Source: Luteimonas padinae (GTDB taxonomy: Bacteria > Pseudomonadota > Gammaproteobacteria > Xanthomonadales > Xanthomonadaceae). Taken from it: a DNA stretch of 64,000 bases. A model generated the notes under the pieces. It was not told where the DNA came from. It saw nothing but the letters and a program-made list of their open reading frames with translations, and did not search any database. The DNA lies in contig NZ_BMZT01000005.1 in NCBI RefSeq assembly GCF_014652935.1, positions 1 to 64,000 on the forward strand. Reading direction: 5' to 3'. Position numbers and translations under genes: made by a program. Below are positions 1-64,000 of the stretch, piece by piece; position 1 is the stretch's first letter, and every line of letters starts with the position of its first letter.

Positions 1-63
1 GCGCTCATCCGCAACCCCGCCCCCTACGATGGTGCCAAGCTCTTCGCCACCCTGCAGGCTTGA
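1..63 (+). CDS. C-terminal end of an unrecognised protein (partial)
   Basis: An open frame enters at the left edge and ends at a TGA at 61-63; its last residues read ALIRNPAPYDGAKLFATLQA. Only 20 residues are visible, too few to assign a family. It converges on the feo genes. The 70 bases between it and the next gene contain overlapping GCATGC palindromes (about 78-111) but no T-run, so I do not call a terminator. That it is coding is inferred only from the uninterrupted frame and codon choice. Confidence 0.4.
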   Translation, partial: ALIRNPAPYDGAKLFATLQA

Positions 64-133
64 CCGAGAACAGAGTGTCTACATGGGCATGCGCATGCGG
101 TCATGTGCATGCGGTGCTGCGGTGCTGCGGCGC

Positions 134-367
134 TCAGTCGCAGCCGCTGCAGCCGCCGCAGCCCTTGCCGCCGCCCGCCACCGGCGGGGCGATCCTGCGC
201 CCCAGCGTGCGCATCCACGCCGGTCGGCCGTCGCGCACCAACGGGACCGCCAGCGCCACGCGCAGGCGCCGCGCCGCGGCCGGGAACTGCCGGCGCAGCA
301 CCATCCACGCGCTGAGCGCGACCACCGCCGCGACCACCGCGTACTGCAGCGCCAGCCCGGCATCCAT
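134..367 (-). CDS. small membrane protein with Cys-rich tail, downstream of feoB (DUF6587-like)
   Basis: A 77-residue protein with one N-terminal membrane helix (about residues 5-25), a basic middle and the C-terminus GGGKGCGGCSGCD, with three Cys separated by glycines. Its ATG overlaps the feoB stop by one base (TGATG), so it is probably translated with feoB. It occupies the position of feoC in enterobacteria but lacks the FeoC winged-helix fold. I recall similar small proteins (DUF6587) after feoB in Xanthomonadaceae. The Cys tail could bind iron or an Fe-S cluster at the inner membrane, but this is inference. Confidence 0.7.
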   Translation of the reverse strand: MDAGLALQYAVVAAVVALSAWMVLRRQFPAAARRLRVALAVPLVRDGRPAWMRTLGRRIAPPVAGGGKGCGGCSGCD

Positions 368-2229
368 CAGCCCGCTCCCAGCGCGGTCGCGACCTGGTAG
401 GTCACCAGCGACGCCAGGTAGGCCAGCGCGAACAGGCCGACGGCATTGGCCGCCATCAGCCTCCACGAGCCGGTCTCGCGACGGATCGCCGCCCAGGTGG
501 CGATGCACTGCGGCGCGTAGATGAACCACACCAGCAGCGACAGCCCCGTCGCCAGCGACCAGCCGTCGCTGATGATCGGCAGCAGCGCCTGGCTCGCCGC
601 CTCGTCGTCCGCCGCCGACAGCGCGTACACCGTTGCCAGCGACGACACCGCCACCTCGCGCGCCGCCAGCCCCGGGATCAGCGCGATGCAGATCTGCCAG
701 TTGAAGCCAACCGGCGCGAACACCGCCGCCAGCGCGTGGCCGATGCGGCCGGCGAAGCTGTAGTCGATCGCCGGCCCGACCGCATCCGCCGGCGGCGCCG
801 GGAACGTCAGCAGCACCCACAGCAGCACGGTCAGCGCGAAGATGATGCCGCCCACGCGGCGCAGGAAGATCATGCCGCGCTCGTACAGCCCGATCGCCAG
901 GTCGCGCGGATGCGGCACGCGGTACGACGGAAGCTCCAGCAGCAGCGGATGCTCGCTCCTGTCGCGGCGCCAGCGCTTCATCGCCCACGACACCGCCAGC
1001 GCACTGAGGATGCCGGCCATGTACAGCCCGAACAGCACCAGGCCCTGCAGGTTGAAGCCGCCGGCCACCGTGCGCGCCGGGATGAAGGCGCCGATCAGCA
1101 GCGCGTACACCGGCAGCCGCGCCGAACAGGTCATCAGGGGCGCGACCATGATCGTGGCGATGCGGTCGCGCGGGTCCTGGATCGAGCGCGTGGACATGAT
1201 CCCCGGCACCGCGCAGGCGAAGCTCGACAGCAGCGGGATGAAGGAGCGCCCCGACAGCCCCGCCGCCGCCATCATGCGGTCCAGCAGGAAGGCCGCGCGC
1301 GGCAGGTAGCCCGACTCCTCCAGCGCCAGGATGAAGGCGAACAGCACCAGGATCTGCGGCAGGAACACGATCACGCCGCCGAGGCCGGAGATGATGCCGT
1401 CGACGACGAGGCTCCGCAGCGGGCCGTCGGGCATCGCCCCGCCCACGGCCTCGCCCAGCCACGCCGTGCCGGCCTCGATCAGGTCCATCACCGGCGTCGC
1501 CCAGGCGTAGACCGCCTGGAAGATCAGGAACATCACCACCGCCAGCGTCAGCAGGCCGAACACCGGGTGCAGCAGCCAGCGGTCGAGCGCGTCGTCGACG
1601 TGCGCGGTGCGGCTGGGCATGGTGACGGCGAGGTCGAGCAAGCGGCGGGTCTCGGCGTGGAGCGCGTCGTCGCCGTGGAGGCGCCCGGCCGGCGGCCGCG
1701 GCGCCCGGGCCATGGCCTCGATGCCTTCGACCAGAGCCGCCGCGCCGTCATGGCGCACTGCGACGGTCTCCACCACCGGTACGCCCAGCTCGGCCTCCAG
1801 CACCGCACGGTCGATGCGGATGCCCCGGCGCTCCGCCACGTCGGCCATGTTCAGCGCCAGCACCATCGGCACGCCGAGCTCGCGGACTTCCAGCGCGAAA
1901 CGCAGGTGCAGGCGCAGGTTGGTGGCATCGACCACGCAGACGATGACGTCGGGCGCCGGCTCGCCGGGATAGAAGCCGCGGCAGAGATCGCGGGTGATCG
2001 CCTCGTCCAGGCTCGACGGCACCAGGCTGTAGGCGCCCGGCAGGTCGAGCACGGCATAGCTGCGGCCCGAGGGCGCGAGCAGCCGGCCCTCCTTGCGCTC
2101 GACCGTGACGCCGGCGTAGTTCGCCACCTTCTGCCGGCTGCCGGTCAGCTGGTTGAACAGCGCGGTCTTGCCGCAGTTGGGGTTGCCGACCAGCGCCAGG
2201 CGCATGACCGGAGCGGTGGCCTCGCTCAT
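367..2229 (-). CDS. feoB: ferrous iron transport GTPase/permease FeoB
   Basis: Inner-membrane Fe(II) uptake protein of 620 residues. The N-terminal G domain shows the P-loop GNPNCGKT (residues 15-22), the switch segment NYAGVTVERKEG, DLPGAYS (G3) and NMAD (G4). The C-terminal part holds the Gate and FeoB core membrane segments, including the two pore regions with conserved Cys (for example SSFACAVPGIMSTR). Somewhat shorter than E. coli FeoB (773), a length usual in Xanthomonadaceae. It follows feoA with a 4-base ATGA overlap and shares its Fur-type promoter. Confidence 0.97.
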   Translation of the reverse strand: MSEATAPVMRLALVGNPNCGKTALFNQLTGSRQKVANYAGVTVERKEGRLLAPSGRSYAVLDLPGAYSLVPSSLDEAITRDLCRGFYPGEPAPDVIVCVVDATNLRLHLRFALEVRELGVPMVLALNMADVAERRGIRIDRAVLEAELGVPVVETVAVRHDGAAALVEGIEAMARAPRPPAGRLHGDDALHAETRRLLDLAVTMPSRTAHVDDALDRWLLHPVFGLLTLAVVMFLIFQAVYAWATPVMDLIEAGTAWLGEAVGGAMPDGPLRSLVVDGIISGLGGVIVFLPQILVLFAFILALEESGYLPRAAFLLDRMMAAAGLSGRSFIPLLSSFACAVPGIMSTRSIQDPRDRIATIMVAPLMTCSARLPVYALLIGAFIPARTVAGGFNLQGLVLFGLYMAGILSALAVSWAMKRWRRDRSEHPLLLELPSYRVPHPRDLAIGLYERGMIFLRRVGGIIFALTVLLWVLLTFPAPPADAVGPAIDYSFAGRIGHALAAVFAPVGFNWQICIALIPGLAAREVAVSSLATVYALSAADDEAASQALLPIISDGWSLATGLSLLVWFIYAPQCIATWAAIRRETGSWRLMAANAVGLFALAYLASLVTYQVATALGAG

Positions 2230-2519
2230 GCGGCGGCACCTCCGGCCCGGCGTTCCGCGGCACCGGCGGCGTCCGCCGCTTCGCCCGGCGACGCCAGCAC
2301 GACCCGCGCGGCCTCATCGCGCCGCAGTGCGAAGCGGGTGTAGCCGACCTGCACCAGCAGCGGCTCGGCGCCGAACGGCCCGGCGGCGGTGACCTGCACG
2401 TCCTCGCCGGCAACGAAGCCGAGTTCGCGCAGGCGGCGGGCGATGGGATCGTTCTCCGAGCGCGCCTCGACGCGCTCGACCACGCCGCGGACGCGGCGGG
2501 GAAGTTCGGAAAGCCTCAC
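2226..2519 (-). CDS. feoA: FeoA, SH3-like partner of FeoB
   Basis: Small cytoplasmic protein of the ferrous iron system, with the FeoA core (VRLSELPRR..., a RRLRELGFVAGEDVQV segment and a C-terminal beta strand ALRRDEAARV) followed by an Ala-rich tail. The frame is open to 2618 and has an ATG at 2549, but that ATG lies inside a TATAAT/Fur-box sequence. I therefore place the start at the GTG at 2519, giving 97 residues, close to the family length. The Shine-Dalgarno is weak there. The stop overlaps the feoB ATG (ATGA). Confidence 0.9.
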   Translation of the reverse strand: MRLSELPRRVRGVVERVEARSENDPIARRLRELGFVAGEDVQVTAAGPFGAEPLLVQVGYTRFALRRDEAARVVLASPGEAADAAGAAERRAGGAAA

Positions 2520-2534
2520 TGGGCGGATCCATTT

Positions 2535-2553
2535 GGGAATGGTTCTCATTATA
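2535..2553 (-). promoter_or_regulatory. putative Fur box overlapping the feoA -10 element
   Basis: Read on the minus strand the 19 bases are TATAATGAGAACCATTCCC, matching the Fur consensus GATAATGATAATCATTATC at 14 of 19 positions (my count). The first six bases are a perfect -10 hexamer. Bound Fur-Fe(II) would occlude the promoter, giving iron repression of feoAB. The -35 region is poor. The box lies about 56 bases before the divergent liuC, so an effect on liu is possible. Confidence 0.65.
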
Positions 2554-2608
2554 GGGGCATGCGGGCCGGCGGCTATCATTCCGCCTCTTCTTTTTTCGAG
2601 GCCTTCCC

Positions 2609-3391
2609 ATGTCGGCAAACCTCACGGTGGCCCGCGAGGGCGCGGTCGCGCGCCTGCGCCTGGACCGCCCCGCCCTGCACAACGCCTTCGACGACGCCCT
2701 GATCGCCGGCCTGACCGATGCGCTGCAGGCGCTGGGCCGCGACCCCACCGTGCGCGCGGTGGTGCTGGAGGGCGCCGGCGCCTCGTTCTCGGCCGGCGCC
2801 GACCTGAACTGGATGCGCGGCATGGCCACCGCCAGCGAGGAGGCCAACCGCGAGGACTCGCTGCGCCTGGCGCGCTTGATGCGCACCCTGGACGAGCTGC
2901 CGAAGCCGACAATCGCCCGCGTCCACGGCGCGGCCTTCGGCGGCGGCGTCGGCCTGGTGGCCTGCTGCGACATCGCCATCGGCGTGCCCGCGGCGAAGTT
3001 CGGCCTGACCGAGAGCCGCCTGGGCCTGCTGCCGGCGGTGATCTCGCCCTACGTCATCAATGCGATCGGCGCCCGCAATGCCCGACGCTATTTCGCCACG
3101 GCCGAGATCTTCGACGCCGCCGAAGCGCAGCGCATCGGACTGCTGCACGACGTGGTGGCCGCGGACGAGCTGGACGCCGCCGTCGACCGCCAGATCGCCC
3201 TGCTGCTGAAGGCCGCGCCCTTCGCCTCCGCAGACGCCAAGCGCCTGGTCCGCGAAGTCGCCGCCGCCCCCGACCGCGACCGCCTCGACCACGACAACGC
3301 CGCCCTCATCGCCGCCCTGCGCGTCTCCCCCGAAGGCCAGGAAGGCCTGGGCGCCTTCCTCGACAAGCGTCCGGCTTCGTGGGTGGAATGA
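2609..3391 (+). CDS. liuC: enoyl-CoA hydratase, probable methylglutaconyl-CoA hydratase LiuC
   Basis: Crotonase-family protein of 260 residues. It shows the oxyanion-hole segments SFSAGADLNWM and HGAAFGGGVGLVACCDIA and the active-site region KFGLTESRLGLLPAVISPYV. The family hydrates many enoyl-CoAs; the specific call comes from position, just upstream of liuD and liuE, where it would hydrate 3-methylglutaconyl-CoA to HMG-CoA in leucine breakdown. The ATG at 2609 is preceded by GAGG. Divergent from feoA. A repeat element lies between it and liuD. Confidence 0.88.
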   Translation: MSANLTVAREGAVARLRLDRPALHNAFDDALIAGLTDALQALGRDPTVRAVVLEGAGASFSAGADLNWMRGMATASEEANREDSLRLARLMRTLDELPKPTIARVHGAAFGGGVGLVACCDIAIGVPAAKFGLTESRLGLLPAVISPYVINAIGARNARRYFATAEIFDAAEAQRIGLLHDVVAADELDAAVDRQIALLLKAAPFASADAKRLVREVAAAPDRDRLDHDNAALIAALRVSPEGQEGLGAFLDKRPASWVE

Positions 3392-3395
3392 CGGA

Positions 3396-3925
3396 AGAGC
3401 ATTTTTTGCCGCGGATGAACGCGGATGGACGCGGATTTTCACGGATAGAGCAAAAGCTGGATTGATGGATGAGGACTTCGCATGGATGCGGATCGCGGTT
3501 CATTGGTGCTTCGGCGGCTGAGTGATCGGGTGATCGGGGCGTTTTTCGATACCTACAACGAGTTGGGGCACGGCTTCCTGGAAAGTGTGTATGAGGCGGC
3601 GCTGGCCGTCCGGCTGCGCGAATGCGGATTGCGGGTGGAGCAGCAGGTGCCCATCGACGTCCGCTTTCACGGTCATGTCGTCGGCCAGTTCCGCGCGGAC
3701 ATGCTGGTCGAGCGTCGGCTGCTCATCGAGATCAAGGCAGCCGTCCAGATCGCCCCCGCCCACGAAGCCCAGCTCCTGAATTACCTCAAGGCGACCCGCG
3801 TGCACCTCGGGCTTCTCTTCAACTTCGGCCCCCGCCCGGAATTCCGCCGCCGCGTTTTCTCTTAGACTCTCCCTGCTTTATCCGTGTAAATCCGCGTCCA
3901 TCCGCGTTCATCCGTGGCCAAAAAA

Positions 3926-3932
<7 letters not shown>
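3396..3932 (+). mobile_element. family A element with long inverted arms carrying a GxxExxY nuclease-like gene
   Basis: A 537-bp unit inserted between liuC and liuD. The left arm (3396-3452) begins AGAGCATTTTTTGCCGCGGA and runs through four GGAT-centred iterons to CACGGATAGAGCA. The right arm (3874-3932) is its near-perfect reverse complement, ending in ATGCTCT. The enclosed cargo is the gene at 3482-3865. I see no clear target duplication. Similar arms occur at five further loci here with other cargo. Calling it mobile is inference from the inverted arms and dispersal; no transposase is encoded. Confidence 0.7.
3482..3865 (+). CDS. GxxExxY family protein, PD-(D/E)XK nuclease-like
   Basis: A 127-residue protein with the diagnostic motif GFLESVYEAAL (G-x-x-E-x-x-Y) near residues 29-39, and a PD-(D/E)XK-type core in which Asp of FRADMLVERRLL is followed by IEIKA (E-x-K). 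The family (TIGR04256; PDDEXK_3 class) is known as stand-alone small proteins of unproven function. Here it fills the interior of an inverted-arm element and is the only gene in it. Codon use is less GC3-biased than neighbouring genes (for example GGATTGCGGGTGGAG), which fits acquired DNA. Nuclease activity is inferred from the motif. Confidence 0.85.
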   Translation: MDADRGSLVLRRLSDRVIGAFFDTYNELGHGFLESVYEAALAVRLRECGLRVEQQVPIDVRFHGHVVGQFRADMLVERRLLIEIKAAVQIAPAHEAQLLNYLKATRVHLGLLFNFGPRPEFRRRVFS

Positions 3933-5935
<2,003 letters not shown>

Positions 5936-5936
5936 G

Positions 5937-6836
5937 GTGGCGCTTCCGTCCATGGTGCGCATCGTCGAGGTCGGCCCGCGCGACGGACTCCAGAACGAGT
6001 CCGCGATGGTGCCGACCGCGGCCAAGATCGAACTCGTCGACCGGCTGTCGGCCACCGGGCTGCGCACGGTGGAGGCGACCAGCTTCGTCAGCCCGAAGTG
6101 GGTGCCGCAGCTGGCCGACGCCGCCGAGGTGTTCGCCGGGATCGCGCGCCGGCCCGGCGTGGCGTATCCGGTGCTGGTGCCGAACCTGCAGGGCTACGAG
6201 CGCGCCCGCGCCGTGGGCGCCGACGAGGTGGCGGTGTTCACCGCGGCGTCGGATGCCTTCAACCGCCGCAACACCAACGCCGGCATCGACGAGTCGCTGG
6301 AGCGCTTCGCGCCGGTGCTCGAACGCGCCCGCGTCGACGGCGTGCGCGTGCGCGGCTACGTCTCGACCGTGCTCGGCTGCCCCTACCAGGGCGCGGTGCC
6401 GCTGGCCGACGTGGTGCGGGTGGCGCGCGCGCTGCATGCGATGGGCTGCTACGAAGTCTCGCTGGGCGACACCATCGGCGTCGGCACGCCGGCGAAGGCC
6501 CGCGACATGCTGCGGGCGGTGGCGGCCGAGGTGCCGATGCCGGCGCTCGCGATCCATTTCCACGACACCTACGGCCAGGCGCTGGCCAACGTGCTGGCCT
6601 GCCTCGAGGAGGGCGTGGCGGTAGTCGACGCCGCGGTGTCGGGCACCGGCGGCTGTCCCTATGCGCGTGGCGCCAGCGGCAACCTCGCCACCGAGGACCT
6701 GGTCTACATGCTGCATGGGCTCGGCATCGCGACCGGCGTCGACCTCGATGCCCTGGTCGACACCGGGGCGTGGCTGTCCGGCATCCTCGGGCGTGCCACC
6801 GGCAGCCGGGTCACGCGGGCCAGGGCCACCGCGTGA
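5937..6836 (+). CDS. liuE: hydroxymethylglutaryl-CoA lyase LiuE
   Basis: 299 residues, DRE-TIM metallolyase fold. It cleaves HMG-CoA to acetyl-CoA and acetoacetate, the last step of leucine degradation. Visible signatures are VEVGPRDGLQNE, the metal site in AIHFHDTYGQALAN, and the catalytic Cys loop GTGGCPYARGASGN. It starts with GTG one base after the liuD stop; an in-frame ATG at 5952 is the alternative. Its stop overlaps the next start (GTGA), so expression of the following cyclase/phosphodiesterase is tied to it. Confidence 0.93.
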   Translation: MALPSMVRIVEVGPRDGLQNESAMVPTAAKIELVDRLSATGLRTVEATSFVSPKWVPQLADAAEVFAGIARRPGVAYPVLVPNLQGYERARAVGADEVAVFTAASDAFNRRNTNAGIDESLERFAPVLERARVDGVRVRGYVSTVLGCPYQGAVPLADVVRVARALHAMGCYEVSLGDTIGVGTPAKARDMLRAVAAEVPMPALAIHFHDTYGQALANVLACLEEGVAVVDAAVSGTGGCPYARGASGNLATEDLVYMLHGLGIATGVDLDALVDTGAWLSGILGRATGSRVTRARATA

Positions 6837-9373
6837 ACGGACCGCCGCCGGACCCGCTGTCGAAGGCGTCGGGCGAAGGCGGCGGCACGGTACCGGCGGA
6901 ACTGGAAGCGGCGGCACGCGACGGATCGCTGCCGGCGGACATCCGCCGCCTGCTGGCAAGGGCGGCCGACGCGCTGCGCGCGGCCAGCGCCGACGTCAAG
7001 GACGCGCAGACGCGCTACCACGCGCTGTTCCACGCGGTGCCGGACCCGGTCAGCGTGATCGCCGCCGACGGCACCGTGCTCGACCTCAACCGGGCCGGCA
7101 TGGCGGCCTACCGGCGGCCGCGGCACGAGATCGTCGGCCAGCCGATCCACGTGCTCAATCCGGACCTTCCCGAGGAGCACATGGGGCCGGTGCTGGAAGC
7201 GCTCGACCGCGGCGAGACCTACGTGATCGAAGTCAGCAACATGCGCGCCGACGGCACGCGCTTCCCGGTCGAAGTGCATTCGGCCGGCGTCGACTACGAC
7301 GGCCGGCGCTGCGTGGTGGCGGTGGCGCGCGACCTCAGCCGCCGCCGCGAAGCCGAGGTGCGCTACCACGACCTGCTGGAGCAGATCGACAAGGGCATCG
7401 TGATCCAGGCCGCGGACGGCAGCCTGCTGCACGCGAACTCCGCGGCGCTGCGGATGCTGGGCGTGGGCGAAGGCACCGCGGTGCCGCGCGACGGCAGCCT
7501 GCCTGCACAGTGGATGGCGCTGCGCGCCGACGGCAGCGAGCTGCCACTGGAGGAATACCCGTCGATGCGCGCGCTGCAGGAGGGCCGCGTCGTGCGCAGC
7601 ACGGTGCTCGGCCTGTTCCACCGCGAGCAGCGCCGACTGCTGTGGCTGTCGGTGACCTCCATCCCGCACTACTCCGCCGGCGGCGACCGCCCCGACCAGG
7701 TGCTGTCGATGTTCTCCGACGTCACCGGGCTCAAGCGCGACAGCGCGCTGTTCGACCGCGTCCAGGCGCTGGCCAGCATCGGCGGCTGGGAGTGGGACCG
7801 CGCCAGCGGCCAGCTCTACCTCACCCGCGAAGCCGCGCACATCCTCGACCGCGCGCGCGCGCCCGATTCGATGGACGCCATGCTGGCCTGCCTGCAGGCG
7901 CCCGACGCCGCGCGCCTGCGCCAGGCACTCGCGGACGCCGGCGAAGCCACCGGCTTCGACCTCGACCTGCAGGGCCAGCGCGCCGACGGCCGGGCGTTCT
8001 GGGTGCGCGTGATCGGCGAGCGCGGCCGCGGCGTGGCGGGCTCCGCGCTGGTCACCGGGACCCTGCAGGACATCACCGTCAGCAAGCACGGCGAACACAC
8101 GCTGCGCGTGGCGGCGCGCAGCGATCCGCTGACCGGCCTGCTCAACCGCGACGCCATGCTCGCAGAGATCGACGGGCTGCTGGCAGGCGCGCAGCCGGTG
8201 GCGGTGCTGTACATCGACCTCGACCGCTTCAAGCTGGTCAACGACGTGCTTGGCCACGCCGCGGGCGACGACCTGCTCGCCACGGCCGCCCAGCGCCTCA
8301 TCCGCGCGGTGGGCGATGATGGCCAGATCGCGCGCTTCGGCGGCGACGAGTTCCTGGTGGTGTGCGGCTGCGGCGACGATCCGGCGCGCCCCGAGCGGCT
8401 GGCCGATGCGATCCTCGACGCGTTCGCGGTCGGCTTCGGCTTCGGCAACGACGAGTTCGTGGTCACCGCCAGCATCGGCCTGGCGCGCTCGCCCGAGGAC
8501 GGCGTGGACGCGCAGACGCTGATCCAGCACGCGGATGCGGCGATGTACGAGAGCAAGCGCCGCACCCGCAACGGCCGCCTGGCCTACACGCCGGCGCTGG
8601 CGCAGTCGCAGCGCGACCGCCTGCAGTTCGAGACCCAGCTGCGCCACGCCGCCGACAATCAGGAATTCCACCTGGTCTACCAGCCGCAGGTCGACCTCGG
8701 CAGCGGGCGGTTGGTTGGCGCCGAGGCCCTGATCCGCTGGCGCAGCGAACGCCTGGGCGAAATGCGCCCGGACCACTTCATCGCCCAGGCCGAGGGCACC
8801 GGCGACATCGTGCGCATCGGCGACTGGGTGCTGCGCGAGGCCTGCCGGCAGGTCGCGGCCTGGCACGACGACGGCCTGGGCATCGTGCGCGTGGCGGTGA
8901 ACGTGTCGTACCGGCAGCTGCTGGGCAGCGACCTCATGGCGTCGGTGCGCGGCCTGCTGCGCGAGTTCGACCTGCCCGGCGATGCGCTGGAGCTGGAGTT
9001 CACCGAACGCGTGCTGATCGAGGACGCTCCGGAGACCCTGGGCAACTTCGCCGCGCTGCGCGCGCTGGGCGTGAGCCTGGCCATCGACGACTTCGGCGAG
9101 GGCTACAGCGCGCTGAACTACCTGCGCCGGCTGCCGATCCAGGGCCTCAAGCTCAGTCCGATGTTCGTGTCCGGGGTCCCGGACAACCAGTCCGACGTCG
9201 CGGTGTGCGAGGCGGTGGCCGGGATCGCTCGCAGCCTGCGGCTGGCGCTGGTGGCCGAGGGCATCGAGAACGAGGCCCAGCGCCGCTTCCTGCTCGAGCT
9301 CGGCGTTCCGGTGGGCCAGGGCTTCCTGTTCGCGCCGGGGCTGGCCCCCGCCGACTTCGCGAAACGCCTGTAG
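6833..9373 (+). CDS. PAS-GGDEF-EAL sensor protein (c-di-GMP turnover)
   Basis: 846 residues from a GTG that overlaps the liuE stop. PAS-type sensor domains lie at about residues 60-420. The GGDEF domain has an intact GGDEFLVV near residue 503, so diguanylate cyclase activity is possible. The EAL domain begins with EALIRW near 630 and continues through ELEFTERVL and DDFGEGYSAL, so phosphodiesterase activity is also possible. No transmembrane segment is seen, so it is probably cytoplasmic. Translational coupling to a leucine-degradation operon is unusual. The stop TAG is the TAG of the adjoining REP-like repeat. Confidence 0.92.
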   Translation: MNGPPPDPLSKASGEGGGTVPAELEAAARDGSLPADIRRLLARAADALRAASADVKDAQTRYHALFHAVPDPVSVIAADGTVLDLNRAGMAAYRRPRHEIVGQPIHVLNPDLPEEHMGPVLEALDRGETYVIEVSNMRADGTRFPVEVHSAGVDYDGRRCVVAVARDLSRRREAEVRYHDLLEQIDKGIVIQAADGSLLHANSAALRMLGVGEGTAVPRDGSLPAQWMALRADGSELPLEEYPSMRALQEGRVVRSTVLGLFHREQRRLLWLSVTSIPHYSAGGDRPDQVLSMFSDVTGLKRDSALFDRVQALASIGGWEWDRASGQLYLTREAAHILDRARAPDSMDAMLACLQAPDAARLRQALADAGEATGFDLDLQGQRADGRAFWVRVIGERGRGVAGSALVTGTLQDITVSKHGEHTLRVAARSDPLTGLLNRDAMLAEIDGLLAGAQPVAVLYIDLDRFKLVNDVLGHAAGDDLLATAAQRLIRAVGDDGQIARFGGDEFLVVCGCGDDPARPERLADAILDAFAVGFGFGNDEFVVTASIGLARSPEDGVDAQTLIQHADAAMYESKRRTRNGRLAYTPALAQSQRDRLQFETQLRHAADNQEFHLVYQPQVDLGSGRLVGAEALIRWRSERLGEMRPDHFIAQAEGTGDIVRIGDWVLREACRQVAAWHDDGLGIVRVAVNVSYRQLLGSDLMASVRGLLREFDLPGDALELEFTERVLIEDAPETLGNFAALRALGVSLAIDDFGEGYSALNYLRRLPIQGLKLSPMFVSGVPDNQSDVAVCEAVAGIARSLRLALVAEGIENEAQRRFLLELGVPVGQGFLFAPGLAPADFAKRL

Positions 9374-9462
9374 GAGCGGCTACAGCCGCGGTTGGCCCTC
9401 GCCACGGCCCTGATCGAGGCCCTGATCGCGGCCTCGGTCGCGGCTATAGCCGCTCCTGCAGG
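9367..9462. repeat. family B REP-like inverted pair (CGG variant)
   Basis: Left arm CCTGTAGGAGCGGCTACAGC and its inverse GCCGCTCCTGCAGG enclose about 50 bases that include a short direct duplication (GGCCCTGATCG twice). Each arm contains the self-complementary core GCGGCTACAGCCGC. The TAG of the left arm is the stop codon of the preceding gene. Confidence 0.85.
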
Positions 9463-9504
9463 CGGGCCAGTAAAATCGGGGTTTTCGCTGGTTACGGGAC
9501 CGCC

Positions 9505-10275
9505 ATGCAAGCTGATTCCATCCGCGCCGTCGTCACCGGCGGCGTCTCCGGCCTCGGCCTCGCCGTTGCCACCCGCATCGTCGCCGACGGCGGCAGGGTC
9601 GCGCTGTTCGACGTCAACGACGACAAGGGCGCGGCCGCCGTCGCCGCGCTGGGCGACGACAAAGCCCGCTACTTCGCCACCGACGTCACCGACGAGGCCG
9701 CCGTAGCCGCGAACATGGCCGCCGCGAAGGACTTCCTGAACGGCCTGAACATGGTGGTCAACTGCGCCGGCATCCTCGGCGCCGGCCGCGTGCTCGGCCG
9801 CGAGGGCTCGATGCCGCTGGGCCGCTTCCAGTCCACGGTGATGGTGAACCTGGTCGGCAGCTTCAACGTCGCCAAGGCGGGCGCGGAGCTGATGCAGCAC
9901 AACGACGCCGGCGAGGACGGCGAGCGCGGCGTGATCGTCAACACCGCATCTGTCGCGGCCTACGAGGGCCAGATCGGCCAGGCGGCGTATTCGGCGTCGA
10001 AGGGCGGCGTGGTCGGCATGACCCTGCCGATGGCGCGCGAACTCTCGCGCTTCGGCATCCGCGTCAACACCATCGCGCCGGGCATCTTCTGGACGCCGAT
10101 GGTCGACGGCATGCCGGACGACGTGCAGCAGTCGCTGTCGGCCTCGATCCCCTTCCCTTCGCGGCTCGGCCGCCCCGAGGAATTCGCGGACCTGGTGGCC
10201 TACATCGCCGGCAACCGCTACATCAACGGCGAGACCATCCGCCTCGACGGCGCCGTGCGCCTGGCCCCCAAGTAA
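9505..10275 (+). CDS. short-chain 3-hydroxyacyl-CoA dehydrogenase (HSD10-like)
   Basis: 256-residue SDR with the NAD-binding [10 protein letters not shown], the NCAGI motif, and catalytic Ser/Tyr/Lys in [10 protein letters not shown] and YSASKGG. The segments [20 protein letters not shown] and [13 protein letters not shown] closely resemble human type-2 3-hydroxyacyl-CoA dehydrogenase (HSD17B10), an enzyme of isoleucine and fatty-acid beta-oxidation. The proximity of the liu genes fits branched-chain catabolism. Start ATG at 9505. Followed 10 bases later by yeiP. The substrate is inferred. Confidence 0.88.
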
Positions 10276-10285
10276 GGAACACGCG

Positions 10286-10852
10286 ATGAAGGCTTACGAC
10301 GTCAAGAAGGGCAACGTGGTCGAACACAACGGCACCGTCTACCAGGTGCGCGACATCGAGCGCAGCTCGCCGCAGGGCCGCGGCGGCAACGTGCGCTTCC
10401 GCTTCACCATGTACAGCGTGCCCGGCGGCAACAAGACCGACGCCTCGTTCGACGGCGACGACGAGCTGAAGGAGGTCGAACTGCTGCGCCGGCAGGTCAG
10501 CTTCTCCTACAAGGACGGCGAGGCCTTCGTGTTCATGGACGACGAGGACTACACGCCCTACACGCTGGATGCCGACGTCGTCGGCGAGGCCGCGGGCTAC
10601 ATCACCGACGGCCTGACCGGCTGCTACGTGCAGATCATCGACGAGCTGCCGGTGGCGGTGCAGCTGCCGCAGACGGTGGCGCTGGAAGTCGTCGAAACGC
10701 CGCCGGAGCTCAAGGGCGGCACCGCGACCAAGCGCCCGAAGCCGGCGCGGCTGTCGACCGGCATCGAGATCCAGGTGCCGGAATACATCGTCAACGGCGA
10801 ACGCGTGCTGGTGAACACCACCAGCGGCGAGTTCTCGGGCCGCGCGGACTGA
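10286..10852 (+). CDS. yeiP: elongation factor P-like protein YeiP/EfpL
   Basis: 188 residues with three beta-barrel domains. It binds ribosomes stalled at proline-type motifs. The tip loop reads SSPQGRGGN with Arg32, not the modifiable lysine of true EF-P, as in the EfpL (YeiP) branch. The C-terminus has the domain III signature [21 protein letters not shown]. Preceded by AAGGAA before the ATG. The window also contains canonical efp (61386-61952), so both paralogues are present. Confidence 0.93.
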
Positions 10853-10869
10853 GTCTGCGGGCATCCCTG

Positions 10870-10968
10870 CCTGTAGGAGTAGCTACAGCCTGCGACCGCT
10901 CTTCCGCGTGGGCAGGCTCTCCCTCCGCGCAGGGCAGCACCGGGTCGCAGCTGTAGCTGCTCCTACAG
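10870..10968. repeat. family B REP-like inverted pair (CAG variant)
   Basis: Arms CCTGTAGGAGTAGCTACAGC and the inverse ending GCAGCTGTAGCTGCTCCTAC face each other across about 50 bases, between the converging yeiP and DUF4105 genes. The left arm has decayed slightly (AGTAG for AGCAG). Confidence 0.82.
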
Positions 10969-11017
10969 CGGTTACAGCGGTTACAGGGGTTACAGGGGTT
11001 ACAGGGGTTACAGGGGA
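10964..11017. repeat. 9-bp tandem repeat, six units
   Basis: Six consecutive units of TACAGCGGT/TACAGGGGT begin inside the last bases (CTACAG) of the family B arm, suggesting slippage from that terminus. The minus-strand stop codon TAA of the DUF4105 gene is formed at a unit junction (11008-11010), and the same stop recurs in each further unit. Confidence 0.85.
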
Positions 11018-12924
11018 TCGGGGGTTTCGGGGGTGACGGGCAGCGCGAGGCCGCCCGCGGCGTTGTGGAGTTCGCGCAGGCGGCGGCCGAGGGTGGCGAT
11101 GTTGGCGCGGGTCTGTTCGAGGGCGTGGCGATTGGCCGACGGCAGCCAGTGGTGCGCGGCCGCCTCCACGCGCTGGTCGAGCGTGCGCAGGCGCGCGGCG
11201 CGCGCTTCGGCGCCCGCGCGCGCATCCTCGCGCTCGCGCGCCTGCGGCAACCCGTAGCCGTCCATCGGCAGCAGCTCCGCGGGGCTGGCGAAGGCACCGC
11301 CCTCGCGCAGCGCCTCGGCCAGCAGTGCCGGCAGCGCCCCGCCGGCGTCGGCGCGGAACACCGCCCGCTTCAGCACGTCGCGCGCCTGCTGCTCTTCGCG
11401 GCGCAGCGCGGCCTGTTCGAGCAGCAGCAGGGCCGCGGTCGCGCGCATGTCCACGCGTTCCAGCGCAGGCGCGCGCGTCGACGGCGGCATGCGCAGCCAT
11501 GACTCCACGTCCGCCGGGCCCGAGCCGATGGCCGCGCGCGCGGTGTCGTACAGCGCCTGGTAGTGCGCGCTCCAGGGTTCGTACCGGTAACCCAGGCGCA
11601 GCGCCTCTGACGGCTCCGTCGGCACCTGCGCGTCGTCCACCAGGCCGGCGCGGCGCAGGCGCCGCAGCAGCCCCTTCGGCGTGATGCTGTCGAGCCGCGC
11701 CGACGCCGCGCGCGGCACGCCGTCGTGCAGCAGCTTCCAGGTCTCGACCGCGCAGTTGTTGCCGACGAACCGGTAGCGGCCGTCGTAGCTCCAGTGCACG
11801 CGCGCCGCGCGCTGCAGCAGCGCCTGGATCTCCTCCCGCGACAGTGCCAGCGGGATCGCGTCCAGCGGCCGCATCTCCACCCGGGTGTACTCGTCGACCA
11901 CCTGCTGCAGCGGCAGCACGAACAGCCGCGAGGGATAGCCGCCGGTCAGGCCGCGCCAGCTCGACAGCTGCAGGTCGTCGACGAAGGCGCGGAACGAGAG
12001 CACGCGGTGATGGTCGAGGTCCAGGCGGCAGTCGGGCCCGGGCTCGCGCCCCGGCGCGCAGACCACCAGGCGCAGCATGCTGTGGCCCCAGCGGCTCATC
12101 AGCGCGTCGCCGTCGCCGGCCAGCAGGTAGTCGACGGCGTACACGCGCGCCGGATCCAGCTCCAGCAGCGCGGGGGCGGCGGCATCGGCCAGCGCGCCGC
12201 CATCGACCCAGGGCAGCGTGTCCGCGCACGGCGTGGCCGGCGGCGTCCAGCCGAAGTGCGCCGCGAACCACGCGTGCAGCGCCGGCCGTCGGCAGGCGTA
12301 GCCGGGATCCAGGACGAAGTGCTCGAGGTTCACCGCCACGAACTCCGCCGGCGAGTGCAGCTCGTAGGGATCCGGGCTGCGCGCGCCGAACGGGTTGCGC
12401 CGCGTCCGGCCCGGCCACAGCGGGCGCACCTGCCAGCCGGCCAGGTCGAGCAGGCGAGGATCGCGCGACAGCCCGTGCTCGCGGTCCCAGACGTGGGCGA
12501 GTTCGTGCACCAGGGCGGCAACGGCCGCCTCGCCGGGGACCACCGCCTCAGCCGCCAATTCCGCTGCTGGTTCCGCCTGCAGCAGCGCTCGCGACAGCCC
12601 GATCCGGTGGCCGCGGATACGCCCGTGCACGCCGTCGGGCAGATCGTCGCGCCAGGCCAGCCGCAGCGTCCGCTCCTGCCGCCGCCACCGCGGTGGCAGC
12701 CTGCCGAGCACCTCGTCGACGAGCGCGCGCGTGAACCGCCCTTCGGGCGCGGACGGCGCCGGCTCCGGCTCGATGCGGAGCTCCGCGCGGGCGGCCGGTG
12801 AGGCGGCGAACGCCAGCAACAGCGTCAGCGCCGCCAGCCAGGTCAGCCGCGCGGCGCTGGCGCTGGCGCTGGCCGGCGCATTCCGCGTCACGCCGGGCGC
12901 CCGTCCGGCTCGATCGAGGGGCAT
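11008..12924 (-). CDS. secreted DUF4105 protein with zincin-like HELAH motif
   Basis: 638 residues. A signal peptide is likely (hydrophobic LTWLAALTLLLAFAASPAARA, residues about 27-47). HELAH at residues 140-144 suggests a zinc-metalloprotease-type region. The DUF4105 part follows (YLLAGDGDALMSRWGHSMLR ... RFVGNNCAVETWKLL), with conserved His and Asn-Cys features of an NlpC/P60-like fold. The last third is helical and charged. Such proteins commonly sit beside DUF2388 genes, as here. The role is unknown; envelope or periplasmic. The stop is created by the 9-bp tandem repeat. Confidence 0.8.
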   Translation of the reverse strand: MPLDRAGRAPGVTRNAPASASASAARLTWLAALTLLLAFAASPAARAELRIEPEPAPSAPEGRFTRALVDEVLGRLPPRWRRQERTLRLAWRDDLPDGVHGRIRGHRIGLSRALLQAEPAAELAAEAVVPGEAAVAALVHELAHVWDREHGLSRDPRLLDLAGWQVRPLWPGRTRRNPFGARSPDPYELHSPAEFVAVNLEHFVLDPGYACRRPALHAWFAAHFGWTPPATPCADTLPWVDGGALADAAAPALLELDPARVYAVDYLLAGDGDALMSRWGHSMLRLVVCAPGREPGPDCRLDLDHHRVLSFRAFVDDLQLSSWRGLTGGYPSRLFVLPLQQVVDEYTRVEMRPLDAIPLALSREEIQALLQRAARVHWSYDGRYRFVGNNCAVETWKLLHDGVPRAASARLDSITPKGLLRRLRRAGLVDDAQVPTEPSEALRLGYRYEPWSAHYQALYDTARAAIGSGPADVESWLRMPPSTRAPALERVDMRATAALLLLEQAALRREEQQARDVLKRAVFRADAGGALPALLAEALREGGAFASPAELLPMDGYGLPQAREREDARAGAEARAARLRTLDQRVEAAAHHWLPSANRHALEQTRANIATLGRRLRELHNAAGGLALPVTPETPDPL

Positions 12925-12956
12925 GTCGCCGCCCGTCGCGGGAACGCGCGCGGCGT

Positions 12957-13259
12957 TCAGCGCGCCAGGATCGCCCGCGCCAGCTCCAGGTCGCTGGCCG
13001 CACGCGCTTCGGCCGAACCCTCGCGCAGCTGCCGCAGCGCCGCCTCCAGCCGCGCGCCGCGGATGCGCCCGTCGCTGGCGACGAAGCCCGCCGCGTCCTC
13101 ACGCGCCTGCAGCACCACCTTGTCGTTGCCGGACGTCGAACCGGAACTGGCCCCGCTGGATGCCGAGCCCGCGCCGGCGCTGGTGCCCGCGAAGCTGGAG
13201 GCGTGGACGGGGGCGGCGAAGGCCAGCGCGAGCGCGCAGCCGATGGCCAATCGGATCAT
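12957..13259 (-). CDS. secreted DUF2388-like small protein
   Basis: 100 residues: a signal peptide (MIRLAIGCALALAFAAPVHA), a Ser/Gly/Ala-rich linker, then the conserved DUF2388-type block DKVVLQAREDAAGFVASDG followed by RIRGARLEAALRQLR. Function unknown. It lies 32 bases upstream of the DUF4105 gene on the same strand and probably forms one transcript with it. Only 8 bases separate it from the preceding dehydrogenase gene. Confidence 0.82.
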   Translation of the reverse strand: MIRLAIGCALALAFAAPVHASSFAGTSAGAGSASSGASSGSTSGNDKVVLQAREDAAGFVASDGRIRGARLEAALRQLREGSAEARAASDLELARAILAR

Positions 13260-13267
13260 GGGCAGGT

Positions 13268-14662
13268 CTACCGGGGAGAGGGATCGAAGAGCTTTCCGGG
13301 GTTCAGGATACCCGCCGGATCCAGCGCCGCGCGCAGCGCGCGCATGACCGCGATCTCGGCGTTGCTCCGCGTACAGCCGAGGTAGGGCTTCTTGACCAGG
13401 CCGATCCCGTGTTCGGCCGAAATGGTGCCGCCATGGCGCTCGACCAGGCCGGCCAGGTGCGCGGTCACCGCGCCGCAGCGCTCGACGAACGCGTCCTGCC
13501 CCAGCGCCGCCGGCTTCAGCACGTTGATGTGCAGGTTGCCGTCGCCGATGTGCCCGAACCAGGCCACCTCGAACTCCGGGTACTCCGCCGCCAGCAGCGC
13601 CTGCGCTTCGGCCAGGAACGCCGGCATCGCCGACACGCGCACCGCCACGTCGTTCTTGTACGGCAGGTGCGGTGCCAGCGCCTCGGTGATGCCCTCGCGC
13701 AGGCGCCACAGCTGCGCGGCCTGCGCCTGCGACTGCGCGACCACGCCGTCCTCGACCCAGCCCTGCTCCGCGCAGTGGCCGAAGGCGTCGAGCAGCCGCG
13801 CGTCGTCCGGCCCTTCGGCCGCGGCGTCGAGCACGACGTAGTAGGGATAGGCCTGGTCGAACGGCGCCTGCGCGCCGTGCGCCAGCACGTGGCGCAGCGC
13901 GACGTCGGTGAAGAACTCGAAGGCCTCCAGCGCCAGCCGCTCGCGCAGGGCCTGGAACACCTGCATCAGCACCTCGAACGACGGCAGCGCCAGCAGCAGG
14001 GTCGCCACCGGCGGCGGCGGCGGCGCCAGCTTCAGGGTCGCCTCCACCACCACGCCCAGCGTTCCTTCCGACGCGATCGCCAGGTGCCGCAGGTCGTAGC
14101 CGCTGGAGTTCTTGACCAGGCCGCGGTTGAGGTCGAGCAGTTCGCCCGTGGCCGTGACCAGCTTCAGGCCGGCCACCTGCTCGCGGGTGTTGCCGTAGCG
14201 CAGCACGCGGATGCCGCCGGCATTGGTGGCGATGTTGCCGCCGATGGTGCACGACCCGCGCGCGGCGAAGTCGACCGGGTACTGCAGGCCGTGCTCGCGG
14301 GCCGCGGCCTGCACGGCCTCCAGCGGGGCGCCCGCCTCGACGGTCAGCGTGCGGTCGACCGGATCGAAGGCCAGCACGCGGCGCATGCGTTCCAGGCTCA
14401 GCACCAGCTCTCCGTTCGCGGCGACGGCGCCGCCGGACAGGCCGGTGCGTCCACCCGAAGGCACCACCGGCACGCCTTCGGCGCTGGCCCAGCGCAGCAC
14501 GGCCTGCACTTCGCCGGCATTGGCGGGCAGCGCCACCGCCAGCGGCGCCGGCGTCCAGCGCCGGGTCCAGTCGCGACCGTAGTGTTCCAGCTCCGCGGGC
14601 GCGGTGGCCAGGCGCAGCCCGGGCGCCGCGGCGCGCAGCGAATCAAGTCGGGGATCGGGCAT
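13268..14662 (-). CDS. FAD-linked D-2-hydroxyglutarate dehydrogenase-like oxidoreductase
   Basis: 464 residues of the FAD-binding type 4 (GlcD/D2HGDH) family. The FAD domain shows PSGGRTGLSGGAV and IGGNIATNAGG; the C-terminal domain has the metal/substrate motif GHIGDGNLH and EHGIG. Divergent from serA, whose side reaction makes D-2-hydroxyglutarate. In Pseudomonas the paired D2HGDH reoxidises that product and drives serine synthesis, so I infer the same role. D-lactate dehydrogenase is the alternative. Start ATG at 14662; an ATG at 14677 would add five residues. Confidence 0.82.
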   Translation of the reverse strand: MPDPRLDSLRAAAPGLRLATAPAELEHYGRDWTRRWTPAPLAVALPANAGEVQAVLRWASAEGVPVVPSGGRTGLSGGAVAANGELVLSLERMRRVLAFDPVDRTLTVEAGAPLEAVQAAAREHGLQYPVDFAARGSCTIGGNIATNAGGIRVLRYGNTREQVAGLKLVTATGELLDLNRGLVKNSSGYDLRHLAIASEGTLGVVVEATLKLAPPPPPVATLLLALPSFEVLMQVFQALRERLALEAFEFFTDVALRHVLAHGAQAPFDQAYPYYVVLDAAAEGPDDARLLDAFGHCAEQGWVEDGVVAQSQAQAAQLWRLREGITEALAPHLPYKNDVAVRVSAMPAFLAEAQALLAAEYPEFEVAWFGHIGDGNLHINVLKPAALGQDAFVERCGAVTAHLAGLVERHGGTISAEHGIGLVKKPYLGCTRSNAEIAVMRALRAALDPAGILNPGKLFDPSPR

Positions 14663-14781
14663 GTCGGTGCCTGCCATTGCCGGGCGACCAGCCTGCCAGC
14701 GGCGCGCGCCAGCGTCCACCGCTGCAGTGCAACATCGCGGCGCCGCTGGCACACTGCGGGCATCCCACCAAGGCGCCGACG

Positions 14782-16014
<1,233 letters not shown>

Positions 16015-16036
16015 TTCGCTTCGGTCGGGAGAGCGG

Positions 16037-16283
16037 AAGCTTTTTTGCCACGGATCACGCGGATGACGCGGATTGCACGGATAGAGCAGAGCGCTGTTCA
16101 TGCTCTCCTGTAGGAGCAGCTATACCTGCGCCCCCCTGGCGCCGCACTTTTCTCCTGCAGGAGCAGTTGCAGCTGCGACCTCCGGTATCGCACACCGTTT
16201 CGCAGCTGTAGCTGCTCCTACAGGGCAGCGCGGCTCTATCCGTGCAAATCCGCGTCATCCGCGTAATCCGTGGCAAAGCTTTT
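16037..16283. repeat. family A arms enclosing a family B REP cluster
   Basis: The left arm (16037-16090), AGCTTTTTTGCCACGGAT then iterons to CACGGATAGAGCA, and the right arm (16234-16283), CTATCCGTGCAAATC ... ATCCGTGGCAAAGCTT, are inverted copies. Between them lie three family B arms. This composite fills the whole gap between serA and the NUDIX gene. Confidence 0.82.
16107..16224. repeat. family B REP cluster, three arms (CAG variant)
   Basis: Arms at 16107-16130 (CCTGTAGGAGCAGCTATACC) and 16154-16180 (CCTGCAGGAGCAGTTGCAGC), and an inverted arm at 16201-16224 (GCAGCTGTAGCTGCTCCTAC). The first arm is degenerate. They sit inside family A arms. Confidence 0.8.
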
Positions 16284-16295
16284 GAATGCCCCCTC

Positions 16296-16853
16296 CTACG
16301 GAGCACCACGGCCAAGCCACTTGCGGGCCATGCGGCGCAGCGAGGGGTCCATCGACGCGTCGGCGGCGACGGCGTCGATGTCCAGCCAGGCGAGGTCGTT
16401 GGACTCCTCGCCAACCACGTAGCGTTCGTCGTCGCCTGCGCGGACCACATAGCGCACGTCGTGGTGCCAGTGGCCGGGCACGCCCTTGCGCTCGGGGATC
16501 CAGTGCCGGTCGAGGTCGAAGATGCCGCCCTCAACGCGCAGGCCCGTCAGGCCGCTTTCCTCGGTCGCCTCGGTCAGCGCCACCCGCGCCAGGTCGGTGT
16601 CACCGTCGGCGTGGCCGCCGGGCTGCAGCCAGCGGTCGAGCTTGCGGTGGTGGGTCAGCAGGGTGCGCCGTCCGTCGGCGCTGACCAGCAGCGCCGAGGC
16701 GGTGAAATGCCCCTTCAGCCGCTCGCGCAGGAACGCGTGCTCGCCTTCGCCCAGCAGGTCGATGAACAGCCGGGCCTCGGCGGCCTCCTCCGGCCAGGCC
16801 GCGGCGTGTGCGGTGAATGCGGCTTCGAGCGTGGCGATCGGATCCTGGGACAT
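16296..16853 (-). CDS. NUDIX hydrolase
   Basis: 185 residues. The NUDIX box region reads GGHADGDTDLARVALTEATE then ESGL: it keeps the helix and the TEATEE acidic cluster but has Thr for the first Glu and Thr for the Arg of the consensus GX5EX7REUXEEXGU. The substrate is not predictable. The start at 16853 (MSQDPIATL) is chosen because upstream codons are non-conserved Pro/Arg-rich sequence. Divergent from the CAT permease across about 190 bases in which I see no clear element. Confidence 0.82.
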   Translation of the reverse strand: MSQDPIATLEAAFTAHAAAWPEEAAEARLFIDLLGEGEHAFLRERLKGHFTASALLVSADGRRTLLTHHRKLDRWLQPGGHADGDTDLARVALTEATEESGLTGLRVEGGIFDLDRHWIPERKGVPGHWHHDVRYVVRAGDDERYVVGEESNDLAWLDIDAVAADASMDPSLRRMARKWLGRGAP

Positions 16854-17044
16854 GCTGCATGGCCGCACGCGCGGCACCGGTTCGGGAGGATGCCCATTAT
16901 CGCCGCGCGGCGCTGCACTGCCGCTTGTGCATGTCCGACCGCTTTGGCAAGGTACGGCGGCCGTGGCGCGACGCGCCATCCATCGCGGCACGGCTGAGGG
17001 GAAGGCGTGCCGCGGCAACAGACCAACGAGGGGAGAAGCCGCGG

Positions 17045-18535
17045 ATGCTGAAAGCGCTGATGAGGGTCAAGCCGGTCGAGCCGGCTCCGCACGTCGATGC
17101 CGGCGAACCCGTCGAGGGCAGCCTGCAGGGCGAAGCCACCCTCAAGCGCACGCTGACCGCGCGCCACCTGGTGCTGCTGGGCGTGGGCGCGGTGATCGGC
17201 GCGGGCATCTTCGTGCTCACCGGCCAAGCGGCGGCCAACCACGCCGGCCCGGCGATCATGCTCAGCTTCGTGCTCGCCGGCCTGGCCTGTGCCTTCGCCG
17301 GCCTGTGCTATGCCGAGTTCGCGGCGATGATGCCGGTCTCCGGCAGCGCCTACTCGTACTCGTACGCCACCCTGGGTGAATACGTCGCCTGGTTCATCGG
17401 CTGGTGCCTGGTGCTCGAATACCTGTTCGCCTCCAGCACGGTGGCGGTGGGCTGGTCGGGCTACCTGGTCAGTTTCCTCACCACCACGCTCGGCCTGCCG
17501 TTCCCGGCCGAACTGGCGTCGGCGCCGATCACCTGGGACGGCTCCGGCTTCGTGCGCACCGCGGGCATGATCAACCTGCCGGCGGTGGCGATCGTCGCCG
17601 CGGTCAGCGGCCTGTGCTATGTCGGCATCACGCAGTCGGCCTTCGTCAACGCCATCGTGGTGGCGATCAAGGTGGCGGTGATCGCGGCCTTCCTCGGCTT
17701 CGGCTTGCAGTACATCGACCCGGCCAACTTCACGCCCTTCATCCCGGCGAACGAAGGCCCCGGCCGCTTCGGCATGGAGGGCGTGTTCCGCGCCGCGACC
17801 ATCGTGTTCTTCGCCTACATCGGCTTCGATGCGGTCTCGACCGCCGCGGGCGAGGCGAAGAATCCGCAGCGCGACATGCCGATCGGCATCCTCGGCTCGC
17901 TGGTGATCTGCACCCTGGTCTACATCGCCGTGTGCGCGGTGCTGATCGGCATGGCGCCCTACCGCGAGCTCGACACCGCCAAGCCGGTGGCCACCGCGCT
18001 GGAACTGGCCATGCGCGCCGACCCGGGCGCCAACCTCGCCTGGCTCAAGACCGCGGTGGAGATCGGCGCGATCGCCGGCCTGTCCTCGGTGATCCTGGTG
18101 ATGCTGATGGCGCAGCCGCGCATCTTCTATTCGATGTCGCGCGACGGCCTGATGCCGAAGATGTTCGGCAAGGTGCACCCGAAGCACCAGACGCCCTATG
18201 TCGGCACGCTCGTGGTCGGCGCGATCGCCTGCCTGCTGGCCGGCTTCATGCCGCTGAGCGTGCTTGGCGAACTGGTGTCGATGGGCACGCTGATCGCGTT
18301 CGCGACGGTCTGCCTGGGCGTGTTCGTGCTGCGTTACACCCGGCCGGACCTCACCCGCCCCTTCCGGGTGCCGATGTTCTGGCTGATCTGCCCGCTGGGC
18401 GTGATCGCCTGCCTGTTCCTGTTCTTCCAGTCGTTCATGGAGCACTGGCTGATCTTCGTGCTGTGGACCCTGCTCGGCCAGGTGATCTACTTCGGCTACG
18501 GCTACCGGAACAGCAAGCTCAACAGGGCGCGCTGA
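17045..18535 (+). CDS. cationic amino acid transporter-type APC permease
   Basis: 496 residues with 12 or more hydrophobic helices. The N-terminal TLTARHLVLLGVGAVIGAGI contains the APC substrate-binding GAG-type turn in helix 1, and FAYIGFDAVSTAAGEAKNPQ is the typical helix 6-8 region of the CAT/YhdG group. Inner-membrane uptake of amino acids is likely; specificity unknown. The ATG at 17045 is preceded by GGGGAG. The next APC gene starts 21 bases downstream, so the two are co-transcribed. Confidence 0.88.
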   Translation: MLKALMRVKPVEPAPHVDAGEPVEGSLQGEATLKRTLTARHLVLLGVGAVIGAGIFVLTGQAAANHAGPAIMLSFVLAGLACAFAGLCYAEFAAMMPVSGSAYSYSYATLGEYVAWFIGWCLVLEYLFASSTVAVGWSGYLVSFLTTTLGLPFPAELASAPITWDGSGFVRTAGMINLPAVAIVAAVSGLCYVGITQSAFVNAIVVAIKVAVIAAFLGFGLQYIDPANFTPFIPANEGPGRFGMEGVFRAATIVFFAYIGFDAVSTAAGEAKNPQRDMPIGILGSLVICTLVYIAVCAVLIGMAPYRELDTAKPVATALELAMRADPGANLAWLKTAVEIGAIAGLSSVILVMLMAQPRIFYSMSRDGLMPKMFGKVHPKHQTPYVGTLVVGAIACLLAGFMPLSVLGELVSMGTLIAFATVCLGVFVLRYTRPDLTRPFRVPMFWLICPLGVIACLFLFFQSFMEHWLIFVLWTLLGQVIYFGYGYRNSKLNRAR

Positions 18536-18556
18536 CGCCGACCAGGGATCCACGCG

Positions 18557-19858
18557 ATGTCCACGACCACCGCCGTCAAGAAGATCGGCCCGGTGCTGGC
18601 GACCTTCATGGTCGCCAACAACATGATCGGCTCCGGCTTCTTCCTGTTGCCGGCCACGTTGGCCAAGTCCGGCACGGTGACCGCGCTGTCGTGGCTGCTC
18701 GGCACCCTGCTGGCAGTGGCACTGGGCGCTGCCTTCGCGCGCATCGCCCGCCAGCACCCCGACCTGACCTCGCCCGACGACTACGTGCGCCCCTCGCTGG
18801 GCCGCGACATGGGCTTCCTGGCCTCGACCCTCTATTGGCTGTCGTCGTGGATCGGCAACAACGCCATCGCGGTGGCGGCCTTCGGCTACCTGATCATCCT
18901 GCTGCCGATCGAGGACACGCTGGGCGTGCGCCTCGCCGGCCAGGTGCTGCTGATCTGGGCGATGTTCGGGCTCAACCTGCTGGGACCGCGCAGCATCGCC
19001 CGCTTCCAGTCGTTCTGCGTGGTGTTCGGGCTGCTGCCGGTGGCCGCGATCCTGGTCGCCGGCTGGACCCACTTCAACCCGGAGCTGTTCGGCGCCGGCT
19101 GGAACGTCAGCGGCGAGTCCGACGCGATGGTGGCCTTCGGCTCGCTGGCCGTGGTGTTCTGGGCCTTCATCGGCCTGGAGACCGGGGCGATGGTGGCCGG
19201 CGTGGTGCGCAACCCCGAGCGCAACGTGCCGATCGCGACCTTGGGCGGCATCCTGCTGGCGGGCGTGGTCTATCTGACCTCGTCGGTGCTGATGATGGGC
19301 ATCGTGCCGGTGCAGGAGCTGGCAGGCTCGAGCGCGCCGTTCGCGCTGGTGGCCGGCCGCATGTTCGGTGAATGGGCGATCCCGGTGATCGCCGCGGCGG
19401 CCGCGCTCAAGGCCACCGGCACCCTGGGCGGCTGGATGATGGTCACCGGCGAATCCGGCGCGCGCGCCGCCCAGCGCGGCTTCCTGCCGGCGGTGTTCGG
19501 CCGCGTCCGCCGCAACGGCGCCGCATCCACCGGCCTGCTGCTGATCGTGCTGGCGATGACCCTGATCGCGCTCACCACCCTGTCGGACTCGGTGTCCTCG
19601 CAGTTCGAAGTGATCATCAACATGGCGGTGACGCTGGTGGTCATGGCCTACGTGGCCGCCGGCCTGAGCCTGCTGCTCGGCAGCCCCGCGCGCCCGGCCA
19701 CCACCTCCGACCGCCTGCTGGGCATGGGCGCACTCGTCGCCTGCGGCCTGCTGGCCTGGTCGACCCCGATCGACACCCTGATCGGCGCCGTGATCATCGC
19801 CCTGCTCGCCCTGGCCGCCTATCGCGGCTTCGGCCGACGCCGGGCCCCTGCGCCCTGA
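18557..19858 (+). CDS. APC permease, basic amino acid/polyamine antiporter-like
   Basis: 433 residues, about 12 membrane helices. The start KIGPVLATFMVANNMIGSGF is the helix-1 signature of the AdiC/CadB/PotE antiporter group. It contains FWAFIGLETGAMVAGVVRNP in the helix 6-7 region. By family it would exchange a basic amino acid for its amine product. No decarboxylase gene is nearby, so the substrate remains open. Confidence 0.85.
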   Translation: MSTTTAVKKIGPVLATFMVANNMIGSGFFLLPATLAKSGTVTALSWLLGTLLAVALGAAFARIARQHPDLTSPDDYVRPSLGRDMGFLASTLYWLSSWIGNNAIAVAAFGYLIILLPIEDTLGVRLAGQVLLIWAMFGLNLLGPRSIARFQSFCVVFGLLPVAAILVAGWTHFNPELFGAGWNVSGESDAMVAFGSLAVVFWAFIGLETGAMVAGVVRNPERNVPIATLGGILLAGVVYLTSSVLMMGIVPVQELAGSSAPFALVAGRMFGEWAIPVIAAAAALKATGTLGGWMMVTGESGARAAQRGFLPAVFGRVRRNGAASTGLLLIVLAMTLIALTTLSDSVSSQFEVIINMAVTLVVMAYVAAGLSLLLGSPARPATTSDRLLGMGALVACGLLAWSTPIDTLIGAVIIALLALAAYRGFGRRRAPAP

Positions 19859-19869
19859 ACGAGGCTCGC

Positions 19870-19977
19870 AGAGCTTTTTTGCCACGGATCACGCAGATCA
19901 AAGCAGATGGGCCGAGGCGAACGCGCCGCCATCCACTATCTGCTCCTATCCGCGTGATCCGTGGCAGAAAATGCTCT
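19870..19977. repeat. short family A element
   Basis: A 108-bp unit running from AGAGCTTTTTTGCCACGGAT to the inverse ATCCGTGGCAGAAAATGCTC. The interior is about 45 bases with no gene. It lies between the APC permease and mtnB, and the termini match those of the 3396-3932 element. Confidence 0.78.
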
Positions 19978-20021
19978 TCCTCGCCCGTCCCGGCGATCGG
20001 CTTAGGGGCTAGACTTGCGCG

Positions 20022-20666
20022 ATGAACGAGACACTGCCCTATGACGTCCACCGGCTGCGCGAGCTGGCCGGGGAGATCATCATCAACGTGCGCGAGCTGG
20101 CGGCGCTGGGCTGGACGCCGGCGACGAGCAGCAATTTCTCGCACCGGCTCGACGATGCCCACGCGGCGATCACCGTGTCCGGGCGCGACAAGGGCAAGCT
20201 GCGCGAGGGCGACATCATGGTGGTCGACATGGCCGGCCGCGCGGTGGGCAGCGACCATCGCCCCTCGGCCGAGACCCTGCTCCACACGCAGCTCTATTCG
20301 CGCTTCCCGGACGTCGGCTGCGTGCTGCACACGCATTCACGCGCGCAGACCATCGCCTCGCGGCTGTTTGCCGGCGCCGGCCACGTGCGGCTGGAGGGCT
20401 ACGAGCTGCTCAAGGCCTTCCGCGGCAACGACACCCACGAGGCCGCGGTCGACGTGCCGGTGCTGCCGAACTCGCAGGACATGCCCACGCTCGCCGCCCA
20501 GGTCGACGCCCTGTTCGACCGCGGGCCGCTGTGGGGCTACCTGATCGATGGCCACGGCCTCTATGCCTGGGGCCGCGACATGGCCGAGGCGCGCCGCCAC
20601 CTGGACGCCTTCGAGTTCCTGCTCGACTGCGAGCTGGAGCTGCGCCGGCTCACCGCCGGCCACTGA
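20022..20666 (+). CDS. mtnB: methylthioribulose-1-phosphate dehydratase MtnB
   Basis: 214-residue class II aldolase-fold zinc enzyme of the methionine salvage pathway. It dehydrates 5-methylthioribulose-1-P to the diketone. Zinc ligands are visible in [10 protein letters not shown] and in [12 protein letters not shown]; the N-terminal [12 protein letters not shown] is typical. First gene of mtnB-mtnD-mtnC. mtnA is not in the window. Confidence 0.95.
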
Positions 20667-20769
20667 GCCCGATTCCACGCCGCGACGACGCGCAGCGTTC
20701 CGCGGCCGCAACCCCGCGGCCGCCGGCGCCTGCTACGCTGGCCCGCCGCATCCGCCCTGGAGATCCGCC

Positions 20770-21324
20770 ATGAGCCGCCTGCGCATCTTCGCCGACGACG
20801 CCCCCGGCACCGCGCTGCTGGACACCCGCGATGGCGACGCCATCGCGCGCGAGCTCGACGCCATCGGCGTCACCTTCGAACGCTGGCAGGCCAGCCAGCC
20901 GGTCGCCGCCGGCGCCTCGCAGGACGAGGTGCTGGCCGCGTATGCCGACGACATCGCGCGCATCAGCGCCGAGCGCGGCTTCACCACGGTCGACGTGGTC
21001 AGCATCGCGCCCGACCACCCGAAGCGCGAGGACATGCGCCGCACCTTCCTCGACGAGCACTTCCACAAGGAAGACGAGGTCCGCTTCTTCGTCGCCGGCT
21101 CCGGCCTGTTCACCCTGCACGTGGGCGACCGCGTGTACGAGATCGAGTGCGTCAAGGACGACCTGATCGCGGTGCCCGACGGCACCACGCACTGGTTCGA
21201 CATGGGCCCCGAGCCCGAATTCGTCGCCATCCGCTTCTTCCAGCAGCCCGACGGCTGGGTCGGCCACTTCACCGGCACCGACATCGCCCGGCGCTTCCCG
21301 CGCTACGAGAAGTCCGCGCGCTGA
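20770..21324 (+). CDS. mtnD: acireductone dioxygenase MtnD
   Basis: 184-residue cupin that cleaves acireductone with O2 to the methionine precursor 2-keto-4-methylthiobutyrate. The metal-binding motif is [11 protein letters not shown], with a second His in GTTHWFDMG. Fe or Ni occupancy decides the reaction and cannot be read from sequence. Located 103 bases after mtnB. A repeat composite separates it from mtnC. Confidence 0.95.
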
Positions 21325-21408
21325 CGGAAGTCAGAAGCTCTTGCCACGGATCACGCGGATGACGCGGACTCACACGGGTAGAGCAGAAGCCGTCATGCGG
21401 GAAAGCGC

Positions 21409-21540
21409 CCTGTAGGAGCAGCTACAGCTGCGACCTGCAGCGAGCCGCCGGCCGCAAACCGCCAACCACCAGTCGCCAGTCGCCAGTCGCCAGTCGCCAG
21501 TCGCCAGTCGCCGAAGGTCGCAGCTGTAGCTGCTCCTACA
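21409..21540. repeat. family B REP-like inverted pair (CAG variant)
   Basis: Left arm CCTGTAGGAGCAGCTACAGC then TGCGACC, and right arm GGTCGCAGCTGTAGCTGCTC then CTACA. The two arms are perfect inverses over about 24 bases. The loop holds the CCAGTCG tandem repeat. Confidence 0.87.
21469..21510. repeat. 7-bp tandem repeat CCAGTCG, six units
   Basis: Six perfect CCAGTCG units within the loop of the family B pair. It is preceded by degenerate copies (CCGCCAACCA). A likely variable-number repeat. Confidence 0.88.
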
Positions 21541-21605
21541 AAAAGCAAGTGCTTTATCCGTGTAAATTCGCGTCATCCGCGTTCATCCGTGGCAAAAGAG
21601 CTTTT

Positions 21606-22298
21606 ATGACAACCACCATCCTGACCGACATCGAAGGCACCACCGGAAGCATCTCGTTCGTGCGCGAGGTGCTGTTTCCGTATGCGCGGCGCGAGCTGCC
21701 GCGGTTCGTGCGCGAACGCGGCCATGAGCCGGACGTGCGGCGCTGGCTGGACCAGGTGGCGACCGAACACGGGGCGATGTGCGACGACGCGGTCATCGTC
21801 GAAGTGCTGCAGGGCTGGATCGACGAGGACCGCAAGCACACCGCGCTCAAGGCGCTGCAGGGCATGATCTGGGCCGACGGCTACCGGCGCGCGGACTTCA
21901 CCGCGCACGTGTATCCCGATGCGGTCGCGGCGCTGCGCCGCTGGCATGCGGATGGTCACCGGCTGGCGGTGTACTCGTCGGGCTCGGTGCCGGCGCAGCG
22001 GATGTTCTTCGGGCATTCCGACGCCGGCGACATGCTGCCGCTGTTCGAGGCCTTCTTCGATACCGAGGTCGGCGGCAAGCGCGAGGCGGCGAGCTATGCG
22101 CGCATCGCGTCGGAACTCGGCGCCGATCCCGGCGCGATCCTGTTCCTGTCCGACGTGGTCGCCGAACTCGACGCCGCGCGCGAAGCCGGGATGCGCACGG
22201 TGCTGGTCGACCGCCTCGAGGACTACCCGCAGCCGCGCAGCGCCGCCGAGTGCAACGGGCACGCGCGCGTGGACAGCTTCGACGCGATCGATCCGTAA
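21606..22298 (+). CDS. mtnC: enolase-phosphatase MtnC
   Basis: 230-residue HAD-family enzyme that enolises and dephosphorylates the diketone intermediate to acireductone. The nucleophile motif is modified to DIEGTTG, as in the MtnC family ([20 protein letters not shown]), with [10 protein letters not shown] and [12 protein letters not shown] as later HAD motifs. The ATG at 21606 directly follows the family A right arm. Completes mtnB-D-C. Confidence 0.95.
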
Positions 22299-22315
22299 CA
22301 CGAAGCCGAACGCTT

Positions 22316-22384
22316 CTGCAGGAGCGGTTACAGCCGCGACCGCTTGTCCAGGCGGCTGGTCGCGGCTGTAGCCGCTCCTACAGG
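22316..22384. repeat. family B REP-like inverted pair (CGG variant)
   Basis: CTGCAGGAGCGGTTACAGCC then GCGACC, 17 bases, then GGTCGCGGCTGTAGCCGCTC then CTACAGG. It lies between the converging mtnC and phosphoesterase genes and could also act as a transcript-end hairpin, but has no T-run. Confidence 0.86.
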
Positions 22385-22390
22385 GATGGT

Positions 22391-23998
22391 TCACGTGGTG
22401 GGGGTGGCGTCGGCCTCTCTCCATTCCTGCAGGCGATAGCGCGTCGAGGCGCGCTGTTCGCCCTGCCAGCGGTCGAAGGCCCGGACCTCCACGGCGTGCT
22501 CGCCGGCGTCGAGGTCGGTCGGCAGCGCGCCGCGCCACAGGTGCGGGGACGGCTCGGCCTCCGGCGAGCGGTCGTAGCCGCGCAGCGCGGCGGCCGCGTC
22601 GTCGCGCGCGTTCTCGGCCGCAAGCCACGGATCCGGGCGTTCCACACGCTGCATCGCGGTCCATTCGCCGTCGCCCACGCGGTACTCCACGCGGGTGTCG
22701 GCCTCGCCCATGTAGACGTTGGCGTACACCGCCCACGCGGGGTACGCGCCGCGGCGCAGCACGCGCGGGGCATGCAGGTGCATCGCGTCCGTGCGCGCCG
22801 GATCGTCCTGCGCCCGGCGGGCCGGATGCCAGGACAGGCGGTAGCCGCCATCGGCGTCGACTTCCAGCCGCGCATGGCCGTTGGGCGTGCCGTCGGCCAT
22901 GGTCGCGTCGGGGATGCCTTCGGCGTCCGGCGCGCCCGACCAGAACGCGCCGCTGGCCGCGCCGACGTTGAACTCGTGCAGCGGTTCATCGCCATGCCAG
23001 CCATCGGCAGGCCCGTGCCGGTAATGCCGCTGCGTGTGCCGATGGCCGCTCAGCACCAGCAGCTTCGGCACGCGCGCCAGCAGCGCGAACAGGCGCTCGC
23101 GGTCGGCGCGCCGGAAGGTGGCGGGCCGCCCCGGCGCCGCGGTGTCGAACAGCGGGATGTGCACGCCCAGCACCAGCAGCCGGTCCTGCGGCAGCGTCGG
23201 CAGCCAGGCTTCGAGGAAGGCGAACTGGTCCTCGCGCAGGCCGCCCACGTAGGCGGGCCGCGCGCCCGGCTGCAGCACGACGTCGTCGAGCATCAGGAAA
23301 GTCGCCGCGCCCTCCTCCCAGGCGAAGGTGTCGGGCCCGTAGCTGGCGCGGAATGTGGCCAGCGACGCGTCGTCCGCGCGCGCGCCCGGATCGAGGTCGT
23401 GGTTGCCCGGCACGTGCAGCCACGGCACGCCCAGGCGCGTGGTGACGGCGTTGACCTCGGGATAGAGCCCGACGACGTCGTCGACGATGTCGCCCAGGCT
23501 GATGCCGAGGTCGGCCTCGCGGCCACCGGCGGCGGCCAGCGGGTCGACGATGTCGCGCGCGTAGTAGTCGACGTCGGCCAGCGACTTCACCTGCGGATCG
23601 GCGAAGACGAGGACCGACAGCGCGCCGTCCCGCCGCATCGACGGGCGCTGCAGGGCGAAGTCGCCGCGGACCGCGCCATCCCCGCGCCCGCCCGCCCGAG
23701 GCGCGTGCCATGCCGCGGGCAGTCCGTCCGCGCGTGCCGGCAGGCGCCAGCCGGCCGGCTTGACCACGAACACCGGCGCGTCGTCACGGGCGTCGAGCCT
23801 GTAGCGGCCGTCGGCGTCGGTCCGCGCGATGGCCAGGCCGTCGGAAACCACGACGCCGGCAACGCCCGGCTCACCCGCGTCCGCGGCGCCATTGCCGTCG
23901 ATGTCATGGAAGACCCGCCCTTCCCACCTGGCCGCTCCGGCCGTTCCGGCCGCCGCCAGCAGGCACAGCATGCAGAAGACGCGCAGGGACGGGGACAT
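22391..23998 (-). CDS. secreted calcineurin-like phosphoesterase
   Basis: 535 residues with a signal peptide (VFCMLCLLAAAGTAGAARW). An N-terminal beta domain of SdrD/carboxypeptidase-regulatory type (VFHDIDGNGAADAGEPGVAG) is followed by a metallophosphoesterase domain with FADPQ, GDIVDD, GNHD and GHRH motifs that bind two metals, and a C-terminal immunoglobulin-like region. The substrate is unknown (phosphodiester or phosphomonoester). Divergent from the 7TM-GGDEF gene across 133 bases; no clear promoter seen. Confidence 0.85.
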   Translation of the reverse strand: MSPSLRVFCMLCLLAAAGTAGAARWEGRVFHDIDGNGAADAGEPGVAGVVVSDGLAIARTDADGRYRLDARDDAPVFVVKPAGWRLPARADGLPAAWHAPRAGGRGDGAVRGDFALQRPSMRRDGALSVLVFADPQVKSLADVDYYARDIVDPLAAAGGREADLGISLGDIVDDVVGLYPEVNAVTTRLGVPWLHVPGNHDLDPGARADDASLATFRASYGPDTFAWEEGAATFLMLDDVVLQPGARPAYVGGLREDQFAFLEAWLPTLPQDRLLVLGVHIPLFDTAAPGRPATFRRADRERLFALLARVPKLLVLSGHRHTQRHYRHGPADGWHGDEPLHEFNVGAASGAFWSGAPDAEGIPDATMADGTPNGHARLEVDADGGYRLSWHPARRAQDDPARTDAMHLHAPRVLRRGAYPAWAVYANVYMGEADTRVEYRVGDGEWTAMQRVERPDPWLAAENARDDAAAALRGYDRSPEAEPSPHLWRGALPTDLDAGEHAVEVRAFDRWQGEQRASTRYRLQEWREADATPTT

Positions 23999-24131
23999 CG
24001 TGGCTCCGCAAGGCGTGGAATGGCCGCTTATCCTGCCCCATCGCGTTGATCCTTGGGTTGCCGGCAGGCATATGATCTGGTCTGGCGATGGCCGGGCGGG
24101 GTGCCGTGGACGCGTCTGAGGGGACGTCAGG

Positions 24132-25967
24132 ATGATCATCGCAAGGCCCTGGATGGCCTGGATCGCGTTCGTCTTCGTCGCGCTGCTGGCGGCGGCCGGC
24201 CCGGCCGCGGCCGCGGCCGATGTGATCGAACTGTCCCCGGGCACCGGCGAACTCGCGCTCTCGCCGCATGTCACCTACCTCCATGACACCGACGGCCGCG
24301 ACACGGTGCAGGACGCATGGGCGCGCGTCGGCACCGACGCCTTCGCACCGCTGCCCGGCGGCAATCCCGCCTTCGGCTTCCAGGACGGCGCCTTCTGGGT
24401 GCATGCGCGCGTGGTCAACCGCGACCCCGACGAGCCGCGCTGGCTGCTGGTGCAGACCTATCCGCTCAGCGACCACCTCGACCTCTACCTGCGCTATCCC
24501 GACGGCCGCGTGGTCCACCATGCCGGCGGCGACACCCTGCCCTTCGGCCAGCGCGCGATCCGCTACCGGCACCCGAACTTCCTGCTCGACCTGCCGGACG
24601 GCCAGCCCGTCGACATCCTGCTCCGGGTACAGAGCCAGAGTTCGATGCAGCTGCCGCTGGTGTTGTACACGCCAGGCGCGTTCACCGAGCTCTCGCGCGA
24701 CGCGCAGTTCGCGATCGGCCTGTACTACGGCATCCTGGTCGCGCTGTTCTTCTACAACCTGGTGCTGTGGCTGGTGCTGCGCGACGCCAGCTACTTCTGG
24801 TACCTGTTCCACATCGGCGCCTTCGGCCTGGTGCTGTTCTGCCTCAACGGCCTGGGCTTCGAATACCTCTGGCCCGACAACACCTGGCTGGCCGACAAGT
24901 CGGTGCCGCTGTCGATCAGCCTGGCGCTGATCGGCATGCACCAGTTCGCGCGCGTGTTCCTCGGCCTGCACGAACGCTGGCCGCTGGGCAACCGCGTGAG
25001 CATCGTCGCGATCGCGGCCTTCGTCTGCTTCGGCATCGCTGCGGTGTTCGTGCCCTACCGCCTGATCACGCCGGCGGTGTCGCTGGCGGTGCTGGCCAGC
25101 ATCGTCTGGATCACCGTGGCCAGCATCGACTCGGTGCGCAAGCGCTACGCCCCGGCCCGGCTGTTCCTGCTGTCCTGGGCGATGTTCCTGGCCGGCACGG
25201 CGGTCTTCACCCTGGTCGCCTTCGGCATGATCCCCAAGACCTTCTTCACCGAGTACGGCGTGCAGCTGGGCTCGGCGCTGGAGATGCTGTTCCTGTCGGT
25301 GGCGCTCAGCTACCGCTACGCCGCGCTGCGCAACGAGAACGGGCGCATCGTCCGCGAGGCCAACGTGCGCCTGGAACGCGAGGTCGCCGAACGCACGCAG
25401 GAACTGCGCGGCACGCTGGAGCAGCTGGAGCAGGCGCATGCCCGCCTGCACGAATCCAGCCGGCTCGACGGCCTCACCGGCCTCTGCAACCGCAGCCATT
25501 TCCACGACGCCTTCGAGCGCCTGCTGCTGGAGTGCAACGCGGAGCGGCGCCCGCTGTCGCTGCTGATGGTCGACCTCGACCACTTCAAGTCCATCAACGA
25601 CGCGCACGGCCACCTGGTGGGCGACGACGTGCTGCGCGCCGCCGCGCAGCGCATCGGCACGGCGCTGCGGCCGCACGAAGCCCTGCTGGCGCGCTTCGGC
25701 GGCGAGGAGTTCGTGATCGTGCTGCCGCGCACCGACCTGCACGGCGCGGTGGCGGTGGCCGAGGCGGTGCGCCGCGCGATCGCCGCCGCGCCCTGCGATT
25801 CGCAGCACGGCCCGCCGGTCAGGGTGTCGGCCAGCGTCGGCGTGCACACGGTGGTGCCGGGCACCGTGGACGACATCGAAGACGCGCTGCAGGTCGCCGA
25901 CCAGGCGCTGTACGCCGCCAAGGCCAACGGCCGCGACTGCGTGCGCACCTCGATCTCGGCGGCCTGA
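24132..25967 (+). CDS. 7TMR-DISM diguanylate cyclase
   Basis: 611 residues. A signal sequence is followed by a periplasmic 7TMR-DISM extracellular sensor domain (about 35-190), seven transmembrane helices (about 195-400), a short coiled coil (LEREVAERTQELRGTLEQLE), and a GGDEF domain with the active motif GGEEF near residue 522. The RxxD inhibitory site is not conserved (PHEA at the expected position), so product inhibition is probably weak. Makes c-di-GMP at the inner membrane in response to an unknown periplasmic ligand. Confidence 0.92.
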   Translation: MIIARPWMAWIAFVFVALLAAAGPAAAAADVIELSPGTGELALSPHVTYLHDTDGRDTVQDAWARVGTDAFAPLPGGNPAFGFQDGAFWVHARVVNRDPDEPRWLLVQTYPLSDHLDLYLRYPDGRVVHHAGGDTLPFGQRAIRYRHPNFLLDLPDGQPVDILLRVQSQSSMQLPLVLYTPGAFTELSRDAQFAIGLYYGILVALFFYNLVLWLVLRDASYFWYLFHIGAFGLVLFCLNGLGFEYLWPDNTWLADKSVPLSISLALIGMHQFARVFLGLHERWPLGNRVSIVAIAAFVCFGIAAVFVPYRLITPAVSLAVLASIVWITVASIDSVRKRYAPARLFLLSWAMFLAGTAVFTLVAFGMIPKTFFTEYGVQLGSALEMLFLSVALSYRYAALRNENGRIVREANVRLEREVAERTQELRGTLEQLEQAHARLHESSRLDGLTGLCNRSHFHDAFERLLLECNAERRPLSLLMVDLDHFKSINDAHGHLVGDDVLRAAAQRIGTALRPHEALLARFGGEEFVIVLPRTDLHGAVAVAEAVRRAIAAAPCDSQHGPPVRVSASVGVHTVVPGTVDDIEDALQVADQALYAAKANGRDCVRTSISAA

Positions 25968-25976
25968 CACACACGC

Positions 25977-26109
25977 CCTGCAGGAGCCGCTGCAGCTGCG
26001 ACCGCCGGTTGGATGCAGGAGCAGCTATAGCTGCGACCTGCCTGCCATGCGTAACAGCGACCGGCCGGCCATGCGGATCAGCGGTCGCAGCTGTAGCTGC
26101 TCCTACAGG
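25977..26109. repeat. family B REP cluster, three arms (CAG variant)
   Basis: Arms start CCTGCAGGAGCCGCTGCAGC (25977) and ATGCAGGAGCAGCTATAGCT (26013); the inverted arm is GGTCGCAGCTGTAGCTGCTC then CTACAGG (to 26109). The inverted arm supplies the stop codon of the minus-strand gene ending at 26103. Confidence 0.83.
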
Positions 26110-26474
26110 CGGGGGCGGGGGTGGCGCTTGCGCTCGGCGATGAGCCAGGCCAAGGCGACGCCAGCCAGCGCGCCGATGACTTCCATCAGCACGCGGATGC
26201 CAAGCCCGTCCGGATCGTGGATCTTCGACAGCGCGATGCGCGCGTAAACCGGCGACTCGAGCCTGACCACGCCCATGTAGAACAAGTGCCAGGCATCGAT
26301 GCCGGCGCCGACCGCCACCGCGACCAGACTGGCCCAGCCGATCGCGTGTCCGTGCGGCCAGCGCGCGCGCGTGCCGATGGCGTGGAACAGCGCGAAGGCC
26401 AGCAGGCCGACCACCAGCGCGATCAGGCCCGCCTCCAGCGCACCCGGCCAGCCCAGGTGCAGGGGCAGGTTCAA
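26103..26474 (-). CDS. hypothetical small membrane protein coupled to the lyase gene
   Basis: About 123 residues with three or four hydrophobic segments (GLIALVVGLLAFALFHAIG; AIGWASLVAVAVGAG; VLMEVIGALAGVALAWLIAE). No ATG is available near the lyase end. The best start is a TTG at 26474 that overlaps the lyase stop (TTGA), implying coupled translation. No family recognised. The stop TAG belongs to the family B repeat. An inner-membrane transport or accessory role for the lyase is only a guess. Confidence 0.6.
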   Translation of the reverse strand: MNLPLHLGWPGALEAGLIALVVGLLAFALFHAIGTRARWPHGHAIGWASLVAVAVGAGIDAWHLFYMGVVRLESPVYARIALSKIHDPDGLGIRVLMEVIGALAGVALAWLIAERKRHPRPRL

Positions 26475-28372
26475 GCGCCCTGCCCCGCGTCGCGCACGGC
26501 CGCGAGCAGCACGCCGTCGCCGACCAGGCGCAAGGCCTCGGCCACGTCGCCGTCCATCGCGCGGTCGCGATCCATGCCGGCGATTCGGGCGCGGATCACC
26601 GCGTGCGCGACGTCGACGGCGCGGCCGGGATGGAAGGGCTCGCTGTCCGCGAGCTCGACGCGCAGCGCCTCGACCTCGTCCATGAAGCGCGCATGCTCCG
26701 GCGTACCCGCAGCCGGCGCACCCGACACCTTGGCCGCCAGCGCCGCCGCATCGCCGCGCCGCGCCAGGTCGCGCGCGGCGTTGATCATGTCGCGGCGCAG
26801 GTCCAGCGCTTGCGCGGCGGTGTAGAGCTCCAGGCCCAGTACCTTCCCCAGGTCGTCGGCCATGGCGAGCACGTGGCGCGCCTCGTTGGCGCCCATCGAC
26901 ACGTGGTCTTCCGCATTCGCGCTGGTCGGCACCGAGTACACGCTGGCCGGATGCGCGCGGCTGGCGAGGTCGTTGACGATGGCCGCGGCGGTGTACTGCA
27001 CGATCATGAAGCCCGACTCGGTGCCGTCCTCGTTGCCGATCAGGAAGGCCGGCAGGCCGTCGTTGGTGGCGGGGTCGACCAGTTTGTTCAGCCGGCGCTC
27101 GCTGATCGAGGCCAGCACCGGGATCGCCGCCTTGAGGTAGCTCATCGCCAGCGCCAGCGGCATGCCGTGGAAGTGGCCGGCGGAAATCACCTGCTCCTCG
27201 ACGTGTTCCGCGGCGCGATCGGGGAACACCAGCGGGTTGTCGGTCACCGCGTTGAGCTCGACCTCGAGCACGCGCGCGGCCTGGGCCGCGGCATCGCGCA
27301 CCGCGCCGTGCACCTGAGGCACGCAGCGCAATGAATAGCTGTCCTGCGGCTGGTGCTTCTTGCCGCCGCGGAAGGGCTTGAAGCGCTGGTAGAACTTCTC
27401 GCGGCCGTGGCGCTGGCCGGCCGGCACCCAGTCCCAGCCGATGTCGAAGGGCAGCGCCTGCGCGCCGGCCTCGTCCCAGCTGCCCGGCAGCCACTGCCGG
27501 AAGCGCGGCACCAGGTGATAGGCGATGTCGGCGAGCGTGGAACCGTCCAGCAGCGCGCGCAGCTGCGCGGCGGCGGACACCTGACCCGGATGCGGACGCA
27601 GCGCATGCACGTCCTCGGCATAGGCGCCCAGGCGGCCGGCAAACGCGTCGAGCGTCATCGCCGCGGCGAGGTCGGCGGTGTCGAGCAGGTCCTCCAGCTT
27701 CGCCAGCGCCAGCACGCCCATCGCCAGCATCTGCGCGGTGCCGTTGTTGAGCGCCAGGCCTTCCTTGTACGACAGCTCGACCGGCGCGAGTCCGGCTCGG
27801 CGCAGCGCATCGGCGCCCGGCACGCGTTCGCCATCGACGAAAGCCTCGCCGCCGCCCAGCAGCACGATCGCCAGGTGCGACAGCGGCGCCAGGTCGCCCG
27901 AGGCGCCGACCGAGCCCAGCTGCGGCACCACCGGCACCACGCCGGCGTTGAGCAGCGCCGCCATCGCCTGCAGCGTGGACACGCGGATGCCGGAATGCCC
28001 GCGCAGCAGGGTGTTGAGGCGGATGCACATCATCGCCCGCACCACCGGCGCCGACATCGGCTCGCCGACGCAGACGGCGTGGGTGATCACCAGATTGCGC
28101 TGCAGTTCGGCGTGCAGCGAGCGCCCCGACGGCGCCGCGCCCGGCACCTCGTCGCGCAGCGGATGCGCGCCGAGCAGCTTGTCGGCGTTGCTGCCGAAGC
28201 CGGTGGAGACGCCGTAGATGGGCTCCTCGCGGCGCACCTGTTCGGCGAGGAAGTCCGCGGCGCGGGCCACGGCCTGCAGCGCGCCCTCGTCCAGCGACAC
28301 CTGCGCGCCGTGGGCGACCGCGACCAGCTGCGGACGGGTCAGCGAACGGCCGTCGAGCAGGACCGGCTTCAT
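26471..28372 (-). CDS. hutH: enlarged histidine ammonia-lyase-like aromatic amino acid lyase
   Basis: 633 residues, against about 510 for typical HutH. The MIO cofactor triad Ala157-Ser158-Gly159 lies in [16 protein letters not shown], and catalytic Tyr53 in YGVSTGFG. Selectivity-position His98 ([10 protein letters not shown]) and Glu in [10 protein letters not shown] are kept, favouring histidine as substrate, giving urocanate and ammonia. Extra sequence lies at about residues 65-85 and 280-340. No other hut gene is nearby; instead it overlaps hisS (ATGA). Another aromatic substrate or a biosynthetic role is possible. Confidence 0.82.
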
Positions 28373-29844
28373 GGCGTGCCTCCTTCGGAATCGGGGCGGG
28401 ACGACGCCACCGCGCCGCCAAGCGTGGGCGTGGGCGTGCCGGCGCTGGCCGCGCCCTCGCCCCTCTCCGCGTGCGCGTTGGTTCCACGCCGCGTCAGCAG
28501 CGCCGCGCCCAGCGCATCCAGCGCCACCTCGAACTGTTCGCCGCCGCGCAGGTCCTTCACCGTGGCCACGCCGCGTGCGACCTCGTCTTCGCCACGCACC
28601 ACCACGTGGCGGATGCCGGCACGGTCGGCGTACTGGAACTGCTTGCCGAGCTTGCGCGCTTCCAGCTGGGTCTCGACGTTGAGCCCGGCCGCGCGCAGTC
28701 GCTGCGAGAGTGCCAGCGCATCGTCCAGGCCGGCGTCGTCGAACAGCGCCACCAGCGCGTCGACCGTGCCTTCGGCGGCCTGCACCAGTCCGGCCTCGCG
28801 CAGCTGCCAGAACAGGCGCGTCAGGCCGATGGAGATGCCGACGCCGGGAAGCTTCGACTTCGTGTAGTGCCCGGCCAGATCGTCGTAGCGCCCGCCGGAG
28901 CAGATCGAACCGATGGCCGGGTTCGCGGTCAGCGTGGTCTCGTAGACCATGCCCGTGTAGTAGTCGAGCCCGCGCGCGATCGACAGGTTGATCGCATAGC
29001 GAGACTCCGGCACGCCCATCGCCTTCAGCATGCCCAGCAGCGCGCGCAGCTCGTCGCGGCCTTCCTCGAACAGCGGCGTGCCGTGACCCAGCGCGGCCAG
29101 CTTCGCCAGCGCGTCGTCATGGCCCTCGGAGCGGATGCGCGAGAACGCCAGCAGCCGCTCGGCCACCTCCGGCGCCAGGCCGAAGCCCTCGCCTTCCAGC
29201 GTCGCGCGCACCGCGTCCTCGCCGCGCTTGTCGAGCTTGTCGATCTCGCGCAGCACCAGCGGCTGGGCCTCGTCGCCGATGCCCTGGCCGGCGAAGAAGC
29301 CGCGCAGCAGCTTGCGGTGGTTGAGCTGGATGACGAACTCGCCGATGCCCAGCGCCTCGAACACGGCGTTGATCACCGCCGGCACCTCGGCCTCGAAGCG
29401 CGGCGACAGCGTGTCCTTGCCGATCACATCGATGTCGCACTGGTAGAACTCGCGGAAGCGGCCGCGCTGCGCACGCTCGCCGCGGTAGACACGCTGCATC
29501 TGGTAGCGGCGGAACGGGAACGCCAGGTCGTGCTCGTGCTCGGCGACGTAGCGCGCCAGCGGCACGGTCAGGTCGAAGCGCAGCGCCATTTCGGGCACCG
29601 TGCCGGCATCGCCGCCCGCCGCCTTCTCCAGCGCGCCGGTGGACTGCACGAAATACACCTGGCGCTCGGTCTCGCCGCCGGTCTTGGTCAGGAGCACCTC
29701 GGACAGCTCGAACACCGGCGTCTCCACCGGCAGGAAGCCCCAGGCCTCGAAGGTGCGGCGGATGGTGTCGAGCATGCGCTGGAAGGCGACCTGCTCGCGC
29801 GGGAGCAGCTCGAGGACGCCCGGGGGCGTGCGGGGCTTGATCAA
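28369..29844 (-). CDS. hisS: histidyl-tRNA synthetase HisS
   Basis: 491 residues, class II synthetase. Motif 2 region [20 protein letters not shown] followed by [10 protein letters not shown]; the histidine-specific motif [13 protein letters not shown]; motif 3 [13 protein letters not shown]; a C-terminal anticodon-binding domain ([18 protein letters not shown]). The last 30 residues are a low-complexity Gly/Ser/Pro extension. Its stop overlaps the start of the HAL-like lyase. Upstream and divergent lies tRNA-Pro. Confidence 0.95.
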
Positions 29845-29932
29845 GATCGGTCTCCGGTGCGGGGCGACGCCGCGGTGGGCCGCACATTCTAGCGGCAGCG
29901 ACCCGCCACGCCGCCGCCTGCGCGCGGGGTGC

Positions 29933-29962
29933 TTGCCTCCCCCGCCCCGGGGTCATTACAAT
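29933..29962 (+). promoter_or_regulatory. promoter of tRNA-Pro
   Basis: A -35 TTGCCT (29933-29938) and -10 TACAAT (29957-29962), separated by 18 bases and matching the sigma-70 consensus at 4/6 and 5/6. The expected start of transcription is about 9 bases before the mature tRNA. Confidence 0.7.
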
Positions 29963-29977
29963 GCGCAGCTCGCCTGT

Positions 29978-30054
<77 letters not shown>

Positions 30055-30068
30055 AAGGTGACCCGCAG

Positions 30069-30093
30069 AAACCGGCCCCGCGGCCGGTTTTTT
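30069..30093 (+). terminator. intrinsic terminator after tRNA-Pro
   Basis: Stem AACCGGCC / GGCCGGTT with a CCGC-type loop, followed by a run of six T. It lies 15 bases after the tRNA CCA end. Confidence 0.88.
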
Positions 30094-30140
30094 GCTTTCC
30101 GCACCCAGCTTGCGCGCGGCCCCGGGCGCCAGGACCGACC

Positions 30141-31439
30141 ATGCCGGCCTCCCCCACACCCGCCGGCGGCACGCATGCCCGCAGCTGGCTGCTCGCCCTC
30201 GCCGGCATCACGCTCGCCGCCTTCAACCTGCGCACCGCGGTCACCTCGATCACGCCGCTGCTCGACGTCGTCGGCCGCGAGTTCGGCTTCGGCGCCGCCA
30301 TGGCCGGCGTCATCGGCATGCTGCCGGCCGCGGCCTTCGCGGCCTTCGGCGCCGCCACGCCCGCGACCGCCCGCCGCCTCGGGCTCGAACGCACCGTGCT
30401 GCTGGCCATGGCGCTGGCGGCGATCGGCCTGGTGCTGCGCTCGCTCGCCGGCGGCACCTGGCTGCTGATCGGCGCCTCGCTGGTATCGCTGGCCGGCATG
30501 GGCATCGGCAACGTGGTGCTGCCGCCGCTGGTGAAGCGCTGGTTCCCGCACCGCGTCGGCACCCTGAGCGTGGTCTACATCACCGCACTGCAGGGCGGCA
30601 CGATCATGGCCGCGCTGATGGCCGTGCCGATGGCCGATGCCTTCGGCTGGCGGCTGTCGATGGGCTCGTGGACGCTGGCCGCGGTGGCGGCGATGCTGCC
30701 CTGGCTGGTGCTGCTGCGCCGGGGGCTGGGAGAGACTCCCGGCGCCACCGCCACTGCAGCGCACACCGGCGCCGACGTGTCCGCCCCCGACCCCGACGAC
30801 GGGATTCCCGCCGCTGGCGCCACCGGGCTCGATTCCACGCCGGTGACCCGCCATCGCGTCTGGCACACCGCGCTGGGCTGGGGCATGGCGCTGATGTTCG
30901 GCATGACCTCGCTGGCCACCTACGCCATGTTCACCTGGATGCCGCGGATCTTCACCGACGCCGGCGCCTCGCCCGCCTTCGGCGGCGCGATGGTGGCGCT
31001 GTACACCGGCTTCAGCCTGCTCGGCGGCCTGGTCATCCCCGGGCTGGCCGTGCGCATGCGCAACAGCTTCCCGATGGCGCTGGCCTGCGCGCTGGCGCAG
31101 TTCGCCGGTTTCTACGGCCTGTGGCAGGCGCCGATGGCGGCACCGTGGCTGTGGGCGACCCTGGTCGGCATCGGCGGCTGCACCTTCCCGCTGGGCCTGA
31201 CCCTGATCAACCTGCGCACGCGCACGCCCGACGGATCGGCGGCGCTGTCCGGGTTCACGCAGGGCCTGGGTTACACGCTGGCCTGCCTGGGGCCGCTGCT
31301 GTTCGGCATCCTCAAGGACACGACCGGCGGACTGGCCTGGCCATTCGCGATGCTGGCGGCGAGCGTGGTGGTGATGCTGCTTGGTGCCTGGCAGGCGTGC
31401 CGGCCGCGGTACCTCGAAGACGTCCGCGCGCGCGGCTGA
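30141..31439 (+). CDS. MFS transporter, CynX/NimT-like
   Basis: 432 residues with 12 predicted membrane helices. The opening [20 protein letters not shown] is characteristic of the cyanate/nitroimidazole (CynX) branch of the major facilitator superfamily. A central cytoplasmic loop (residues about 195-235) is rich in Ala/Asp/Pro. No cyn or nim partner gene is present, so the substrate is unknown. Inner membrane. It begins 47 bases after the tRNA terminator. Confidence 0.85.
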
Positions 31440-31575
31440 CGTCCGCCATCTGAACACCGCGTGCAAGACCGGCGAACGCGTATACGCCGCCTGAACTTTT
31501 CGCGCGGCACATTCCGTCTCCGACACGCGAGGCGAAGGATTGCCTGAGTGCATTCCCTTCCTTCCGCTTTCGCAC

Positions 31576-33663
31576 ATGCCGCCATCGAATACGACGCCCC
31601 GCCTCCTGTTCCTCGCGCTGCTGTTCTCATCCGCGTCCGCCGCTGTCGCCGCGGACCCTGGGCGTGCACATGGCGCAGCGGCGTCCGCGCTGCCAACAGC
31701 ATCCGCCCGCGACGGGCTCGCGCACCTGCACGAGGCCGGAAACCCTTCCGCCGCGCTGCTGGCGGCCGAGCGCCGCCTGGGCGACTCACCGCACGACGAC
31801 GACGCCTTCCGGCTGCGCGCGCTGAGCCTTGCCGAGCTGGGCGCGTCGGTGCTGGCAGCCGACGCGGTCGCAGAACGCCCGGCGCTGTTCGCCGACCACG
31901 AGCGCGAGCGCATCGAGGGCGATGCGATCGCCCGCCGTATCGGATGGGGCCAAGCCCTGGCGACGACACCCGAGCGGCGCCTGGACGAGACGCGCGACGC
32001 CCTGCAGCGGCTGCGCGCGCTGCAGTCCGGGACACCACGGCGCACACGCTGGGAAGCCACGCGCCTGCGGGTGGACGCGCTGGACGCGCTCAACCACCTG
32101 CAGCGACACGAGGAGGTCGTGGCCGGCTACCAGGCGCTGCGCGCCGAAGGCATCGACGTTCCCGCCTACATCCTGCCCACGGTGGGCGATTCGTTCCTGG
32201 CACTGCGGCGCCCGCGCGAGGCGATCGCAGTGCTGCAGGAGGCCCTCGCGCACCAGCCCGGCCACGTCGACGCGCGCGTGCTGCTTGGCTACGCATGGCT
32301 GGAACGCGAGCGCTTCGACCTGGGGCTTGCGGAGTTCGAGGCCGTGGCCGCCGGTCAGCCGGCGTGGCCGCGCCGCGATGGCGCGCTCGAGCCCTACGAG
32401 AACTGGGACCGTTTCCAGGCCGACCTCGCCCTGGCGATGGCGCATTCGCAGGCCAACGACAACGTCCGCGCCGAAGCCCTGCTGTCCGACCTGGTCGCCA
32501 TGGGCCCGGCCAATGCGCCGCTGCAGGCCGCGCTTGGCACGGTGCATGCGCGCCGCGGGCAGCCCGCCGCCGCGCTGCAGCGGCACGACATGGCGCTGGC
32601 ACTGGCGCCGGACGACCGCGACGCACTCGCCGGGCGTACAGACGCCCTGCTCGCGCTCGACCGCGTCGACGGGGCGCGCGACGCGGCGGCCGCCCTGCAG
32701 CGAGCCTGGCCGGATGATCCGCGCCAGCAGCGGCTGGTCGAGCGCCTGGAGCGCCATCGCGGCCCGCAGGCGGTCGTCGCGCACGCCTGGGCGCGCAGCA
32801 CGCCGCGCGACGCGGCATCGCCCGCGCCGATGGGCAGCCGCGATGCCGTCACCACCGTCGAGCTGCGCTCGCCGCTGCTCGCCGACCGCCTGCGCCTCGG
32901 CGTCGTGGGCCGCGACAGCCGGGTGGACTTCGACCCGGAGCGCACCCGCCTGCGCAGCGCGGGCATCGGCGCCTGGTACCGCCACGACCGGCTGGCGCTG
33001 GCCGCGACCGCGTCACGCCAGCGCGACGACGACGGACGCGAAGGCACTGCCTGGACGATCGAAGCCGGCTGGCGCGCGAACGATGCCTGGCGCTTCGACG
33101 CGCGCCTGGCGGCGGATGATCCGGAGGCGTCGATGCAGGCGCGCCGCCACGGCATCGGCGCCGACAGCCTCGCGGTCTCGGCGCGATGGACGCCGCACGA
33201 ACTGACGTCGTTGCAGGCCGGACTGGCGCGATACCGCTACGACGACGGCAATCGCCGCGACCAGGCCAGCCTCGACCTGCGCCAGCGGTTGATGTCCCGA
33301 CCGCACCTGCTGGTCGACGCGCTCGCGGGCGCTGCCGCGGGCCGCGCCTCGCTCGGCGAGCGCGCGGCGTACTTCAATCCTTCGCGCGACGCGTCGATGC
33401 GGGTCGGCGTCGGCGTCGACCACATCGCCTGGCGACGCTACGAGGCCTCCTTCCGCCAGCGGCTGGAGGTCACCGCCGGGCCGTACCGGCAGCGCGGCTA
33501 CGGCACGCACTGGACCCCCGCCGTCAGCTACCGGCACGTCTGGGACAGCGGCCGCGGGCCGTCGCTGGAGTACGGCGTGGCCTGGTCGCGCCCGGTCTAC
33601 GACGGCGCGCGCGAACAGCGCATCGCCTTCGACGCGGTGCTGAGCTGGGGGGCCGCGCCATGA
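31576..33663 (+). CDS. pgaA: PgaA-like outer-membrane export porin for poly-N-acetylglucosamine
   Basis: 695 residues. A signal peptide (LLFLALLFSSASAAVAA) precedes an alpha-helical TPR-like superhelix (about residues 50-410; repeats such as EAIAVLQEALAHQPGHVDAR) and a C-terminal beta-barrel of alternating strands ending WGAAP. The layout matches PgaA/HmsH, with pgaBCD following. The start is the ATG at 31576 because it opens directly into the signal peptide; a TTG at 31540 has its AAGGA too close. The stop overlaps pgaB (ATGA). Confidence 0.88.
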   Translation: MPPSNTTPRLLFLALLFSSASAAVAADPGRAHGAAASALPTASARDGLAHLHEAGNPSAALLAAERRLGDSPHDDDAFRLRALSLAELGASVLAADAVAERPALFADHERERIEGDAIARRIGWGQALATTPERRLDETRDALQRLRALQSGTPRRTRWEATRLRVDALDALNHLQRHEEVVAGYQALRAEGIDVPAYILPTVGDSFLALRRPREAIAVLQEALAHQPGHVDARVLLGYAWLERERFDLGLAEFEAVAAGQPAWPRRDGALEPYENWDRFQADLALAMAHSQANDNVRAEALLSDLVAMGPANAPLQAALGTVHARRGQPAAALQRHDMALALAPDDRDALAGRTDALLALDRVDGARDAAAALQRAWPDDPRQQRLVERLERHRGPQAVVAHAWARSTPRDAASPAPMGSRDAVTTVELRSPLLADRLRLGVVGRDSRVDFDPERTRLRSAGIGAWYRHDRLALAATASRQRDDDGREGTAWTIEAGWRANDAWRFDARLAADDPEASMQARRHGIGADSLAVSARWTPHELTSLQAGLARYRYDDGNRRDQASLDLRQRLMSRPHLLVDALAGAAAGRASLGERAAYFNPSRDASMRVGVGVDHIAWRRYEASFRQRLEVTAGPYRQRGYGTHWTPAVSYRHVWDSGRGPSLEYGVAWSRPVYDGAREQRIAFDAVLSWGAAP

Positions 33664-35546
33664 GACGGTTCGCGCTGGTGCTGATGACCCTGTGGCTGGC
33701 GCTGTCGGCGGCGCCGCTGCGCGCCTCGCTGGTGGTGCTGAGCTACCACGACGTCCGCGACGATGTCGCACCCAAGGGCGATCCGGATCCCTACGCCGTT
33801 TCCACCGCCAACTTCGCCATGCACCTGGACTGGCTGCGCGCGCACGGCTACGTGCCGGTCAGCGTGCAGCAGGTGCTCGATGCGCGCGCGGGACTGCAGC
33901 CGCTGCCCGGGCGCGCGGTGCTGCTGACCTTCGACGATGGTCTGCGCAGCGCCTACACCCACGTGTTTCCGCTGCTGAAGGCGTACGGCTGGCCAGCCCT
34001 GGTCGCCCCGGTGACCGGCTGGATGGAGATGGGCGCGGACCGCCGCGTCGCCTACGGCGCGCGCGACTTCGGCCGCGACGACTTCCTCACCTGGGCGCAG
34101 CTGCGCGAGATGCGCGACAGCGGCCTGGTCGAGATCGCTTCGCACAGCCACGACCTGCACCGCGGCGTCCCCGGCAATCCGTTCGGGAACCTGCTGCCGG
34201 CGGCCACCACCCGTCTGTGGGACGGCGGCGGCTACGAGTCCGACGCGGCCTGGCGCCAACGCATCCATGCCGACCTCGCCACCAGCCGCGACCTGATCCT
34301 GCGCCATACCGGCGCCGCGCCGCGGGTGATGGTCTGGCCCTACGCCGCCTACAGCCACGAGGCCAACGCCATCGCCGGCGGGCTGGGCATGCCGCTTTCG
34401 TTCGACCTCGAAGGCCGCGCGCAGGAGGCGGACCTCGGCCTGCAGGGCGAGGCACGCGTCGAACAGCACGCGCTGGCCAGCCTCGCGCGCCTGCTGATGC
34501 ACGACAACCCCGACGTGCGCGACCTCGCCGGCGAGCTGCGCCGCGACCTTGCGCTGGACGGCGTGCGCGCGCTGCAGATCGACCTCGACCACGTGCACGA
34601 CGCCGACCCGGAACAGCAGGCGCGCAACCTCGACACCCTGGTGCAGCGCGTGCGCGACGTCCGCCCCAGCCACGTGTTCCTGCAGGCCTTCGCCGATCCC
34701 GACGGCGATGGCGCCGCCGACGCCCTGTACTTCCCCAACCGCCACCTGCCGGTGCGCGCCGACCTGTTCAACCGCGTGGCCTGGCAGCTGCGCACGCGCG
34801 CCGGTGTGCGCGTGTACGCCTGGATGCCGGTGCTGGGCTACGTGCTGCCCGACGCGCGGCTGCAGCGCGAACTGCGCATCGCCGCCGCCGATCCGGCCGA
34901 CATCCCGCGCCTGGATCCAGGCGACGCGCGCACGCAGGCCCTGGTCTCCGACCTGTACGAGGACCTTGCGCGCAACGCCGCCTTCGACGGCCTGCTGTTC
35001 CACGACGACGCCTACCTGCGCGACGACGAGCTGCCCGGCTACGGCGGCGGCGACCCGCGGCGCCGCACCGCCGGGCTGGTCGACTTCACCCTGGCGCTGA
35101 AGGCGGCCGCCGAGCGCTGGCGGCCGAAGCTCGCGACCGCGCGCAACCTGTTCGCGCGCCCCGTGCTCGAACCCGCGTCGGAGGCCTGGTTCGCGCAGGA
35201 CCTGGACGCCTTCCTCGCCGCCTACGACCACACCGCGCTGATGGCGATGCCCGCGCTGGAAGGGACCGACGACCCCGGACGCTGGCTGCGCGCGCTCGTG
35301 GAGACGGTGGCCCGGCACCCGGACGGCCTGGCGCGCACCCTGTTCGAACTGCAGACCGTGGACTGGCGCAGCGGCCGGCGCGTCCCGCCACCGGTACTGC
35401 TTGCCCAGGTGCGCGCGCTGCAGGCGGCGGGCGTGCGCCACCTCGGCTGGTATCCGGACGACTTCATCGGCGACCACCCGCCGCTGCCCGCCGCGCGCGC
35501 GGCGATGTCGGCGCGGCGCTTCCCCTACGCGGAGGGCGCCGAATGA
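33660..35546 (+). CDS. pgaB: PgaB-like poly-N-acetylglucosamine deacetylase/glycosidase
   Basis: 628 residues. Signal peptide, then a polysaccharide deacetylase domain with YHDVRDD, LLTFDDGL and the metal-binding ASHSHDLHRG, then the C-terminal GHL13-type domain (LQIDLDHVHD, LFHDDAYLRDD). It partially deacetylates the polymer in the periplasm for export through PgaA. Unlike E. coli PgaB the signal peptide (LALSAAPLRASL) lacks a lipobox Cys, so it is probably soluble or signal-anchored. Start ATG overlaps the pgaA stop; the end overlaps pgaC. Confidence 0.92.
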   Translation: MRRFALVLMTLWLALSAAPLRASLVVLSYHDVRDDVAPKGDPDPYAVSTANFAMHLDWLRAHGYVPVSVQQVLDARAGLQPLPGRAVLLTFDDGLRSAYTHVFPLLKAYGWPALVAPVTGWMEMGADRRVAYGARDFGRDDFLTWAQLREMRDSGLVEIASHSHDLHRGVPGNPFGNLLPAATTRLWDGGGYESDAAWRQRIHADLATSRDLILRHTGAAPRVMVWPYAAYSHEANAIAGGLGMPLSFDLEGRAQEADLGLQGEARVEQHALASLARLLMHDNPDVRDLAGELRRDLALDGVRALQIDLDHVHDADPEQQARNLDTLVQRVRDVRPSHVFLQAFADPDGDGAADALYFPNRHLPVRADLFNRVAWQLRTRAGVRVYAWMPVLGYVLPDARLQRELRIAAADPADIPRLDPGDARTQALVSDLYEDLARNAAFDGLLFHDDAYLRDDELPGYGGGDPRRRTAGLVDFTLALKAAAERWRPKLATARNLFARPVLEPASEAWFAQDLDAFLAAYDHTALMAMPALEGTDDPGRWLRALVETVARHPDGLARTLFELQTVDWRSGRRVPPPVLLAQVRALQAAGVRHLGWYPDDFIGDHPPLPAARAAMSARRFPYAEGAE

Positions 35547-36805
35547 GCGGCGACACCGGTCCGTTCGCCGCGTGGCTGTTCAACTTCGCCTTCTACTACC
35601 CGATCGTGATGGCCTTCCTGTGGATGACCGGCGGCCTCTACTTCTACGCCCGCCGCGAGCACCGCGCGCCGCCGCCGGACCAGCCGCCGCCGCTGCCGGA
35701 CACGCCCTTCGTCTCGATCCTGGTGCCCTGCTACAACGAGCAGAGCTGTATCGTCGGCACCATCCTCGCGCTCTCGGCGCAGGCCTGGCCCGACTTCGAG
35801 ATCATCGCCGTCAACGACGGTAGCCGCGACCGCACCGGCGAGCTCCTCAACGGCCTGGTGCCCGACCATCCGCGCCTGCGCGTGGTGCACCTGGCGGAAA
35901 ACCAGGGCAAGGCCAACGCGCTGCGCATCGGCACCTTGGCCGCCACCTCGGACTACATCGTCTGCGTGGACTCCGACGCCACACTCGACCCCCACGCCGT
36001 GCGCTGGATGGTGGGCCACCTGGCCACCGGCCCGCGCGTGGGCGCGGTGACCGGCAACCCGCGCATCTGCAACCGCACCACCCTGCTCGGACGCATGCAG
36101 GTGGGCGAATTTTCCGCGATCATCGGCCTGATCAAGCGCGCGCAGCGGACCTACGGCCGCCTGTTCACGGTCTCCGGCGTGATCTGCGCGTTCCGGCGCA
36201 CCGCGCTGCACGACGTCGGCTACTGGTCCGACCGCATGGTCACCGAGGACATCGACATCTCCTGGCGGCTGCAGCTGGCCGGCTGGGACATCCGCTACGA
36301 ACCCAACGCGCTGTGCTGGATCCTGATGCCCGAAACCCTGCGCGGGCTCTGGTCGCAGCGCCTGCGCTGGGCCTGCGGCGGCGTGGAGGTGCTGCTGGGC
36401 CATGGCGCCGGCGTGCTGGGCTGGCGTCACCGACGCATGTGGGGCGTGCTGGCGGAGTACCTGCTGAGCCTGGTCTGGGCCTACGCGATGCTGGCGATCA
36501 TCGTGCTGTGGGCCGCCGCAAAGTTCATCGCACTGCCGTCGGCACTGCACGTGGACACCCTGCTGCCGCGCTGGCACGGCGTGGTGCTCGGCATCGTGTG
36601 CATGCTGCAGTTCGCGACCGGCCTGGTGGTCGAGCGCCGCTACGAACACGGGCTGGCGCGGCACTTCTACTGGGTGATCTGGTATCCGGTGGCGTTCTGG
36701 ACCATCGGCATGCTCACCGCCGTGGTCGCGGTCCCGCGCACCCTGTTCCGCCGCCGTGGCGTGCGCGCCGGCTGGATCAGTCCCGACCGCGGGAGCGCCG
36801 CATGA
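35543..36805 (+). CDS. pgaC: poly-beta-1,6-N-acetylglucosamine synthase PgaC
   Basis: 420-residue membrane GT2 glycosyltransferase. An N-terminal helix is followed by the catalytic loop with VPCYNEQ, AVNDGSRD, VDSDATLD (DxD), VTEDIDISWRL and QRLRW, then C-terminal membrane helices. It polymerises UDP-GlcNAc; in E. coli activity needs PgaD and c-di-GMP, which links it to the cyclases in this window. ATGA overlaps on both sides. Confidence 0.95.
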   Translation: MSGDTGPFAAWLFNFAFYYPIVMAFLWMTGGLYFYARREHRAPPPDQPPPLPDTPFVSILVPCYNEQSCIVGTILALSAQAWPDFEIIAVNDGSRDRTGELLNGLVPDHPRLRVVHLAENQGKANALRIGTLAATSDYIVCVDSDATLDPHAVRWMVGHLATGPRVGAVTGNPRICNRTTLLGRMQVGEFSAIIGLIKRAQRTYGRLFTVSGVICAFRRTALHDVGYWSDRMVTEDIDISWRLQLAGWDIRYEPNALCWILMPETLRGLWSQRLRWACGGVEVLLGHGAGVLGWRHRRMWGVLAEYLLSLVWAYAMLAIIVLWAAAKFIALPSALHVDTLLPRWHGVVLGIVCMLQFATGLVVERRYEHGLARHFYWVIWYPVAFWTIGMLTAVVAVPRTLFRRRGVRAGWISPDRGSAA

Positions 36806-37242
36806 TCCGGCCCGACCTCGACCACCGGCGTGCGCGACCGCCGCGCCGGCGACTGGCAGCGGGCGCGATGACCGCGGCGGCCTGGGCGGTGTACGCCTGG
36901 CTGTGGGCGCCGGTGGTCACGGCGCTCGCGTGGCTGGCCGGAATCCGTACCGCATGGCTGCGCCTGTACCTCGACGAGAACGGCGCCGACCTGTTCCTGC
37001 TGCTGTCGCTGCCATTGATTGCGCTGGGCTGCGCGGCGGTGCTGATCGGCTGGGCGGAGTACAACCGCATGCGCTTCGCGCGCGAGGACCGGCGCCGGCG
37101 CCGCGCCGCGATCGACGAGGCCGCGGTACGCCGTGCGCTGCGCGCGAGCGACGCCCTGGCGCACCGTCTGCAGCAGGGGCGCATCGTGCAGGTCGCGCTG
37201 GATGATGATGCCTTCCCGCTCGCGGCCTGCAGCGGTGATTGA
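36802..37242 (+). CDS. pgaD: PgaD-like accessory membrane protein
   Basis: 146 residues with two membrane helices (AAWAVYAWLWAPVVTALAWL and LFLLLSLPLIALGCAAVLIG) followed by a basic cytoplasmic stretch (EYNRMRFAREDRRRRR). Size, topology and place after pgaC match PgaD, which joins PgaC as c-di-GMP receptor. Sequence similarity in this family is low, so the call rests mostly on context. Confidence 0.85.
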   Translation: MIRPDLDHRRARPPRRRLAAGAMTAAAWAVYAWLWAPVVTALAWLAGIRTAWLRLYLDENGADLFLLLSLPLIALGCAAVLIGWAEYNRMRFAREDRRRRRAAIDEAAVRRALRASDALAHRLQQGRIVQVALDDDAFPLAACSGD

Positions 37243-37272
37243 CGCCGGCCGCCATCTGCGCCGAGCGGGACG

Positions 37273-38259
37273 CTAGAACCAGCCGCGCCACCTGCCGAGC
37301 AGCAGCGATGCGAGCGCCAGCGCCGCCAGCCCCGCTACCACCGTCCAGAAGCCCATGTCGCGGGTGCCGAACAGGTCGGCCTGGAAGTTCATGCCCAGCG
37401 CGCCGACCACGGTCGCCAGCACGCCGGTGATCACGGTGACGAAGGTCAGCACGCGCATGAAGTCGTTGGTGCGCAGCGCGGTCTGGTTGCTGAAGAGTTC
37501 GAAGCTGCCGATCACCAGCTCGCGCGCGTTCTCGACCACGTCCATGGCGCGCTCGAAGCGGGTGTCGAGCGCGACGAAGTGGCGGTCGGCCGAATGACCA
37601 TCGTCGGGCCGGAAGTCCGGCCGCGACATCACGCCGAAGACGTTGCGGTGCGGGGCCAGCATGCGCCGCAGCCGCGACGACCACTTGCGCAGGCGCTGCA
37701 GCTCGGGCAGGCAGCGGCGCTCGCTGCGGTCGAGGATGGACACCTCCAGCCGTTCGATCGCGTTCTCGTAGTCGCCCACCGCCTCGAAATAGGTCGACAG
37801 CTGGCGGTCGAGCAGCGTGGTGACGAAGCTCTCGGCGTCGAGGCGACCCAGCGCGGCGCGCTGTCCTTCGCCGTTGCGCATCGCATCGAGGAAGGGAATC
37901 CCGCGCCGCCGGAACGACAGCACGCGGTTGCAGCCGGCCACGCAGACCAGCACCGCGCCGGCGACGTCCTCCTTCGCCGCGCCGTCCTCGACCACCGCCA
38001 CGCTGCGCACCCAGAGCCACTCGCCCTCCTGCGCGACCTCGGGCGTGGTTCCCGCGTCCAGGAACCGGCGCGCGGCGTTCGGGAAGCCGCACTGCGCCCA
38101 GACCCGGTCGATGAGCTCCTCGGAAGGATCGGCGAGGTCGATCCAGAGCAGCGCCTGCTCGCCGGGTTCGCCGCCGAGCGACTCCAGCGCCACGTCCTGC
38201 GGTTCACCCTGCCGGAACAGCCGCGCGAAGAACGGGGGAATGTCGGAAGTCTTGGCCAT
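37273..38259 (-). CDS. CorA-family divalent cation transporter
   Basis: 328 residues: a large cytoplasmic N-terminal domain, a long helix, then two C-terminal membrane helices. The pore signature GMN is in VGALGMNFQ, followed by an acidic-poor loop and the last helix. It ends in a basic KWRGWF-like tail. Mg2+ (CorA) or Zn2+ (ZntB-like) could be the ion; I cannot decide. Converges on pgaD with 30 bases between. Confidence 0.88.
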   Translation of the reverse strand: MAKTSDIPPFFARLFRQGEPQDVALESLGGEPGEQALLWIDLADPSEELIDRVWAQCGFPNAARRFLDAGTTPEVAQEGEWLWVRSVAVVEDGAAKEDVAGAVLVCVAGCNRVLSFRRRGIPFLDAMRNGEGQRAALGRLDAESFVTTLLDRQLSTYFEAVGDYENAIERLEVSILDRSERRCLPELQRLRKWSSRLRRMLAPHRNVFGVMSRPDFRPDDGHSADRHFVALDTRFERAMDVVENARELVIGSFELFSNQTALRTNDFMRVLTFVTVITGVLATVVGALGMNFQADLFGTRDMGFWTVVAGLAALALASLLLGRWRGWF

Positions 38260-38358
38260 CGCCGCCTGCCGGAACCGGTGGCCGACGCTACCCGCGCGGG
38301 CATGCGGCCCCGGTGAAGCCCGGCCGTGACGGTCGCGGAAACGCCTGGCGCCGCGGGC

Positions 38359-39654
38359 TCAGGGCGGCGCCAGGGCGTGCAGGCGCGCGGCCAGCGCGTC
38401 CAGGCGCAGCGCACCGGCCGCACCCGGCGAGGTGCGCGCCGCCAGGCTCGCCGCCGGATCGCCTTCCGCCCAGCGCACCGGATCAGCCGCCTGGCGGTAG
38501 GCCTCGCGGAAGGGCACGCCTTCGCGCGCCATGTCCACCGCGAGGTCGGTGGCATACATCGACGGCTCCAGCGCGGCGCGCATGCGCGCGATGTCCCAGT
38601 CGAGGTTACGAAGCAGGTCGGGCAGCAGCGCCAGCGCCTGCAGGCCCTTGCCGAAGCCGTGGAACAGCGCGCCCTTCGAGACCTGCAGGTCGCGGTGGTA
38701 GCCCGAGGGCAGCGACAGCAGCTGTTCGATCTCGCAGCGCGCGGCGGCGACGCTGGCGTAGGTCGCGCGCATCAGTTCGATGACGTCGGGGTTGCGCTTG
38801 TTGGGCATGATCGAGCTGCCGGTGGTGTACTGCGCCGGCAGCGTCGCGAAGCCGTACTCGCTCGAGGTGAACAGGCTGAGGTCCCAGGCCAGGCGGCGCA
38901 GGTCCAGCATCGCGCTGGACAGGGCCTCGAGCGCGGCCATTTCGAACTTGCCGCGCGAAAGCTGCGCGTAGGTCGCGGCCAGCTGCAGGCGGCCGAAGCC
39001 CAGCGCGGCGGTGGTGTGGTCGCGCTCCAGCGGCAGGTTGACGCCGTAGCCGGCGGCGCTGCCGAGCGGGTTGGCGTCGACCCAGGCGAGCGTGTCGGCG
39101 GCGCGCGCGGCGTTGTCGATGAAGCCCTCGGCCCACGCCGCCCACCACATGCCCAGCGAGCTCACCACGGCGCGCTGCAGGTGGGTGTAGCCCGGCAGCG
39201 GCACGTCGGCTTCGGCCTGCGCGCGTTCGAGCGCGATGCCCGCGATCTCGACGCACAGCGCCCGGGTGCGCGCCAGCTGTTCCTTCAGCCACAGGCGGGT
39301 GGCCACCAGTACCTGGTCGTTGCGGCTGCGGCCGGTGTGGATGCGGCGGCCGGCGTCGCCCAGGCGCTCGGTCAGGCGCGCCTCGATGGCGGAATGGCCG
39401 TCCTCGTAGCGGGCATCGAGTACGAAGCGGCCGGCGCTGAAATCGTCGGCCAGCGCGTCGAGCTCGCGGGCGATGCCCGACCGCTCGTCGCCGGAGAGGA
39501 TGCCGATGCGCTCGAGGCCTTCCGCGTGCGCGCGACTGGCGGCGATGTCGTGCAGGAAGAACTCGCGGTCCAGCACCACGTCGTCGCCGGCCAGGAAGGC
39601 CTGGATGTCGGCGTCGACGGTGACGCCGGGCTTCTGCCAGAGGAGGTCGGACAT
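38359..39654 (-). CDS. argH: argininosuccinate lyase ArgH
   Basis: 431 residues, fumarase/aspartase superfamily. The signature loop [12 protein letters not shown] contains the catalytic Ser; HTGRSRNDQ and [10 protein letters not shown] bind substrate. It splits argininosuccinate into arginine and fumarate, the last step. Last gene of the leftward arg cluster, separated from argC by a family B repeat of about 75 bases, so it may depend on read-through. Confidence 0.97.
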
Positions 39655-39705
39655 GGTGGTCTCCGGGATGGTTGTCGGTGATGGGCTGGCGGCCGCAGCC
39701 CTCTC

Positions 39706-39782
39706 CCTGCAGGAGCGGCTACAGCCGCGACCGATGTAGCCTTGCGCAGGATCCGGTCGCGGCTGTAGCCGCTCCTACAGGG
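39706..39782. repeat. family B REP-like inverted pair (CGG variant)
   Basis: CCTGCAGGAGCGGCTACAGC then CGCGACC, a 24-base loop, then GGTCGCGGCTGTAGCCGCTC then CTACAGGG. It lies between argC and argH; its right arm contains the argC stop codon. Confidence 0.88.
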
Positions 39783-40785
39783 TGGGTGTGGGCGCTGAAT
39801 CGGAGGGAATGCCTTCGATCTCGGGGTAGCCGAACGCGAGGTTGAGGTTCTGCAGCGCCTGCGTCGCCGCGCCCTTGAGCAGGTTGTCGAGGGTGGCGAC
39901 GACGACCAGGCGGCGGCCGTCCTCCGACACCGTGAAGCCGCCGATCTCCACGCCGTGCCTGCCGGCGATGCGGCTCACCCAGGGCGCTTCGGTGCTCACG
40001 CGCACCAGCGGTTCGTGCTCGTAGCGCGCGCGGTACGCCGCCTCCACCGCCTCGGCCGTCACCGGCTCGTACAGGTGCATGTTCGCGGTCAGGGTGATGC
40101 CGCGGAAATGCGGAGCGACGTGCGGCATGAACTCCACGTCGTGGCCGAGGTGGCGGGTGACCTCGCGCTCGTGCACGTGGCCGGCCAGCGCGTAGGGCAT
40201 GAGGTTGTCGCGCAGCTTGTCGGCGTCGTTGCGATCGGACGGCGTGGTCCCGGCGCCGGAATAGCCGGATACGCCGAAGCACTGCACCGGGCCGTCGAGC
40301 AGGCCCAGCATCGGCGCCAGCGCCAGCTGCATGGCGCTGGCATAGCAGCCGGGGTTGGCGATGCGGCGCTGGCCCGTGTAGCCGCCGCGCGTGAGCTCGG
40401 GCAGGCCGTAGTACCAGTCGCCGTCGAAGCGGTGGTCGGCGGACAGGTCGACGATCACCGGCCCCGCCGGCGGTGCCGCGGCAACGTCCGCGGCCGGCTC
40501 GACGGAGCCGTCCGCTGCGGCCAGCGAGGTGATGCACGCCTCCGACTTGCCGTTCGGCAGCGCCAGCACCCAGGCGTCCAGGCCCAGGTCGGCCAGGTCG
40601 TCATGCGCGAGGCTGCGGTAGCGCAGCCCGCCGCGGTACTCGGGCACGTGGTCGGCCACGCGCTGGCCGTCGAGCTCGCGCGAGGACACCGCGGCCAGTT
40701 CGAAGCCGGGATGCCCGGCCAGCAGCCGGATCAGCTCCGCGCCAGTGTGCCCGCGCGCGCCGACGATGCCGACGGTCTTCTTCAT
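39775..40785 (-). CDS. argC: N-acetyl-gamma-glutamyl-phosphate reductase ArgC
   Basis: 336 residues. The NADP-binding start [20 protein letters not shown] and the catalytic Cys in [14 protein letters not shown] are plain, with the conserved SGYSGAG loop. It reduces N-acetylglutamyl phosphate. The start overlaps the NAGS/kinase stop (ATGA). The C-terminal residues after the conserved [10 protein letters not shown] are irregular ([14 protein letters not shown]) and end at a TAG lent by the repeat. Confidence 0.96.
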
Positions 40786-42119
40786 GCCTTCGCCTCCTCC
40801 ACTGGATCGGCCAGCGTGGCCGGCCGCTCGGCGCAGTGCGCCACCGCGCGCTCGATCGCCGGGAAGCCGTCCATGCCGTACCAGAACACCCGCCAGGCCG
40901 CCTGGCGGAAGCAGCCCTCGGATTCCGAGTGGTAGAAGGCGTTGACGCCGTTGCCGTGGCGCGAGCGCCAGAACAGCGTCGGCGTATCCTCGCGCATCAC
41001 CTGCCACACCGCGCGCCCCAGGCCTTCGCCCTGGGCATCGTCAAGCACCGCGAACTTGTCCAGGTAGGGAACGCCGTCGACCTCGGTGAGGATCACCGCG
41101 GTGCGGTAGTTCTCGCTGACATAGGCGCGCAGCAGCGGCGTGCGTTCGAAGTAGTCGGGCAGCAGCGCGCGCCCGAAGGCCGACTCCACCAGCGTGCGCA
41201 GCCGCGGCAGGTCGAGCGCGTCCCAGGACGTGGCCCGCAGCACGCGTTCGCCCCGGCGCACCAGGGTGCCCGAGCCCTTGTGCGTGAACAGCTCGCGGGC
41301 GAGCTGGTCGGGCCTGGTGATCGACACCGACGACGACGGCGGCAGCGCCATCAGCAGGTCGTGCACCTGTTCGATCTTGACCCGCATGCCCGAGTGCAGC
41401 CAGGGCTGCGCCATCAGGTCGTCGTACTCGGTGCTGAGGTTGATCGAGTCGATCACCCGGCCGTCGGGCCCGAGGAGGCCGCCGGTGCCGGTGAGGAAGA
41501 CGATCTTGTAGGGCTGCAGCGTCTTGATCAGCTCGTTGGCGGCCCAGTCGGCGTTGACGTTGACGATCTGGCCGTCGGCGGTCTCGCCCAGCGAAGTGAT
41601 CACCGGGATCGAGCCGGCCTTGATCGCCGCGCCGATGCCGTCGGTGTCCACGCGCACCACCTGCCCCACCAGGCCGTAGCGGTCACGGTCGAGGAACCGG
41701 CACTCGAACACGCCGGACTGGATCGAGGTTGCGCGCACGCCTTCCACCTGCAGCGCCTCGACCAGGCGCAGGTTCTGCTGCCGCATCACCCGGCGCACGA
41801 TGGCCAGGCCCTCGGGGTCGGTGTAGCGCAGGTTGTCGACGGTGCGCTTGGCGATGCCCGCCTCCTGCATGGCCTCGTCGAGCTGCGGCCCGGCGCCGTG
41901 CACCACGATCGGCGTCAGCCCGACCTGCTGCAGGAAGGCCAGCGACGAGGTCAGCGCCTCGAGGTCGTCGCGCAGCACCGCGCCGCCGACCTTGACCACG
42001 GCGAAGCGCTTGGCGTCCAGCTGCGAGAACCGCTTCAGGTATTGGCTGATCTCCTTCGCACTGCCCATGCTCGAAAGCAGTCGGACGATGGTCTGGCGTG
42101 TCTGCGCATGTGCTTGCAT
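40782..42119 (-). CDS. argB: bifunctional N-acetylglutamate synthase/kinase
   Basis: 445 residues. The amino acid kinase domain (about 1-285) has [17 protein letters not shown] and [10 protein letters not shown]; the C-terminal GNAT domain (about 300-445) carries [17 protein letters not shown]-like acetyl-CoA binding ([16 protein letters not shown]). This matches the NAGS-K fusion described from Xanthomonas, giving both the first and second steps of arginine synthesis, normally arginine-inhibited. The start is the ATG at 42119; a GTG at 42155 would draw its codons from the adjoining repeat. Confidence 0.93.
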
Positions 42120-42136
42120 GGTCTTTGCTTCGTAGG

Positions 42137-42346
42137 TTGCTTTTGTTTTTGCCACGGATGAACGCGGATTTGCACGGATAGAGCAACAGCTTTTTTGGCC
42201 ACGGATTTGCGCGGATCACGCGGATCTGGCTGAGGCGAGCGCCAGCGCCGCGCACAGGCACAACATTCTTCTTTCAATCAGATCTTTCGCATCGGACTTG
42301 CCTCGGCTGGATCCGCGTCATCCGCGTTCATCAGTGGCAGATCTCT
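42137..42346. repeat. family A half-element plus nested A-prime element
   Basis: A left arm (42137-42187, TTTTTGCCACGGATGAACGC ... CACGGATAGAGCA) is followed at 42188-42346 by a second, longer type: TTTTTTGGCCACGGATTTGC ... CGCGGATCTGGC, an interior of about 85 bases, and the inverse ATCCGCGTCATCCGCG ... AGTGGCAGATCTCT. The second unit is similar to 53964-54124. Its right end encodes the argE C-terminus and stop. Confidence 0.78.
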
Positions 42347-43454
42347 TGCTTTTGATGACCCGCGCCACCGAATCGGCATAGCGCTGGAGCTGCTCCAGGG
42401 CCACCCATTCGTCGGCGGTGTGGGCCTGGGCGATGTCGCCGGGGCCGTAGACGATGGCGTCGAGGCCGGCGGCGGAGAACAGCGAGGCTTCGGTCCAGAA
42501 GTCGACGGCGTTGCCGATCGGCAGCTCCAGGGCTTCGGCCAGGTCGCGGGCGGCGAGGCGGCGGTCCTCTGCGGCGGCGGTGTCGCCGGCCGGGAGCGCG
42601 GGGCCGTGGAAGGTGGCGGTGTAGTCGCTGCCTTCGGGCGCCAGGGCGGCGAAGCGGGCGTGCAGGTCGCCGACGTCGTGCGACGGGAGCGGGCGGAAGC
42701 CGAAGCGGACTTCGGCCGCCGGGGCGATCACGTTGGCCTTGATGCCGCCCTCGACGCGGCCGATGTTGAAGCGCAGGCCGGTCAGGCCGCCGAAGCGCTG
42801 GTGGGCTTCGCTTTCGGCCAGCGCCAGCGCATCGACGCCCCAGCGCATGGCCTTGTGCACGGCGCTGGCCGACAGCGCCTGCGCGCCGGAAGCGTGGCCG
42901 GCCTCGCCGTGGAAGCGCAGCTGCACGGCGGCGATGCCGCGGTGCGCGAGCACGGCTTCGCAGCCGGTGGGCTCGGCCACCAGCACCTGGCGGAAGCCGT
43001 GGTCGCTGGCCAGGAAGGCGGCAATGCAGCGCGGGTCGTTGGCCTCTTCGTCGCTGCTGAAGAGGAAGGCGGCGTCGCCTTCGACCGCCTGCGCGGCGGC
43101 GATCAGGGCCGCGGCCGCACCCTTGATGTCGCAGGCACCGAGGCCGATGGCGCGGTCGCCGGTGACGCGCAGCAGGTGCGGATCCGCGCTCCAGGCCGGC
43201 GAATCCGGCACCGTATCCAGGTGCACGTTGAACAGCCGCGCGGGATTCCCACGGCGCGCGAACAGCGACACCGCGCCGGCGCCGTGGTCGGTCACGGTGA
43301 CTTCAAAGTCCGGCAGCTGGGCGCGGATGTAGTCGAAGATGCCATCGGTACCGATCGCACGCGGCGGGTTGCGGGTGTCGAAGCCCACCAGCGCCGCCAG
43401 GTGCTTCAGCACCGCATCCAGCAGTACCCCGCCATTGGCCGCACCCGTGCTCAC
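42318..43454 (-). CDS. argE: ArgE-type deacetylase (probable N-acetylcitrulline deacetylase)
   Basis: 378-residue M20 metallopeptidase-family enzyme. Metal ligands are seen in [21 protein letters not shown] and [11 protein letters not shown], and [11 protein letters not shown] lies at the dimer/substrate region. With an N-acetylornithine carbamoyltransferase alongside, the expected substrate is N-acetylcitrulline, as in Xanthomonas. It starts at a GTG overlapping the argG stop (GTGA). The final residues [11 protein letters not shown] and the stop come from the family A repeat. Confidence 0.92.
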
Positions 43455-44659
43455 GACTTGTTGATTTCCGCCCACAGGGTGCTGCTCATGCCGAACAGCT
43501 TGATGAAGCCCTCGGCCTCCTCCACGCCCCAGTCGGCCGACTGCGCGTAGGTCGCGCCGCTGGCGTTGAGGATGTGCGGCGAACGCACGGCCACCGCGTC
43601 GACGCGGCCGCCGCGGGTCTCCAGCACCACCTCGCCGTTGACCATGCGCTGCGAGGAGGCGAGGAAGGCTTCCAGGTCGGTCTTCAGCGGGTCGTGGTAG
43701 AAGCCCTCGTACACCAGCTCCACCCACTTGCGGCCGATTTCGGGCTTGAAGCGGTTCTGCTGCTTGGACAGCACCGCCTCCTCCAGCGCGCGGTGCGCGG
43801 CCAGCAGCGCGGTGAGGCCCGGCGCTTCGTACACGATGCGGCCCTTCAAGCCGATGGTGGTGTCGCCGGTGTACATGCCGCGGCCGACGCCGTAGGCGGC
43901 GAACATGGTGTTCAGCCGCGCCAGCAGCTTCGCGCCCGGCATCGCCTCGCCGTCCAGCGCCACCGCCTCGCCCTCGACGAAGCGCAGCGAAACCTGCAGC
44001 GGCTCGACCGGCCAGGCGCTGCGCGGCGCGCACCAGCCGCGCGCGCCCTCGCCCGGGGCTTCCCAGCGGTCGATCTCGCCGCCGGACATGGTGATGCCGA
44101 GCAGGTTCTCGTTGATGGTGTAGGCCTTCTGCTTCGACTGCACGCCGAAGCCGCGTTCTTCCAGGTAGGCCTGCTCGTAGGCGCGGGTCTGGGTGTGCTC
44201 CTTCTGGATCTCGCGGATCGGCGCCACGATGCGGTAGTCGCCGCTGGCCTTCACCGCCAGGTCGAAGCGCACCTGGTCGTTGCCCATGCCGGTGCAGCCA
44301 TGCGCGATCGCGTTGGTGCCCAGGTCTTTCGCCCTCGCGAGCGCGGCGTCGACGATCAGATAGCGGTCGGAGACCAGCAGCGGGTACTGGCCCTGGTAGG
44401 CCTCGCCGGCGTGGATGAAGGGCTTCACGAAGCCCTCCCAGATCGCAGGGCCGCCGTCGATGGTGAGGTGGCTGGCCACGCCCAGCTCGGCGGCGCGTGC
44501 CTCGATCGTCTCGCGCTCGGCCGCGCTGACGCCGCCCGTGTCGGCGAACACGGTGTGCACGGCCCAGCCGCGCTCCATCAGCCACGGCACGCAGAAGCTG
44601 GTGTCCAGCCCGCCGGAGAATGCGAGCACGATGTCTTTGGATTCGGATGCAGCGTTCAT
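43451..44659 (-). CDS. argG: argininosuccinate synthase ArgG
   Basis: 402 residues. It joins citrulline and aspartate with ATP. The ATP loop FSGGLDTSF is at the N-terminus and [13 protein letters not shown] binds substrate. The length matches the non-E. coli type (about 400). Start ATG at 44659; the upstream in-frame codons are family B repeat. Lies 152 bases after argF', the gap holding a family B pair. Confidence 0.96.
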
Positions 44660-44690
44660 GTCTGGGTTCTCTGGAAATCGCCTGCAATCG

Positions 44691-44771
44691 CCTGTAGGAG
44701 CAGCTATAGCTGCGACCACAAGAGCAGGACGGCGTCGGAGGAGCGGTCGCAGCTGTAGCTGCTCCTACAGG
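44691..44771. repeat. family B REP-like inverted pair (CAG variant)
   Basis: CCTGTAGGAGCAGCTATAGC then TGCGACC, a 27-base loop, then GGTCGCAGCTGTAGCTGCTC then CTACAG. It lies between argG and argF', inside the arg cluster. Confidence 0.88.
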
Positions 44772-44811
44772 GGGGTGACGGGGTGACGGGAAAGGAATGG
44801 ACGCCGGGAAC

Positions 44812-45828
44812 TCAGCGCCCGGCCAGCGCCTTCATCACCGCCTTCTGCACGTGCAGGCGGTTGCCGGCCTCCTGCACGGCGATGCAGCGCGGTGAGTCCA
44901 TCACCGCGTCGCTGGCCTTGACGTTGCGGCGCAGCGGCAGGCAGTGGCTGAAGACGCCGTCGTTGGTCAGCGCCATCTTGGCCTCGTCGACCATGTAATG
45001 CCGGTACTGGTCGCGGATCGGCTTCTCCGGGCCCCAGTTGCCGAAGTACGGCAGCGCGCCCCAGCTCTTGGCATAGACCACGTCGGCGCCGGCGTAGGCA
45101 CTGTCGATGTCGTGGCTGACGGTCAGCGAGCCGCCGCTTTCGGCGACGTTGTCGCGCGCCCAGTCCATGTAGCGCTCGTCGAGCACGTACTCCGGCGTCG
45201 GGCACAGCAGGGTCACGTCCATGCCCATCCGCGTGGCGATGGTCAGCGCCGAGTTCGCCACCGCGGTGTTGAGCGGCTTCGGGTGGTAGGTCCAGGTCAG
45301 CACGTACTTCTTCCCGCGCAGGTCGCTGCTGCCGAAATGCTCCTGCAGCGCCAGCGCGTGCGCCAGCTCCTGGCAGGGGTGGGTGATGGTCTCCATGTTG
45401 ATCACCGGCACCGTGGCGTACTTCGCGAAGCCCTTCAGCACCCGGTCCTCGCGGTCGACGGACCAGTCGACGAACTTCGGGAAGGCGCGCACGCCGATCA
45501 TGTCGACATACTGGCTGAGCACGCGCGCGACCTCGGCGATGTGCTCCTCGGCCTCACCGTCCATCACCGTGCCCAGCTCGAACTCGATCGGCCAGGCGTC
45601 CTTGCCCGGCTGCAGCACCACCGCGTGCGCGCCCAGCTGGAAGGCGCCCAGCTCGAAGCTGGTGCGCGTGCGCATCGACGGATTGAAGAACACCAGGGCG
45701 ATGGACTTGCCCTTCAGCGCATCGCCGAGCGGGTCGCGCTTCAGGCGCGCGGCCTCGGCGAGCACGGCGTCAAGCTGGGCCCGGGACCAGTCCTGGGTGT
45801 TGAGGAAGTGCTGCGGCGTGGTGGTCAT
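44812..45828 (-). CDS. argF': N-acetyl-L-ornithine carbamoyltransferase
   Basis: 338 residues. Carbamoyl-phosphate motif SMRTRTSFELGAF; HPCQELAHALALQEHFG; LTWTYHPKPLNTAVANS; C-terminal SHCLPLRRN. The sequence is clearly of the Xanthomonas AOTCase type (longer segments VINMETITHPCQ and EKPIRDQYRH), which carbamoylates N-acetylornithine rather than ornithine. First structural gene of the cluster, preceded by an attenuator-like leader. Confidence 0.95.
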   Translation of the reverse strand: MTTTPQHFLNTQDWSRAQLDAVLAEAARLKRDPLGDALKGKSIALVFFNPSMRTRTSFELGAFQLGAHAVVLQPGKDAWPIEFELGTVMDGEAEEHIAEVARVLSQYVDMIGVRAFPKFVDWSVDREDRVLKGFAKYATVPVINMETITHPCQELAHALALQEHFGSSDLRGKKYVLTWTYHPKPLNTAVANSALTIATRMGMDVTLLCPTPEYVLDERYMDWARDNVAESGGSLTVSHDIDSAYAGADVVYAKSWGALPYFGNWGPEKPIRDQYRHYMVDEAKMALTNDGVFSHCLPLRRNVKASDAVMDSPRCIAVQEAGNRLHVQKAVMKALAGR

Positions 45829-45851
45829 GACGTGATCCGTGGAATCGGAAA

Positions 45852-45876
45852 CAAAAAAACCCGGCGCGGGCCGGGC
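45852..45876 (-). terminator. intrinsic terminator in the argF' leader (attenuator)
   Basis: On the minus strand: a 6-bp GC stem CCCGGC/GCCGGG around a 4-base loop, followed by seven T. It ends 24 bases before the argF' ATG and follows a short Arg-containing reading frame, the arrangement of a leader-peptide attenuator. Read-through would depend on ribosome stalling; I have not folded alternative structures by computation. Confidence 0.72.
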
Positions 45877-45909
45877 TTCGGAAGAACGGAATACAGGCGC
45901 AGTCCGGTC

Positions 45910-45957
45910 CTAACCCAGGGAAAGGTGGGCTTCCGGTCGGCGCGCGCGCGAGGTCAT
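45910..45957 (-). CDS. putative arginine leader peptide
   Basis: A 15-codon frame MTSRARRPEAHLSLG with Arg at codons 4, 6 and 7 (CGC, CGC and the less favoured CGA). It ends 34 bases before the leader terminator. In-frame ATGs at 45969 (19 codons) and 46017 (35 codons) are alternatives; 46017 coincides with the predicted transcript start. Arginine scarcity would stall a ribosome in the Arg cluster and could prevent terminator formation. Very short, so evidence is positional. Confidence 0.5.
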   Translation of the reverse strand: MTSRARRPEAHLSLG

Positions 45958-46023
45958 GCCTGCCGCCATGTAGGCGGAGGTCAGCAGACCGTGGACGGTG
46001 GCGCAGGCGTGTTGCATCGCGGC

Positions 46024-46053
46024 AATCTTCCCATGGGCCACGGCGGCCCGCAA
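46024..46053 (-). promoter_or_regulatory. weak candidate promoter for the arg leader
   Basis: TTGCGG (46048-46053) and AAGATT (46024-46029) on the minus strand, 18 bases apart. The hexamers match the consensus only partly (-10 at 3/6). It would place the start near 46017, just upstream of the leader peptide. Low confidence. Confidence 0.3.
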
Positions 46054-46070
46054 GCGGCCGGCGGCCCGGC

Positions 46071-46550
46071 TCACTCGGCGCCGCCGCCGGGCACCACGGG
46101 GGTGACCGCAACCTTGACCCGCAGCCGGTTGCCGGGGTCGTTCGGAAGGCGGGAGCGGTACTTCACCCCCCGCACCACGTAATCCACGTCGTAGGCGATG
46201 GGACGCCGGAACTCGCGCTCCACCGGCACCATGCGGCAGTCCTCGTCGCCTTCGGCGGCCTGGTTCCCGCGGCCCGGCGTCAGCACGTCGCGCACCGCGC
46301 CGACGACGCGCGACAGCCCGCGCCGCTCCTCGCCCTGCTCGGGCGCGACCATCGACGACTGCTCGCAGCGTTCGACCATGCTGGTGGCGCGCAGCGTCTG
46401 GTACACCGGTTCGGCGCGCAGCACCTGCGCATACTCGTAGCGCACGTTCTCCGCCTGGATGACCGTGTGCTGGGCCCACGCCGGTGCCGCCGCCAGCGAC
46501 GGAGCCAGGAGGAGCGGCAGCCACCGCTTGGCGGACAGGAAGGAATGCAT
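46071..46550 (-). CDS. hypothetical secreted protein
   Basis: 159 residues with a signal peptide (LPLLLAPSLAAAPAWAQ). The mature part has two Cys (ERCEQSS and DEDCRMV), the segment VRYEYAQVLRAEPVYQTLR, and a C-terminal beta-rich YDVDYVVRGVKYRSRLPNDP. This resembles the conserved core of UmoD/glycine-zipper-type envelope proteins of Xanthomonadaceae but has no glycine zipper. Function unknown. Divergent from cysS (102 bases). Confidence 0.75.
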   Translation of the reverse strand: MHSFLSAKRWLPLLLAPSLAAAPAWAQHTVIQAENVRYEYAQVLRAEPVYQTLRATSMVERCEQSSMVAPEQGEERRGLSRVVGAVRDVLTPGRGNQAAEGDEDCRMVPVEREFRRPIAYDVDYVVRGVKYRSRLPNDPGNRLRVKVAVTPVVPGGGAE

Positions 46551-46652
46551 GGCGATCCGGGAGTGTAGGCGCTGGCCGCCGCAAAGGGCTGAATCGTGGC
46601 TGTCACGCGCCCCCGCCGGTAGAATCGACGGCCTGCCCAGTGGCCCCAAGGC

Positions 46653-48098
46653 ATGACCCTCAGACTCTTCAACAGCCTCACCCGCCGGGTGGAGGACTTC
46701 CAGCCCCGTGACCCCGCGCGCACGACGATGTACGTCTGCGGCCCCACGGTCTACAACTACGTGCACATCGGCAACGCACGCGGCCCGGTGGTGTTCGACG
46801 TGCTGGCCGCACTGCTGCGCCGGCGCTTCGGCGCGCTGGCCTACGCGCGCAACATCACCGACGTCGACGACAAGATCAACGCCGCCGCCGCCGCGCAGGG
46901 CGTGCCGATCTCGGCGATCACCGACCGCTTCGCCGCCGCTTACCGCGAGGACATGGCCGCGCTGGGCGTGGCGCCGCCGGACATCGAGCCCGAGGCCACC
47001 GCCCACATCGCCGAGATCATCGCCATGATCGAACGGCTGGTCGAAAGCGGCCACGCCTACGCCGCGGAAGGCCACGTGCTGTTCGCCGTAGCCAGCTTCG
47101 ACGGCTACGGCAAGCTCTCGCGCCGCGCGCTGGAGGACATGCTGGCCGGCGCACGCGTGGACGTCGCGCCCTACAAGCGCGATCCCGGCGACTTCGTGCT
47201 CTGGAAGCCCTCCACCGGCGACCTGCCCGGCTGGGACTCGCCCTGGGGCCGCGGCCGGCCGGGCTGGCACATCGAGTGCTCGGCCATGGCCGCCGCCCAC
47301 CTCGGCGAAACCATCGACATCCACGCCGGCGGCGTCGACCTGCAGTTCCCGCACCACGAGAACGAGATCGCGCAGAGCGAGTGCGCCCACGGCGGCGCGC
47401 CCTTCGCGCGCTTCTGGCTGCACAACGGCATGCTCAACTTCGGCGGCGCCAAGATGTCGAAGTCGCTGGGCAACATCGAGAAGGTGCACGACCTGGTGCG
47501 CAAGCACCCGCCCGAGGCGCTGCGCCACGCGCTGATGTCGGCGCACTACCGCCAGCCGCTGGACTGGTCGGACGCCCTGGTCGAACAGAGCGTGCGCACC
47601 CTGGACCGGCTGTACGGCACGCTGCGCGACGTCGACGCATTGCTGGCACAGCACGGTGCGACTGCGGACGGTGCGGCCGTCGCCTCCGCGGACGCCGCGA
47701 TCCCCGACGCCATCGAAGCCGCGCTCGACGACGACCTCAACACCCCGCAGGCGCTGGCCGAGCTGGCGTCGATCGCCGGCAACGCGCGCGTGCTGCGCAA
47801 TGCGATCGCCCAGGGCGAAGCCTCCGGCACCGGCCCGCTGCAGGCGCTGGCCACGCTGGCCGCCAGCCTGCGCGCGGGCGGCCGCGCGCTCGGCCTGCTG
47901 CAGCAGGCTCCCGCGGCGTGGTTCGGCCGGGGCGCGTCGGGCGACGACGACGCCCGCATCCAGGCCCTGGTCGAGGAGCGCGCCGCGGCCAAGCAGGCCC
48001 GCGACTTCGCCCGCGCCGACGCCATCCGTGAGCAGCTCGCCGCCGAAGGCGTGCTGCTCGAAGACACGCCGCAGGGCGTGCGCTGGAAGCGAGGCTGA
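46653..48098 (+). CDS. cysS: cysteinyl-tRNA synthetase CysS
   Basis: 481 residues, class [17 protein letters not shown] combines a zinc-ligand Cys with the HIGH-type motif. Further zinc ligands lie in WHIECSAMA and [18 protein letters not shown] is the KMSKS loop. The C-terminal anticodon/DALR region follows. Five bases before sufE, so a cys/Fe-S pair in one transcript. Confidence 0.96.
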
Positions 48099-48103
48099 CA
48101 CCC

Positions 48104-48547
48104 ATGGACACCCGCACCCTGTTCCCGCTCGAAGCCAGCGCCGCCGAGGCCCAGGCCGCGATCCGCGACGAGTTCGCCTTCTTCGGCGACTGGTCCGAGC
48201 GCTACCAGTACCTGATCGACCTCGGCCGCAAGCTGCCGGAGTTCCCCGACGAATTCCGCACCGAGGCCCACCGCCTGCACGGCTGCCAGTCGATGGTCTG
48301 GATCGTGCCCTCGGGCGACGCCGACCGCCTGGACTTCGCCGCCGCAAGCGATTCGGCCATCGTCTCCGGCCTGGTCTACCTGGCGCTGCGCGTGTATTCG
48401 GGCCGCAGCGCGCAGGAAATCCTCGCCACCGACCCGGCCTACATCGCCGACATCGGCCTGGCGAAGCACCTGTCGCCCACCCGCAGCAACGGACTCGCTT
48501 CGCTGCTCGCCTTCATCCGCGACACGGCGCAGCGCGCGCTGGCGTGA
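48104..48547 (+). CDS. sufE: SufE-family sulfur acceptor
   Basis: 147 residues. The active-site Cys lies in HGCQSMVW, with the typical RYQYLIDLGRKLPEFPDEFR. It accepts persulfide sulfur from a cysteine desulfurase for Fe-S assembly. Neither sufS nor the suf cluster is nearby. Adjacent to cysS. Confidence 0.9.
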   Translation: MDTRTLFPLEASAAEAQAAIRDEFAFFGDWSERYQYLIDLGRKLPEFPDEFRTEAHRLHGCQSMVWIVPSGDADRLDFAAASDSAIVSGLVYLALRVYSGRSAQEILATDPAYIADIGLAKHLSPTRSNGLASLLAFIRDTAQRALA

Positions 48548-48557
48548 GCATGCCGGC

Positions 48558-49862
48558 GTGAGCACGCCAGCGCCCGGAGGCGACGCGCCGGCCAGCCCGG
48601 CCGCGGGCGGAGGATCGCCGCTCCCTGCGCCGGTGGACGACGACCGCCTGGCGCCGCTGCGCAACGGGTCATTCCGCGGCCTGATGGCCTACCGCATCTG
48701 CACGATCATGAGCTACCAGATCGTGGCGGTGACCGTGGGCTGGCATGTCTACGAGCTCACGCGCAATCCGTGGATGCTCGGCCTGATCGGCCTGGCCGAG
48801 CTCATCCCCTACTTCTGCGTGGCGCCCTTCGCCGGCTACCTGGTCGACCACCTGCCGCGGCGCAAGCTCGGCATGGTGGCCTGCATCGGGCTGGCGCTGA
48901 CCCCAGTCGCGCTGGCCCTGATCGCCTCCGGCGTCCTCGGCCAGGTGCGCGTGGGCTGGATCTACGCCGCGCTGGTGCTCACCGGCGCGGTGCGCGCCTT
49001 CCTCGGCCCGGTCTACAACGCGCTGTTCGCGCGCGTGCTGCCGCGCCCGCAGTTCGCGCGCGGCGCCAGCCTGGGCAGCATCGTGTTCCAGTCGGCGATG
49101 GTGCTGGGGCCGGCCGTGGGCGGCGTGATCGTGGGAGCCGCGGGCATGTGGGTGTCCTATGCCCTGGCCGCGGCGTTCGCGCTGGTGGCGGCGTTCGCCA
49201 TCCGCAGGCTGCGGGTCACCGAGCCGGCGATCACCCTGCAGGGCGCGCCGATCTTCGCCAGCATCGCCGAGGGCGCGCGCTTCGTGTTCTCCAACCAGAT
49301 CCTGCTCGGCGCGCTCGCCCTGGACATGTTCGCGGTGCTGTTCGGCGGCGCGATCTCGCTGGCACCGGCCTTCATCCGGGAGATCCTGCACTACGGGCCC
49401 GAGGGCCTGGGCATCCTGCGCAGCGCGCCGGCGCTGGGCGCGGTGGCGATGGGCGTGGTCCTGGCGCGGCATCCGCCGACCCGCCACGCCGGGCGCATCC
49501 TGCTGGCCGCCGTGGTCGGGTTCGGTCTGTGCATCATCGGTTTCGGGCTGTCGACCTCGTTCTGGCTCTCGGCGACCTTCCTTCTGCTGTCGGGCATGTG
49601 CGACGGCGTCTCGGTGGTGCTGCGCTCGACCATCCTGCAGCTGTCCACGCCCGACGAGATGCGCGGCCGGGTGTCGTCGATCAACGGACTGTTCGTGGGC
49701 TCGTCGAACGAGCTCGGCGCGTTCTACGCCGGCTCGATGGCGCGGCTGCTGGGACTGGTGCCGGCCGTGGTGCTGGGCGGCTGCGTGACCATGACCGCGG
49801 CCGCGGTCACCGCCTGGCGCGCGCCCAGGCTGCGGACGCTGGACCTCCGCGAGCTGCACTGA
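48558..49862 (+). CDS. MFS transporter (EntS-like)
   Basis: 434 residues, 12 membrane helices after a Pro/Gly-rich N-terminus. LVDHLPRRKLGMVACIGLAL includes the loop 2-3 motif region, and NGLFVGSSNELGAFYAGSMA resembles the enterobactin exporter (MFS_3) group. It starts with a GTG 10 bases after sufE. The substrate is unknown. Confidence 0.82.
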   Translation: MSTPAPGGDAPASPAAGGGSPLPAPVDDDRLAPLRNGSFRGLMAYRICTIMSYQIVAVTVGWHVYELTRNPWMLGLIGLAELIPYFCVAPFAGYLVDHLPRRKLGMVACIGLALTPVALALIASGVLGQVRVGWIYAALVLTGAVRAFLGPVYNALFARVLPRPQFARGASLGSIVFQSAMVLGPAVGGVIVGAAGMWVSYALAAAFALVAAFAIRRLRVTEPAITLQGAPIFASIAEGARFVFSNQILLGALALDMFAVLFGGAISLAPAFIREILHYGPEGLGILRSAPALGAVAMGVVLARHPPTRHAGRILLAAVVGFGLCIIGFGLSTSFWLSATFLLLSGMCDGVSVVLRSTILQLSTPDEMRGRVSSINGLFVGSSNELGAFYAGSMARLLGLVPAVVLGGCVTMTAAAVTAWRAPRLRTLDLRELH

Positions 49863-49883
49863 TCCCTCGAAAGCCCGCGCTCC

Positions 49884-49954
49884 CCTTGTGGGAGCAGCTA
49901 CCGCTGCGACCTGCCGTTTCCGCAGTCCGGGTCGCAGCGGTAGCTGCTCCTACA
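49884..49954. repeat. family B REP-like inverted pair (CCG variant)
   Basis: CCTTGTGGGAGCAGCTACCG then CTGCGACC, a loop, then GGGTCGCAGCGGTAGCTGCT then CCTACAA. Both arms carry the same altered core (CTACCGCTG), so the change was made in both. Confidence 0.85.
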
Positions 49955-49992
49955 ATGGAGAGCGAGGCGTGGTCGGAGTGGGCGCGGAAACG

Positions 49993-50020
49993 GAAAAGCC
50001 CCGCGCGGGCGGGGCTTTCC
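49993..50020 (-). terminator. bidirectional intrinsic terminator between the MFS gene and dksA
   Basis: GAAAAGCCCCGC / GCGGGGCTTTC forms an AGCCCCGC-based stem with A- and T-runs on either side, so it can end both the rightward MFS transcript and leftward dksA. It lies 23 bases beyond the dksA stop. Confidence 0.85.
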
Positions 50021-50042
50021 TGGCGTCGCGCGAGCCGATGGC

Positions 50043-51062
50043 TCAGTCGCCGATCTGCTTCTGCAGGTGCTCCCAGCGCTCCTGCTCGTCGATGGTGCGC
50101 TCGGCGGTGAGGCGGGCCTCGAGGCGGTCCAGGCCGATCTCCTCGCCGGAGTCGACGCTGTAGCCGTATTCGCCGGAGTCGACGCGCTTGAGCGTGCTGT
50201 CGATCTTGCCGATCAGCTTGCGGTAGCGGTCGCGGGTGCGCAGCTCCAGCGAGTTCTCGGTCTCGCGGGTGGCGCGCTCGGCGTCGTCGCCGACGTCACG
50301 CACCTCGTCCTTGAGGTTCTCGATGGTCTGCTTGGACTCCTCCACCAGGTCCGCGCGCCAGTCCAGCAGGCGCTGGCGGAAGTACTCCAGCTGCAGCGGG
50401 CTCATGTACTCCTCGTCCGCGCCGGGCTTGTAGCCCGCCGGCAGGATCGGGCGCCCGGTGGCCTCGTCGGTCTTGTAGGGAATGGTCTTGTAGCGCGGCT
50501 TCGGCGCGGGCGCCTGCGGCTGGCGGCTGGTCACGGCCTTGGCCACCTTGGCACCGCGACGGGCGGGCGCCTGGCGCGGCGCCGGCGTCGGCACCGGCGC
50601 GACCTTGGTCGAGGGCTTGGCGGTGGCCTTGCGGGCCGGCGCGGACGCCTTGGCCGGCGCGGGCGGGGCCTTGGCCACCGCCTTCTTCAGCGTCGCGGCG
50701 GGCACGGGCGACTTCGCGGTCGCCTTCGGCGCCGGCGCCTTGGCCACCGCGACCTTCTTCGCCACGGGCGCCTTGGCCGGGGCCTTCTTCACCGCCACCT
50801 TCTTCACCGCCGCCTTCTTCGCGGGCGCGGCCTTCTTCGTCGCGACCTTCTTCGCGGTGGTCTTCACCGGCGCCTTCTTCGCCGCGGCCTTGGCCGGGGC
50901 GGCCGTCTTCCCGGCCGGGGCCTTGCCCACCACCTTCTTCGCGGCTGCCTTCTTCGCGGCGGCCTTCTTCACCGCGGCCTTGGCCGGGGCGGCCTTCGTG
51001 GCCTTCTTCGCTGCGGGCTTGGCCGCCTTGGCGGCCTTCTTGACGGTCTTCTTCACTGCCAC
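50043..51062 (-). CDS. dksA: DksA-family RNA polymerase regulator with Lys/Ala-rich extension
   Basis: 339 residues. The N-terminal two thirds are repeats of AKKA/APAKAA type, histone-H1-like and probably nucleic-acid binding. The C-terminal DksA part keeps the coiled-coil tip DVGDDAERA (D-x-x-D-x-A) that enters the polymerase secondary channel. The zinc finger is without Cys: YGYSVDSGEEIG and LTAERTIDEQ replace the usual four. Works with ppGpp in related proteins. Start GTG at 51062, preceded by AGAAGGA. Confidence 0.9.
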   Translation of the reverse strand: MAVKKTVKKAAKAAKPAAKKATKAAPAKAAVKKAAAKKAAAKKVVGKAPAGKTAAPAKAAAKKAPVKTTAKKVATKKAAPAKKAAVKKVAVKKAPAKAPVAKKVAVAKAPAPKATAKSPVPAATLKKAVAKAPPAPAKASAPARKATAKPSTKVAPVPTPAPRQAPARRGAKVAKAVTSRQPQAPAPKPRYKTIPYKTDEATGRPILPAGYKPGADEEYMSPLQLEYFRQRLLDWRADLVEESKQTIENLKDEVRDVGDDAERATRETENSLELRTRDRYRKLIGKIDSTLKRVDSGEYGYSVDSGEEIGLDRLEARLTAERTIDEQERWEHLQKQIGD

Positions 51063-51259
51063 GTTCGGCGATCCTTCTGGGACAAGTGGGCGCCGGCGCG
51101 CTGACACGCGGCCGGCCGCCGGCCATGCAGCGGGAGCGGGGCATTCACCGACGTGGCCGCATGGCGGCGACGATTGACGTGTCCGGCCACCGGGAGCGCC
51201 CCGGAGGGCGCGCGAGTGGCCGGCGCCACACTCCCGTTGCTTGGACGGGAAAGCGGGGT

Positions 51260-51288
51260 GTTATACCCTGCCCTGACTGCAGCGGCAA
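51260..51288 (-). promoter_or_regulatory. promoter of dksA
   Basis: TTGCCG (51283-51288) and TATAAC (51260-51265) on the minus strand, 17 bases apart, matching the consensus at 4/6 and 5/6. It predicts a 5-prime leader of about 190 bases before the GTG, GC-rich and with several possible stem-loops. The 300-base gap up to yidD holds nothing else I can identify. Confidence 0.65.
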
Positions 51289-51362
51289 CCGCGGCGCACC
51301 GTACCCGCGCCCTTTCGCCGAAGCCTGCGATCAACCGCTCGCCCGACCGCTCGACCCGCCGC

Positions 51363-51602
51363 TTGATCGACCGCCTGCTCATCGCCCTGCTCCGCGGCTA
51401 CAAGCGCTGGCTCAGCCCGCTGCTGGGGCCGCGCTGCCGCTTCGTGCCGACCTGCTCCGAGTACGCGATGCAGGCGATCTCGGCGCATGGCGCCCTGCGC
51501 GGAAGCTGGCTGGCGGCCCGGCGGCTCGGGCGCTGCCATCCCCTCCACCCCGGCGGTTTCGACCCGGTGCCGCCCCGCGACGACGGATCCCCCCAGCCAT
51601 GA
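51363..51602 (+). CDS. yidD: membrane protein insertion efficiency factor YidD
   Basis: About 79 residues. [20 protein letters not shown] and [20 protein letters not shown] are the YidD signature, with paired Cys and the HPGGFDPVP tail. A membrane-associated helper of the YidC pathway, usually beside rnpA/yidC but here upstream of pyrC. No ATG fits; a TTG at 51363 gives the family length. The stop overlaps the pyrC ATG. Confidence 0.88.
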
Positions 51603-52945
51603 CCGACACCCTGATCATCAACGCGCGCCTGGTGAACGAGGGCCGCGAGTTCGACGCCGACCTGCGCGTGCGCGGCGGCCGCATCGACGCCATCGGCAGC
51701 CTCTCGCCGCGCGAGGGCGAGACCGTGGTCGACGCCGCCGGCCGCCGCCTGCTGCCGGGCATGATCGACGACCAGGTGCACTTCCGCGAACCGGGCATGG
51801 AGTACAAGGCCGACATGGCCACCGAGTCCGCCGCGGCCGTCGCCGGCGGCCTGACCAGCTTCATGGACATGCCCAACACCAGCCCGCCGACGCTCGACGC
51901 CGCGGCGCTGGAGGACAAGTACGCCCGCGCCGCCGGCCGCGCCCGCGCCAACCACGGCTTCTACATGGGCGCCAGCAACGACAACCTCGAGGCCGTGCGC
52001 GCGATCGACCCGCGCGCGACGCCCGGCCTGAAGGTGTTCATGGGCGCGTCCACCGGCAACATGCTGGTGGACGATCCGGACACGCTCGACGGGATCTTCC
52101 GCGACACCCCGGTGCCGATCATCACCCACTGCGAAGACACCCCGATGATCGACGCCGAGCTGGCCCGCTACCGGGCGCAGTACGGCGACGACATCCCGGC
52201 CGCCTGCCATCCCGACATCCGCTCGCGCGAGGCCTGCATCAAGTCCACCCGCCTGGCGCTGGAGCTGGCGCGCCGCCACGACACCCGCCTGCACGTGCTG
52301 CACATCTCCACCGCCGACGAGCTGGCGCTGTTCGAGCCCGGCCCGCTGGTGGACGCGGACGGAAAGCTGCGCAAGCGCATCACCGCCGAGACCTGCATCC
52401 ACTTCCTGCGCTTCGACCGCGCCGACTACGCCCGCCTCGGCCACCAGATCAAGTGCAACCCCGCGATCAAGGACGCCAGCGACCGCGAGGCGCTGCTGCA
52501 GGCGCTCGCCGACGACGTCATCGACGTGCTCGCCACCGACCACGCCCCGCACACCTGGGAGGAGAAGCAGGCGCCGTACACGCGCGCGCCCAGCGGCCTG
52601 CCGCTGGTGCAGTACGCCCTGGTGGCGGCGCTGGAATGCGTGCACGAGGGCCGCTTCGACACCGCGCGCGTGGTGCGGAAGTTCGCCCACGCGCCGGCGC
52701 AGCTGTTCGATGTGAAGGAGCGCGGCTTCCTGCGCGAGGGCTACTGGGCCGACCTGGTGCTGGTGGAGGACACGCCGTTCACCGTGAAGCGCGAAGACGT
52801 GCTGTCGAAGTGCGGCTGGTCGCCGTTCGAGGGCACCACCTTCCGCTCGCGGATCGCCTCGACCTGGGTCAACGGCGAGCTCGCCTGGGACGGTTCGCGG
52901 ATCGTCGGCCCGGCCGTCGGCCGCCGCCTGGAGTTCGCGCGATGA
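51599..52945 (+). CDS. pyrC: dihydroorotase
   Basis: 448 residues, amidohydrolase fold of the longer class. [19 protein letters not shown] is the metal site; [25 protein letters not shown] and [10 protein letters not shown] supply the other ligands. The first His of the usual DxHxH is Gln (DDQVH), as in a subgroup I recall from Bacteroidetes and Xanthomonadaceae. Pyrimidine synthesis is the likely role; other cyclic amidohydrolases are less likely. ATGA overlaps at both ends. Confidence 0.9.
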
Positions 52946-53046
52946 GCGCCTGCCGGGCGGCCATCGCCTGCATCGGCGGGGGCGGCTGCACGGGTGAGGG
53001 CGGCTGCTCTTGTGAGGGCACCCGCGTGAGGGAGGGGCTGCGGTGA
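52942..53046 (+). CDS. Cys/Gly-rich micro-ORF between pyrC and the M23 peptidase
   Basis: A 34-codon frame whose ATG overlaps the pyrC stop (ATGA) and whose stop overlaps the M23 start (GTGA). It has five Cys at positions 4, 10, 16, 22 and 24 (CIGGGGCTGEGGCSC). It may be a real small peptide, or only a translational bridge carrying ribosomes to the peptidase gene. No family recognised. Confidence 0.4.
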   Translation: MSACRAAIACIGGGGCTGEGGCSCEGTRVREGLR

Positions 53047-53906
53047 CCACGGCCGGTGCGCTCCTGGTCGCCCTGCTGTCCGCCCTGCCCTGGGCGCTCG
53101 CGGTCGCGCAGGCGGCTCCCGCCGTCAGTGCCGCGAATGCCGCCGCCACTGCCGATGCGCGCGTGGTCTTTCCCGAACGCGTGCAGCAGGGCGCGCTGGT
53201 GCTGGGCAAGGTGCCGCCGGGCAGCCGGGTGGAATACGCCGGCCGCGTGCTGCGCGCCACCGGCTACGGCACGGTGGTGTTCGGCGTCGGTCGCGACGCC
53301 ACTGGACCGCTGCGGGTGGCGGTGACCCGCCCAGACGGCAGCCGTGCCGAGGCCAGCATCGCGGTCGACCCGCGTGACTGGCCGATGGAGCGCGTCGACG
53401 GCGTGCCGCCGAAGACGGTCGAGCCGCCGCCGGCGATCGCCGAGCGCATCCGCCGCGAGCAGGCGCGCGTGACCGAGGCCCGCACCCGCGACGACGACCG
53501 TGCCGACTTCGCCCAGCGCTTCATCCGTCCGGTCGAGGGCCGCATCAGCGGCCGCTTCGGCAGCGGCCGGATCTACAACGGCAAGCCCGGCGCCGGCCAC
53601 TCCGGCATGGACATCGCCGCCCCCACCGGCACGCCGGTGAAGGCCCCCGCCGCCGGCATCGTGACCTTCGCCGACCCCGGCCTCTACCTCACCGGCGGCA
53701 CCGTGGTGATCGACCACGGCCACGGCGTCAGCTCCAACTTCCTGCACCTTTCACGCATCGACGTGAAGGTCGGCGACCGCGTCGAACAGGGCCAGGCCTT
53801 CGCCGCCGTCGGCGCCACCGGCCGCGCCACCGGCCCGCACCTGCACTGGGGCATGAACTGGTTCGACGTGCGCGTGGATCCTTTGCTCGTCCTGGAGCGG
53901 GAGTAA
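53043..53906 (+). CDS. M23-family (LytM-type) peptidoglycan peptidase
   Basis: 287 residues with a signal peptide (ALLVALLSALPWALAVAQA), a beta domain and a C-terminal M23 fold. Zinc ligands are in GHSGMDIAAPTGTPV and GPHLHWGMNW (H-x-H). All metal residues are present, so an active endopeptidase is likely, cutting peptide cross-links in the periplasm. Start GTG at 53043. Confidence 0.92.
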   Translation: MTTAGALLVALLSALPWALAVAQAAPAVSAANAAATADARVVFPERVQQGALVLGKVPPGSRVEYAGRVLRATGYGTVVFGVGRDATGPLRVAVTRPDGSRAEASIAVDPRDWPMERVDGVPPKTVEPPPAIAERIRREQARVTEARTRDDDRADFAQRFIRPVEGRISGRFGSGRIYNGKPGAGHSGMDIAAPTGTPVKAPAAGIVTFADPGLYLTGGTVVIDHGHGVSSNFLHLSRIDVKVGDRVEQGQAFAAVGATGRATGPHLHWGMNWFDVRVDPLLVLERE

Positions 53907-53909
53907 GCG

Positions 53910-54205
53910 CAGAAGACTTGCCACGGATGACGCGGATTTACACGGATAGAGCGAAAAGAGGAAAAAAGCTCATTGGCCACGGATTTGCGCGGATTACGCG
54001 GATCTGGCAGGGGCAAGTGCCAGCACCGCGCGCTGCACAAGCCTTCTTCTCCGGGTGAATCATTGGTATCAGTCTTGCCTCGGCCAGATCCGCATAATCC
54101 GCGCAAATCCGTGGCAAAAAAGCTCTTCGCTCTTCCTCTCTCTGCCTTTTCTGCTCTATCCGTGTAAATCCGCGTCCATCCGCGTCATCCGTGGCAAAAA
54201 AGCTA
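53910..54205. repeat. family A element with a nested A-prime element
   Basis: Outer arms: 53910-53952 (AGAAGACTTGCCACGGATGA ... CACGGATAGAGC) and 54152-54205 (GCTCTATCCGTGTAAATC ... CCGTGGCAAAAAAGCT). Between them lies a complete second element, 53964-54124, from AAAAAAGCTCATTGGCCACG to GTGGCAAAAAAGCTCT with CGCGGATCTGGC inner arms. This fills the 300-base gap between the M23 and YiiX-like genes; no gene is present. Confidence 0.82.
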
Positions 54206-55099
54206 CTACACCCCTCCGCCCATCAGCCGCCCGAGCAGCCGCGTGCCGGGTGAATTGGCGAGGTCCTGCGGAGAGACGAGGCGGGGGTTGGGGCGGTGGG
54301 CGAGGCGCTCGGCCTGGCCTCCGGTGCGCAGCAGGCCCGGCGCATCGAGGTGGGTGAGGACGCGCTGGCGCGCCTGGTCGAGGGCCTCGTCGGTCGGGAC
54401 GTCGCCGGTTTCCATGAGCCTGCCGCCATCGGGCGCGCCGGTGCGCAGCCGGTCGCCGGCGGCCCCGGGGAACAGCAGCGGGCCGATCTCGGCGGCCAGG
54501 CGCTTCCAGTCGATGTCCGGGAACGGCGCGGTGCCGCGCTCGCCCTCGACGATCGGCGGCGCCAGGCGGCCGCGCGGATCGACGGCGCATTCCGCCCAGG
54601 CGCGATAGACGACCTCGCTGCAGACCATCGCCGGCGACGTCGACGGCACCGCGTGGTCCAGCGCGATCCGCACCAGCTTGCGCAGCAGCGGCTGCAGCGG
54701 CCACTTGCCGCGCACCGCCATGATCGCGCCGAACAGCGCCAGCTGGTCGACCGGGTACGGCGCGCCCAGCATCTCGCCGGCGCGGTCGCACACCAGCACC
54801 AGCTCGGCCGCCGCGAATGGGCGGGCATCGGGGCCCTGCGGGCGCCAGGCGTCGATGAAGTGGAAGTGCGCGTGCTCGGTGGCGCGGCGCGCGAGCGGAT
54901 AGCGTCGCACCCCGCCCAGCGAGGCTTCGACGAGTTCGCCGCCGTCGACGACGATGCCGGCGTGGCTGTACACGCCGTCGCTGGCCCAGGCGATCAGGTC
55001 CGACAGCGGACCATCGCCCATCATCAGCAGGATGTCGCCTTCCTGCAGCGCGTCGACGCCGATCGCCTTCATGCCACTCCCGTCGTGCGCGATGTTCAT
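54206..55099 (-). CDS. YiiX/YebB-like permuted NlpC/P60 cysteine hydrolase
   Basis: 297 residues. LQEGDILLMMGDGPLSDLIA and YSHAGIVVDGGELVEA supply the His-containing strand, and the nucleophile Cys comes later in MVCSEVVYRAW, the order of the permuted papain-like (LRAT/YiiX) group. Expected to cut an amide or ester in envelope peptide or lipid. Cytoplasmic or membrane-associated; no signal peptide. The start overlaps the stop of the cyclase gene upstream (ATGA). Confidence 0.82.
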   Translation of the reverse strand: MNIAHDGSGMKAIGVDALQEGDILLMMGDGPLSDLIAWASDGVYSHAGIVVDGGELVEASLGGVRRYPLARRATEHAHFHFIDAWRPQGPDARPFAAAELVLVCDRAGEMLGAPYPVDQLALFGAIMAVRGKWPLQPLLRKLVRIALDHAVPSTSPAMVCSEVVYRAWAECAVDPRGRLAPPIVEGERGTAPFPDIDWKRLAAEIGPLLFPGAAGDRLRTGAPDGGRLMETGDVPTDEALDQARQRVLTHLDAPGLLRTGGQAERLAHRPNPRLVSPQDLANSPGTRLLGRLMGGGV

Positions 55100-56805
55100 G
55101 CCGATGCCCCTGCCAGCCCCGCCTCTTCCCGCGCCGCGCCCGACACCCGGTTGCGGCCGCCCTGCTTGCTCACGTACAGCGCGGCGTCGGCGCGTTCGAC
55201 CAGCGATTCCACGGTGTCGCCGGGCATGGACTCGGCCACGCCGATGCTCAGGCTCGCGCGCAGCCGCAGCTGGTCGATCGTCAGTGGGCGGCCCCTGACC
55301 GAGACCCGCATCCGCTCGGCCACGGCAAGCGCCTCGGCCAGCGGCGTCGCCGGCAGCACCACCAGGAACTCGTCGCCGCCGTAGCGCCCGATGAGGTCGC
55401 CGGCGCGCAGCTGGTTGCGCACGCGCTGCGAGACGATGCGCAGGCACTGGTCGCCAACGCCATGGCCGTATTCGTCGTTGACCGGCTTGAAGTCGTCGAG
55501 GTCGACGAAGGCGATGCACAGGCCACCGCCGCCGCTGGCCTGCAGGGCCTGCCGCAGCCCGGCCTCGATGCCGGAGCGGTTGAGCAGGCCGGTGAGCTTG
55601 TCGGCCACCGCCAGCGCGCTGGCATGGTCGCGGTCGCGGCGCAGCTCGAGCAGCTTGTCGGCCAGGCCGATGGCCAGCAGCAGGCTGGCGAGCGCGAAGC
55701 TGCCGGCAAGCCCCTGCGCCAGCCACGGCGGCGCGTCCCACAGCCCCATGTGGCCCGTGGCCACCAGCGTGGTGAAGACCATCAGCGGCAGCCACGAGGC
55801 CATCACCACGCGCCCGGGACGGTCACCGCGCAGCGCCAGGATCGTGCTCCCGGCCAGCAGCAGGATGGACGACAGGATCAGGCCGAGGTTGCCCGCGAGG
55901 ATCTGCCAGCGGGCGCTGGCCACGAGTGCGCCGATGCCGCAGGACGCCGACAGCGCCGTGCCCAGCCACAGCAGGCGGTCGATGCCGGGCAGCTTGCCGG
56001 GCAGGTCGAGATAGCTGCGCTGGAACAGGTTGCTGCAGACCACGCCGAAGCCGCCGACCAGCACGTGCGCGCGCGTCGTCGAGAACAGATATTCGGCGCC
56101 CGGCAGCAGCCGCGCGTCCCCGCCCACCGCCACCAGGTAGAGCACCGCGAAGCACAGCATGCCGCCGAACCAGGCGAAGCTCGATTCGCCGGTGCCGATC
56201 CGGAAGATGAAGGCCAGCACGGCGAGCAGCACGAGCACCGACAACACCAGCGTGCGCCAAGCGACATAGGCCAGGTCGTCGCGGTGCACCTGGGCCAGTG
56301 GCTCGATCGCCAGCTGCATCGGCAGCGCGGAACGGCCCTCCATCCGCAGCCACACCGCCGCGCCCGCCGGCAGGCCCTGCGGCAGCTCGATGACCAGGGC
56401 ACGGTGCGCATGGGTGGGAGCGGCGTGCTCGCCGTACAGGGCCGCGTGAACGGGCCCGTCGCGCCCGGGAACCCAGGCCTGCACGCGATTGACGAACGGC
56501 GAGCGCAGCAGCAGCTGAGGCCGCTCCGCGGCGGGCACCGGAACCGGCGAGGTGATGCGCCACCAGCCGACCTCGCCCTGGCGCAGCTGGATCACGGGCG
56601 CGACCGCGGGCTTCAGGCCTCCGTCCAGCCGCCCCGCACGCAGCGCCGCGACATCGACGCCCGCGGCGTCGGCGACCTCCAGCGGCTGCAGCACCAGGGG
56701 AAACCCGGCGGACGTGGCCGCGGCGGCGAGCGGCCACGCGCACAGCACCAGCAGCAGCCAGACGCCGCTCCAGTACGCACGATGCCTGCGTATCCCCATC
56801 CCCAT
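55096..56805 (-). CDS. membrane diguanylate cyclase with 7TM sensor
   Basis: 569 residues: a signal/anchor, a periplasmic beta domain (about 30-180, 7TMR-DISM-like), about seven membrane helices, and a C-terminal GGDEF domain with intact GGDEFLVVLP near residue 476. RAGD stands exactly nine residues before it, the RxxD inhibitory site, so product feedback is expected. Coupled by ATGA to the YiiX-like hydrolase. Confidence 0.92.
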   Translation of the reverse strand: MGMGIRRHRAYWSGVWLLLVLCAWPLAAAATSAGFPLVLQPLEVADAAGVDVAALRAGRLDGGLKPAVAPVIQLRQGEVGWWRITSPVPVPAAERPQLLLRSPFVNRVQAWVPGRDGPVHAALYGEHAAPTHAHRALVIELPQGLPAGAAVWLRMEGRSALPMQLAIEPLAQVHRDDLAYVAWRTLVLSVLVLLAVLAFIFRIGTGESSFAWFGGMLCFAVLYLVAVGGDARLLPGAEYLFSTTRAHVLVGGFGVVCSNLFQRSYLDLPGKLPGIDRLLWLGTALSASCGIGALVASARWQILAGNLGLILSSILLLAGSTILALRGDRPGRVVMASWLPLMVFTTLVATGHMGLWDAPPWLAQGLAGSFALASLLLAIGLADKLLELRRDRDHASALAVADKLTGLLNRSGIEAGLRQALQASGGGGLCIAFVDLDDFKPVNDEYGHGVGDQCLRIVSQRVRNQLRAGDLIGRYGGDEFLVVLPATPLAEALAVAERMRVSVRGRPLTIDQLRLRASLSIGVAESMPGDTVESLVERADAALYVSKQGGRNRVSGAAREEAGLAGASA

Positions 56806-56848
56806 CGCGCCATCGTATCCCAGGCTCCGACCGGTGCGGGATGGCGGG

Positions 56849-57772
56849 CTACTCCAGCTGCCCGGTCACCCGGGCCACGGCGTCATGGGCGTGGAGGCTC
56901 TCGAAATGCGACACGGTGGCGTCGAAGCGGGCGACGGCGGGGCTGGCGGAGATGGCGGCGGCGACGCGGCGGGCCGCGTCCTCGCAGAACATCAGGTTCT
57001 CGGCGTTGGCGCGGGCGAAGGCCTGCTCGTCCTCGCGCTTGACCGCGGTCTGCACCGGGGTGCCGAGCGCGGCTTCGATAGCATCGACGAGTTCGAGCAG
57101 CGGCAGCGCCTCGACGTCGTCGCGGAGGGTGACGCGCACGTCGGCACGGCTGCGCTGGGCGTGCGGGGTCGCGGCCAGACCGCGGCCGGACGACAGCCAC
57201 TCGCGCATGTCGACCTTCGACGGCGCATCGTCGCCGGCGAAGTCGGCTTCGAAACGGTCGGCGTTGGCCCGGCGCGACAGCGCCGCCGAGGCCGGGCAGG
57301 TGCTGGAATAGTCGACGCCGAAGGCGAGCACGATCTCCGTGCCCGCGGGCGAGAGGGTCGCGTCGACCTCGACCGGATAGGCCTTCCAGCCGGCGTTGTC
57401 GCTGGCCAGCGCGCGGCGCCTGAGCAGCTGGTCCCAGCGCAGCGTCAGGCGCGCGGTAGTGGCCAGCCCGGACTGCGAATCGATGCATTCGCGCAGCAGC
57501 CCACGCAGGCCGGACACGGCCAGGGGCTTCGCCGAAAGCGCGTCCTGCACCAGCAGGTACAGCCGCGACATGTGGATGCCGCGCGTCTCGGCGCTGGCCA
57601 GGTCCACGCCGATGTCGGCGGAGGCCGGCACCCGCTGCGGCTCCCCGCCCTCGCCCGCCACGCACAGCGGCAGCGCGATCCGGCGCATGCCGACCCAGTC
57701 GAGCGGCCGCGCGGCCGCGGCGCGGTCGTAGGCGACGTCGGGCAATGCCGGAGGCTGCTTGGAAGAAGTCAC
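56849..57772 (-). CDS. folE2: GTP cyclohydrolase FolE2 (type IB)
   Basis: 307 residues. YSSTCPASAALSRR carries the active Cys and ATPHAQRSRADV is the other family signature. It makes dihydroneopterin triphosphate for folate and can work with Mn or other metals, so it often stands in for zinc-dependent FolE when zinc is low. No clear Zur site noticed in the 112 bases upstream. Confidence 0.93.
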   Translation of the reverse strand: MTSSKQPPALPDVAYDRAAAARPLDWVGMRRIALPLCVAGEGGEPQRVPASADIGVDLASAETRGIHMSRLYLLVQDALSAKPLAVSGLRGLLRECIDSQSGLATTARLTLRWDQLLRRRALASDNAGWKAYPVEVDATLSPAGTEIVLAFGVDYSSTCPASAALSRRANADRFEADFAGDDAPSKVDMREWLSSGRGLAATPHAQRSRADVRVTLRDDVEALPLLELVDAIEAALGTPVQTAVKREDEQAFARANAENLMFCEDAARRVAAAISASPAVARFDATVSHFESLHAHDAVARVTGQLE

Positions 57773-57883
57773 GCGTGAACCTGCAAACGGAAGCGGTGCG
57801 CAATTCTACCCGTGCATCGGCCGTGGCCCGGCGAAACGCTGCATGCCGCATGGAGTTTCCACGCAGGCAGGCTGCAGGCAGGC

Positions 57884-58570
57884 TCAGCGCGCCGAACGCG
57901 CGCCGCGCCAGGCCGCGAACAGCGCGCGCAGTGGTGGCACCGGGGTGGCAGGCCGAAGCTGGCGGGCCGCGACCAGGGCGGCGGCGATGCCGCGGGGCCG
58001 GCTGCCGGCGCGGGCCGGCACCGCCTCGCCATCGTCGGCGTCGATCGCGTCCATCGACGCCGCCTGCATCAGCCTGCGCTCGCCGAGCAGGCTGGCCAGC
58101 ACCGCGGCCCGGGCGGCGTCATCGTCGCGGCCGTCGAACAGCGCCGCCTCGCAGGCCGCGACCGCGGTCGCGAAGGCCTGGCCGGGCACGGCGTCGCCAT
58201 GTGCGTCCCGCGCAACCGCGTCGTCAGGGGCGTCACCGCGCAGGGCGCGCAGGTCCGGCAGCGCGCGTCCCAGCGCCTGCCACGGCGCCGCCCGCGGCTG
58301 CAGCAGCGCGCCGAGCGGGTGGCGGCGCGCCCCCTTGCCCCACCCGACCAGCTCCTCCTGCCACCACGCCAGCTTGGCCAGCCCGGGCGTGGGATCGCCG
58401 CCGCCCCAGGCGGCATCGGCCAGTTCCTGCAGCAGGGTGAACCAGGCCTCGACCAGCGGCCGCCGCGCGGCCGGCACGAACACCATCGCCAGCTCCCACT
58501 CCGGCCAGCGCGCGCGCCACTTGGCGACGAAGCTGCCGGTGTCGTCGCGGACGTCGACGTCGATGCTCAC
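57884..58570 (-). CDS. phytoene/squalene synthase-like protein, shortened
   Basis: 228 residues. VEAWFTLLQELADAAWG and LAKLAWWQEELVGWGKG resemble the first half of the squalene/phytoene synthase family. The Asp-rich DxxxD catalytic motifs of true synthases are not visible, and the length is below the usual 280 or more, so synthase activity is doubtful. Coupled to the phosphatase gene by ATGA. Function unknown. Confidence 0.6.
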   Translation of the reverse strand: MSIDVDVRDDTGSFVAKWRARWPEWELAMVFVPAARRPLVEAWFTLLQELADAAWGGGDPTPGLAKLAWWQEELVGWGKGARRHPLGALLQPRAAPWQALGRALPDLRALRGDAPDDAVARDAHGDAVPGQAFATAVAACEAALFDGRDDDAARAAVLASLLGERRLMQAASMDAIDADDGEAVPARAGSRPRGIAAALVAARQLRPATPVPPLRALFAAWRGARSAR

Positions 58571-59283
58571 GGCCAGGCGTCCGGATCGAGGAGGTCGGCG
58601 GGCGCCTCCACCATCGCGTCGGCCTCCCAGGCCAGCGGATCGTCGTGCTGCAGCCGGTAGCCCCAGAGCGCGACCAGCGAACGCATGCCGGCGGCGCGAG
58701 CGGCGAGGATGTCGCGCTCGTCGTCGCCGACATAGACGCAGTCGGCGACCGCGAAGCCCATCGCCTCGGCCGCGTGCAGCAGCGGCAGCGGATGCGGCTT
58801 GCGCTCGGCCAGGGTGTCGCCGCCGATCAGCACGCCGCTGCGCGTCTCCCAGCCCAGCGCGGGCATCAGGCCGCGCGCGAGGTACTCGGGCTTGTTGGTG
58901 ACGATGCCCCAGCGCGCGCCGTCGGCTTCCAGCGCGGCCAGCATCGCCTCGATGCCGTCGAAGGCGGCGCCGTGGCGGCCGAGCTCCTCCGCGTACACGT
59001 CCAGGAACTCGCGGATGAGCTCCGGCGGCACCTCGCCGCCGAGTTCAGGGAACGCCGCCGCGCTCATCGCGCGCGCGCCCTTGGAGACGTGCGGGCGCAG
59101 CTCGGCCAGCGGCATCGGCGGCACGCCGCGCGCGGCGCGCATGCGGTTCACGGTGGCGGCCATGTCCGGCGCGCTGTCGAGCAGGGTGCCGTCGAGGTCG
59201 AACAGCACGCAGCGCGGGAAGCGCCCGCGACGCGCGCCGGCACCTCCGTGGCCCGCGCCGGCCGCGGCATCCGCGCCGCTCAC
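58567..59283 (-). CDS. gph: HAD phosphatase, Gph or MupP type
   Basis: 238 residues. [20 protein letters not shown] is the HAD nucleophile motif, with [13 protein letters not shown] and [17 protein letters not shown]. Usually annotated phosphoglycolate phosphatase. The position directly after ubiG matches Pseudomonas MupP, an N-acetylmuramate-6-phosphate phosphatase of peptidoglycan recycling, and this is a real alternative. Start GTG overlaps the ubiG stop. Confidence 0.85.
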
Positions 59284-60002
59284 GGCGCGTCCGGCTTCGT
59301 CGCCGCGGCGAGGTAGTTGACGTCGGTGCGCGAGGACAGGCGCGCACGGTTGGCCCAGGGCTCGTAGGCCAGGCCGGCGACGTCGTCGAGCTGCAGGCCG
59401 GCCTCGCGCAGCCAGGCAGCAAGTTCGGACGGGCGGATGAAGTCGCGGTACTGGTGGGTGCCGCGCGGCAGCAGGCGCGCCACGTACTCGGCGCCGACGA
59501 TGGCCAGTGCGAAGGCCGCTGGCGTGCGGTTGAGCGTGGACACGAACAGCTTGCCGCCCGGCTTCAGCAGCGCCGCGCAGGCGCGGATGATCGCGCCCGG
59601 ATCGGGCACGTGTTCGAGCATCTCCATGCAGGTCACCGCATCGAAGCTTCCCGCGGCCTCCGCCGCCAGCGCCTCGACCGACTGCACGCGGTAATCGACC
59701 TTCACCCCGGATTCCAGCGCGTGCAGCCGCGCCACGCGGACCAGGTCGTCGGCCAGGTCGATCGCGGTCACCCCGGCGCCGGCGCGGGCCATGGCCTCGC
59801 TCAGCAGGCCGCCGCCGCAGCCGACGTCGAGCACCTTCGCGCCGGCCAGCGGCCGACGCGCGGCGACGTAGTCCAGGCGCACGGGGTTCAGCGCGTGCAG
59901 CGGCTTCTGCGGGCCTTCCGGATCCCACCAGCGGTTGGCCAGCTCGGCGAACTTGTCGAGCTCGGACTGGCGGAAGTTGGTGCCGTGGGGCGAGGTGGTC
60001 AT
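59280..60002 (-). CDS. ubiG: UbiG, ubiquinone O-methyltransferase
   Basis: 240 residues. SAM-binding [20 protein letters not shown], the N-terminal [20 protein letters not shown], and [11 protein letters not shown], all UbiG features. It carries out both O-methylations of ubiquinone synthesis at the membrane surface. Start ATG at 60002. Followed by gph and the synthase-like gene with overlaps, a three-gene unit. Confidence 0.95.
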
Positions 60003-60026
60003 GGGCGGCTCGGAGTTGGGGGGAAA

Positions 60027-60049
60027 CACCGGCGCCTCAGGCGCCGGTG
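60027..60049 (-). other. 10-bp perfect stem-loop centred on the mtaD stop codon
   Basis: CACCGGCGCC and GGCGCCGGTG flank a 3-base loop that is the TGA stop codon itself. Only three T follow, so it is a poor intrinsic terminator. It could slow decay or processing between mtaD and ubiG. Confidence 0.6.
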
Positions 60050-61386
60050 CGGACGCCGGCCATGCGCGCGCGCCACTGGCGGGCGTTGGCGACCAGGGCG
60101 GCGGGGTCCATGTCGACCAGTTCACGCGCGCGCAGCTTCGCCGCACCCGCGATCCAGACGTCGGACACCTGGTGGCGGCCGGCTGCATAGACCAGCTGCG
60201 AAACCACGTGGTGCAGCGGCTGGGTCTCGAGGTCTCCGAGGTCGATGCAGGCCATGTCGGCCTGCTTGCCCGGCTCCAGCGAACCGATCCGGTCGTCGAA
60301 ACCGATCGCCTTGGCGCCGCCCAGGGTCGCCGCGCGCAGCGCCGTGAAGGCGTCGAAGCCGGCGGCGTCCTGCGCCACGGCCTTGGCCAGCAGCGCCGCG
60401 GTGCGGGTTTCGCCGACCATGTCGAGGTCGTTGTTGCTGGCACAGCCGTCGGTGCCGATGGCGAGGTTCACCCCCGCGCGTTCCAGCGCGCAGGCCGGGC
60501 AGAAGCCGGAGGCCAGCTTCAGGTTCGATTCCGGGCAGTGCACCACGCTCACCCCGCGCTCCGCGCAGAGGTGGATCTCGGCCTCGGTGAGCTGGGTCAT
60601 GTGCACCGCGATCAGGCGGTCGTTGACCAGGCCCAGGCGGTCCAGGCGCGCGATCGGGCGCTGGCCGTGCTCCTTCAGCGACTGCTCCACTTCCTGCGCG
60701 GTCTCGTGCAGGTGCAGGTGCACCGGCACGTCCAGCTGGTCGGCCAGCATGCGCACGCGCTCGAAGTTGGCGTCGTTGACCGTGTACGGCGCGTGCGGCG
60801 CGAAGGCCATGGCGATCAGCGGGTCGCCGCGCCACTGGTCGTGGACGGCGCCGGCCTTGTCGAAGTACTCGTCGTCGCCCGCCGCCCAGGCGGTCGGGAA
60901 GTCGATCACCGGCAGGCCGACCCGGGCGCGGAAACCGTGGCGCTTGTACACGGCCGCCTGCACGTCGGGGAAGAAATAGTTCTCGTTGCAGCAGGTGGTA
61001 CCGCCGCGCAGCATCTCGGCGATGGCGAGCGCGATGCCCTCGGCAACGAAGTCCGGCGCCATCACCGCGGCCTCGATCGGCCAGATGTGCTGCTGCAGCC
61101 AGACCTTGAGCGGCAGGTCGTCGGCGATGCCGCGCATCAACGTCATCGGGTTGTGGGTGTGGGCATTGACGAAGCCCGGCAGCAGCACGCCGTCGGGCCG
61201 CGACACCACCTCGGCCGGCGCGAAGCGCGCGCGCGCCTCGGCCCGCGGCAGCACGGCGACGATCGCGCCGCCGCGCACCGCCACGGCATGGTCCTCCAGG
61301 ACCACGCCGTGCGGCTCCACCGGTACAACGTATCCAGCCTCGACCAGCAGGTCGCAGGCCTCGGGCGCGCCCGCGTCGACCGCCAT
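60037..61386 (-). CDS. mtaD: 5-methylthioadenosine/S-adenosylhomocysteine deaminase MtaD
   Basis: 449-residue TRZ/ATZ-type amidohydrolase. Metal ligands appear in [38 protein letters not shown] and [13 protein letters not shown]. In Pseudomonas this enzyme deaminates methylthioadenosine to methylthioinosine, opening an alternative salvage route that joins the mtnBDC enzymes also found here. The ATG overlaps the efp stop by one base. Guanine or chlorohydrolase activity is less likely. Confidence 0.9.
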
Positions 61387-61952
61387 CACTTGACCCGGCT
61401 GACGTACTCGCCGGAGCGGGTGTCGACCTTGATCACCTCGTCCTGGCCGACGAACAGCGGCACGCGCACCACGGCGCCGGTCTCGAGCGTGGCCGGCTTG
61501 CCGCCGCCGCCCGAGGTGTCGCCGCGGACGCCCGGGTCGGTCTCGGTGATCTTCAGCTCGACGAAGTTCGGCGGGGTGACCTGGATCGGCGTGCCGTTCC
61601 ACAGCGTGACCACGCATTCCTCCTCGCCCTTGAGCCACTTCTCGGCGCCGCCCATGCCGGCCGCGTCGGCCTGGACCTGCTCGAAGCTCTCGGGGTTCAT
61701 GAAGTGCCAGTACTCGCCGTCGGCGTACAGGTACTGCATGTCGGTGTCGATGACGTCGGCAGCTTCCACCGAGTCGGTCGACTTCATGGTGATTTCCTGC
61801 ACGCGGCCGGACTTGATCAGGCGGTACTTCACGCGCGTGAACGCCTGGCCCTTGCCCGGCTTGACGTACTCGGTGTCGGTGATGATCGCGGGTTCCGCGT
61901 GGACGAGGATCTTCATCCCGTTCTTGACGTCGTTCATGCCATAGCTGGCCAT
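61386..61952 (-). CDS. efp: elongation factor P
   Basis: 188 residues. The tip loop [10 protein letters not shown] holds Lys34, the residue beta-lysylated by EpmA/EpmB in related bacteria. [17 protein letters not shown]-like domain III ([20 protein letters not shown]) is typical. AGGAG stands 7-8 bases before the ATG at 61952. Divergent from epmB across about 49 bases. Confidence 0.97.
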
Positions 61953-62001
61953 GCGTGCTCCTGCAGGGTTGGGCCGCCGGAGCGGCTAGAATGTGGCGGA
62001 A

Positions 62002-63006
62002 ATGATACCCGCAGCCCCCCTTTCCATGCAGCCGCGCGGCTGGCAGCAGGCCTGGCGCGAGTCGGTGCGCGATCCGCGCGAGCTCCTGCGCCTGGTCGGC
62101 CTGGAGGCCGAGGCCGACGCGGTGCCTGCGGCCGCGCTCGAGGCCTTCGCCCTGCGCGTGCCCCGCGGATTCGTGGCCCGGATGCGGCCCGGCGACCCCC
62201 ACGACCCCCTGCTCCGCCAGGTCCTGCCGCTGGCCGACGAGCTGCGCAGCGTGCCCGGCTTCGGCCTGGACGCGGTGGGCGACGCGGCCGCGAAGAAGGC
62301 CCGCGGCGTCATCCATAAATACGAGGGCCGGGCGCTGCTGGTGGCCACGGGCAGCTGCGCGATCAACTGCCGCTACTGCTTCCGCCGCCATTTCCCCTAT
62401 GCCGAGGAGACCGCCGCCGCCGGCGGCTGGGCCGACGCGGTGGCGGCGATCGCCGACGACCCCGGGATCACCGAGGTCATCCTGTCCGGCGGCGACCCGC
62501 TGTCGCTGGCCACCCGCAAGCTGGCCGAGCTGACGGACCGGCTGCGCGATATCCCGCACGTCCGCCGCCTGCGCATCCACAGCCGCCTGCCGGTGGTCCT
62601 GCCCGAGCGCGTGGACGACGAGCTGCTGGACTGGCTGCGCGGCCTGCCCTGGCCGGTGGCCGTGGTGGTGCACGCCAACCACGCCCGCGAGTTCGACGCA
62701 TCGGTCGACGCAGCAATGGCCGCGCTGCGGGGCACCGGCGCCAGCCTGCTCAACCAGGCGGTGCTGCTGGCCGGCGTCAACGATTCGGCCGATGCGCTGG
62801 CCGAGCTCTGCGAGCGCGGCTTCGAGGCCGGCGTGCTGCCCTACTACCTGCACCAGCTCGACCGCGTCGCGGGCACCGCCCACTTCGAGGTCGACGACGC
62901 GCGCGCGCGCGCGCTGCACGCCGCGCTGGTGGCGCGGCTGCCGGGCTATCTCGTGCCGCGCCTGGTGCGCGAGCTGCCGGGCGACACCTCCAAGCGCGCA
63001 CTGTGA
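62002..63006 (+). CDS. epmB: EpmB, EF-P (R)-beta-lysylation 2,3-aminomutase
   Basis: 334 residues, radical SAM. The CxxxCxxC cluster is Cys119/123/126 in GSCAINCRYCFRRHF; SGGDPLS and the PLP-binding region follow. It converts lysine to (R)-beta-lysine for transfer to EF-P Lys34. epmA, the ligase, is not in the window. ATG at 62002 chosen; a GTG at 61993 would add three residues. Paired divergently with efp. Confidence 0.95.
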   Translation: MIPAAPLSMQPRGWQQAWRESVRDPRELLRLVGLEAEADAVPAAALEAFALRVPRGFVARMRPGDPHDPLLRQVLPLADELRSVPGFGLDAVGDAAAKKARGVIHKYEGRALLVATGSCAINCRYCFRRHFPYAEETAAAGGWADAVAAIADDPGITEVILSGGDPLSLATRKLAELTDRLRDIPHVRRLRIHSRLPVVLPERVDDELLDWLRGLPWPVAVVVHANHAREFDASVDAAMAALRGTGASLLNQAVLLAGVNDSADALAELCERGFEAGVLPYYLHQLDRVAGTAHFEVDDARARALHAALVARLPGYLVPRLVRELPGDTSKRAL

Positions 63007-63107
63007 CCGCGGTCGCCGCCGCGGCTGTACACCCTGCCCGCTGCCGGCACCGCGCCGTGGACGCCACGCGCCGACGCATGGCATAACGCCGCATCACGGA
63101 GAACCCC

Positions 63108-64000
63108 ATGTCCAAGAGCCAGGACGCCGCCCTGCGGCTGATGATCGTCGACGACAGCCCTGAGGCGGCGGAGGCCATCGTCAGCACGCTGCGCAACGCC
63201 GGGATCGCGGTGCGTCCGCTGCGGCCGGCGTCGGCGGACGAATTCACCGCGATGCTCGCCGCGCAGCCGGTCGATGTGGTGGTGGCGCAGGTCGACTCGG
63301 CGGTGCTGCCGCTCGCCACCGTGGTGCAGCAGGTCACCGCGACCGGCAAGGACATGCCGGTGCTGGCCGTGTGCGACGCGATCGACCACGACACCTGGGT
63401 CCAGGCCATCGGCGCCGGCGCCCGCGCCCTGGCCGCGCGCGAGCCGGCGCCGCTGCTGCTCGCCCTGGTCCGCGACGCCTGGACCGACCTCGAGGCGCGC
63501 CGCGCCCAGCGCCGGCTCGAGGCCCGGCTGCGCGAGACCGAGCGCCGCTGCGACGCCCTGATCGACTCCTCGCGCGACCCCATCGCCTACGTCCACGAAG
63601 GCATGCACATCCGCGCCAACCAGGCCTACCTGGAGATGTTCGGCTACGACGACTTCGAGGACATCGAAGGCATGTCGCTGCTGGACATGGTGGCGCCGCA
63701 GCACGTGGAGGGCTTCCGCCAGCTGTTGAAGTCGCTGGCCCAGGGCGAGGCGCCGCCGCCGCGCCACGAGCTGCAGGCGCGCGATATCGACGGCAACGCC
63801 TTCCCCGCGGCCATGGAGTTCGCCCAGGCCCAGTACGAGGGCGAGCCCTGCGTGCAGGTGGTGATCCGCCGCCAGGAGCTCGATCCCGAGCTCGCCCAGG
63901 AGATCGAGGAGCTGCGCCAGCGCGACCAGGCCACCGGCCTGTACAACCGCGCCACCTTCCTGCACGCGCTCGAGGGCGCGGTGGATTCTGCGGCCCGGGG
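63108..64000 (+). CDS. fimX: FimX-like REC-PAS-GGDEF protein (N-terminal part)
   Basis: 297 residues before the window ends. The receiver-like domain (LRLMIVDDSPEAAEAIVSTL) keeps acidic residues at the start but has AQVDS where the phospho-acceptor Asp should lie (VDVVVAQVDS), so it is probably not phosphorylated. A PAS domain follows (about 145-255) and then the start of a GGDEF domain (DQATGLYNRATFLHALEGA). Order and location after epmB match Xanthomonas FimX, a c-di-GMP receptor for type IV pili. The EAL domain is beyond the edge. Confidence 0.85.
   Translation, partial: MSKSQDAALRLMIVDDSPEAAEAIVSTLRNAGIAVRPLRPASADEFTAMLAAQPVDVVVAQVDSAVLPLATVVQQVTATGKDMPVLAVCDAIDHDTWVQAIGAGARALAAREPAPLLLALVRDAWTDLEARRAQRRLEARLRETERRCDALIDSSRDPIAYVHEGMHIRANQAYLEMFGYDDFEDIEGMSLLDMVAPQHVEGFRQLLKSLAQGEAPPPRHELQARDIDGNAFPAAMEFAQAQYEGEPCVQVVIRRQELDPELAQEIEELRQRDQATGLYNRATFLHALEGAVDSAAR

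Follow-up and report, generated by a model that had tools for sequence, protein, structure and literature searches.

A GxxExxY nuclease-like gene between inverted word-array arms in Luteimonas padinae as candidate core of a two-part DNA element

What does a small gene enclosed by two long inverted arms have to do with those arms, when the arm sequence also occurs elsewhere in the same genome with no gene between its copies? The locus that raises this question lies in Luteimonas padinae, in a window of 64,000 nucleotides, which is the whole stretch of DNA analyzed here. A gene for a protein of 127 amino acids (3482..3865, plus strand) stands between a left arm at 3402..3452 (plus strand), built of CRCGGAT-word units spaced about 10 bp apart, and a right arm at 3874..3924 (minus strand), which abuts the downstream gene. 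The neighboring genes, given as context only, encode an enoyl-CoA hydratase/isomerase upstream (2609..3391, plus strand; PF00378, E 1.3e-49) and a methylcrotonyl-CoA carboxylase-like biotin subunit downstream (3926..5935, plus strand; PF00289, PF02786, PF21139). A first-pass annotation had described the arms as near-perfect inverses of 57 and 59 bases. This description held for 51 nt, over which positions 3402-3452 and 3874-3924 are 92% complementary without a gap, while the longer lengths extend into ragged ends. The explanation towards which we cautiously lean is that of a two-part DNA element, composed of a nuclease gene with word-array arms and of gene-less arm pairs, in which the nuclease would act on its own arms.

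The annotated identity of the gene, a GxxExxY protein with a D-ExK nuclease core, was borne out by family models. The protein matches TIGR04256 GxxExxY (E 2e-37; 128.1 bits, above the curated cut-off of 35) as well as PF13366 PDDEXK_3 (E 1.1e-38; 132.6 bits, above the cut-off of 22), the latter being its sole Pfam match. The GxxExxY motif (G31, E34, Y37) and the D...ExK core (D73, E83, K85) are both found in the protein and, like Q97 and Y101, do not vary among 59 aligned sequences. Sequence searches against solved structures gave a best match of only E 0.73, PADLOC and PHROGs returned weak matches alone (E 0.03-0.39), and Cas4 models matched the protein sequence at no better than E 0.03. The AlphaFold model of the protein (pLDDT 94.7, pTM 0.87) is closest among solved folds to SSO0001 (4ic1; Foldseek E 1.2e-4; VIA Z 10.0, rmsd 3.7 over 99 residues), which we take to be a Cas4, while lambda-type exonucleases and Hjc (1gef; Z 6.9, rmsd 3.7 over 86) rank below it in structure scores. 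As modeled, the protein is a member of the PD-(D/E)XK superfamily by fold and is in this respect like Cas4, lambda exonuclease and Hjc. Cas4 proteins carry a four-cysteine iron-sulphur cluster; since the 127-residue sequence holds one cysteine, it has no such cluster. The gene occurs once in the whole L. padinae genome, and the named relatives nearest to its product among the best 80 of at least 579 are Luteimonas proteins with 85% and 73% identity. With dN/dS values of 0.02-0.23 in 15 Luteimonas pairs (dS being saturated in several), the gene is, judging by these ratios, under purifying selection. The GxxExxY family is mentioned only in passing in the available text of PMC8934634, PMC12085832 and PMC9756366, and no paper tying GxxExxY genes to arms was found among the openly accessible papers searched.

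The reported recurrence of the arm sequence at five other loci of the window could be confirmed, as all five were located and none is assigned to a strand. They comprise gene-less arm pairs at 16049..16272 (site empty in genomes G158, G191 and G161), 19883..19963 and 21345..21591 (empty in G192, G191 and G161), nested gene-less arms at 42153..42326, where one arm type lies within another, and nested gene-less arm pairs at 53922..54193 (empty in G164, G192 and G191). A loose arm core matches 29 times in the window compared to a shuffled mean of 13.57 (sd 3.76), and none of 100 shuffles reaches 29. Genome-wide, three-unit arms gave 77 + 62 matches and the reversed pattern 0, placing gene-less arms at dozens of places beside the one gene copy. 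Rfam at gathering threshold returned nothing but a tRNA from the window. A second repeat family consists of REP-like palindromes (GGTCGCAGCTGTAGCTGCTCCTACAGG), located in the window at 9436-9468, 10943-10975, 16107-16230, 21409-21548, 22315-22390, 25977-26115, 39706-39787, 44691-44777 and 49885-49962; some pairs of these lie within the loops of gene-less arm pairs, namely those at 16049..16272 and 21345..21591. The window also holds a low-complexity repeat with a 15-bp period at 50687-51071, whose minus strand we presume to encode an alanine/lysine-rich repeat protein.

The check proposed in the first-pass annotation, a search for flanking arms at GxxExxY genes of relatives, was run on one genome per species, using the best 80 of at least 579 loci; because these were picked by their likeness to six family proteins, most of them arm-bearing, the 80 loci lean towards this lineage. 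Inward arm doublets on both sides were found at 55 of the best 80 of at least 579 GxxExxY loci and at none of 400 control intervals. On at least one side they were found at 70 of these best 80 of at least 579, compared to 50 of 400 controls, and ungapped inverted repeats scoring at least 15 at 48 of the same 80, compared to 6 of 397 control intervals. Within this best 80 of at least 579, the 55 two-sided loci cover 12 named phyla, and two-sided arms are missing at five of seven loci in Ignavibacteriota, five of nine in Planctomycetota and both in Armatimonadota. Likewise, 48 of 58 extra Acidobacteriota genes, taken from the top of a family-model match list, have inverted repeats scoring at least 15. 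Across 150 gene loci, which count two places twice (L033/L060 and L144/L045), arms were detected by at least one of the two measures in 112 and by neither in 38. At the family level the gene is present in 10 of 149 genomes, eight of which have flanking arms by inspection (absent in G128 and G126), and it is interrupted or split in G036, G084 and G099. Two loci on viral contigs both have arms, one with a different word; phage records contain no match to the gene and plasmid records eight, every one below 60% identity. At the level of sequence, the association of gene and arms extends over many phyla. Most of the loci examined bear arms, and a general lack of arms, the first outcome that the first-pass annotation had named as speaking against it, was not observed.

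The arms consist of tandem 8-10 bp units in which CRC is followed by NRAK. When the four letters after CRC were called de novo, with copies required on both sides, a code could be called at 75 of the 150 loci, and all 75 fit N-[GA]-A-[TG] (GGAT 26, AGAG 19, AGAT 14, others 16), compared to 18 calls in 470 control intervals, none of NRAK form. Units with T-ending codes are mostly spaced 10 or 9 bp apart, those with G-ending codes mostly 8 or 9. The last code letter changes only twice on the protein tree, compared to 23.8 times when shuffled (minimum of 300 shuffles, 19), and the full code 21 times compared to 42.7 (minimum 36); in Acidobacteriota only, with 37 labeled tips, there is one change compared to 8.1 (minimum 4). 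The second code letter alone was unclustered on the protein tree (5 changes compared to 6.8 shuffled). Separate genes within one genome bear separate codes in both G198 and G302, which, together with the agreement between code and tree, indicates that the word is tied to the lineage of the protein rather than to that of the host. This match between word and clade fits recognition of the word by the protein; gene and arms inherited as one block would, however, look alike. The protein columns that best split T from G codes are 120, 104, 32, 100 and 22, but since there are only two clades they are no proof of contact.

Words of this kind have been described before in another context. Paired opposite-strand sites with three to five tandem 7-9 nt repeats were reported in Geobacter metallireducens as putative global regulator sites and attributed possibly to IHF/HU proteins (PMC2700814). 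The class 2 consensus given there, TCTCCGTS[Y], reads CACGGAG on the opposite strand when S is G and so corresponds to the GGAG code; the sites were interpreted as regulator sites, and no link to GxxExxY genes is drawn in the available text of that paper (PMC2700814). One may ask whether arm pairs are bound by a global regulator or nucleoid protein of the host, with the nuclease gene either hitch-hiking or encoding a cognate binder without cutting activity. The Geobacter proposal speaks for this (PMC2700814), but such a regulator would hardly be expected to leave arms next to nuclease genes of 12 named phyla (among the best 80 of at least 579 relatives) or to keep the putative catalytic residues invariant in 59 sequences, and we hold this explanation to be very unlikely.

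An element in which the nuclease acts on its own arms also raises the question of whether gene-less arms depend on the gene. Among 52 Luteimonas genomes eight have the gene, in single copy in each, with 139, 134, 126, 94, 58, 28, 4 and 2 three-unit arm matches, compared to 15, 12 and then 0-2 in the remaining 42 of the 44 gene-free genomes. When arm-rich genomes are defined as those with at least 20 such matches, they make up six of eight with the gene and none of 44 without it; G191 and G190 have the gene, yet only 4 and 2 matches. A similar trend was found in Acidobacteriota, where 73 of 199 genomes have the gene: 18 of 73 gene carriers are arm-rich compared to none of 126 other genomes, and 41 of 73 compared to 19 of 126 have any arm match. 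The searched pattern is absent from 32 of the 73 gene-bearing genomes, partly because other codes exist. Among the 149 genomes of the family the arm-rich are three of 10 with the gene and one of 139 without it, and 29 of 32 gene-bearing genomes from the best 80 of at least 579 loci have at least one arm match, in a set that holds no gene-free control. The pairing of sampled arms follows the same direction, with 15 of 28 well paired in G192 and G169, which have the gene, compared to 4 of 22 in G161 and G173, which do not (p 0.018). Adding G000, the window genome (44 of 54, from a list of loci sorted by match quality), brings the gene side to 59 of 82 (Fisher 9.5e-6). Judged from these counts, gene-less arms are abundant almost exclusively in genomes that carry the gene. 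The earlier claim that the gene-less copies are dependent on the gene is thus upheld in so far as abundance and pairing track the gene, but not throughout, since arms also match in genomes where no gene was found (G020, 25; G147, 17; G027, 12; G137, 9).

The history of the sites themselves suggests little recent movement. Of the eight gene-bearing Luteimonas genomes, seven have the gene at this one site, as does L. lumbrici, which indicates that it has largely stayed in place in this group; the copy in G190 lacks both neighbor genes within 1.5 kb. Twenty stretches of the orthologous site were fetched, of which 19 hold both neighbors: three have the gene, one a remnant, nine only 7-78 bp between the neighbors, and six other sequence. 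In G161 the gene was lost, while its last codons and the right arm persist at the site. Among the six with other sequence, the site in G168 (L167) has a 247-bp intergene with an arm-like stretch and no gene, a possible remnant. In five other Luteimonas loci (L155, L157, L162, L163 and L166) a different small open frame, putatively of VOC type, occupies the GxxExxY site. A separate origin of gene and arms, which the first-pass annotation had named as the finding that would speak against it, was followed at this site alone, with neither gene nor arms at nine of 19 sites and the arm-like stretch standing by itself in G168. Each of the five gene-less window sites is common to at least one other species, suggesting that recent movement is rare; the sites are empty in some species and have different arm types in others.

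However rare, movement as a unit may be visible in one pair of Acidobacteriota loci from two genomes, L292 and L294, which share 81.7% identity over 497 bp. Their homology stops -2 to +4 bp from the outer arm ends, and blastn found no further match in roughly 0.5 kb of flank per side, so the element can, to judge by this one pair, occupy dissimilar sites as a self-contained unit. Unlike in a MITE, no target duplication was seen at L292/L294. A search for target duplications that covered both occupied and empty sites, G164 among the latter, did not fix the ends of the element. In two further pairs, each within one genome (L286/L290 and L211/L212), flanks are unlike and homology is not bounded by the arms. 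A different picture was obtained in G198, where 20 near-identical gene-less copies (L191-L210) lie inside a MITE that has its own TAGGGCC-type ends and bears CRCNGAT arms internally. Exact 9-bp duplications flanking the MITE ends are legible in three of the 20 (L196, L206 and L207), which indicates that some arm copies were multiplied by another transposon. These copies are what would be expected if arms in general were spread in trans by ordinary transposases in the manner of MITEs, with the nuclease gene as one passenger of several. Such an origin would, however, leave unexplained that, in two unrelated groups, arm counts go with the presence of the GxxExxY gene and that the word follows the nuclease clade, and the homology of L292 and L294, stopping at the arms, leaves no further outer ends in common; as a general account it appears improbable.

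Genes of TIGR02436, which we take to be a family of 23S rRNA intervening-sequence proteins, were chosen as a negative control for arms. Thirty loci of these four-helix-bundle genes from Acidobacteriota (L321-L350) were selected and two, cut short, were dropped. As a negative control the family failed: a lone small gene lies between inverted arms of tandem short words at 25 of 28 tested loci, with a best period of 7 or 14 bp in 17 of the 25 and the CRC+NRAK word in none of the 28. The layout is alike, whereas the protein is unrelated and the words are different, so that a single layout accompanies two unrelated proteins, which differ in their words. The case that arms generally need a nuclease is thereby weakened, and that for a broader class strengthened. 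The earlier proposal that the nuclease spreads its arms met with evidence on both sides, being favored by the association of gene and arms, and disfavored by the old age of the five window sites, the G198 copies that ride in a MITE and the similar arms of TIGR02436.

In addition to their presence, the two arms of an element change together. The left arm compared with the reverse-complemented right arm of the same element gave 0.905 (25 elements) versus 0.79 when one and the same arm was compared across species (50 comparisons), and in 63 of 74 cases an arm was nearer to its own partner than to the orthologous arm. At the gene site, compared across eight genomes, both partners have changed in 15 of 51 arm pairs, with 22 such cells compared to 6.7 shuffled, a count that leaves out the misaligned left arm of G169. 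Further pair types at this site gave no such excess (23 compared to 20.1 shuffled; 53 of 500 shuffles as high). The loop of the pair at 19883..19963 is inverted in G000 relative to G192. Covarying arms, a stable predicted RNA fold of the gene element (z -8.08) and the same layout at TIGR02436 genes could also be understood if the element were an RNA stem-loop like the intervening sequences of 23S rRNA, in which the arms of the transcript pair, RNase III trims them and an operon thus tolerates the insertion, the protein not acting on the arms. For S23, an ORF within a stem-loop that RNase III excises has been described (PMC4990558). Unlike those sequences, the GxxExxY element lies between two protein genes and not in rRNA. 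An RNA stem moreover predicts an excess of G.U pairs, whereas sense-strand arm mismatches comprise 271 G.U and 260 A.C (116 of 150 elements), and code and protein clade co-segregate; on these grounds we consider RNA-stem selection an unlikely driver of the covariation between arms, and the stem-loop explanation as a whole unlikely as well. The lack of a G.U excess makes arm-to-arm conversion, or replacement by another copy, the more likely source of the matched change, and a DNA-level process is likely to underlie the paired change of the arms.

Among known systems the proposed two-part element with a nuclease acting on its own arms resembles REPIN/RAYT (TnpA-REP), where a gene with its own nearby repeats is accompanied by many gene-less inverted pairs with predicted hairpins and protein and repeat covary (PMC3116915, PMC8266576). 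The GxxExxY gene likewise is flanked by its own repeats, has many gene-less inverted pairs and shows covariation of protein and repeat. In contrast to RAYT, its product is a PD-(D/E)XK protein, with PDDEXK_3 as sole Pfam match, and no HUH tyrosine nuclease, and unlike those of REPINs its arms are arrays of 8-10 bp words and not REP palindromes. RAYT genes typically occur once per genome and are passed on vertically. Multicopy pairs of inverted repeats with no gene between them also characterize MITEs and foldback elements, the latter having arms with subrepeats. However, the GxxExxY element differs from an insertion sequence or MITE in that no DDE, Y, S or HUH recombinase gene, but only PDDEXK_3, lies between its arms.

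In the explanation that we favor, the first part of the element would be a 0.5-kb unit, in which a small PD-(D/E)XK gene of Cas4/Hjc-like fold lies between inverted word-array arms, and the second part a population of gene-less arm pairs. The nuclease would recognize its own word array, perhaps with one protomer per word, and may act on the arm pair as a duplex or as a hairpin or cruciform. A resulting break or nick could be repaired from the opposite arm or from another copy, and such repair would preserve the match between the arms, now and then invert or exchange a loop, and gradually give rise to new copies, the cutting and the spreading both being putative activities of the predicted nuclease. 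In Luteimonas the gene would long since have become fixed in place, with gene-less pairs scattered over the genome, much as RAYT genes are arranged with their REPINs.

The pattern of gene and arms may point to a so far unrecognized kind of minimal DNA element, and it provides a common gene family of unknown role with a concrete candidate substrate, its own arms. We consider it possible, without going so far as to lean towards it, that GxxExxY elements form their own class of recombinase-free minimal mobile DNA, with a word-reading nuclease, a lineage-specific code, templated arm-to-arm repair and gene-less satellites, and that TIGR02436 elements form a parallel class, the two together explaining many of the paired tandem-repeat sites in bacterial genomes that lack an explanation. 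If true, widespread paired tandem repeats, which in one instance were published as putative global-regulator sites, would be products of a nuclease-linked element, and DNA repeats would have a recombinase-free route to persist. For the study of arm-to-arm conversion in bacteria, the concerted change of the paired arms gives a direct point of entry.
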